From positions 1 through 29,804 of IMG/VR virus record IMGVR_UViG_3300007734_000553: 29,804 nt of DNA. One strand, 5' to 3'. Source of the DNA: a virus. Numbering within the stretch: the stretch's first letter is position 1; every line of letters begins with the position of its first letter. The translations under genes were made by a program, and so were the position numbers. Below the pieces are notes generated by a model. It saw nothing but the letters and a program-made list of their open reading frames with translations, did no database searches and had not been told where the DNA came from. Shown piece after piece: positions 1 to 29,804 of the stretch.

Positions 1-296
1 GAGATCGAGGCACCCGTGCACACCGATCGGTACGTCATGGGCGTGGACGTCGGCGGCGGCGTTGGTGGGGACTACTCGACCATCGCCGTGGTGAGCGTGG
101 CGACCCGACAGCCGGTCTTCACTTGCCGCAGCAACAGGGCATCCCCTGCCGCATGGGCGCACAAGGTCATTCAGGTGGCCAGCCGCTACAACCAAGCCAT
201 GGTTTTGGCCGAGAGCAACAACCACGGCCACGCGCTTCTACAAGAACTCGACAACTGCGGCTATCGCAACCAGTGGCGCAATCCCAAGACCGGCAA
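1..296. repeat. Left copy of contig-end overlap (matches 29509-29804)
   Basis: Bases 1-296 align without gaps to 29509-29804. I count 11 differences (positions 51, 129, 153, 204, 231, 234, 235, 237, 238, 240, 246), seven of them within 231-246. The overlap lies inside the terminase gene, so it marks closure of a circular or circularly permuted assembly rather than a true repeat inside the virion genome. The differences suggest that two co-occurring strains were joined. Confidence 0.9.
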
Positions 297-615
297 GCCT
301 TGGGTCACCACGCTGCAAAGCAAGCTCGAAGCCTACGACACCCTGCGAGAGGCCCTCCCGATCATCAAGGTCATGGATCGCGTGACCTGGATGGAATTGC
401 GCAGCCTCACGATTCCTTCGGGCAAGGTCGCACCGGAGGCCCCTGGAGGGTGCTACGATGACTCTGCGATGGCGATGGCCCTGGCCCTCAGGTGCCTCGC
501 AGACGTGCCCGCATCATGGCGTGCCGCCCCCGTGGTGGCCACCCGCACCCGGGTCGATGCCCTGATCTCCGCCAGCCGAGCCCGGCGCATCCGCTCCGCC
601 AATCTGCCCTTCTGA
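1..615 (+). CDS. terL: Terminase large subunit, C-terminal part (gene cut by contig end)
   Basis: This is the nuclease half of the DNA-packaging motor, which cuts concatemeric phage DNA and works with the portal. The reading frame is open from base 1 and continues the gene that starts at 28567; joined through the repeated ends the protein is 518 residues, a normal terminase length. RNase H-fold nuclease acidic residues are visible: the Asp in GVDVGG (about residue 330 of the joined protein), the Glu in AESNNHG (about 385) and the paired Asp in YDDSAM (about 467-468). The stop at 613-615 is merged with a GAGG ribosome site for the portal gene at 625. An apparent GTG start at 16 is internal and should not be used. 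Function is from established terminase motifs; the joining is inferred from the end overlap. Confidence 0.93.
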   Translation, partial: EIEAPVHTDRYVMGVDVGGGVGGDYSTIAVVSVATRQPVFTCRSNRASPAAWAHKVIQVASRYNQAMVLAESNNHGHALLQELDNCGYRNQWRNPKTGKPWVTTLQSKLEAYDTLREALPIIKVMDRVTWMELRSLTIPSGKVAPEAPGGCYDDSAMAMALALRCLADVPASWRAAPVVATRTRVDALISASRARRIRSANLPF

Positions 616-624
616 GGTTCCCCG

Positions 625-2262
625 ATGCTGACTCCGCTCCAGGTGCAAGAGATCGTCAAGATCCACGACAACTACTGGAATGATCGTCGGTCGCGGATGC
701 GCGAGCTGCGCAACATTTACATGACTGACTTTTGGGGACAAGATCGGCTCAACAAGCGGTACGTCGACACGGTGCTGCGCACCGAGGTCCCCAAGGCCTA
801 TGCGGTCGTCGAGAGCTTCCTTGGCAGCCTGTATGCCAAAGCCCCCAGCGTGGTGGTGACCCCCGATCTTCGGGCCCGGGGCAACCCTCAGGTGGCCGCC
901 GCCACCGCGAACACTTACTTGAACGGTGTGCGCTCGCAGATCGAAGACGCCACGCGGCTGGCCTTGATCTATCCGTGCTCTTTCGTGAAGCTGGCCCCTG
1001 TCTCGTCGGTGGACCCGCTCAAGCGCGTGGCGTGCAGCGCCCTCTCCCCGTGGGAGGTGATCGTGGACGCCACGGCGTCGAGCTGGGACCAGCAGCGGTG
1101 GATCGGCCACGTCTACCTCATGCCGCTCGATGAGGCCGTGCGCCGGTACGGGCACGATCGCTCTGACTACCGGACGCGCACCTACGAGAAGTGGATCGAC
1201 GCCGCAGACGTGGGGGACCGCGCCTCCGTGTCCGCGATGATGGGCCAGCAAGACACCAGCGACGCGTGGGTGCGTGTCGCCGAGATCTACGACCTCACGA
1301 ACGACAAGCTCTTGGTTTGGTCCAGCGACTACAAGGGCGGCGAAGAGTTCTTGTTCTCGGGCGTCAAGGTCGAGGTCGGCTCCCTGGTCACCGGAGACAC
1401 CGAGGCCGAAGTGGTGCACGAGACCACCGGCATCCCCTACAAGTCGGCCAGTGGCCGCCCCATCGTGCCGATCATTCCGCTTTACTTCAGTCGCGATCCC
1501 GACAGTCCCCTGCGTGGTTACTCGCTGGTCAGTCGCAGCTATGATCAGTTCCGCGAGCTGAACGTCATGCGCACCTACAACGCCCAAGGCGTTCGGCGCA
1601 TGGCCCGCCAGTGGATGATGCGGGCTGGCTTCCTGAGCGAGGAGGCAGCCGCCAAGGTTCAGATGGGCATCGACGGCGAGATCATCGAGGTGGATCTGCC
1701 TCCCGGTGCCACGCTCGACGGCAACATCGTGCCCGTGCCGCAGACCCCGATCCCCGCCGATATGGCCATGTACGCCGCCACCGTCGAGGGGGATATTCGC
1801 GAAGCCGGTCTGCTGGCCCCTTTTACGAGAGGAGAGGTCACCAAGGCCACGGCCACGGAGCAGAACCTGCTGGCCAACTACACGTCGAGCGAAATCGGCC
1901 GCATGGCCCGCACCCGTGACGAGGTGATCAGCAGCATCGCCAAGGTCTACAACGTCATGCTGAGCGTGATCCTCGGCGACGAGAGCGAGCCCCTGGCCCT
2001 GCCCAACCCCATCGGGCCCACGATGCTGAGCGCCGAAGACCTCACGGGCGATTTCGGCTACTGGGCCGTCGATGCGGGCACCACCCCCGCCAGCGACATC
2101 GCCAAGCGCCAGGCGCTCGTCGAGCTCACTCCGATCCTCTTGCAGTTGGGCGTGGACGCCACCATGCTGCGGGATGAGCTCGTGCGCACCTACCAGCTGC
2201 CGGACACGTTCACCAAGACCGTTGAGCCGGCCCCCGCGGCCCCCACCACTCCTGAGGAGTAG
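625..2262 (+). CDS. Portal protein (head-tail connector)
   Basis: The 545-residue protein directly follows the terminase, as portals do. It should form the dodecameric ring at one capsid vertex through which DNA is pumped and to which the tail attaches. The N-terminal 100 residues are helical and charged, with a region around ESFLGSLYAKAP typical of portals. A middle segment around LSPWEVIVDATASSW resembles the common portal pattern in which the protein refers to its own folded wing region. The C-terminal third is helical with an Ala/Pro-rich tail. The ATG at 625 is supported by GAGG overlapping the upstream stop. Length fits podophage portals (roughly 500-700 residues). The assignment rests on position, length and sequence character rather than a single catalytic motif. 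Confidence 0.87.
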   Translation: MLTPLQVQEIVKIHDNYWNDRRSRMRELRNIYMTDFWGQDRLNKRYVDTVLRTEVPKAYAVVESFLGSLYAKAPSVVVTPDLRARGNPQVAAATANTYLNGVRSQIEDATRLALIYPCSFVKLAPVSSVDPLKRVACSALSPWEVIVDATASSWDQQRWIGHVYLMPLDEAVRRYGHDRSDYRTRTYEKWIDAADVGDRASVSAMMGQQDTSDAWVRVAEIYDLTNDKLLVWSSDYKGGEEFLFSGVKVEVGSLVTGDTEAEVVHETTGIPYKSASGRPIVPIIPLYFSRDPDSPLRGYSLVSRSYDQFRELNVMRTYNAQGVRRMARQWMMRAGFLSEEAAAKVQMGIDGEIIEVDLPPGATLDGNIVPVPQTPIPADMAMYAATVEGDIREAGLLAPFTRGEVTKATATEQNLLANYTSSEIGRMARTRDEVISSIAKVYNVMLSVILGDESEPLALPNPIGPTMLSAEDLTGDFGYWAVDAGTTPASDIAKRQALVELTPILLQLGVDATMLRDELVRTYQLPDTFTKTVEPAPAAPTTPEE

Positions 2263-2265
2263 TTC

Positions 2266-2766
2266 ATGCCCATCACCATCATCGCCTCCAAGAAGCTCCC
2301 CACCGAGCTCAAGTCGACCGCCGAAGAGGCGGACACCGCCATGGGTGAGGGCATCGCGGCCCTGATCCCGGCCCCTGAGAAGCCCTACAACCCCAAGGTG
2401 GTCACCGCCCTGGCCCAGGCCACCGCCAGCGTGGCGAAGCTCCTGGGACTCGACGTGAAGGCCGAATCGTACTCGGGCCCCGTGGCGGAGCTGGACCCCG
2501 ACCTGGCCCGGTTCCTGGCCATGCTGGAGAAGGCCGCCGCCGACTACGGCCAGCCGTTCCCCACGACCCTCGACTCCATCAAGGGCGACGGCGACCTCAC
2601 CGCGATCACCGCCCACCTGATCGGCCTCGCCAAGGATCGCGACTTCAAGGCGTTTCTCGCTGAGCCCGCCCCGGGCGAGTCTGTCGGCTCTGAAATGGGC
2701 GAAGAGATGGGCGGCTCGGAAGAGGAAGAGAAGAAGCCCTTCAACTTCGCCGCCCGGATGAAGTAG
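2266..2766 (+). CDS. Hypothetical protein between portal and scaffold, acidic tail
   Basis: I do not recognise this 166-residue protein. It begins three bases after the portal stop, with GAGGAG (2254-2259) inside the end of the portal gene as its ribosome site, so it is translationally coupled. The N-terminal two thirds are Ala-rich and predicted helical. The C-terminal 35 residues are strongly acidic (Glu/Gly-rich, with an EEEE run) and end in a short basic segment. Its place between portal and scaffold suggests a role in head assembly, for example as a scaffold-associated factor. That is an inference from position and composition only. Confidence 0.8.
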   Translation: MPITIIASKKLPTELKSTAEEADTAMGEGIAALIPAPEKPYNPKVVTALAQATASVAKLLGLDVKAESYSGPVAELDPDLARFLAMLEKAAADYGQPFPTTLDSIKGDGDLTAITAHLIGLAKDRDFKAFLAEPAPGESVGSEMGEEMGGSEEEEKKPFNFAARMK

Positions 2767-2770
2767 TCCA

Positions 2771-3241
2771 ATGCCAAGCGCGTTCGCATCGCTCGCTCAA
2801 AAGGTCAAGGCCGCCCTCGGATTTGGCCCCGGCAGTGATCGGTACAACGTCCCCACCACCCGTGGGGCGCAGTACCGAACCATGGCCGGCGGGCCGATGG
2901 CGAACCTGCAAGACGCCATCGAACGTCGCCAGCCATGCGCGTTCTTCTACGACGACAAGACGTCGGATGGCTCAGGGATGCGCCTTGGCAACCCCCACGC
3001 CATATGGGCCGCCACGAACGGATCGAAGTACCTGCATATGTACGTCGATCCTCGCTCGGCGACGGCCTCTGGCAGCCTGCCAGGGTGGCGCACGTTCTTA
3101 GTGGACCGCATCCGCGATGTGTCGGTCTATGACCTGGGCACCAACCTCTTTGGCCGCGCCCAAGAATTCAATGTCGCCCCCGGCTACAACCCGGGGTGGT
3201 ACTCTCGCAACGGCCGCCCGATCGTCTTGGTCGGGCGGTAA
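2771..3241 (+). CDS. WYL-like domain protein in the head module
   Basis: This 156-residue protein carries a pattern that resembles the WYL domain, an Sm-like beta-barrel best known as a ligand sensor in bacterial regulators. The visible parts are DAIERRQPCAFFYDD (about 48-62), then an Arg and Pro before the strand around KYLHMYVDP (about 86-94), then WRTFLVDRIRDVSV (about 106-119), which matches the usual F-x-x-D-R-I signature. No DNA-binding helix-turn-helix is attached. The gene sits between a portal-associated gene and the scaffold, starting five bases after the previous stop, so it is probably expressed with the head genes. Possible roles are a minor virion component or a regulator carried with late genes. 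The domain call is moderate; the role is unknown. Confidence 0.78.
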   Translation: MPSAFASLAQKVKAALGFGPGSDRYNVPTTRGAQYRTMAGGPMANLQDAIERRQPCAFFYDDKTSDGSGMRLGNPHAIWAATNGSKYLHMYVDPRSATASGSLPGWRTFLVDRIRDVSVYDLGTNLFGRAQEFNVAPGYNPGWYSRNGRPIVLVGR

Positions 3242-3264
3242 GCAACCAACAACTGGAGTCCTGC

Positions 3265-4056
3265 GTGACCACCCAGCCCATGACCAACGAGCAGATCGCC
3301 GCCGTCCTCTCCCAAGGTGAGGCCCCCGCCCCCCAAGGCGAGCCCGCCCGCGCAGCGCCCAAGGGTGGGGCCACGGCCCAAGAGCCGAGTCCCCCGGAGA
3401 CTGAGCCCGCGCCCAAGAGCAAACTCTCCTGGGAAGAGGCGGTGAAGACGGTTCCGCCCGACGTCGCCACGCTGATGCGAAACTTGCACGGCGAGTACAC
3501 CAAGAAGTCGCAGGAGTTGAGCCAGCTCAAGAAGGAATCGCGCCGTGAGCGTGAGGCCATGCTCAACGGCTCGAAGGAGATCTTGACCGGCCAGCCGAAG
3601 CCGCTCCCCGCCTACGACCCTTTCGATGAGTCGACCGTGCAGGCCCGTGTCGAGGCGGAGGTGCAGCGTCGCCTTCAGGAAGTTCTCGCCCCGATGCAGC
3701 AGGAGTACGAGGTGCTGGCGGCCGAAGAGTCGTACCGGGACTTCGTCTCCGCCAACCCCGATTTCGAGGCCGATACGGCCCTGCGCAACGCCGTGCAGGT
3801 GGCCCTTGAGGCCAACCCCTCACTCGATTTGGAGACCGCCTATTGGGCCGTCAAAGGCAAAATGGCGACCCAGGAGCGGGTGAAGGCTGAGGCCAAGGCC
3901 AAGGCCGAGAAGGAAGCAGCGAAGAAGGCGGCCCTCACCGGCACCGGACTGCCCCGCAAGGCGGGTGATCCCCGCGCCCCCGGCGTCGATCAACTCAAGA
4001 AGATGAGCAACGCTGATCTCCTGGCCCACGCGAAGGCGCTCAACGGCATCCGTTGA
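3265..4056 (+). CDS. Capsid scaffolding protein
   Basis: This 263-residue protein lies directly upstream of the major capsid gene, the standard place for the scaffold that guides prohead assembly and is then lost. It is hydrophilic, with an Ala/Pro/Glu-rich N-terminus, a charged helical or coiled-coil stretch (KKSQELSQLKKESRRERE, about 73-90), a Glu/Gln-rich middle and a Lys/Ala helix near the C-terminus. I chose the GTG at 3265 because TGGAG lies at 3254-3258 at good spacing; a longer in-frame start at 3196 would overlap the previous gene by 46 bases and lacks a ribosome site. The stop codon lies within the -35 box of the capsid promoter. No protease domain is visible, so scaffold removal is not explained by this gene. 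Confidence 0.86.
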   Translation: MTTQPMTNEQIAAVLSQGEAPAPQGEPARAAPKGGATAQEPSPPETEPAPKSKLSWEEAVKTVPPDVATLMRNLHGEYTKKSQELSQLKKESRREREAMLNGSKEILTGQPKPLPAYDPFDESTVQARVEAEVQRRLQEVLAPMQQEYEVLAAEESYRDFVSANPDFEADTALRNAVQVALEANPSLDLETAYWAVKGKMATQERVKAEAKAKAEKEAAKKAALTGTGLPRKAGDPRAPGVDQLKKMSNADLLAHAKALNGIR

Positions 4057-4081
4057 CGCCCCGCTGATTTTTCGCTATCCT
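4053..4081 (+). promoter_or_regulatory. Sigma70-like promoter for the capsid gene
   Basis: TTGACG (4053-4058) and TATCCT (4076-4081) are separated by 17 bases, the preferred sigma70 spacing. The -35 box overlaps the TGA of the scaffold gene. The site would add transcription of the capsid gene, the most abundantly needed product, on top of read-through from upstream. Confidence 0.75.
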
Positions 4082-4230
4082 ACAGGTAGCGGCAGGCACC
4101 GCGAGCCCACCCCACCCATAGTGTGGGAGGCCACCCGACGGTGCCTGATGCCATAAGCCCCTCGGCACTCCCTGGGAAGGGAACACGCCCCAAGTTCTTC
4201 TCGAAGACCCCTTCCCAATAGGAGCGCCCC
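4082..4230 (+). promoter_or_regulatory. Structured 5' leader of the capsid mRNA
   Basis: This 149-base gene-free stretch can fold into nested stems. CAGGCACCG (4093-4101) pairs perfectly with CGGTGCCTG (4139-4147) and encloses a CCCAC/GTGGG hairpin. GGGAAGGG (4174-4181) pairs with CCCTTCCC (4209-4216), ending four bases before the AGGAG ribosome site (4220-4224). Such a leader could stabilise the abundant capsid transcript or tune initiation. The pairing is read directly; the function is inferred. Confidence 0.6.
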
Positions 4231-5253
4231 ATGGCCGCCCCCAACAGTGTTCTGTCCACGACTCTGCAACTGCTCCGTGACAAGTTGGTGGACAATAGCT
4301 TCGTTTCTCACCCGCTTTTCGCCGCCATCGAGAGCGCCGGCAATCTGATCAAGGTGTCCGGTGGTTCGCGCGTCGAGCAGCCCGTGATCTTCGGCCAGCA
4401 CAGCCAAATCAGCGAGCTCACCAACGGCTTCGAGCCCGTCAACATGGCGGTGACCGATCCGTTCAACAGCGCCAAGTTCGAGTGGTGCAATTGGACCGCG
4501 CCGATCGTCCTGTCGGCCGTGGAGAAGGCCGCCAACAAGGGTGATCTGGCCATCGTCAACATCCTTGAGAGCAAGATGAAGAACGTCATGCTCGGTCTCA
4601 AGCTGGAAGTCAGCAAGACCGTCATCCAGGGCCCGGCCTACGCCGGCTCCAAGCTCTCCCAGCTCCAGACCCTGAACGGCATGACCACCGCCGCCAGCAC
4701 CGGATGGTTCGAGGGCGTGGCCAGCACCTCCCAGCAGAACGTGGTCGGTGGTCTGTCCAAGGTGACCTACCGCGCCAACAACTGGTACAACCAGTTCCTC
4801 GATGCGGGCGGCTCTTTCAGCCTCGAAGAGCTGGATCAGCTCATGATCAATTGCCAGATCTACAACCCGTACGGTGAACTTCCCGATCTGATCCTCATGT
4901 CGCCCAAGTGCTATGCGGCTTTTATGAAGGCGCAACAGTCCTACGTCCAGTATGTGTCTGCTTCTGGTCGCAACGAACTGGACAAGGGCATGGTCGGCAT
5001 GTGGCGCGGTGCGAAGATCTACGTGGACCCGAACCTGGGCTTCACCGCGCAGAACCCCGCGAAGGCCGTGTCCGCCTACGTCCTGTCCTCCAAGAATTTC
5101 CAGCTCTACACCGACACGGATGGGTTCTTCAACGTCGGCGAAATGCTGCCCGTGCCGGGCACCGCCACCGAGGCCGCCCAGGTGTTCTGCCGGATGCAGC
5201 TCGTGACCGGCCACCTGGCCAGCCACGGCGTGCTCCTCGACGCCGAGGCGTGA
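4231..5253 (+). CDS. Major capsid protein
   Basis: This 340-residue protein follows the scaffold, has its own strong promoter and leader, and is followed by a cement protein, which together identify it as the HK97-fold coat protein. Sequence character agrees: an N-terminal helical arm, a segment with SGGSRVEQPVIFGQHS (about 44-59) resembling the extended-loop region of many podophage coat proteins, a long alpha-rich spine around KGDLAIVNILESKMKNVM, and a C-terminal region with DLILMSPKCYAAFM and MWRGAKIYVDP, typical of the P-domain of this fold. No N-terminal propeptide or delta domain is obvious, in line with a separate scaffold. The ATG at 4231 has AGGAG at good distance. Confidence 0.92.
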   Translation: MAAPNSVLSTTLQLLRDKLVDNSFVSHPLFAAIESAGNLIKVSGGSRVEQPVIFGQHSQISELTNGFEPVNMAVTDPFNSAKFEWCNWTAPIVLSAVEKAANKGDLAIVNILESKMKNVMLGLKLEVSKTVIQGPAYAGSKLSQLQTLNGMTTAASTGWFEGVASTSQQNVVGGLSKVTYRANNWYNQFLDAGGSFSLEELDQLMINCQIYNPYGELPDLILMSPKCYAAFMKAQQSYVQYVSASGRNELDKGMVGMWRGAKIYVDPNLGFTAQNPAKAVSAYVLSSKNFQLYTDTDGFFNVGEMLPVPGTATEAAQVFCRMQLVTGHLASHGVLLDAEA

Positions 5254-5263
5254 TCGTGATCCC

Positions 5264-5300
5264 AACCGCGCGTCTTCCCTTCGGGTGAGGGCGCGCGGTT
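5264..5300 (+). terminator. GC-rich hairpin after the capsid gene
   Basis: AACCGCGCG (5264-5272) pairs perfectly with CGCGCGGTT (5292-5300) around a 19-base loop. No T-run follows, so it is more likely a partial attenuator or an mRNA 3'-end stabiliser that sets capsid against cement protein levels than a full intrinsic terminator. Confidence 0.5.
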
Positions 5301-5357
5301 GAGCCGATGACCTGTTCCGCAGGAACCCCAACCCCTTCTCTTTAGGTGAGACCTACC

Positions 5358-5810
5358 ATGGCCACTTCCACGATCGTTCAGTTCCTCGGCAACGAAGCCG
5401 CTGGCGGCACCTCCTCCACGATGAACCGCGCTCAGATCGAGACGTTCATCGCGGGCGGCAGCATCACCGCCGGCGACTTCGTCATCCTCGACACCTCCCA
5501 GACCGGCTCGGATCGCGACCTGTACGTGATCCAGTCGCCGGCCACCGCGGGCAACCCCCTCTGCATCGGCGTCGCCAAGACCGGCGCGACCGTTGGCCAG
5601 AAGGTCGACGTCGTCGTCGCTGGCTACTACGCCACCGCCAACGTCGTCACCGGCGTCCTGAAGGGTGAGGCCGTCGTCACCAGCGGCGCCACCGCTGGCC
5701 GCGCCCTCAAGTACGCCACCGGCACCCACACCAACACGGATGCCATCGCCGTCGCCCTGGCCGATGCCGCCAGCAACGTCGCCCCCGTCCACATCTTCAA
5801 GCACTTTTAG
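5358..5810 (+). CDS. Capsid cement/decoration protein (DUF2190-like)
   Basis: This 150-residue, beta-rich, Gly/Ala/Val/Thr-rich protein directly follows the capsid gene. The repeated short strands, for example ITAGDFVILDTS, CIGVAKTGATVGQKVDVVVA and GRALKYATG, resemble the barrel-like cement proteins (DUF2190 type) that bind the outside of expanded capsids and strengthen them. The ATG at 5358 is preferred over an in-frame GTG at 5346 because AGGTGAG (5344-5350) fits as its ribosome site. It lies between two strong hairpins (5264-5300 and 5823-5872) and so is likely its own expression unit with the capsid gene. The family assignment is from general sequence character. Confidence 0.82.
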   Translation: MATSTIVQFLGNEAAGGTSSTMNRAQIETFIAGGSITAGDFVILDTSQTGSDRDLYVIQSPATAGNPLCIGVAKTGATVGQKVDVVVAGYYATANVVTGVLKGEAVVTSGATAGRALKYATGTHTNTDAIAVALADAASNVAPVHIFKHF

Positions 5811-5822
5811 TCCTTGAGGATC

Positions 5823-5872
5823 GGCCCCGGTCGCCTTGCCGCTCCTGAAAAAAGCGGCGGGTGGCCGGGGCC
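5823..5872 (+). terminator. Probable terminator at end of head genes
   Basis: GGCCCCGG (5823-5830) pairs with CCGGGGCC (5865-5872), enclosing a second stem GCCGC (5838-5842)/GCGGC (5854-5858) with an A-rich loop. A pyrimidine-rich stretch follows (5873-5897). Placed just after the cement gene, it would end or weaken the high-level capsid transcript before the tail genes. Confidence 0.65.
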
Positions 5873-5915
5873 TTCTGCCTTCAACCTTCTTCTTCAAGAC
5901 CGCGTGGGGTGGTGA

Positions 5916-7277
5916 GTGAACCTCGGGAACCTTCGCAGCTTTTGCGGCAATCTCCTCGACTACGACCCCACGAACGCGACGTACACGGCGCAGCTCACCG
6001 CGTTCCTGAACGACGCCCAGGCGCGAATCCTCACGGACAAGCCGTGGGACTTCTGCCAGCGCGAAGGCGACGTCGACGTGCGCAACGATCAACCCGTGAC
6101 CGGGCTCGGCCTCGTCAACGGCTCGGCCACCGTCACCGGCGCGCTCTTTCCCCTGTCGATCAACCCGATCCTGCCCGGCAGCCTTTGGGACGGGTCCACC
6201 CTCGTCATCGGCTCCGAGTCCTACCAGATCGCTTGGGTCAGCGCGGCCAACACGCTGTACTTGACCACCGAGTTTCGCGGCACCAGCGGCACCTACGCCG
6301 GCACCGTCAAGAGCCGCGAGATCTACCTGCCCGCCGATACGGCCAGCGTCATGTCGGTGCTCGACAAGAGCCGCGGCATCCCCGTGCCCCAGGCGATGAT
6401 CTCGAAGTTCGAGCGCGACACGGCCCGCCTGGACCCGAACCTGCTGGGTGTCGCTGAGTGCTTCCTGCCCAGCCAAGGGCGTCGCATACCCGCCCCCCGT
6501 GCGGTCAACGGGGTGGCCATCACCACGCCCGGCGCGGGCCGCGGTGTCCGCACGCTCAACATCTACATGGTCAACGTGATCGGCCCCGCCCATCGCTTGG
6601 GCAGTCTCTACCGAGAGGATGCCAGCGCGGGGTTTGAGTCCGGTCTCTCCGCCGTGCAGACCATCACCCTGGCCGACAACCAAGAGATCACGCTCACCCC
6701 CGAGACGCTGCCCAACCTCACCGGGCTGTATCGGCGGTACTACTTCACGTGCCCCGACCTCGGCATCAACGCCCCCGTGCGTTTGGTGCACGCCGCGAAT
6801 TCGCCCCCTGGGCTCAACGTGGACACGGTCTCGCCTGCGGGCGGTGTGACCCTCGCCCCGAACACCAGCGTGGCCACGATCACGTCCCAGACCTTTCAAT
6901 CGCGGTCCATTCGGTACGTGCGCAGCAACGGGGTCTACCAGAGCATCCTGCTCTATCCGCACCCCAACCTGAATGCGTCGAACGCCTTCGCCGTGCGCCG
7001 TCTGGTGTCCCCGAGCGCCATGGAAGAGGACCAGGACGTGCCGCTGGTGCCGGAATCCTTCGCGCAGATCATCGCCTATGCCGCGATGGAACAGCTCGCG
7101 ATGAAGGTCAACAACATGGCCTTGGCCCAGGCCTACGCCCGCAAGCGCGACGTGTTGTACCAGAGCATGGAGGCGCGGTACCTGGGCATCGCCCCGCGGC
7201 GCATCGTCAAGGGAGACGGGGTGACCGGCCAGCGGTTCTATCCCAATCCCTTCGGCCCGCTCACCTTCACCCCCTGA
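5916..7277 (+). CDS. Head-tail adaptor / tail tubular A-like protein
   Basis: This 453-residue protein begins the tail module. The N-terminus (NLRSFCGNLLDYDP, then AFLNDAQARILTDKPWDF) and the C-terminal helical part (about 370-430, SFAQIIAYAAMEQLAMKVNN followed by ALAQAYARKRDVLYQSMEARYLG) resemble adaptor proteins such as T7 gp11, which sit under the portal and carry the nozzle. Between them lies a long beta-rich insertion (about 50-360) not typical of the shortest family members; T7 gp11 is under half this length, so extra domains are present. I chose GTG at 5916 because a G-rich ribosome site (GGGGTGG) precedes it. Its position just before the nozzle gene supports the call. The assignment is inferred from order and ends of the protein. 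Confidence 0.75.
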   Translation: MNLGNLRSFCGNLLDYDPTNATYTAQLTAFLNDAQARILTDKPWDFCQREGDVDVRNDQPVTGLGLVNGSATVTGALFPLSINPILPGSLWDGSTLVIGSESYQIAWVSAANTLYLTTEFRGTSGTYAGTVKSREIYLPADTASVMSVLDKSRGIPVPQAMISKFERDTARLDPNLLGVAECFLPSQGRRIPAPRAVNGVAITTPGAGRGVRTLNIYMVNVIGPAHRLGSLYREDASAGFESGLSAVQTITLADNQEITLTPETLPNLTGLYRRYYFTCPDLGINAPVRLVHAANSPPGLNVDTVSPAGGVTLAPNTSVATITSQTFQSRSIRYVRSNGVYQSILLYPHPNLNASNAFAVRRLVSPSAMEEDQDVPLVPESFAQIIAYAAMEQLAMKVNNMALAQAYARKRDVLYQSMEARYLGIAPRRIVKGDGVTGQRFYPNPFGPLTFTP

Positions 7278-7284
7278 GGCCAAC

Positions 7285-9468
7285 ATGGAAGGAAACATCT
7301 TTCAGGTTCCCACCGCCGGGGGTTATGAGAGCAAGCTGCCGCAGACCCCGCAGAATGGCGGCAAGGTCGTCAACTGGACCATGGACAAGCAGACCGGGGC
7401 GTGGTCCAGCCGCCTCGGCTACGAGAAGTGGAACCCCCAAGCGTCTGCGTTCTTTCAGCCGTTCAACACCACCGGCCCGATCACCAGCCTCTTCGTGAGC
7501 CAGGGGCTCGGCGGTGGTGCGCGGCAGTCCATCTTCTATGAGTCCGAAGGCACGCTGTACCTGGCCTACGATGCCGGGGCCAACAACACGCTGGTGCGCC
7601 CGGTCAAGGGCAACCGCCACGTCCCAACCCCCACGGAGTGCGGGAGCTGGTACACCGATGTAGGGGGTGGGGTCGTCATCACCAACGGCGTCGATCGACC
7701 CATCTTCGTGCGCCCGTGGCCGTTGGGGGACGCCGCCGAGAGCTTGAACACGCTGTCTCAATGCGTGCGCAGCTTTGGCTTCGATTCCGCGCCCACCCCG
7801 GTCACCTTGTACCGCAACACCCCGATGACCGCGGTGGATGACAGCTCCGTCATCACGGGCGGCGGCGCCACCACCCTCTGGTGGCCCAGTCAATCGGGCG
7901 CCATCACGGACGGCGGCAAATGGGGTCTGGGCTTCGCCAAGGGCCCTGCGAGCGGCGACCCTGAGAACGAGTCCCTGTTCGGGTGGGCGTGCAGCTTCGT
8001 GAGCGACACGGGCTCCGAAGGCCCCTTGTCGACCATGGCCACCACCAACTGGACCCAGCCCGTAGGCAGCGATGGGTTTCGGTTCGCCATCGCCATGGAG
8101 CTGCCCCAGGGCCCGAATGGCACGGTGGCCCGCAAGGTCTACCGCACCAAGAACTACAGCGATGACTGGACCCAGCCGGGTGACACGACCCTTTACTACG
8201 TGGGCACCGTCTACAACAACGTGGACACCTTCTACGTCGACGCGGTGCGGACCACCGTCACCACCACCACCGCGGACGCCATCCCGACCGGCCCCCTGCC
8301 CGCCCCCCGGGCCCGGTTCAGCGCGCTGTTCAACGGGTGCCTTTGGCTCGATGGCGGCATCGACGACAGCCGCACCCTCTACTACTCGGCCCCCGGACTC
8401 ATCGAGCAGTTCCCGATCACGAACTACTTGACGCTCTCCGGTCAGGGCGGTGGCATCACCGCCTTGTACGGAAACTACACGAGCCTCCTCGTGTTCCGCG
8501 AGAACGCGATCGACGTGGTGACCGGCAACCCCAGCGCCGGGTTTCAAATCACCACGATCAGCAACAGCACCTCGTGTCGCTCGCCCAAGTCGATCCGCTC
8601 GATCCCTGGGTTGGGTGTCGTGTTCTTGGCGCAAGACGGCGTGTACGCCATCACGGGTGGCTTGACTGGCGGGGCCACCACGGAGATCATCAGTCTCTCG
8701 GATGGCATCGACGAATTCATCCGTCGCATGACGCCGGATTGTCTGCCCCGGGCTGTCTCGGCGTACTCCACGGCCACGAAGGAGTACCACCTCTACATCC
8801 CGATGGACGGCAACGATCGCCCCACGCAGGGCCTTGTATTGCACGTGGACCGCATCGGGGACCGCCAAGGGCTCTCGGCCTGGTCCGTGCGTGAAGGCTT
8901 CCCCGTTGGGGACGTGGACGCCATGTACGATGGCTTCCTGGTGTTCGGGCACCACACCGGCACCGAGGCCGGCGGCAGCAACCCTGAGGCGGGGTTGTTC
9001 GTGATCAGCCAGGCCCGGCACATGGGTGGCAGCGTCACGGGCGAGCAAGCGCCGGTCTACACCCCCGGCCCCGCCCCCACCAGCGTCTATCGCTCGGCGT
9101 GGAATGACCTGGGCGATCCACGGCTTCAGAAGCAGGTCAACTACGTGGTGGTGTGGGTGTTGACCACGGGTGATCCGCTGATCACCGTGCGCCACTACAA
9201 GGATTTCCAGCTCACCTTCGTCACCGAACGCACCTTCAAGGCGCAGCCGCCGGACGCCCCGGCCATGCCGGTCTTCGACACGGCCATCTTGAACAGCGGG
9301 GCCACGTACCAGCAAGAGCGGCTGGTTCCGATTCGGGTTAGCATCGCCCAGCAATCGTGTGCGTGGTTCGCCTTCGAGATCTCGACCCAAGAAGATCTGA
9401 TCCTCGTGGGCTACGAGATCGAGTACGTCTCGAAGGGCACCAAGACCATCATGGGGGTGCGGGCATGA
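7285..9468 (+). CDS. Tail nozzle / tail tubular B-like protein
   Basis: This 727-residue beta-rich protein follows the adaptor gene with seven bases between, its ribosome site (GAGG) merged with the upstream TGA. Its length and character (repeated strand-turn units, many Gly, Thr and aromatic residues) match T7 gp12-type nozzle proteins, which form a propeller-like hexamer at the tip of short tails. Segments such as ARFSALFNGCLWLDGG, YYSAPGLIEQFP, YTSLLVFRENAIDVVTG and GLGVVFLAQDGVYAITGG (about 340-460) are typical of this group: 'source - read-out - start-up message' like repeats seen in podophage nozzles. The 3' end overlaps the next gene by ATGA. No enzymatic motif was seen. Confidence 0.8.
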   Translation: MEGNIFQVPTAGGYESKLPQTPQNGGKVVNWTMDKQTGAWSSRLGYEKWNPQASAFFQPFNTTGPITSLFVSQGLGGGARQSIFYESEGTLYLAYDAGANNTLVRPVKGNRHVPTPTECGSWYTDVGGGVVITNGVDRPIFVRPWPLGDAAESLNTLSQCVRSFGFDSAPTPVTLYRNTPMTAVDDSSVITGGGATTLWWPSQSGAITDGGKWGLGFAKGPASGDPENESLFGWACSFVSDTGSEGPLSTMATTNWTQPVGSDGFRFAIAMELPQGPNGTVARKVYRTKNYSDDWTQPGDTTLYYVGTVYNNVDTFYVDAVRTTVTTTTADAIPTGPLPAPRARFSALFNGCLWLDGGIDDSRTLYYSAPGLIEQFPITNYLTLSGQGGGITALYGNYTSLLVFRENAIDVVTGNPSAGFQITTISNSTSCRSPKSIRSIPGLGVVFLAQDGVYAITGGLTGGATTEIISLSDGIDEFIRRMTPDCLPRAVSAYSTATKEYHLYIPMDGNDRPTQGLVLHVDRIGDRQGLSAWSVREGFPVGDVDAMYDGFLVFGHHTGTEAGGSNPEAGLFVISQARHMGGSVTGEQAPVYTPGPAPTSVYRSAWNDLGDPRLQKQVNYVVVWVLTTGDPLITVRHYKDFQLTFVTERTFKAQPPDAPAMPVFDTAILNSGATYQQERLVPIRVSIAQQSCAWFAFEISTQEDLILVGYEIEYVSKGTKTIMGVRA

Positions 9469-10130
9469 AGAAGTGGTCCCAGTACGAAGCCCGCACCGGC
9501 AACACCGTCTCGCCCGATTCGGTCAACGAGGAGCTGCGGGCGCAGTCGAGCTCGATGACCACCCTGGATCGGGCCCAGCTCCCTGTCGCCAGCTTCGACA
9601 ACACCTACCTCAAGGACTACGCCCTGCATCGGGTGTATGCCTATCCACGGGCCCCATTGGCCGGTGGGAAAGAGGGCGAACAAACGGCCGTCAGTGACAC
9701 CCTCACCAGCGCCAACTCTTGGAATGCCGCCACGTTCCAGGCGTACACGGGTGGTTGGATCTCCGCGTTCTCGTTCACCTTGACTGATTTCAAGAGTGGG
9801 CATCTCTTCCTGGAGTGGTCCGGCAACGCCTTCGCCCAGCCCCTCTTCACGAACACCAAGAGCAACCTCCGGCCCGGCAACCCCAAGTACGTCAACGTGC
9901 GGATCTTGGTGGCCGGGATCGTGATCGCTGAGCGACAGGGCGCCGCATACCACGAGCACTGGCGAATCTTCGGGACCTCTTTGCTGCCCAGCGGCGATCA
10001 CCAGGTCGAGCTTCAGTTTCGATTGACTCCGCCTGGCACCGATGATGCCATGACGGACCACAACGGCGATCATATGCTTCAAGCGCATATTTACTCGTCC
10101 AAATGCCTCGCGATCGGGAGATGGTGCTGA
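9465..10130 (+). CDS. Tail-associated protein 1 (unknown function)
   Basis: This is a 221-residue protein of unknown exact role. The ATG at 9465 overlaps the nozzle stop as ATGA, so translation is coupled; a longer in-frame start at 9357 lies inside the nozzle gene and is unlikely. The N-terminal 50 residues (NTVSPDSVNEELRAQSS, then LDRAQLP) have the same plan as the next two genes: a short statement of extent, an 'N-x-x-F/L' helix, then a linker. The rest looks like a beta-sandwich. Three such genes in a row after a nozzle suggest proteins decorating the nozzle or collar. That is inferred from order and from the shared N-terminal plan. Confidence 0.75.
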   Translation: MKKWSQYEARTGNTVSPDSVNEELRAQSSSMTTLDRAQLPVASFDNTYLKDYALHRVYAYPRAPLAGGKEGEQTAVSDTLTSANSWNAATFQAYTGGWISAFSFTLTDFKSGHLFLEWSGNAFAQPLFTNTKSNLRPGNPKYVNVRILVAGIVIAERQGAAYHEHWRIFGTSLLPSGDHQVELQFRLTPPGTDDAMTDHNGDHMLQAHIYSSKCLAIGRWC

Positions 10131-11030
10131 ATGAGTCGAATCATCCAAGTCCCCGTCGAGCCCAATGACCCGATCGACGCCACCAATTTGAACAACCGCT
10201 TCAACGCCTTCAGCCAGGCGGGGGCGGTTGACCAATCCAACTTGCGCGATTGCGCCGTGGATTTGGCTCATTTCAAGACGACTGACTTCATGGCCCGGCT
10301 GTCGGCCAGCGCGAACATCGGCAAAGCCGACCTCTTTCACGCCGCGCCTGTCTCAGTGCCCAGCTACACCGGAGCGACCTACCCAACCCCGCACCCCGTG
10401 CAGGATGGGGCGGGCAACGTGACCCCGCTCTCGTTCGGGTTGACCGGCTGGACCGTGACGCCCAACGAGATCATGCGTGTTTACTGGGACCTGTCGGTTC
10501 GGCCCCGGTATTCCGGCACCCCTTGGACCAACGCTGGCTCGATCGGCTCGATTGAGCTGGACCCAGGTGGCCCCACGCACACCGTCGCCAGCAACGCGAC
10601 GTGTTGGGCCGCGTGGCTCGAATGGGACCTCACGAGCAACGCCCTGGCCAACTGGGCCCCGGTCACCTACCAAGGCAACTGGTCGAGTCAGTTCGGGGGT
10701 CGATACGGCGAACCGCTGAACAGCACCGCAGCCACCACGGTCATCCCGGCGTGGATTCAGCACGTGCTGTCCGCCGAACAGGGAAAGATCGGCGCGGGTT
10801 CCCGTGTCGATCACCGGCACTATTGGCGTGGGGCCAGCGGCACTTACTACTTGGTGCCCGCCGCGAACACCACGATCTATGGAATTCGGGTGGTCCTGGC
10901 CGGGCTCTTTCACCCGTACAACACGGGTGGCACGAACTACTTGACGGTCGATCCGAACCAAGGCGGCGCGGGGCAGACCTTGGAGTACACCGGCGGCGGA
11001 TTGTCTGCCATCGTCCATCGGATCAAGTGA
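10131..11030 (+). CDS. Tail-associated protein 2 (unknown function)
   Basis: This 299-residue protein starts immediately after the previous stop (TGA at 10128-10130, ATG at 10131). The N-terminus, with PNDPIDATNLNNRFNAFSQ (about 11-29) followed by VDQSNLRDCAVDLAHF, matches the 'start of region, N-x-x-F, then which residues are assigned' plan typical of phage tail decoration and fibre-attachment proteins. The remainder is rich in Trp, Tyr, Gly and Thr and probably beta-structured. It probably interacts with the nozzle or with its neighbours; there is no catalytic motif. Its stop is merged with GAGGG, the ribosome site of the next gene. Confidence 0.74.
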   Translation: MSRIIQVPVEPNDPIDATNLNNRFNAFSQAGAVDQSNLRDCAVDLAHFKTTDFMARLSASANIGKADLFHAAPVSVPSYTGATYPTPHPVQDGAGNVTPLSFGLTGWTVTPNEIMRVYWDLSVRPRYSGTPWTNAGSIGSIELDPGGPTHTVASNATCWAAWLEWDLTSNALANWAPVTYQGNWSSQFGGRYGEPLNSTAATTVIPAWIQHVLSAEQGKIGAGSRVDHRHYWRGASGTYYLVPAANTTIYGIRVVLAGLFHPYNTGGTNYLTVDPNQGGAGQTLEYTGGGLSAIVHRIK

Positions 11031-11036
11031 GGGCCC

Positions 11037-11753
11037 ATGGCGTTTACTCCACCGAACAGCTTCAGCAGCAGCACCATCTTGACGGCGTCGAACCTTCAAG
11101 GCAACTTCGATGCCCTGAAGGTCTACTTGCACAACGGCGTCGCTGCGGGTGACCTGAAGGCGAGCCAGTGGGCTGACACCCGCCACGTGCAGCCACCCTC
11201 GTACGAGCCCTTCACGGGGGTTCAGCACGGCGTCACGGGGCACCAGGGCGGCCAATGGGGTGGTGGCGCGGGCGCGCGCTTGACCTTCATGACCAAATAC
11301 TTGACCGGCAACGGGCTCGTGGGCGCGAGCCCCGATCGCTGGCTTGGTGTGCCGAACACCAGCTTCCGTGTCGATATTCGGCGGGCCGCGAAGGTCGTGT
11401 TTCACTGGTACGTCGAGGTGGAATCGGGCCCCGATGATTCGCCCTACACCGCTGGTTACAACTACGACTTGACCGATCGCTTGGCGTACATCTGCCCGTA
11501 CGTCGGCAACGTCTCCCTGCGCAGCAACTACCGCGTTCAAGAGTTTCAGAACAACGTCGACTACTTCAGCCCCGCTGTCCCGTACGGCTCCAGTCGGTGC
11601 TATACGGTGAGTGGCAGCTATGGGCAGCGGGACGGCACCCTGATCTTCGATCAGCCCTTGTCGTCACTCACGGTTGGCTTGTGTAGTTACTCGCAGATTG
11701 ATCGGTGCGCGGTGATCAACTGGGGCATCGCCCTCGAAACTTTCTACCTGTAG
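11037..11753 (+). CDS. Tail-associated protein 3 (unknown function)
   Basis: This 238-residue protein is the third of three consecutive genes with a similar N-terminal plan (here SSTILTASNLQGNFDALKV, about 10-28, then ASQWADTRHV). After this comes a Gly/His/Gln-rich stretch (about 62-85) and a beta-rich C-terminal region with many Tyr and Ser. It starts seven bases after the previous stop, with TGAGGG acting as both stop and ribosome site. Probable virion component near the tail nozzle; its function is not recognised. The similarity among the three is limited to their first 50 or so residues, so they share an anchor rather than a whole fold. Confidence 0.74.
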   Translation: MAFTPPNSFSSSTILTASNLQGNFDALKVYLHNGVAAGDLKASQWADTRHVQPPSYEPFTGVQHGVTGHQGGQWGGGAGARLTFMTKYLTGNGLVGASPDRWLGVPNTSFRVDIRRAAKVVFHWYVEVESGPDDSPYTAGYNYDLTDRLAYICPYVGNVSLRSNYRVQEFQNNVDYFSPAVPYGSSRCYTVSGSYGQRDGTLIFDQPLSSLTVGLCSYSQIDRCAVINWGIALETFYL

Positions 11754-11761
11754 GGGTTCAC

Positions 11762-12376
11762 ATGGCCCTCGGCACCGCCCTCCTCGTCGCCGGCACCGCC
11801 GCCAAGGTCGGATCTTCGATCGTCAAAGGCGTCGGCCAGTACCGCGCCGCCCAAGGAATCTTCACCGAAGCCGACGCGGCCGAGTTGGCCCGTCTGCAAC
11901 GGCTGAAGGAACAGGGAGATCTCGGTCTCACCGAACGTGAAAAGGCCGGCATGGCCGCCGAATCCGCCGGTCAAGTCGCGCAGACCCAGGCTGAGCTGCG
12001 AAACCAAGCCTTGCAGCAGCAGGCCGCGCAGGCCACGCTCGGTGGGCCGATCACGGGCCGCGACGTGTTCCTGCGTGAGCAAGCGGCCCAGGCCGGTCGC
12101 CAGCAGGCCCAGGCCGAGATCGGCCGCCGCCAGGCCAGCGCCGATGAGGCCCGCCGCCAGGAACAACTCTCCAAGTTGGCCGAGCTTCGCCGCCTGCGCA
12201 CCCAGGAATCCATCGCCAAGAAGACCGCGCTGTTCGGAATCTTGGGCGAAACCGTGGCCACTGGCGCTGATTTGGCCTTGGCCCGTGGCGCCCAACTCGA
12301 AGAGGTCGAAAAGAAAGCCCCGAAGCAAGGCGATCTTGGCGGCGGTGGTCCCAATCCTTACCAGAATCGGCTCTGA
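11762..12376 (+). CDS. Small ejection (internal virion) protein, gp14-like
   Basis: This 204-residue protein begins with a hydrophobic, Gly/Ala-rich segment (about 2-27, ALGTALLVAGTAAKVGSS) and continues as a long Gln/Ala/Arg/Glu helical or coiled-coil region (about 35-160). A second Gly/Ala-rich hydrophobic stretch (about 165-185) and a polar tail follow. Length, two hydrophobic ends and position before two larger helical proteins fit the T7 gp14-type ejection protein, which leaves the virion and forms the outer-membrane part of the DNA-translocation channel. I chose ATG 11762 rather than an upstream in-frame start at 11705, which overlaps the previous gene. Confidence 0.76.
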   Translation: MALGTALLVAGTAAKVGSSIVKGVGQYRAAQGIFTEADAAELARLQRLKEQGDLGLTEREKAGMAAESAGQVAQTQAELRNQALQQQAAQATLGGPITGRDVFLREQAAQAGRQQAQAEIGRRQASADEARRQEQLSKLAELRRLRTQESIAKKTALFGILGETVATGADLALARGAQLEEVEKKAPKQGDLGGGGPNPYQNRL

Positions 12377-12384
12377 GGTTCACA

Positions 12385-14388
12385 ATGCCCACGCGCGCCA
12401 AGCGGTACTCGAACTCGTACTCGGCCGTCTCTCGCTCCGCTGAGCGGTGGGGTGAGATCCAGGCCAACATCCGCGATGAACAGGATCAACTCCAGGCCCT
12501 TCAGTCGCTCATCTCCCAAGAGCGGTCGACGCTGGCGAACCTGGAGCAGGTCTACAAGACCTCGACCGCCACCCCGGATCTCGCCACGAACATCTTGAAG
12601 GAGACGTTCGCTGGAGATATTCAGGCGCAGCGCATCGCCGCCGCCGCGGGCAAGGCCGCCACCCGCACGCTGCCCCCGGCGTATACCGCCGCCGCGAACG
12701 CTGCGAAGACCAGCGGTGGGGCCATCGACGCCGCCGAGAAGAAGCGGCTGGGCGATAAGGCCATCGAGATCGCCAAGAACAAGAACGTCTCGTCCGCCGA
12801 AATCGACGCGATGATCAATGATCTGCGCTCGATTGGGGCCACCGCCGCAGCGGATACCGTTCGGACCACCGCGAGCGCCATCACCGGGCGTCCGGCGAAG
12901 CCCACCGCCCCCGCCTTGTCGGCCGAAGACCGGGCCAAGGCCGCTGGGGTGCGCGCCTCGCTGGAAGCCGTCGCGATGGCCAGCCCGCTCGGCTACGTCG
13001 GCGGCTTCGAGGGTGAGGCCGCGGCCAATCAGCTGGCCACCACCCCCGTCGACACGAAGGAGGGTGTGTCTTTCGCCACGCAGAAGGACGCCCTCGATCG
13101 CTACGTGCAGATGCTCGATGATGGCATCGCCAGCCCCGAAGAGCTCGCCCGCGTGACCGGCACTACGGACCCCGAGCAGGCCAGCAAGGAATTCGCCTAC
13201 GCCCAGGGCGTCTACAACCAGGCCAAGGCCGCGGGCGCTTTCCAGAACAAGGATCGCAAGTATTTCGAGAGCGCCTGGCTCGATCAGGCCAAGCGCGTCG
13301 CGGAGCTGCAAGCCAAGGCCGCCCGCGCCGAGGCCGCCTACAATGGCCGCACCCCGGCCCAGGAAGCCGCCTACCGCGAGTTGAAGGCCCGCGGGCAGAA
13401 CCCAGATGATCCCTACATGCAGTACACGGGGACCAAGACCTACGACTACTTGCGCAAGGCGGACGAGATCTACGGGTCTACCAAGGGCCAGTTGGAGCCG
13501 GCCACCCCGGCCCAAGAGCGCATCGTCACGCTGCTTCAGCAGTACGACACGATGAAGCAGCCCTGGAAAGTCGTTGATCTGGAGAAGCAGCTCGGCAAGA
13601 CTCTGAAGGGGCAAGAGCTCACCGATGCCATCGGCTTCGCCCTGGCCTACGATCGGGCTGGTATCGGCAAGACCCCGGCGCAGACCCAGGCCGATCTGCA
13701 GGTCGCTGCGAAGAAGGCGGCTGAGTCGAAGAAGAACGTGGCCGAATTCGAGCGGCAGCGGGTCAATGATGAGCTGGCCCGCGCCCAAGAGCGCAAGGCG
13801 CTCACCGAAAAGATGATCGCGGAGCAAGAGCCCGTGCAGGCGGTCTCCGCCCTGCGCACGGCCCAGGCCCAAGCCCAGGCCCCGTCTCGGCGGTACCAGC
13901 AGCTTCGGGCCAGTGGCCTGGACGCGCAGACGGCCCGCGCCCAGGTGTTGACCGAGTTCGGCACCTTCACCACGCCCAGTGAGGCCCCTGGCGCGCTGGC
14001 AGGCGCCCCTGCGGGCCGCGCCCCGGGCCAGCTCACCCCTGAGGGTGTCCCGGTGCGCGCCGCCTTGGGTGCGATCACCACGCCCACCCCGGCGCAGGTG
14101 GAGGCGCGGCGCGTGCCACTGCCCGAAGAAGAGAACGTGATCCAAATGAAGCCCGTGCGGCTTGATTTGGGTGAGCCCGCACCGGCCGCCCCGAAGCCGG
14201 CCCCGAAGGTTGCCCCCCCGAAGGGGGCCCCCGCAGCTGTCTCGGCCCCGAAGGCGGCCCCGGCCCCGGCCCCTGTCAATGAGCTCGATCAGATCAAGAA
14301 CTTCATCAAGACTGGCGTGATCAAGCCGGGAACCCCGCAGTATGATCGTGCCCTCGAACGTATGCTCGAACTTCGGGGAGAACTCTGA
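12385..14388 (+). CDS. Medium ejection (internal virion) protein, gp15-like
   Basis: This 667-residue, Ala/Gln/Glu/Lys-rich, mostly helical protein sits between the gp14-like and gp16-like genes. In T7-like phages the corresponding proteins form the internal core stack above the portal and a periplasmic tube during DNA ejection. The N-terminus (about 25-60) is a clear coiled coil (EIQANIRDEQDQLQALQSL); the middle is helical. The last 130 residues include a low-complexity Ala/Pro/Lys segment (about 590-635), followed by a compact C-terminal end, NELDQIKNFIKTGVIKPGTP. TGAGG at the previous stop doubles as its ribosome site, and its TGA overlaps the next ATG (TGATG, 14386-14390). Assignment is by position and composition. 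Confidence 0.75.
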   Translation: MPTRAKRYSNSYSAVSRSAERWGEIQANIRDEQDQLQALQSLISQERSTLANLEQVYKTSTATPDLATNILKETFAGDIQAQRIAAAAGKAATRTLPPAYTAAANAAKTSGGAIDAAEKKRLGDKAIEIAKNKNVSSAEIDAMINDLRSIGATAAADTVRTTASAITGRPAKPTAPALSAEDRAKAAGVRASLEAVAMASPLGYVGGFEGEAAANQLATTPVDTKEGVSFATQKDALDRYVQMLDDGIASPEELARVTGTTDPEQASKEFAYAQGVYNQAKAAGAFQNKDRKYFESAWLDQAKRVAELQAKAARAEAAYNGRTPAQEAAYRELKARGQNPDDPYMQYTGTKTYDYLRKADEIYGSTKGQLEPATPAQERIVTLLQQYDTMKQPWKVVDLEKQLGKTLKGQELTDAIGFALAYDRAGIGKTPAQTQADLQVAAKKAAESKKNVAEFERQRVNDELARAQERKALTEKMIAEQEPVQAVSALRTAQAQAQAPSRRYQQLRASGLDAQTARAQVLTEFGTFTTPSEAPGALAGAPAGRAPGQLTPEGVPVRAALGAITTPTPAQVEARRVPLPEEENVIQMKPVRLDLGEPAPAAPKPAPKVAPPKGAPAAVSAPKAAPAPAPVNELDQIKNFIKTGVIKPGTPQYDRALERMLELRGEL

Positions 14389-17300
14389 TGGCCGAAATGA
14401 CCGACGAAGAGTTGGAATTCGAGCTTCAACTCGCGCGAGATCTACGAAATAAGCGTAGGGCCCTTGCTGCCGCTGCTTCCGCGGCGCAGCCGGTCATTCA
14501 ACCGGTCGAGATCACCCCGTTTCGCCCCGTGGCAGACGTCGAGGCTGAGCTCGCGGCCCAAGCCGAGAAGGTCGCCCAAGAGGCGTACGCCCGCGCCGCT
14601 GAGCCCCCGACCTCGTCTGCCGAGGTCGCTGCCTACTTGGCCCAGCGCCGCGCCGAAGAGGAGGCCCGCATCGCCCGCCAGCGTGGCCAGGTGGTCACGG
14701 TGGGGCGTGAGACGGCGCCCACCCCCGCATCGGAATCTGCGATCCCGATGTTCCGTCCGACCCGCATTCGAGAGGTGCCGGTCCCCAGCGAGACCCCGGA
14801 ACCGCCCGCTGCCATTCGCTCGCTGCTGCCTGCCCCCACGGTGGCGGCCCCGTACCGCATGGATGCCACCGTGCGCCTGTACCGAGACCCCACCACGGGG
14901 GAGCTGCGCCCGCCGACCACCAGTGAAGAAATCATCGAGAGCTTCGCCCAGCAACCGGTCATGAGCGAGGAGCAGGCGCGAGCCCGTGGCGAGCAAATCC
15001 GCCGCGCCGAAGACACCGCCGCTGCGTTGGCGGCGGCGGGCAAGCCGATCCCGGCGGACCTCAAGTCGCAAATGGCCCCCAAGGTGAGCGGCGTGTTGAC
15101 CCAGCCGCAGGGCATGGGTCGGGGCGTCACGGAGACGGCCCTGGGGGCCACCCTGCGCGCCGTGCCTTCGTACCTCTCCGCGCTGGCCAGCGAAGGTTAC
15201 TTTCGCGGGCTCGGCTACGAGGTCGATGATCAAGGTCTGCCGGTTGATCCGACCGACTTGGCGTACCAGGTCGCGCAAATCCGCCAAAAGCTGGGCATCC
15301 CGGAGACGGCCACGGCGATGGACGTCGTCACGGGCACCGCCAAGAAGCTCGGCGTTGAGCTCGATCCCCGCGCCGCGGCCATGAGCCCCTTGTCTGCGGT
15401 GCCGCTGCCCATCCCTGGGTTCGCCACCCGCAGCCAGGCGCGCGTCCCCACGGCCGTAGACCCGGAGGGTCGCCGGGCCGCCGCCGCCACCGATGAGGCG
15501 CTGCGCAACGTGGCCCGCAACGTCACGGCGGGTCGCTCGATGGGCGATGAGTTCTTGGCGGTGCCGGCGCTCCGTCAAGCGTACATCGACCGGTACGGCG
15601 ACGAGCGGGCCGCGTTTTGGGCCGGCACGGCTGGCGACATCATCATCCCCGCAGGGCCCGGTACGGCCGCCAGGATGGCAACCAAGGCCGTCAAGACCGC
15701 CGCTGCCACCGAGGCCGCGGCCACCGTCGCGAAGGGCGTCATTCGGGCCGCAGAGGCCGTCCCCAACAGCGCCATGCTGGGGGCCGCCGCGGACCTCGCC
15801 GCCATCACCACCAAGGGGGCCGCATCGGAGGGGCGCATCGTGCGCTCGGTGGCCCGCGCTGCCATCGACGACCTGCCGGGGCTCAGTGAAGAGGCCCGCA
15901 CGGCCGCCAAGGCCGCGATCAAACCCACCGATGAGACCATCCAAGACGTGGTGCGGTCCGTCACCACGGCGAAGCCGGAAGGACTCCGCGGGGCCGAATT
16001 CAAGAAGGCGCTCGTTCAGCGTGTGCCCGATGACCTGGTCTTGGCCACGGAGACCGTGGCCGTGCCCCGCAAGATCGCCAGCGAGGTCAAGGCCGCCACC
16101 GCTGCCATTTCGGCTGAGTTCACGGCCGCCGATGACGCGGGCAAGATCAAGATCCTGCAAAGCAAGGGTCTGAACCCCCTGGCCAAGGTCTTGGGGGCCA
16201 ACCCCTTCGCCACGCTTGATCCTCAATGGCAGCGCATCATCATGGAGCGGCTGGCATCGGCGGAGGCGATCGAGGCCGCGCCCCGCATCGCGCGCGAGGC
16301 GCGGGTGCCTGCCACGGTGCGCGTCGCGGACGAGATCACGAGCCTCAACACGCAGCTCCGCGCCACGGCCGTCCCGTGGCGGGATTCGTACTTGGCTCGC
16401 GCCACGGCCGCGCTGAAGCCGGGCGCTGGGGCACGGGCTGAGGTGGCCACCGTGGCCCGCGCCAAGCGCGCCATCGAGGGTGCCTCGGGACGGGCCGTTG
16501 CGCGGGTTCGGGACGCGATCCAGGCCGACGTGAAGGCGGGGGCCACCGTAGACCAGGCCATCGACAAGCTGGTGTCCAATGGCATCCCAGGGGCCCGCAT
16601 TGAGCCCCCCAGCCCCGCGTCCGCGTGGCGGGCCATCGTGTCGGAGGTCTATGGCCCCGATCGCGTTGAGTTCGTCTTGAATCAGATCGACGAGCTGAGC
16701 CGTGTGGGCGCGCTGCCGCCCAAGCTGACCTCGTCCCTGCCCACCATCGAAGGGCTGCGCACGGCGGACAAGGCCCTGCTTCGAATCAACGCGGTGCCCA
16801 TGGGTCGGCCCGACTTTCAGAAGGCGGCGCTGAAGTTCGTGTTTGAGGACGTCGTCCGGTCGCAGATCGCCAAAGAGGGCGTCGAGTTCGAGGCCTTGGC
16901 CCGCGCCGAGCTGCCCAACCTGCCTTCGGACGTTCCCAGCGGGGCGACCAACCCCGCCGCGTGGGCCAAGTTCTTGGACGATGCGGCCACCGATGCCTCC
17001 AAGATCATGTTGCGCAACCCCGATGAGGCCATCACCCGGGCCGTGCCGTTCTTGGGTGGTGGGCAGGTCACCCGCGTCTACGACACGCTGGCCAGCGCCG
17101 ATGAAGCCAAGTTGGCCGAAGGCGGTCGCGAATTCGTCGATATGATCGCGTCGATCGAGCCCGCCAAGCGCCTGGGTTTGGGCAACCTCTTGGCGGAGTC
17201 GACCGGTTGGACGGCCCGCGCCATGCGCAACTCGCTGCATGGCGCCAAGTACGGCTACTACCTGCCGAACCTGCCGTACCTGGCCTACAAGGCCGCCGCG

Positions 17301-18782
17301 TTGCCCGTGGTGAGCCTGGCCACCATCGGCGCATCGCGCACCCTCGGGGGCCTCGCCCGCACGGCCTTGAAGGCCCCGGCCACGTTCGCGGACGCCGTGC
17401 GCGGCGCGTTCGGTGTCGTCAAGACCGAAGGACGCGCGCTGGGGGCAGGGATCACCACCCCATCGGGCATCCGGTACACCCCGGCCCAAATCGAGAACTT
17501 GATCAACCAGTATGGCATCGGGCTCAGCGAAATCGACGTGAGCCGCCGCGCCGCGCTGGCCGATGATTTGCTGCGCGACGCGCGGCAGACGGAGCGTGGG
17601 GCCACCGCCGCGGCTGTGGGTGCCTTCTCGCCGAAGCCCTGGGCCAAGAGCTTCTGGATGCGCTACGCCGAGGCCACCGAGCTCTCGTTCCGGCGCAGCG
17701 TGTTCGAGGGTGCCTTGGCGAACGGCGCATCGCCCGCCGAAGCCAGCGACCTCGCCCGCCGCAGCCTCTTCGACTATCAGGCGGTGCCTGACGTCGTTCG
17801 GGAGACGATCGGGAATATCTTGGCCGGTGCGGCGACTGACTATGCTGTGATGCAAGAATTCGCCATCTCCGCTGTGCAGAATCCGACTGTCTTCGGCCGA
17901 GCGGCCAAGGCAAAGCTGGCCAGCCAGCGGCAGAATGATCCCTACGGCTACTACGGCGACAAGGGATTGAAGTCGCTTGGGATCTTCCCGGTGCCCAACC
18001 CCGTGGGCGAATCCTACGTCTATGGCCCGGAGGTGCCCATCTTCGCCCCGGTCGAGGATGCCCTGGCTCTCGTGCGCAGCGCCGACAAGACCATCACCAC
18101 GATCATCGGGGCCTACCGTCTCGCCAAGAAGCTGGACGCGGCGGCCACCGTCGAGGAGATCGGCCGTACGGGCATGGAGGGCGCGACCGCGGCGGTCGAA
18201 CGCTACTATCCGCAGGTCATGGCGGCCTTCGAGGCGTCGAATGGCGCCCCATCGGCAGACGGGAAGCCCGCCAAGTTGACCCTCGACGACAACGGGCTCT
18301 TTTGGGCCGCGTTGCTGGCCGCAGATATTCAAGAACGCCAGGGCAACCCGGGCCTCAAGGCCACCGTCTACCGACTCCTCGATCCTGAGATCGTGCCGCC
18401 CCCGGCCCAGTTCGCGATCCAGGAGCCTGGCTACGAAGATATGTGGGCGATTCAGCCGCCCGGCGGCATCCCGCATATCTATGCCGGCACCTACAACGGC
18501 GAGCCCGTGTTCAAGGTCTACCGGCCGAGCAAGCGGGGGATCGCGAACATCAAGACGATTCGCGCGCTCGCACCGAAGGTTCTCGAAAACGCGGTTGGTC
18601 CGGCGGTCGCGCTGGCCGAGGCGAAGTACGCTGGCGGGGTCACCACCGCCCCGCTGTTCCCCACGGGGGTCGGGCCCGCGCTCGGCATGTACTCAGGAAT
18701 CGTGACGCCGGCCCCGACGCCGGAGCAGCGGCGCACGGCAATGGAAGAGGGCGTCCGCGTTGTGCGGGAGCCCTCAAAGTAG
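14388..18782 (+). CDS. Large ejection (internal virion) protein, gp16-like
   Basis: At 1464 residues this is the largest gene, about 15% of the genome, and the usual third member of the ejection set. In T7 the equivalent protein (about 1300 residues) forms the inner-membrane part of the ejection channel. The N-terminal 200 residues are Ala/Glu/Arg-rich with Pro-rich linkers; the body is helical. A Gly/Ala/Leu-rich hydrophobic stretch near residues 955-985 (NLPYLAYKAAALPVVSLATI) could insert in a membrane. The last 250 residues contain Tyr/Pro-rich parts (PYGYYGDKGLKSLGIFPVPN, then EVPIFAP). I saw no clear lytic transglycosylase motif. It overlaps the upstream stop by one base (GGGGAG at 14375-14380 is the ribosome site), and its TAG stop forms the start of a promoter block. 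Confidence 0.8.
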   Translation: MAEMTDEELEFELQLARDLRNKRRALAAAASAAQPVIQPVEITPFRPVADVEAELAAQAEKVAQEAYARAAEPPTSSAEVAAYLAQRRAEEEARIARQRGQVVTVGRETAPTPASESAIPMFRPTRIREVPVPSETPEPPAAIRSLLPAPTVAAPYRMDATVRLYRDPTTGELRPPTTSEEIIESFAQQPVMSEEQARARGEQIRRAEDTAAALAAAGKPIPADLKSQMAPKVSGVLTQPQGMGRGVTETALGATLRAVPSYLSALASEGYFRGLGYEVDDQGLPVDPTDLAYQVAQIRQKLGIPETATAMDVVTGTAKKLGVELDPRAAAMSPLSAVPLPIPGFATRSQARVPTAVDPEGRRAAAATDEALRNVARNVTAGRSMGDEFLAVPALRQAYIDRYGDERAAFWAGTAGDIIIPAGPGTAARMATKAVKTAAATEAAATVAKGVIRAAEAVPNSAMLGAAADLAAITTKGAASEGRIVRSVARAAIDDLPGLSEEARTAAKAAIKPTDETIQDVVRSVTTAKPEGLRGAEFKKALVQRVPDDLVLATETVAVPRKIASEVKAATAAISAEFTAADDAGKIKILQSKGLNPLAKVLGANPFATLDPQWQRIIMERLASAEAIEAAPRIAREARVPATVRVADEITSLNTQLRATAVPWRDSYLARATAALKPGAGARAEVATVARAKRAIEGASGRAVARVRDAIQADVKAGATVDQAIDKLVSNGIPGARIEPPSPASAWRAIVSEVYGPDRVEFVLNQIDELSRVGALPPKLTSSLPTIEGLRTADKALLRINAVPMGRPDFQKAALKFVFEDVVRSQIAKEGVEFEALARAELPNLPSDVPSGATNPAAWAKFLDDAATDASKIMLRNPDEAITRAVPFLGGGQVTRVYDTLASADEAKLAEGGREFVDMIASIEPAKRLGLGNLLAESTGWTARAMRNSLHGAKYGYYLPNLPYLAYKAAALPVVSLATIGASRTLGGLARTALKAPATFADAVRGAFGVVKTEGRALGAGITTPSGIRYTPAQIENLINQYGIGLSEIDVSRRAALADDLLRDARQTERGATAAAVGAFSPKPWAKSFWMRYAEATELSFRRSVFEGALANGASPAEASDLARRSLFDYQAVPDVVRETIGNILAGAATDYAVMQEFAISAVQNPTVFGRAAKAKLASQRQNDPYGYYGDKGLKSLGIFPVPNPVGESYVYGPEVPIFAPVEDALALVRSADKTITTIIGAYRLAKKLDAAATVEEIGRTGMEGATAAVERYYPQVMAAFEASNGAPSADGKPAKLTLDDNGLFWAALLAADIQERQGNPGLKATVYRLLDPEIVPPPAQFAIQEPGYEDMWAIQPPGGIPHIYAGTYNGEPVFKVYRPSKRGIANIKTIRALAPKVLENAVGPAVALAEAKYAGGVTTAPLFPTGVGPALGMYSGIVTPAPTPEQRRTAMEEGVRVVREPSK

Positions 18783-18790
18783 GCTATAGT
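18760..18790 (+). promoter_or_regulatory. Promoter of the fibre genes with shared TAGGCTATAGTC block
   Basis: TATAGT (18785-18790) serves as the -10, inside the 12-base block TAGGCTATAGTC (18780-18791) that also occurs at 28034-28045. A weak -35, TTGTGC, is at 18760-18765 with 19-base spacing. The block begins with the stop codon of the large ejection gene. It lies 36 bases before the start of 18826, which has GAGGAGGG as ribosome site. Confidence 0.55.
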
Positions 18791-18825
18791 CTCAGCAGTC
18801 GCCGTCCACGCTGAGGAGGGACACC

Positions 18826-19245
18826 ATGGGTTCGCGGATCTATCACTACCTGCACGCCGTTCAGTCTACTGGCACCACGGGTCTCACGACCGCGTTCCCG
18901 GCCACCCCCACCCGCACGATCGACCTGACCGGCGGCCAGACCGTGATCCCGAGCAGCCGGTGGGTCAACTTCATCGAGTCGCTGCTCCTGTGGGTCGACA
19001 CGATCGCCGCGGGCGCGACGAAGATCACGATGCGGCTGACCGCGGACGCCGCCGGCGATCAGTGCATCATCCCCGACGTGCAGGCCACCCTGGCCACGGG
19101 CATCACGACCGCCACGAAGGGTTCGGTTGCCTTCTCGTGTGGCTTCGCCCTGCCGCAGGTGACCTCGGCCACCGTCTATCTTTGGTGCAAGACCGACGCC
19201 GGAACCTGCAACCTGGGCACGGCCACGCTCACCTGGAAGGAGTGA
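18826..19245 (+). CDS. Probable virion protein, beta-rich (unknown)
   Basis: This is a 139-residue protein with repeated Thr/Ala/Gly-rich strand-like segments (TGTTGLTTAFPATPTRTIDL, about 15-34; VTSATVYLWCKTDAGTC, about 112-128). It is not recognised as a named family. The strong GAGGAGGG ribosome site (18813-18820) and a promoter just upstream suggest high expression. It leads a group of genes for fibre-like proteins, three bases before the next start, so a small fibre, hinge or capsid-decorating protein is likely. The four Cys residues give no zinc-finger pattern. Confidence 0.72.
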   Translation: MGSRIYHYLHAVQSTGTTGLTTAFPATPTRTIDLTGGQTVIPSSRWVNFIESLLLWVDTIAAGATKITMRLTADAAGDQCIIPDVQATLATGITTATKGSVAFSCGFALPQVTSATVYLWCKTDAGTCNLGTATLTWKE

Positions 19246-19248
19246 CCG

Positions 19249-20928
19249 ATGCCGCTCACCCCCGTATTTGACCCCACTACGGGGGCATCGGGTGGGGCCG
19301 TGGCAGGCGGTGGGTCGACGACCCCCGTGTGGCTCACGGCTCCCACCACGCAGGCGTACTTGCCCTCAACGGGCTCCTCGCTCATCACGTTGACGTGGTC
19401 AGCACCCACGAACGGGGTGGGGCCGTACACGTACACCGCGGTCGATTTGATCGAAGCGACGGGCGGTATGGCTTACTGGGAATACGACTTGGCCACCCGC
19501 ACGATCAGCGTGGCCCCCACGAGTGGTGGATTTGGAGCCACGACTGATCGCCCCTTCGTGTGGCGCATTGAGGTCACCGATTCGGTGGGCAACCACGGCC
19601 GCATTTGGGTCATCGGCTGGTACTCGGGGTCTGCAGCTCAGTACACCTATTTCTTGAACCCGATCGTGGTTGGACCCAACGACACCTTCAGTCCGTACAC
19701 GTTCCCGTCTGCCACCGGTACCTCTGTCGGGGTAAACCTGCAGACCTCGTGGCGATCCACTGGCAGCGGCAACGGATGGGTCACCCCAACGGTTGAATTG
19801 ATGGTCGCTGGCACCCCCAATCGCCGGTACCAGGGCCCGTTCACCGTCGACGTCCCCGCTGGCGAGATTTTTTGCCTTTGCACCACTCAACAAGAAGGCA
19901 CTTCTTCGGCTTACTACATCCGAGTGTGCCAGCCGTTCATCCGTCTTCATGATCCCAGCAAGACCTATTGGGAATCGCGCACCATCAGCGACCTTGACTT
20001 TCGAGTCATCGGCGCTGCGAACGCGCAGACCTTCGCAGGCCCGTACACGACGACGATCAACACGCTCGGGGCGGTGTGGAACCCATCGGTGGGCACCACC
20101 GATCAAATCACGCTGCAAGCGAACGCCAGCCCCGCGGGGTCTGGGTCTACGAACACGACTGAGTTGATGGGATTGAACGCCTCGAACGGCCTCTACAACA
20201 CCATCACGAACAACGTGGCGGTCGCCAATAGCCGGGCCTTGCGCACCCAAGCGTTTCATGTACTGCGGCAAGTGGACGGCTTCGCGGGAACGTTCACCCA
20301 AAACCCTTCTCGATGGCAGAACGTGTGCGGCACCGCCGAAATGATCGTGCGGATGCGGTTGCGTTTCGATATGTCGGGCGGGATCGGATCTACCACCCCC
20401 AACGTGATTTTCTCCACGTCTACGGATGGCACGTACTCCACTGTCGGGGCGGTCGCGATCAGCTTCGAGCGGTACAACTCGGCGTTGCCTCCGTGGGCTG
20501 CGGGTGCTGCCGGTCGACTGAAGTTGTTCTGCCAAACCAACTTCTGTTACTTGCCCGCATTTGAAATGGCTGCGTGGGCGAGTCAAGAGCTCGGGGTTGA
20601 CTTTTACATCACCACGGAGCAGGTCACGTGCGTGGTTTATCGGTGGGCGGACGCTGGTTCTACGTGGCCGGATATTGATCTGCCAGACCCGTATGCTGGC
20701 TACGACACCATGTTTGGCCGGCTTTCCACCCCGTTGCGCGATACGAATCAGGCCATCACCACTTCGATTCCATACGGTACGTGGGGCATTTTCGGTTACT
20801 CCGTCACTGTCCAAGATGGTTGCGGGATGTACACCTATTTGGGATCGAGTGCCGCGGTGTCTTCGGCGGCGGGTTCGATCTACAACTTGCGCACCATGAC
20901 GCGCTCTCGGAGGATCGTCCCGGCATGA
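19249..20928 (+). CDS. Tail fibre / receptor-binding protein 1 (shared N-terminal anchor)
   Basis: This 559-residue protein is rich in Thr, Ser, Gly, Trp and Tyr with alternating strand patterns, typical of fibres. It starts with the motif MPLTPVFDPTTGASGG (residues 1-16), which recurs almost unchanged at the start of the gene at 21181, so this part is most likely an anchor to the virion. Residues about 38-120 look like an Ig/fibronectin-type sandwich (LITLTWSAPTNGVGPYTYTA ... VWRIEVTDSVGNHGRIWVIG). The rest (about 130-559) is probably the receptor-binding region, with no recognised enzymatic motif. AAGGAG (19237-19242) is its ribosome site; its TGA overlaps the next ATG (ATGA at 20925). Confidence 0.77.
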   Translation: MPLTPVFDPTTGASGGAVAGGGSTTPVWLTAPTTQAYLPSTGSSLITLTWSAPTNGVGPYTYTAVDLIEATGGMAYWEYDLATRTISVAPTSGGFGATTDRPFVWRIEVTDSVGNHGRIWVIGWYSGSAAQYTYFLNPIVVGPNDTFSPYTFPSATGTSVGVNLQTSWRSTGSGNGWVTPTVELMVAGTPNRRYQGPFTVDVPAGEIFCLCTTQQEGTSSAYYIRVCQPFIRLHDPSKTYWESRTISDLDFRVIGAANAQTFAGPYTTTINTLGAVWNPSVGTTDQITLQANASPAGSGSTNTTELMGLNASNGLYNTITNNVAVANSRALRTQAFHVLRQVDGFAGTFTQNPSRWQNVCGTAEMIVRMRLRFDMSGGIGSTTPNVIFSTSTDGTYSTVGAVAISFERYNSALPPWAAGAAGRLKLFCQTNFCYLPAFEMAAWASQELGVDFYITTEQVTCVVYRWADAGSTWPDIDLPDPYAGYDTMFGRLSTPLRDTNQAITTSIPYGTWGIFGYSVTVQDGCGMYTYLGSSAAVSSAAGSIYNLRTMTRSRRIVPA

Positions 20929-21179
20929 TCACGTACATGCGCGCACAATTCGGTACTTACTTCGCCCCTGCCGCAGGTGGGGACGTCGAAGGATGGGGCT
21001 TCACCACCATCATCGACCCCCAAACCCTCAGCGATGACCTCGCGGCCATCGACGCGAACGGGGGGGTGATCCCCGCCGACGTCGCCCAGCGGTGGGCCGC
21101 GGCCATCTTGGGCGCCTGGACCAACGAAGGCCCCAACAACCCTCCGTTGCCCCCCACCTTCCAGAATTGGGGAGGTTGA
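20925..21179 (+). CDS. Small protein between the two fibre genes
   Basis: This is an 84-residue protein, not recognised. The ATG at 20925 overlaps the fibre stop as ATGA, with GGAGG at 20909-20913, and it ends two bases before the next fibre gene, whose ribosome site (GGGGAGG, 21169-21175) lies inside it. The N-terminal third contains a Gly/Ala/aromatic part (AQFGTYFAPAAGGDVEGWGF); the middle is a helical Asp/Ala region, and the C-terminus is Pro/Asn-rich. Tight coupling to both fibre genes suggests a fibre assembly chaperone or a small subunit of the fibre. A longer in-frame start at 20781 lies within the fibre gene and is rejected. Confidence 0.72.
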   Translation: MITYMRAQFGTYFAPAAGGDVEGWGFTTIIDPQTLSDDLAAIDANGGVIPADVAQRWAAAILGAWTNEGPNNPPLPPTFQNWGG

Positions 21180-21180
21180 T

Positions 21181-22002
21181 ATGCCCCTCGTCCCTGTCTT
21201 CGATCCGACCACTGGGGTCAACGGCGGCGCGATCGTGCCGCCCAGTACGGGCAATTCGTGGGTCACGATCGAGGATTTCGATTGGACTCAGCAAGCCACC
21301 AGCGCGGCACTCGTGGGCGCTGGCACCGCGACGATGGGTGGCAAGAGCGTGAGCAACACGCTCATCAGCGGAGTGCCGACCTACCAGACCCAGTGTGTGA
21401 ATGGAACTGGTCTGCTGTTCACGGGAACCGCCGCTGGCGCGGGTGGGGCCGTCTTCAGGTATGACCTCGACGCCACCCAGGTCAACCCGGGCGAGCCGTT
21501 CCTGCTCGAACTCCTCCTCGGCTCGGTCAACTTCGTCGGCGGCGCAAACACCCAGTTTTATGCCGGATACGGCACTTCTGGCCATATCAGCCAAGGTGAA
21601 TGGAACGGATCTTACGTCCTCGTCAACGCCGGGCTCGACACCAACATGATCAGCCGTGGTTACTCCAGTGTCGGTGGGGCCCGCACGGTGACCATTGGCT
21701 TTGGCAAGCCGCAGTCCACCGACTACTTGGTGCAAGTCTGGTACGACGGCGGCGCGATGGGGCGGCTGGGATCGAAGCACGCTCAGACCACGTTCTTGGC
21801 TCAGCCTTTGATCGGCTCGGCCACCCCGTTCGCTGCGGGCATGAACTACGGGACGACGGGCACGGGTGGGGCGATAACGCCAACCAACGCAGATCTGCGT
21901 GGCATCATTTCGAATCCCATTCGCGTGATCTGCGGGTTCAGCATCAACAGCTTGACCTTCGCGCTCAAGCGCCACCGCTTCTCTCGCCCCGTGAGGATGT
22001 AG
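21181..22002 (+). CDS. Tail fibre / receptor-binding protein 2 (shared N-terminal anchor)
   Basis: This is a 273-residue protein whose first 16 residues, MPLVPVFDPTTGVNGG, match the start of the 559-residue fibre except at the fourth, thirteenth and fourteenth positions. The body is different: a Gly/Thr/Ala-rich, strand-like region with phrases such as TVTIGFGKPQSTDYLVQVWY (about 180-199), perhaps a lectin-like sandwich. The shared anchor suggests that both bind the same virion site and present alternative or stacked host-binding domains. It begins one base after the previous stop. No catalytic motif for depolymerase activity was seen. Confidence 0.75.
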   Translation: MPLVPVFDPTTGVNGGAIVPPSTGNSWVTIEDFDWTQQATSAALVGAGTATMGGKSVSNTLISGVPTYQTQCVNGTGLLFTGTAAGAGGAVFRYDLDATQVNPGEPFLLELLLGSVNFVGGANTQFYAGYGTSGHISQGEWNGSYVLVNAGLDTNMISRGYSSVGGARTVTIGFGKPQSTDYLVQVWYDGGAMGRLGSKHAQTTFLAQPLIGSATPFAAGMNYGTTGTGGAITPTNADLRGIISNPIRVICGFSINSLTFALKRHRFSRPVRM

Positions 22003-22004
22003 CC

Positions 22005-22235
22005 ATGGCTGTGAACCCTGAAAACATCGGTGTGAGCACCACTACTGGCGATGATGGCCGCAAGAAGTACATCATCACGTTCAGTGTCGATGGCGAGGCC
22101 GCGGACTTGGACGCCAGCGCCTACGATCCCGCGTCCTCGACGTCCCCTGCGAGCGGCGTGTCCCGGTCGTGGGCTCGGCCCCTGGTGGCGGCCATCGCCG
22201 AGATCATCCTGGCTGCGGTTTCGGCAATCCCTTGA
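22005..22235 (+). CDS. Small protein with hydrophobic C-terminus
   Basis: This is a 76-residue protein, not recognised. It starts two bases after the fibre stop (GAGGATG precedes it) and ends with PLVAAIAEIILAAVSAIP (about 59-76), a hydrophobic helix that could sit in a membrane or pack in an oligomer. The N-terminal part is polar and strand-like (KKYIITFSVDGEAADLDASA). It lies between the fibre genes and the lysis genes; it could be a fibre-associated protein or a lysis accessory. Its last codon and stop overlap the TTG start proposed for the next small gene. Confidence 0.62.
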   Translation: MAVNPENIGVSTTTGDDGRKKYIITFSVDGEAADLDASAYDPASSTSPASGVSRSWARPLVAAIAEIILAAVSAIP

Positions 22236-22378
22236 AGCCCTCCGCGCGGGCTAAAGCGTCGGTACAACGGATAAATCTCGACCCGGACCCGCGAGTGTGG
22301 GCCCGGGTCGTTCGCCAGTATGCGGGGCCCGATGGGTCCACGTACCGTGTCACCACCTATGCGCGCCGGAGACGCTGA
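22232..22378 (+). CDS. Small basic protein, coupled start (hypothetical)
   Basis: This is a 48-residue, Arg-rich ORF starting at TTG (22232-22234), overlapping the upstream TGA as TTGA. Its stop overlaps the holin ATG as TGATG, an arrangement repeated elsewhere in this genome that supports it being translated. The sequence from KASVQRINLDPDPRVWARVV to the Arg-rich C-terminus (TTYARRRR) reads like a folded basic peptide, but no family is recognised. A hairpin (22279-22310) lies within it, so the stretch could also be a structured intergenic region. Without the coupled overlaps I would not call it. Confidence 0.45.
   Translation: MKPSARAKASVQRINLDPDPRVWARVVRQYAGPDGSTYRVTTYARRRR
22279..22310 (+). 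terminator. GC-rich hairpin inside the small ORF before holin
   Basis: CGACCCGG (22279-22286) pairs perfectly with CCGGGTCG (22303-22310), leaving a 16-base loop that can pair further. No T-run follows. It could lower read-through from fibre genes into lysis genes, or simply reflect coding. Confidence 0.3.
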
Positions 22379-22692
22379 TGCCCGATCAATCGACCATTTC
22401 CACGCTCGCCCCGCTCGTTGTCGGCCCGGGGGCCGCGGTCGTCGTCCTCCTTGTGGTCCTCTACGGCCTGTACAGTCTGGCCGTGAGCCATATGCTGCCT
22501 TTGATCAAAACTTTGGCTGAGCGCCACCTCAAGCAGATCGACGAACTGATCAAGGCGCAGCAGGTTGAAGGAAAGGCGGTCGCATCGGCACTTTCGGCCA
22601 TCGACAAGCGTTTGGCTTATATCGAGCAAAAGTTTCACGGTGACACCAACAGCGGCGTCTCCGTGGATGGTTTTGGATCTTCTCGGAGGTGA
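22378..22692 (+). CDS. Holin-like membrane protein
   Basis: This 104-residue protein has one clear membrane helix (about 12-40, LAPLVVGPGAAVVVLLVVLY), then a charged helical part (about 41-88) with a likely coiled coil (LAERHLKQIDELIKAQQVEG, KRLAYIEQKF) and a polar tail. A small membrane protein two genes before an endolysin is the normal holin position, and holins permeabilise the membrane at lysis time. A single transmembrane segment with cytoplasmic coiled coil would be a class III-like arrangement. An alternative is a spanin-like or virion membrane protein. GGAG (22368-22371) precedes the ATG, which overlaps the upstream stop. Confidence 0.62.
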   Translation: MPDQSTISTLAPLVVGPGAAVVVLLVVLYGLYSLAVSHMLPLIKTLAERHLKQIDELIKAQQVEGKAVASALSAIDKRLAYIEQKFHGDTNSGVSVDGFGSSRR

Positions 22693-22695
22693 CTG

Positions 22696-22953
22696 ATGGC
22701 ATCGGTGCGGCGCATCAAACAAGGCGAAATTGGATTTGGGACCAAAAAGTTCGTTGCAACCGGCGAATACGACGGAAAGCCCTACACCGTGCGGTTCGGC
22801 GACGCGAACATGGAAATCAAGCGGGACGATCCTGAGCGCCGCGCCAATTTTCGAGCGAGGCATGGGTGCGACGATCCTGGCCCCCCGAACAAAGCGAAGT
22901 GGTGGTCATGCAAGATGTGGTCGAAAAAGCCCGTGAGCAAAATCGCCAAATAG
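22696..22953 (+). CDS. Conserved small phage protein (RHxCD / WWSCKMW motif)
   Basis: This is an 85-residue, Lys/Arg-rich protein. It carries a compact motif pattern (VRFGDANMEIKRDDPERRAN, then RARHGCDDPGPPNKAKWWSC) that I recognise as recurring, without a clear function, in many environmental phages and some large viruses. The two Cys and the His could bind a metal, but two Cys and one His are not enough for a standard finger. GGAGG (22685-22689) is the ribosome site. It sits between holin-like and endolysin genes and is therefore likely late-expressed, perhaps as a virion-associated protein. The family memory is from general knowledge; no function is proposed. Confidence 0.7.
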   Translation: MASVRRIKQGEIGFGTKKFVATGEYDGKPYTVRFGDANMEIKRDDPERRANFRARHGCDDPGPPNKAKWWSCKMWSKKPVSKIAK

Positions 22954-22962
22954 GGGGCAGCG

Positions 22963-23388
22963 ATGAGCAAGTATCAGTGGGGCACCCTGTCGCGGGCTAG
23001 GCTTTCGACTTGTCACCCCCTGCTCCAAGTGCTCGCCGATCGAGTGATCGCCCGTGCGGATTTGCCGTGCGACCTCGTGATCGTGTGCGGGCACCGAACG
23101 AAACAAGAACAAAACGACGCGGTCAGGAATGGGTTCAGCAAAGCCCGGTGGCCTACCTCGAAGCACAACTCGCTTCCTTCGCACGCCTTTGACGTCGCCC
23201 CGTTGACTGCGGCTGGCAAAATTGACTGGGCCGATGAACCCGCGTTTGAGTCCATCGGCCCGATCATTGAGGAAGAGTTTGGGTTGATGCAGGTCGAAGG
23301 CTTGGTTCCAGCCGGCGTCACCTTGAGTTGGGGCGGCCGGTGGAAGTCATTTCGGGACCTGCCTCACGTCGAGCTACGAGGACTTTGA
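22963..23388 (+). CDS. Endolysin, M15-family L-alanyl-D-glutamate peptidase type
   Basis: This 141-residue zinc peptidase should cut the peptide stems of peptidoglycan to release progeny. M15 motifs are visible: the SKHN...AFDVAP region (about 66-80), where His68 and Asp77 are the first zinc ligands, and DLPHVEL (132-138), where Asp132 is the likely catalytic acid and His135 the third ligand. The common family pattern GGDW reads GGRW here (124-127), an Asp-to-Arg change next to the active site but not a ligand. There is no signal peptide, so export depends on the holin. The 3' end overlaps the leftward 31-residue ORF by 15 bases. Confidence 0.88.
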   Translation: MSKYQWGTLSRARLSTCHPLLQVLADRVIARADLPCDLVIVCGHRTKQEQNDAVRNGFSKARWPTSKHNSLPSHAFDVAPLTAAGKIDWADEPAFESIGPIIEEEFGLMQVEGLVPAGVTLSWGGRWKSFRDLPHVELRGL

Positions 23389-23469
23389 GCGAGCCCCCGC
23401 CCAATAGCTAAGCGGGATCGCGACGAGCACGATGATCCACGGGGCGAGTTGCAGGGTCCATGCGGGCAT
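23374..23469 (-). CDS. Small single-helix membrane peptide (31 residues, leftward)
   Basis: The reverse strand has ATG at 23469 with a strong GGAGGT ribosome site (about 23475-23480) and a TAG stop at 23376-23374. The peptide has a hydrophobic core PWIIVLVAIPLSYW (about 10-23) and a positively charged C-terminus, that is, one membrane span with N-out/C-in orientation expected. It is convergent with, and overlaps by 15 bases, the endolysin gene. It could be an accessory lysis or superinfection peptide, or a regulator. The ORF is seen directly; its expression is inferred from the ribosome site. It overlaps another leftward ORF in a different frame. Confidence 0.48.
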   Translation of the reverse strand: MPAWTLQLAPWIIVLVAIPLSYWAGARSKSS

Positions 23470-23578
23470 CGGGCACCTCCGAAAGCAAAGAAATGGGGTT
23501 GATCGGCAGCGGGCGGGAAGGATCGCGCCGCAAGGCCCGATCGAGCAGAACGAGGCCGAGGCGGTCGCTGAATTTCAC
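23408..23578 (-). CDS. Possible small leftward ORF coupled to HTH gene
   Basis: On the reverse strand GTG at 23578 overlaps the stop of the HTH gene (ATGTGA) and opens a 56-residue frame to TAG at 23410-23408. The N-terminal part (KFSDRLGLVLLDRALRRDPS) looks like an amphipathic helix; the rest is Pro/Arg/Asp-rich and overlaps the 31-residue membrane ORF in another frame. Coupled starts are common in this genome, but the C-terminal composition could be a by-product of the other frame. Kept as low confidence. Confidence 0.3.
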   Translation of the reverse strand: MKFSDRLGLVLLDRALRRDPSRPLPINPISLLSEVPDARMDPATRPVDHRARRDPA

Positions 23579-23979
23579 ATGGCCTCCAGGGCGTCCAGGA
23601 CGTCGATGAAGCTGGGGGGCTCCGAAGGCGGAATGGGGGCCGCCGAGGCTGCCAGGTGGGCCTGCACGATGGCCAGGGCCGCCGCCTTGGCCCGATCAGC
23701 CACGTCCTGCGGGATCGGCGGGCCGTCCCACCGCACGTGGATCGCGCGGGCACCGGTGATCGGGGCACCCTTGGGCCCCGTGATCCGGTACCGGGCGCAA
23801 TCCGCCTCGTGCACGACGGAGATGGGCCATCCCTGCACCCGCAGCTCGTCGACACGAGCCTGCACGTTCGAGCTATTGAGTTCTTCCTGAATGGTGAAGC
23901 TCGTGGCCCCGTGCGGCTGGCGCAGCAGTTCGATGAGGCGTTCCTGAGCGGGCGTGCGATCCTTGGTTGCGTACTGCAT
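23575..23979 (-). CDS. Helix-turn-helix regulator (HTH_39-like)
   Basis: This 134-residue leftward protein has a winged-helix-like region at about 10-66: ERLIELLR, a turn, FTIQEELNSSNVQARVDELR, then GWPISVVHEADCARYRI. This resembles the small HTH family found in phages in which a second helix is followed by a RVxELRxxG motif. It probably binds DNA and may repress or switch early/late transcription. ATG 23979 is chosen because AGGAGGA lies 6 bases upstream; a frame extension to 24045 lacks such a site. The C-terminal half is Ala-rich and helical. It is preceded by a 9-bp hairpin (24043-24073) and AT-rich sequence (TTATAAG in the leftward sense near 24008-24014) that may be part of its promoter. 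Confidence 0.78.
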   Translation of the reverse strand: MQYATKDRTPAQERLIELLRQPHGATSFTIQEELNSSNVQARVDELRVQGWPISVVHEADCARYRITGPKGAPITGARAIHVRWDGPPIPQDVADRAKAAALAIVQAHLAASAAPIPPSEPPSFIDVLDALEAM

Positions 23980-24042
23980 GGCATCCTCCTGATGCACCAA
24001 TGCGGCCCTTATAAGGCAACTATTGGGTCCAACGGGGGAGTA

Positions 24043-24073
24043 CACCGCTGGCCCGGGGGTCGGACCAGCGGTG
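24043..24073 (-). terminator. Hairpin between two leftward genes
   Basis: CACCGCTGG (24043-24051) pairs perfectly with CCAGCGGTG (24065-24073) with a 13-base loop. It follows the stop of the 132-residue leftward gene and precedes the HTH gene. No T-run is present in either direction, so it may be a weak terminator or a protein- or RNA-stability element. Confidence 0.45.
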
Positions 24074-24087
24074 TTGGGGTTTGGCGC

Positions 24088-24486
24088 TCAGCAAAGCACG
24101 AAGATTTCTTCGTCACGCTTGGCGCAAAGGGCGATGCAAACACCAAGTTTTTTCATTTTGGCTTCGCTGCGCAGGATATTCTTGGGGAAGACAACCTCAT
24201 CATCGGGGCGTTCTTCGTGATCGTGGCCCTGGCCATGGGACCAGCGCACGTACAACTTTTTGTCATCCAAGTGGAAGGTCGCATTGGCGTGATTCGACCA
24301 GCCATTTTCACGGCGTTCGGTGCACGCGATTTCCAGCCAGAAGAAGGTGTTCCCTTTGCGATCCTTGTCCCGAATCAGGCGCCACGGATCACAAGCGTCG
24401 ATTTGGGGCAATTCAGTGATCATGCGCTTGAGGTGCGCTTCGAGGCGGTCTTCGTCGTTTTTGCGGGTGGTGTTGTTGGCGATCAT
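24088..24486 (-). CDS. Unknown 132-residue leftward protein
   Basis: I do not recognise this protein. It is charged, with a helical N-terminus (NDEDRLEAHLKRMITELPQI, about 10-29), an apparent beta-rich middle (GNTFFWLEIACTERR; NATFHLDDKKLYVRWSHG) and a Lys/Glu-rich C-terminal region. Three His lie together in GQGHDHEE (about 85-92), and Cys residues are scattered. The ATG at 24486 has GGAG at proper distance (24494-24497 on the reverse strand). It is transcribed away from the ribbon-helix-helix gene, from the shared operator-like region 24487-24669, so it is likely an early or regulatory product. Codon use is more AT-rich than in the late genes. Confidence 0.72.
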   Translation of the reverse strand: MIANNTTRKNDEDRLEAHLKRMITELPQIDACDPWRLIRDKDRKGNTFFWLEIACTERRENGWSNHANATFHLDDKKLYVRWSHGQGHDHEERPDDEVVFPKNILRSEAKMKKLGVCIALCAKRDEEIFVLC

Positions 24487-24540
24487 GGTGTCTCCGTGGT
24501 GTGGGGGTCGGCATCAGCACCGCCCGCTCACACAAACACC

Positions 24541-24650
24541 ATACACCACTCACCACCCCCATACACCCCCTAATGCAGCAACACACTTTTGCACCCATGC
24601 AACAATACGGGCTGGCATGGGGGTGCATAGGGGTGTATATGGGTGCATCC
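24541..24650. promoter_or_regulatory. Operator-like repeat cluster in divergent intergenic region
   Basis: Three tandem 10-base repeats with consensus GGGTGYATAN occupy 24621-24630, 24631-24640 and 24641-24650, just before the AAGGAG site (24655-24660) of the next gene. On the other strand the same core (GGTGTAT, read as ATACACC on the top strand) appears at 24541-24547 and 24561-24567, exactly 20 bases apart. A dyad TGCACCCATGC (24590-24600) / GCATGGGGGTGCA (24615-24627) links the two groups. Spacings of 10 and 20 bases equal one and two helical turns, as expected for cooperative binding. TATATG (24636-24641) lies within the repeats and could be a -10 box. Confidence 0.62.
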
Positions 24651-24669
24651 CTTCAAGGAGTGCCCCAAA

Positions 24670-24861
24670 ATGCCCAGTGTTCACACCAAGACTTACAAGG
24701 TCTCCGATGCAAACGTCGACACGCTGGAGTGGATTCGCGCCCAGTCCGGCTGCCGCTCGTCAACCGACACGCTCGCCCGCATGATCGAGTGGGTCTCCGC
24801 CGATCCCACCGCGTTGACCGCGTTCCGCAACCGTGTTCATAAGAGCAGCGCGCAACGCTGA
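24670..24861 (+). CDS. Small ribbon-helix-helix-like DNA-binding protein
   Basis: This 63-residue protein has the Arc/CopG-type plan: a short strand (TKTYKVSD, about 6-13), a first helix (NVDTLEWIRAQSG), a turn (CRSS), a second helix (TDTLARMIEWVSAD) and a short basic tail. Such proteins bind short direct repeats as dimers of dimers through the N-terminal strand. The tandem 10-base repeats immediately upstream are a natural target, suggesting autoregulation and control of the divergent leftward gene. The ribosome site AAGGAG sits 9 bases before the ATG. No catalytic residues or partner toxin-like gene are visible. The fold call is by pattern, not by close family memory. Confidence 0.7.
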   Translation: MPSVHTKTYKVSDANVDTLEWIRAQSGCRSSTDTLARMIEWVSADPTALTAFRNRVHKSSAQR

Positions 24862-24869
24862 ATTAGAAA

Positions 24870-24899
24870 CGCCCCGTCGATCTGACCATCGACGGGGCG
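24870..24899 (+). terminator. Perfect 12-bp hairpin between regulator and primase genes
   Basis: CGCCCCGTCGAT (24870-24881) pairs perfectly with ATCGACGGGGCG (24888-24899) around a 6-base loop. It lies 9 bases after the regulator stop and 27 bases before the primase ATG. No T-run follows, so it may attenuate read-through or protect the short regulator mRNA so that regulator is made in excess of primase. Confidence 0.6.
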
Positions 24900-24926
24900 G
24901 ACACGACAACCATGTGAGGACAACAC

Positions 24927-27284
24927 ATGATCACCAACGCCACTGTAGCCCATTCGTATACACCGGTCGACAATATCGTTGAATTTGGGGTGAACGTGTC
25001 CCCCGAAGTGACCGGATTTCCCGTCGAGTGGCGCAAGGGGTTGGGTGGCCACGCGCCATGGCCCCGTCCGCCGAGTGGCCTGCACCACGTGCGAGACACG
25101 CATGATGGTGGACGTAAGGCCACCACCGGACTCTTCGATGGGCAGCAGCGGGATCGGGCCAGCCTGATCGCCGTGGACTGTATCGGGCTCGATGCGGACG
25201 CCGCAGATTGGATGGTGGCCACGGGTCAGCACCCGTCTACGGAAGCAGCCAAGGCGATCATGCACCGGCAATCGGCGAATGATGCCGAGGCCTTGAACGC
25301 AGCTTTGACGGTGCATCGCCGCGTGATCCTGGGGTTGATCGAGGCCGCTGGTTACCCGCCACCCACGCGCATCGTGCACTCCGGCTACGGCCTGCATCTG
25401 TGGTGGCACTTGGATTCCCCCGTGTGGAAGTCCAACGCCAGCGATTGGGCGAGCATTCAATTCGCGGCCCCCATGATGATCGCGAAAATCAACGAGACCG
25501 CCGGGTGGCACGCGATGGACCCCGCGGCCAAAGATGGCGGCACCCGGTTGTTGGCCGTGCCTGGAATGCACAACGTCAAAGGACACGCGAAGCGGTTGGT
25601 CATGGTCTCGGGGTGGTCCGAAACCCGGCTCACGATCGCCCAGGTGGAGTCTTGGATCGGGGTGCGCATCCAAGTCGATCCGATCACTGGACGGGTGCGC
25701 AAATCCCGCCCAGGGCCACTGCAGGGGGGTGCGCGATCCCCGATCGAGTTCGTTGATCTCAGCGCGCCTGAGTACCGGATGCCCGACGGGCGGTCCATGC
25801 TGGCGTGGATTCAAGAGCTCGCCCCGGGATCGGAGCGGGTGGGGTGCCCCGCGCCCGGTGGGCGCGATGGCAAGAATTCGATCACACTGCACCGCGAGAC
25901 GCCAGGGCACCCGTGGGAGTGGTGGGCCCACGACTTCGGGCGGGATCGCAACCTGGTTCACGCCCCCACGGCCCCCGAGGCCCCTGAGGGGGCCAGGGGG
26001 GGGCTCACCCTCGTCGAGAATGGCGATGAACACGGAATCGCCCCCGTTAGTCTATATACAACAACACCACATAAGACTAACGGGGGCGATTCCCACCCCA
26101 TCGGCATTCTCGACGAGGTAGGGCCCCCCCCTGGGCCAACCCCGGCCCCCGCCACCCCTGTGGCGCCCGTCCTCATCGAGCCTTCGCTCGAAGACACCGC
26201 CGCTCAGATCGCCGCCGCTAAGTTGGCCCCCGCCACACAACGCGATGCGTTCACCCCCGATGAGCTGGACCAATTGTTGGAGGGGGCCATCGCCGAAGCC
26301 ATCGGTGAGCCCGTTCCGCCCACCAAGCCGTATTCGACTGCCGCGGTTCGGTTCGCGGACTCCCGTAAGGCGATGGTGTGCACGCGGGCCCCTTGGCTGC
26401 ACTCCGCCAAGACTGGCGATCACGAGGCCCTGGCGATGCGTCTGGTGTGTCGCTCTCGCCGGTGCCCCGACTGTGCGCCCCTCCTCACAGCCGCGGCTGT
26501 AGGGGCCGTGGAGGCCACGCTGGGGGCCTTGTTCGCCAATGGGGCCGGGCTCCTTCGTGCGTGGCGTGTGCTCATCCTGCCGAACCTGGGCGATGACACC
26601 CGATTGGGCAGGTGGGCCGATGCCGCCCCCCGTGATCGGCACTACTTGACCATCGCGACCACGGCCACCACGACCCACACGTTCGTCATGTACCGAAGTA
26701 ACTTCCTCAACGAAGCGGGAAACGAGGTGCACCGCCCGCAGCGGTCTAAGACGAAGCCATCGCGGCTCGATCAATTGCTCGATGATGCCGTCGAGTACCG
26801 GGTGCCCTCGATGACTCGGTGGATCATTCAGCACGCATCGAAGCTCGTGGAATCCATCGACGTGGACTCGTGGGACTCCAAGCAGATTCGCCCGATTCGT
26901 GGGCGCGGTTGGCTGATCAAGACCATCATGATGGTGCGCAATGCCCTGCTCGGCATTCAGCCGGAGTCCACCGAGAAGGACCCCGATCGCGTCTCGATCG
27001 TGTCCCATATGACGCCGAAGGAGGTGCAGCGCCTCGCGGAAGAGACGGCGCTCGCATCGATCGCCGCAGAGCAGACCACCCAAGGCACCAAAATCGGGGC
27101 CGTCATCGCGACCCGGGTGCGGTGGGGGTTCGGGTCGGACCCCACGCCTGCCGGCACGATCCTGGAGGGACTGATCGAATCGGGGGCCATTCCCCGTGTG
27201 CGCGCCAAGCGCGGCACCAAGCCCCGGCAGGGCCCGACCGCATGGGATGACGCCTTCGAATGGATCGAGGGCACCGAACGCTAA
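24927..27284 (+). CDS. AEP-type primase fused to zinc-finger C-terminal part (replication protein)
   Basis: At 785 residues this is the only clear replication gene. The N-terminal part carries the three archaeo-eukaryotic primase motifs: acidic LDAD (Asp89, Asp91) after IAVD, the HSGYGLHLWW block (Gly153, Gly155, His157), and Asp198/Asp203 followed by TRLLAVPGMHNVKG (205-219), where most relatives have a PGT-x-N-x-K motif. Residues about 356-404 form a Pro/Gly-rich linker encoded by a large DNA palindrome. The C-terminal part starts with a likely zinc site (Cys485, His492, His499, Cys508, Cys513, Cys516; CRSRRCPDC) and a long region of unknown fold; no Walker A motif or HUH motif was found. 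The zinc part recalls plasmid replication initiators. It probably binds the origin and primes for the host polymerase. GAGGA precedes ATG 24927. Confidence 0.82.
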   Translation: MITNATVAHSYTPVDNIVEFGVNVSPEVTGFPVEWRKGLGGHAPWPRPPSGLHHVRDTHDGGRKATTGLFDGQQRDRASLIAVDCIGLDADAADWMVATGQHPSTEAAKAIMHRQSANDAEALNAALTVHRRVILGLIEAAGYPPPTRIVHSGYGLHLWWHLDSPVWKSNASDWASIQFAAPMMIAKINETAGWHAMDPAAKDGGTRLLAVPGMHNVKGHAKRLVMVSGWSETRLTIAQVESWIGVRIQVDPITGRVRKSRPGPLQGGARSPIEFVDLSAPEYRMPDGRSMLAWIQELAPGSERVGCPAPGGRDGKNSITLHRETPGHPWEWWAHDFGRDRNLVHAPTAPEAPEGARGGLTLVENGDEHGIAPVSLYTTTPHKTNGGDSHPIGILDEVGPPPGPTPAPATPVAPVLIEPSLEDTAAQIAAAKLAPATQRDAFTPDELDQLLEGAIAEAIGEPVPPTKPYSTAAVRFADSRKAMVCTRAPWLHSAKTGDHEALAMRLVCRSRRCPDCAPLLTAAAVGAVEATLGALFANGAGLLRAWRVLILPNLGDDTRLGRWADAAPRDRHYLTIATTATTTHTFVMYRSNFLNEAGNEVHRPQRSKTKPSRLDQLLDDAVEYRVPSMTRWIIQHASKLVESIDVDSWDSKQIRPIRGRGWLIKTIMMVRNALLGIQPESTEKDPDRVSIVSHMTPKEVQRLAEETALASIAAEQTTQGTKIGAVIATRVRWGFGSDPTPAGTILEGLIESGAIPRVRAKRGTKPRQGPTAWDDAFEWIEGTER
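25992..26137. repeat. Large imperfect palindrome inside the primase gene (candidate origin element)
   Basis: A perfect 20-bp stem (26034-26053 with 26074-26093) surrounds a 20-base AT-rich loop (26054-26073, containing CTATATAC at its edge). After a 5-base mismatched bubble, a second stem of 20 pairs with one mismatch (26009-26028 with 26099-26118) follows. A third, GC-only part has runs of eight G (25996-26003) facing eight C (26124-26131). Arms together are about 55-60 bases each. It is in frame and encodes the linker of the primase. It could be the replication origin, an inserted palindromic element or a transcript processing site. Confidence 0.85.
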
Positions 27285-27299
27285 AACCTTTCCCCTTCG

Positions 27300-27328
27300 T
27301 TGACCCAACCCACCACCCCCGATACATT
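27300..27328 (+). promoter_or_regulatory. Sigma70-like promoter for sigma-like gene
   Basis: TTGACC (27300-27305) and TACATT (27323-27328) are 17 bases apart, a near-consensus sigma70 arrangement in the short gap between primase and the 186-residue gene. It would place transcription start near 27335, about 26 bases before the ATG. Confidence 0.68.
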
Positions 27329-27360
27329 GCCGATGGACACGGTGAATTCGGGGGACAACG

Positions 27361-27921
27361 ATGTTTGATGAGTGGGACCCATGCGCGTGGGCGGCAGACG
27401 TGGCGACGGCGGTGGCGGCCGATGAGGCCCTGGTGGCCCAAGTCCACGAAGTGTGTGCCAGCCCCCCATGGCATGAACCCCAATGGGCCAAACGCCTGGC
27501 CATCGAGGTCCCACGGCTCGCGACGGGCGCGTGTGGCGCGCGTGCCCTGCCCTACATGCCGCTCGAAGACGTCATCGCCGAATTGCAGGCCACGCTGATC
27601 ACCCGAAGCCAGAGCGCCGCATCCCGATGGGACCCAACCAGGGGCCGCACAACATGGACCGGGTGGGCCTGCATGGTCATGCGCTCCCGATTCCTGAACC
27701 TGGTGCGCGGGACCAACACCCCAACGGCCAAGTGCATCAGCTTCGCCAACGAGATGCAGGTGGAGGACTGGAGCGCGGACAGCCACCCCTACGATGAAGA
27801 CGATAGCCCCTGGTTGAGCAGCAAGGGGAAGCGGCCATCCAGAGCGGGCCAGCGGCGCACTGGACGCCCAATGGGCCGCCCTCGCAAGCACCCGAAGCCC
27901 CACACCGCCCCCGCCTTGTAA
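27361..27921 (+). CDS. Sigma-region-2-like protein with AT-hook-like tail
   Basis: This is a 186-residue protein. Residues about 68-118 (LEDVIAELQATLITRSQSAA, then SRWDPTRGRTTWTGWACMVM) resemble the sigma70 region 2 core, in which an Asp-Pro-x-Arg-Gly turn follows a helix and precedes the -10-binding helix. Region 4, the usual -35-binding part, is not evident. Instead the C-terminus has TGRPMGRPRKHPKP (167-180), similar to an AT-hook, a minor-groove binder. Such a protein could redirect host RNA polymerase to late promoters. It has its own promoter and a GGGGGA ribosome site, and is followed by a hairpin. An alternative is a non-sigma DNA-binding protein. The call is moderate. Confidence 0.68.
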   Translation: MFDEWDPCAWAADVATAVAADEALVAQVHEVCASPPWHEPQWAKRLAIEVPRLATGACGARALPYMPLEDVIAELQATLITRSQSAASRWDPTRGRTTWTGWACMVMRSRFLNLVRGTNTPTAKCISFANEMQVEDWSADSHPYDEDDSPWLSSKGKRPSRAGQRRTGRPMGRPRKHPKPHTAPAL

Positions 27922-27923
27922 AA

Positions 27924-27956
27924 CGCCTTGTAGGGGCACCCACGGCCCCTACGGCG
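27924..27956 (+). terminator. Hairpin ending the replication/regulatory operon
   Basis: GTAGGGGC (27930-27937) pairs perfectly with GCCCCTAC (27945-27952); CGCC (27924-27927) with GGCG (27953-27956) extends the stem past a two-base bulge. It lies directly after the stop of the sigma-like gene. No T-run follows, but position suggests transcription ends here before the late promoter. Confidence 0.55.
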
Positions 27957-28017
27957 AGCCGTAATATGCGAACCCACCCGTAGTGTGCTAATCTTACTAT
28001 TCCCACCACCGGTAGTA

Positions 28018-28044
28018 TTGACTGCCCCAAAAATAGGCTATAGT
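28018..28044 (+). promoter_or_regulatory. Promoter of the packaging/late operon with shared TAGGCTATAGTC block
   Basis: TTGACT (28018-28023) and TATAGT (28039-28044) are 15 bases apart. The -10 lies in TAGGCTATAGTC (28034-28045), identical to the block at 18780-18791. The surrounding 27960-28050 stretch is AT-rich for this genome and includes TACTA/TAGTA inverted bases (27996-28018) that might be an operator. It drives the gene at 28070 and, by read-through, terminase and head genes. Confidence 0.65.
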
Positions 28045-28069
28045 CGATAGTAGACCGGCGAGGTGGTTA

Positions 28070-28570
28070 GTGAAATGCCCTGCGTGTGGCGGCAAGACCC
28101 GTACTCAGCAGACGATCCCAGCAGAGAACCGCAACGATGGGCGCGTGTACCGCACCCGAAAGTGTCTGGAAGAAGGGTGCGGGACGCTGTCCTCGACCTT
28201 GGAGATCTATCACTCCGAACGGAACCTCGTCTTGATGGAGGGGGCCGCCCAACCCGCCGCCCCCACCGCCCCGGTCCCCGTGGTGGCCATCCCGATGGCG
28301 GCCCCTGGTACCTGCCTCTTCGACCTGGAAGGTGGTTTGGAGAAGGGACTGAAGCAGGCTGTCGCGTGCATCGTCGATGCCGTGGACACAACCAAGCCTG
28401 CCCCAGACAAGGTGCGCGTCGACGCCGCCAAGTGGCTCATCGAAGATCGCCGGAAATGGCGCATCGCCACCGCCCAGCAACTCAACCAGGCTGGCACCAC
28501 CCCCGCGGACCCCGCCATGGCCGAGCTCACTGGCATCCTGCGGTTGCTGCCACTTGAGGCGTCCGCGTGA
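28070..28570 (+). CDS. Zinc-ribbon protein, candidate small terminase subunit
   Basis: This 166-residue protein sits directly before the large terminase and overlaps its start, the usual place of the small terminase that recognises the packaging site. The N-terminus is a zinc ribbon: CPAC (Cys3, Cys6) and RKCLEEGC (Cys32, Cys37), with a spacing and an Arg-rich lead (VYRTRKC) reminiscent of NrdR. A Pro/Ala linker (about 62-84) leads to a helical C-terminal part (about 90-160; VRVDAAKWLIEDRRKWRIAT) that resembles helical segments of small terminases. GTG 28070 is preferred, since it keeps the first Cys pair and has GAGG (28059-28063) upstream. The small-terminase role is inferred from place; a transcription regulator is the alternative. 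Confidence 0.72.
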   Translation: MKCPACGGKTRTQQTIPAENRNDGRVYRTRKCLEEGCGTLSSTLEIYHSERNLVLMEGAAQPAAPTAPVPVVAIPMAAPGTCLFDLEGGLEKGLKQAVACIVDAVDTTKPAPDKVRVDAAKWLIEDRRKWRIATAQQLNQAGTTPADPAMAELTGILRLLPLEASA

Positions 28571-29804
28571 CCGTGTGGACCCCGCCCAGCATCCCTACGT
28601 CGATGCAGGGGCAAGCGAAGCGATTGGTTGGAGATCTCGGGCTGTTCGCCCGTCTGCACAAAGTCCAAGACAAGGACAGCAAGGCCGAGATCCCGTTCGA
28701 TCCCCTGCCGATGCAGACGAAGATCTTCGCGGCCATCGCCGCTGGGCACCGCCGCATCATCGTGTGCAAAGCGCGGCAGGTCGCCGCCACCACGGCTTGC
28801 AAGATGGCCCTGCACCATCTCGCCTACACAACGCCGAACGCGGCGATGCACGCCGTGGTGTCCATGCGCGCCGATTCGGCCACCAGCCTCATGGACGACA
28901 ACCGCCGGTGGGTCGGCCACTTGCCCCAAGCGTTGCGCCGCACCCTCAAAGTCAACGCACGCGGCGAGCTGGTCTATGCGGAGACGGGCGCAGGGATCAA
29001 GGCTTTCACTTCAAGATCTACGACCGGTCTGCGATCGTATGCGCCATCGGCCGTGCTCATCTCCGAGCACGCCTATGCCCCCGATCAAGATGAACTGCTG
29101 GCCCAGGCCACGGCGGCCGTAGGCGATGGGCTCTTGATCGTTGAGAGCACGGCCAACGCGCCCGGTGACGCCTTCAGCCGGCTGGTTCAGGGGGCGCCAG
29201 ACAACGGCTGGCACCTGATTACCATGTGGTGGTGGGAGCACCCGGCCTATGAAGACCTGGAGCCCGCCGAAGATCTGAGCCCCGCTGAGTTGCAGCTTCA
29301 GACCGCATACAACCTGACCCTGGGCCAACTGCACTGGCGCAGGCGGCAAGTGGCGACGCTGGGCGAGCACAAGTTCCGGCGTGAGTATCCAGCCAACCTC
29401 GATGACTGCTTCGTGTCGCGCAGCGGTGGTTACTTCGATGATCAAGCCTTGGGCACGGACGCGATTCATGTACTCGATTTCGCCGCGATCGGCGAAGACG
29501 GCGCACGAGAGATCGAGGCACCCGTGCACACCGATCGGTACGTCATGGGCGTGGACGTAGGCGGCGGCGTTGGTGGGGACTACTCGACCATCGCCGTGGT
29601 GAGCGTGGCGACCCGACAGCCGGTCTTCACTTGCCGTAGCAACAGGGCATCCCCTGCCGCTTGGGCGCACAAGGTCATTCAGGTGGCCAGCCGCTACAAC
29701 CAAGCCATGGTCTTGGCCGAGAGCAACAACCACGGCCATGCCTTGATTCAAGAGCTCGACAACTGCGGCTATCGCAACCAGTGGCGCAATCCCAAGACCG
29801 GCAA
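28567..29804 (+). CDS. terL: Terminase large subunit, N-terminal part (gene cut by contig end)
   Basis: This is the ATPase half of the packaging motor. GTG 28567 overlaps the upstream TGA, giving coupled synthesis with the candidate small subunit. Motifs in order: adenine-binding Gln in FDPLPMQTKIF (Gln50), Walker A-like KARQVAATT (68-76), Walker B LISEHA (164-169) with the Ser-Glu variant of the usual Asp-Glu (Glu167 catalytic), and coupling motif VESTAN (192-197). The nuclease domain starts at about 320 and reappears at the left end of the window. The frame is open to the last base; joined to 1-615 it gives 518 residues. The Ser-Glu variant is known in other phage terminases, so it is not a defect. 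Confidence 0.93.
   Translation, partial: MTVWTPPSIPTSMQGQAKRLVGDLGLFARLHKVQDKDSKAEIPFDPLPMQTKIFAAIAAGHRRIIVCKARQVAATTACKMALHHLAYTTPNAAMHAVVSMRADSATSLMDDNRRWVGHLPQALRRTLKVNARGELVYAETGAGIKAFTSRSTTGLRSYAPSAVLISEHAYAPDQDELLAQATAAVGDGLLIVESTANAPGDAFSRLVQGAPDNGWHLITMWWWEHPAYEDLEPAEDLSPAELQLQTAYNLTLGQLHWRRRQVATLGEHKFRREYPANLDDCFVSRSGGYFDDQALGTDAIHVLDFAAIGEDGAREIEAPVHTDRYVMGVDVGGGVGGDYSTIAVVSVATRQPVFTCRSNRASPAAWAHKVIQVASRYNQAMVLAESNNHGHALIQELDNCGYRNQWRNPKTG
29509..29804. repeat. Right copy of contig-end overlap (matches 1-296)
   Basis: These 296 bases repeat the left end with 11 substitutions and no gaps. The last 50 bases are identical to 247-296. Over the aligned reading frame nine codons differ, eight of them silently and one as Leu to Ile. 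This shows assembly closure through two diverged alleles of the terminase gene. Confidence 0.9.

Follow-up and report, generated by a model that had tools for sequence, protein, structure and literature searches.

A conserved hairpin inside a phage PrimPol-type gene is a candidate replication origin or priming site

Why would a phage carry a large palindrome inside the reading frame of its primase-like gene? The DNA analyzed here (the window) is the whole of IMG/VR record IMGVR_UViG_3300007734_000553, 29,804 nt in length, and it raises this question. We argue that the hairpin is very probably functional. We also argue that the palindrome acts in cis as a conserved DNA element of a phage PrimPol-type gene, most likely as a replication origin or priming site, and we put the probability of this reading at about 0.5.

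The two ends of the record are an inexact 296-bp repeat (1-296 and 29509-29804), with 285 of 296 positions identical and the differences clustered. Therefore, the genome is near-complete. The record closes on itself, and the end differences perhaps reflect two population variants. Its capsid, portal, and terminase have many relatives at 60-78% identity. In the window, the primase unit (24927-27284), portal, and terminase genes all share a strand; in the related phage L121 (5875-8229) and in G010, the primase unit is divergent from the other two. Relative to the packaging genes, the module has therefore been inverted. Downstream of the primase, positions 27361-27921 encode a protein of 186 aa, one end of which is basic and AT-hook-like (RTGRPMGRPRKHPK). 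It looks somewhat like a sigma factor by eye, and searches of Pfam and PHROG returned no match. A conserved gene at 28070-28570, 2 kb downstream of the palindrome and with a homologue in L121, may encode the small terminase.

The gene that contains the hairpin (24927-27284, plus strand) encodes a 785-aa primase-like replication protein of the AEP/PrimPol type. This assignment comes from the open frame, PHROG, and AEP-like motifs. The reading frame is open across the whole palindrome. The N-terminal part had a weak PHROG match to "DNA polymerase/primase" (E = 2e-4), and the 785-aa protein had no match in Pfam. D89xD91, S152-G-x-G-x-H157, and D203 align with the motifs of relatives, correspond to all of the standard archaeo-eukaryotic primase/PrimPol motifs (hhhDxD, sxH, and hD), and are all kept in L121. 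The AlphaFold model of the protein was poor (mean pLDDT 43.9). The PrimPol N-terminal part (aa about 45-330) is common to ten relatives at about 23-30% identity, and the rest of the gene is not. Most of these relatives continue into a VapE-like helicase part (profile match 7pds), and in one (L092/G024) the C-terminal part is of another kind. In the window, no helicase and no family match was found for the C-terminal part in Pfam, PHROG, or the alignment of the relatives. The N- and C-terminal parts meet at the palindrome. The initial annotation placed it in a linker between a primase domain and a zinc finger. The junction is borne out, and the zinc finger is putative, the C-terminal part having four cysteines that are conserved in L121.

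An inverted-repeat search of the window defined the palindrome as 148 bp (25990-26137), slightly longer than the roughly 145 bp first proposed. Its 64-nt arms (25990-26053 and 26074-26137) are 84% complementary and enclose a 20-nt, AT-rich, G-free loop (26054-26073; ATATACAACAACACCACATA). The inner stem is a perfect 20-bp pairing of 26034-26053 with 26074-26093. Beyond it is a 5 × 5 bubble with every position mismatched (26029-26033/26094-26098), followed by a second stem with a single mismatch (26009-26028/26099-26118). Another bubble then separates the second stem from an outermost stem that contains a G8 run (25996-26003) facing a C8 run (26124-26131). These are the only homopolymer runs of at least 8 in the window; both are specific to the window, and the G8 run falls in a gap in L121. 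Apart from the outer bubble, these parts had been described from the sequence at the outset, and the description holds. So does the claim that no other inverted repeat in the window comes close to it in strength: its ungapped score was 34, whereas every other inverted repeat scored below 13.

The palindrome is neither an accident nor an assembly artifact. Its DNA fold had an energy of -73.1 kcal/mol (z about -14) and its RNA fold one of -125.3 kcal/mol (z = -13.7); no shuffle was as good in either case. Perfect stems in the gene reach 20 bp, compared with at most 12 bp in codon-shuffled genes. An artifact was rejected because the arms do not match each other exactly and the L121 hairpin comes from an independent record. 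The loop and its edges contain nine A/T-ending codons in a row in a genome in which 17% of third positions are A/T, and a run this long occurred in 2 of 1,000 shuffled gene sets. The arm mismatches are clustered (a run of five, P = 0.0017), and half of the ten are at the middle position of a codon. The A/T-ending loop codons and the middle-position mismatches fit a nucleic-acid rather than a protein constraint. An intrinsic terminator was ruled out by the missing T run, which was sought after the stem on both strands, and Rfam had no match anywhere in the window.

Single-protein searches of viral contigs with the 785-aa protein, its N-terminal part, or its C-terminal part found no relatives, and neither did searches of GTDB genomes and named phages with the 785-aa protein. 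A search with the family alignment (A2) did reveal a full-length homologue with 44% identity (alignment A4) in the 16-kb IMG/VR phage record L121. A scan with both proteins found no third member. In the L121 gene, a perfect stem of 20 bp encloses a 16-nt loop (6981-7036) at codons that align with the palindrome site of the window, and this is the strongest inverted repeat of the L121 locus. The longest perfect stem is thus 20 bp in both genes, versus 7-11 bp in the ten relatives with a different C-terminal part. A second perfect hairpin in L121 (8177-8224; 15 bp with an 18-nt loop) covers the last primase codons and has no counterpart among the listed inverted repeats of the window.

The two in-gene hairpins differ by compensatory changes. 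In the codon alignment, the 18 shared inner pairs comprised 12 that were unchanged, 6 with two-sided changes, and none with a one-sided change. A MAFFT alignment agreed: in the 20-pair inner helix, both partners differed in six pairs and a single partner in none, 97.5% of cells were paired, and the edge pair 26035-26092 was the only one of the 20 unpaired in L121. For the full 40-pair structure, 90% of cells were paired, compared with 32-49% when the partners were slid. Furthermore, all changed inner pairs are Watson-Crick in both phages. The linker around the hairpin is otherwise variable. The initial annotation had raised the prospect of a relative with the same linker in which pairing is lost; in L121, the single relative available, pairing is kept. 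The stem lengths, set against shuffled genes and relatives, and the two-sided changes argue that base pairing itself, in DNA or RNA, is under selection or is maintained by a correction process. This covariation is one comparison of two sequences, and hairpin-templated correction could alternatively keep the arms matched and so mimic it.

The second stem of the window palindrome is an inverted pair of an 18-nt box, TCGTCGAGAATGCCGATG. Word searches and comparison of the arms placed copy 1 on the plus strand at 26011-26028 (TCGTCGAGAATGGCGATG, one mismatch) and copy 2, which is exact, on the minus strand at 26099-26116. No other copy with up to three mismatches was found in the window. L121 has two exact copies of the 18-mer in noncoding DNA upstream of its small gene and primase operon, where they form a direct rather than an inverted pair. 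They sit in 52-nt direct repeats that are 55 bp apart, which is not a multiple of three, so this is not a protein repeat. The left arm of the window palindrome matches this intergenic repeat on through the bubble (AACACGG), to the extent of TCGTCGAGAATGGCGATGAACACGG. Inside its primase gene, L121 retains the 14-mer CGTCGAGAATGCCG, shared with copy 2, in the right arm of the hairpin. Between the two records, the exact box is the only shared word of at least 17 nt outside collinear coding sequence, and in a small test, it was absent from seven unrelated genomes at up to one mismatch. Noncoding in L121 and part of a coding hairpin stem in the window, the box is best read as a putative DNA-binding site. 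The two box-bearing repeats of L121 and the GC-rich 17-bp hairpin beside them (5346-5452 and 5477-5522) lie between divergent operons.

Box-bearing hairpins also recur in the wider phage group. No in-gene palindrome was found in the helicase-type relatives. However, seven of these primase-helicase phages (alignment A3) have a comparable two-stage hairpin of about 180 bp in intergenic, noncoding DNA upstream of the terminase; examples are L022 1249-1427, L095 1378-1562, L097 1097-1270, L099 16167-16340, and L105 19253-19425. Like the window palindrome, these have an outer stem, a bubble, an inner stem, and an AT-rich loop, with boxes repeated in the stems and some covariation (10 of 36 pairs had one or more two-sided changes). 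They differ in their boxes, which are TGCAGGGT in the order -,+,-,+ at a spacing of about 38/86/38, in their noncoding site, and in their loop of about 78 columns. This intergenic hairpin is a candidate origin or operator for the wider group. At several other loci, the strongest inverted repeat is 0.3-2 kb upstream of the primase gene. In the window itself, an inverted repeat (24541-24648) with GGGTGCAT/GGGTGTAT boxes at 10-bp spacing lies in the intergenic DNA that precedes the small gene and primase. It is a candidate operator, or a rival or partner origin. Therefore, box-bearing hairpins recur near these PrimPol genes, and they are in-gene only in the window and L121. In another relative, L166, an AT-rich 19-bp hairpin (8838-8886) lies right at the 3' end of the primase gene and lacks a T run, a placement like that in pRN1.

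We favor a replication origin or priming site because the L121 stem is at the same codons, because the changes in it are compensatory, and because the box recurs in an intergenic region of L121. The hairpins of the seven primase-helicase phages also count for this reading. Two facing box copies would flank a perfectly paired inner hairpin with its AT-rich loop. The primase-like initiator, or a partner, may bind the boxes, and the hairpin would be exposed as a cruciform or as single-stranded DNA. The primase could then make the first primer within or beside the loop, and host helicase and polymerase would extend it. GTG, the start motif of the pRN1 and RSF1010 primases, can be read on the minus strand in the loop of the window (ACACCACAT) and is absent from the L121 loop.

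Counting against an origin here are the skew, the rival site at 24541-24648, and the two-member sample. The GC-skew maximum is at 26040 and moved to 1698 once the palindrome was removed. We rejected it as evidence of an origin because the palindrome itself creates it. Third-position (GC3) skew showed no switch at the palindrome. The hairpin origin proposed in the initial annotation is partly supported: it gained from the L121 pairing with its compensatory changes and from the direct box repeats, and third-position skew did not add to it.

Might the boxes serve regulation instead? They could be an auxiliary operator bound by a repressor that acts on the primase operon and is perhaps the small protein encoded upstream, with the in-gene and upstream copies forming a loop or a roadblock that controls initiator synthesis. 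The direct repeats upstream of the L121 operon suit this explanation, as does the fact that the L121 upstream box is itself a dyad (GTGTTCGTCG...CGATGAACAC). In addition, both phages have a small gene ahead of the primase, and the two copies are homologous. In the window, this gene is at 24673-24861 on the plus strand and encodes 62 aa from the given ATG (E = 7e-10 to the L121 gene). Its product had no Pfam match and is CopG-like by reading only. However, an operator leaves the perfect pairing of the box-free inner stem unexplained, and this box is missing from the window's own upstream region. We consider this explanation unlikely.

Somewhat less probable again is an element of the mRNA, in which a hairpin in the transcript would be an RNase III target, a translational pause, or a frameshift stimulator that limits or splits the product. 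The RNA fold is very stable, and the hairpin sits between the two parts of the protein. Furthermore, a G GGG GGG stretch is in the reading frame 5 nt 5' of the second stem (25997-26003), from which a -1 shift would lead to a stop at 26027. We considered a frameshift signal there, but the G run is missing from L121. The noncoding box repeats upstream in L121 are also unexplained by this alternative, and the changed inner pairs are all Watson-Crick, whereas RNA helices often change via G-U.

The initial annotation offered a mobile palindrome as its second explanation. A mobile or selfish sequence, like the Rickettsia palindromic elements or REPs, would have inserted in frame into a tolerant linker. 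The linker position and the poor codon usage of the loop are in keeping with this, as are the absence of the palindrome from helicase-type relatives and the L121 box copies at other places. However, a Rickettsia-type element needs several copies in one or in related genomes; the window has one, and no relatives were found in phages, plasmids, or viral contigs. Exact and gapped searches with the core stem found no family. The nine core matches in GTDB genomes were at chance level and had no outer stem in common. Searches of phages and plasmids by blastn with the palindrome and with the L121 repeat gave only weak, short matches. The inner hairpin is, moreover, at the same codons in two diverged phages, with compensatory changes in a 44%-identical homologue. 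The mobile reading is not supported by these results, and we regard it as quite improbable.

Even more doubtful is a functionless inverted duplication that arose by template switching at the module junction and whose arms stay matched through hairpin-templated correction. Template switching can perfect stems, and the site is where the C-terminal part of the gene departs from those of its relatives. Against this, the hairpin is kept at the same codons over deep divergence in an otherwise variable linker, the clustered mismatches with half at middle codon positions are not a pattern of decay, and the box is shared with an intergenic repeat. Least likely of all is another DNA transaction site, used for instance to start packaging or for recombination; inverted putative protein-binding boxes around a hairpin and the possible small terminase gene 2 kb downstream would suit such uses, but no integrase or resolvase was recognized among the proteins scanned, and pac sites are usually in or beside the small terminase gene.

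Returning to a replication origin or priming site, we tentatively extend this reading to the phage lineage. It is possible that, in a lineage with a PrimPol initiator and no recognizable helicase, the origin is a protein-coding hairpin inside the initiator gene, with inverted initiator boxes and a perfect stem maintained through compensatory change, and that the comparable two-stage hairpin of helicase-bearing relatives is noncoding. If so, one stretch of DNA would be a linker, an initiator-binding site, and a priming hairpin. Such an arrangement would indicate a way for a small phage to begin replication when it has no recognized polymerase or helicase. A coding hairpin with inverted boxes and compensatory evolution is a compact, testable element, and the combination of box and stem offers a way to seek origins in uncultured phages. 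Among PrimPol replicons, hairpin origins have been described in few systems, and their mode of firing is under dispute (PMC4234260 versus PMC3869888).

The closest known case is pRN1 of Sulfolobus, in which a 100-nt stem-loop origin beside the PrimPol gene orf904 is needed for replication; a similar loop has been reported downstream of the phage BIP-1 replication gene (PMC4234260, PMC3869888). The pRN1 family likewise has a large stem-loop (21-nt stem) tied to a PrimPol gene, a small gene upstream in the operon, and pairing that is conserved while sequence changes, here in two sequences. However, the pRN1 loop is 58 nt, noncoding, and 3' of the gene, and the protein has an SF3 helicase. In the window and L121, the hairpin is in coding sequence, with a 16-20-nt loop, flanking boxes that are inverted in the window, and no recognizable helicase. 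In RSF1010, the ssiA and ssiB hairpins are recognized by the primase RepB' (PMC4434180). This is again a pairing of hairpins with an archaeo-eukaryotic-type primase, which in RSF1010 starts primers beside them, and recognition in our phage is only proposed. Each ssi site is a noncoding element of 40 nt that lies in oriV next to RepC iterons, whereas the window has one large inverted structure within the primase gene.

An origin may also be embedded in the gene of its own initiator. The lambda ori lies inside O. In repABC plasmids, oriV is within the initiator gene repC (PMC3155836). These origins are AT-rich or iteron stretches without long hairpins, however, and their initiators are not PrimPols. 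Finally, Nematomorpha mitochondria have long inverted repeats in translated genes (PMC6649704). As in the window, pairing and protein are kept together in coding palindromes. There, the repeats are many and perfect and occupy conserved protein regions of mitochondrial genes, whereas the element of the window is single, occupies a variable linker, and has a box in common with an intergenic region.

Follow-up and report, generated by a model that had tools for sequence, protein, structure and literature searches.

Sigma factors normally join the reading of the -10 and -35 promoter elements in one chain. Just ahead of the DNA-packaging genes (terS-like and terL) of the phage studied here lies a gene for a small protein that a preliminary description had read as a minimal sigma factor, with the promoter -10-binding core of sigma70 and an AT-hook in place of region 4. 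Could such a protein direct transcription of the phage late genes, and what would then stand in for the missing regions? We analysed the whole of the 29,804-base IMG/VR virus record that carries the gene, referred to below as the window. The two ends of the window (bases 1-296 and 29509-29804) differ in 10 of 297 aligned columns (97% identity), and the gene for the large terminase is split across them, running off the right end and continuing at the left. The matching ends and the continued terminase gene suggest that the window probably represents a nearly complete genome of ~29.5 kb in circularly permuted form; the differences between the ends perhaps reflect an assembly that joined two variants of such a genome. 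PHROGs matches in the window comprise terminase, portal, scaffold, major head protein, internal virion protein and endolysin, and no match to an RNA polymerase was obtained among the window ORFs scanned. Shortly after the portal gene, an odd location for a regulator domain, a gene at 2771-3241 (+) has a WYL domain whose match (E 4.6e-6) clears the Pfam cut-off. The upstream neighbour of the gene under study, at 24927-27284 (+), encodes 785 aa that weakly match a DNA polymerase/primase family (phrog_2478, E 8.5e-4) and for which the viral contigs yielded no relatives. The features of the locus are collected in Table 1.

Table 1. Coordinates of the features discussed, numbered from the first base of the window
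Feature	Position	Strand	Basis
Second element copy, GCCCTCAAAGTAGGCTATAGTC, upstream of 18826	18770..18791	+	repeat search
Possible host sigma70 promoter, TTGACC-17-TACATT, ahead of the sigma2-like gene	27300..27328	+	weak
Gene for sigma-region-2-like protein, 186 aa	27361..27921	+	ORF; homologs in L025 and L126
Conserved core, aa 37-117, sigma region-2-like three-helix domain	27469..27711	+	model, PDB matches, profile test
WDPTRG turn, aa 90-95	27628..27645	+	D91, P92 and G95 invariant in three homologs; matches FDPERG of RpoS
AT-hook-like GRPMGRPRK, aa 168-176, in basic disordered tail	27862..27888	+	sequence; absent from both homologs
Putative late promoter element, GCCCCAAAAATAGGCTATAGTC, upstream of the terS-like gene	28024..28045	+	repeat search
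Zinc-ribbon protein at the small-terminase position (terS-like)	28070..28570	+	32% identity to L025 counterpart
Large terminase	28567..29804, continued at 1..615	+	ORF and family matches

Judged by its conservation, the ORF is a real gene, since homologs with 39-44% identity occur in two other uncultured phage lineages, one represented by the loci L025 and L026 and the other by L126. It begins with ATG at 27361, with GGGGGA 5' of the start, and just 3' of its stop lies an 8-base perfect inverted repeat (GTAGGGGC/GCCCCTAC, 27930-27952), possibly a terminator that has no T run. The scan that yielded the possible host promoter ahead of the gene found this one site where 2.6 were expected by chance. 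L025 and L026 share the same 133-aa homolog ORF (41% identity over 114 aa, E 6e-24), located 0.6-1.0 kb upstream of the terminase, and the 172-aa homolog of L126 was found with a DNA pattern built on the conserved residues WxxWAxMVM. The homolog genes lie directly upstream of the terS-like gene and terL or one gene away. Residues invariant in the three homologs include D91, P92, G95, R96, T97, W99, W102, A103, M105, V106, M107, R110, N113 and R116.

The family is rare. Among 18 related records searched whole, which were selected from the loci then gathered, two carry it, both of the L025 type. In the viral contigs, a single-protein scan with the window protein retrieved no relative, and the A1 and A2 profiles together with two DNA patterns retrieved L025/L026 and L126 alone; besides the three proteins of the family, a motif scan of 18,531 ORFs returned a single unrelated ORF. 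The genome contigs gave no hit in a pattern scan and no relative in 177 candidate stretches of a profile scan. No credible match was obtained by tblastn against 50,697 phage records, where the best E-values were 2 for the window protein and 5 for the L126 protein, with none for the L025 protein.

To what kind of protein does the family belong? Scans of the 186-aa protein against Pfam and PHROGs at E-values up to 10 gave no match of any kind. Pfam Sigma70_r2 (PF04542) had no match in a six-frame search of the window, compared with matches in 11 of 14 control genomes, and failed likewise in all 18 related records; because Pfam does not detect the protein, we term it sigma2-like rather than a Sigma70_r2 member. 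The PDB sequences of sigma factors also gave no match to it. A plain HMM of E. coli region 2 scored the window ORF at E 8.2, rank 6 among 13,192 reported ORFs, with its relatives at ranks 67, 122 and 143. We then aligned the core of the three-protein family with hhalign to the region-2 blocks of six E. coli sigma factors. With all columns the score was 28.4 (E 9.7e-5, probability 58%). With gap-poor columns it was 27.5, a value reached by none of 400 column-shuffled sigma profiles, the top shuffle scoring 19.3. The alignment places WDPTRG on the FDPERG of RpoS and W99..W102 on the F..Y of region 2.3. By eye, an acidic residue (E/D/E in the three homologs) falls at the place of sigma70 E407, and W..W preserves the F..Y/W spacing of region 2.3. 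In region 2 helix pattern and residue spacing, the core is like ECF and primary sigma70 factors. Unlike them, the protein is below Pfam detection and carries no regions 3 and 4.

The predicted fold points the same way. In an AlphaFold2 model of the window protein, for which two sequences were supplied, pLDDT is mostly 70-85 in the core, which has helices at 41-55, 68-84 and 99-116. Sigma factors made up 41 of 50 rows among the matches listed by Foldseek against the PDB, the other nine being chorismate mutases, serine acetyltransferases and a dehydrogenase, and none had a significant E-value (all 0.7 or worse). VIA alignment of 301 Foldseek chains gave 87 with Z of at least 5; all 50 rows among the matches listed are sigma chains by title (Z 5.7-7.2), led by 8b3z_C (Z 7.2, 74 residues, rmsd 2.4) and including T4 gp55 (7d7c_F, Z 6.5, 76 residues, rmsd 3.3), although every Z is under 8, below the trust level of the tool, and may reflect merely a common arrangement. 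The top two rows of a BFVD fold search are named sigma factors, but with E 0.14 or worse and in a mixed list. Profile comparison and structure prediction, with 0/400 shuffles and listed fold rows almost only from sigma region 2, support the resemblance in the original reading of WDPTRG and its flanking helices. Collectively, these results suggest that the core (~37-117) is likely a remote homolog of sigma70 region 2.

L126 encodes a second small sigma2-like protein, P0010, at 2736-3143 (-), between its terS-like gene and terL. P0010 is a paralog of the family (hhalign 93.9%, E 1.5e-7) and contains EDVEQEL and WNPARGAFSTW, motifs that by eye are closer than those of the family proteins to the textbook region-2 pattern. 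Alone against the sigma blocks it was weak, its score being reached by 8 of 400 shuffles. Neither this paralog nor the HTH protein described below had a tblastn match at E 1 in the 50,697 phage records.

After the core, the window protein has a tail of only 69 residues; there is no region 4 in the protein, nor region 3. Disorder is predicted for the tail (pLDDT < 50 at 119-174), in which GRPRK (aa 172-176, 27874-27888) presents a GRP core with basic flanks. This motif, picked after being seen, arose in 0.036% of shuffles of the tail and occurs in 4 of 5702 six-frame ORFs of at least 100 aa, including the window ORF and its L001 copy. The tail of the L126 homolog is basic and has no GRPRK, and the L025 homolog has no such tail. 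An AT-hook instead of region 4 therefore describes the layout of the window protein correctly and is not a family trait. We found no paper linking an AT-hook with sigma factor region 2 in a phage.

In place of the AT-hook, the relatives offer a neighbouring gene. In both L025 and L126 the sigma2-like gene overlaps a gene for an HTH protein of 202-250 aa. The HTH gene precedes the sigma2-like gene in L025, with an ATGA overlap at 5978-5981, and follows it in L126, with a 14-base overlap from a TTG start at 4224 that was placed by alignment with L025. BLASTP identifies the two HTH proteins as homologs of each other (E 9e-19 and 1e-25). Homologs that have no AT-hook and do have an HTH gene next door suggest that the family may be a split sigma factor, in which case the AT-hook may be a window-only substitute for the partner, or may be unrelated. 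A literature search on split sigma factors in phages gave nothing relevant among the matches listed, and one on two-subunit sigma factors and bacteriophage late promoters gave a review on jumbo phages (PMC7824862).

The window phage might still have a two-subunit sigma factor, with a region-4 partner gene present in the window but diverged beyond recognition and an AT-hook tail that is incidental. This alternative overlaps the explanation that we prefer, as both take the protein to be a sigma2 subunit. The overlapping HTH gene in both other lineages speaks for it, as do the match of the L126 HTH protein to Sigma70_r4_2 (3.2e-5, 23.9 bits, just under the cut-off of 25.7) and the VIA result for the central part of its model, where sigma region 4 fills 17 of 29 rows and 17 of the top 19 (Z up to 5.5). 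Against it, no match to the partner profile among 405 six-frame window ORFs had an E below 2.3, and the likeness of the partner to region 4 is itself weak: shuffles reached the profile control score in 15 of 300 cases for the central part and 3 of 300 for the C-terminal part, the L126 model is of low confidence (mean pLDDT 51), and its Foldseek E-values are 3 or worse. Given the weak profile control, we treat the region-4 identity of the partner as a lead rather than a result. The L025 HTH protein had no sigma match (best HTH_28 at 0.015), and Pfam on 10 further window ORFs gave no convincing HTH (best weak HTH_39 at 0.17). Overall, a hidden partner in the window seems possible, at odds of well under one half. 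Somewhat more doubtful still is the fuller evolutionary version, in which a phage family with overlapping sigma2 and sigma4-like genes, in either order, would have given rise to a window lineage that lost the sigma4 gene, with the AT-hook tail replacing its grip on DNA and the late promoters being read by the -10 block alone.

Which promoters might the protein read? TAGGCTATAGTC occurs exactly twice in the window, at 18780 and 28034, with no other occurrence at up to two mismatches. The two surrounding copies agree at 19 of 22 positions (GCCC..AAA.TAGGCTATAGTC), and no common -35 lies upstream of this block. The late promoters had been described as having identical -10 blocks and weak or oddly spaced -35 boxes; the shared TAGGCTATAGTC and the lack of a shared -35 agree with this, and identity does not extend to the wider block. 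TATAGT precedes the nearest following start codons, at 18826 and 28070, by ~35 and ~25 bp, respectively, and the GCCCTCAAAGTAGGCTATAGTC copy overlaps the stop codon and end of the 14388-18782 gene. The similarity of the copies is by itself not significant, because the genome contains 15 same-strand 22-mer pairs that match each other at least this well; by eye against the ORF list, no other pair has each of its copies shortly before a gene start. The element core was absent from 30 of the 31 loci searched (a set without L126), the one match being L001, the window's own copy, and neither L025 nor L126 has a repeated element of that kind upstream of terS. It is plausible, from these two sites, that the elements are read by the sigma2-like protein.

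The same place carries other repeats in the relatives. At L025:6383-6475, within 93 bp upstream of the terS-like gene, lie all five GTTACG/CGTAAC hexamers of a 30,364-base contig (L025 plus L166), two palindromes included; by its sequence the cluster looks like an operator. Upstream of the terS-like gene of L126 is a perfect 10-base inverted repeat with a 7-base gap (3574-3600). The hexamers and the inverted repeat suggest that the relatives may control this place by other operators.

The repeated element also bears on a different role, in which the sigma2-fold protein would bind host RNA polymerase and displace host sigma, serving as a competitor or anti-host factor. The conserved part is indeed the core-binding region, and the region 2.4-like residues differ by eye from those of sigma70. 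A repeated element ahead of late genes, a location beside the packaging genes and an adjacent HTH gene in the relatives are nevertheless hard to fit to such a role, and we regard it as improbable. Less probable again is a packaging or terminase-associated DNA-binding protein with a borrowed sigma2 fold, which would suit a gene that adjoins terS/terL in all three lineages, and a paralog between the two in L126, but which is at odds with the lack of a homolog at that location in all six informative loci among seven relatives with 61-65% TerL identity (the seventh is too short) and with the fact that RinA/ArpU-type late regulators also lie just upstream of terS in other phages. As these regulators are generally described, the sigma2-like protein is like them in genome position and in a likely late-gene role; they are region-4/HTH-like rather than region-2-like.

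The explanation that we prefer, and hold to be rather better than an even bet, is that the gene product is the sigma2 part of a factor for late phage transcription that acts with host RNA polymerase. The region-2-like core would occupy the docking site of sigma domain 2 on host RNA polymerase. The protein would open, presumably late in infection, the promoters that carry the TAGGCTATAGTC block, one upstream of terS-terL and the structural genes and the other upstream of the gene cluster at 18826. With sigma domains 3 and 4 absent, the overlapping HTH gene of the relatives may supply the contacts to upstream DNA and to the flap; in the window, it may instead be the basic tail with its AT-hook that grips AT-rich DNA upstream.

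Two known systems divide sigma functions in comparable ways. In the T4 late sigma gp55, sigma70 similarity is confined to domain 2, and gp55 with its co-activator gp33 has been called a split sigma (PMC2988020); gp55 works with the sliding clamp via a clamp-binding motif (PMC7892883). Like gp55 (185 aa), the window protein is a small phage protein with sigma similarity limited to domain 2 and a possible link to putative late promoters. It differs in that the family has no sequence match to gp55 (hhalign E 0.21) and that the tail of the window protein is basic with an AT-hook; no clamp gene was recognised among the window ORFs scanned. In SigO-RsoA of Bacillus subtilis, sigma4 and sigma2 are on separate proteins (PMC8103513), an arrangement that we follow here, although the table in PMC10141391 orders the domains differently. 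From their sequences, L126 and L025 may also have sigma4 and sigma2 on separate proteins. Unlike these, SigO-RsoA is a bacterial pair, likened here by description only, and the window has no recognised sigma4 partner. By analogy, the gene pairs of the relatives look like SigO-RsoA, and the window looks like T4 gp55 with an AT-hook tail in the partner's place.

Together, these results suggest that these phages may redirect host RNA polymerase with a sigma factor divided between two proteins. If this is true, a protein overlooked by both Pfam and PHROGs would gain a name, and a ~30 kb phage relying on domain 2 alone, taken with relatives that have an HTH partner in an overlapping gene, would offer a compact natural test of the minimal sigma needed for promoter opening and of the way in which split sigmas arise.
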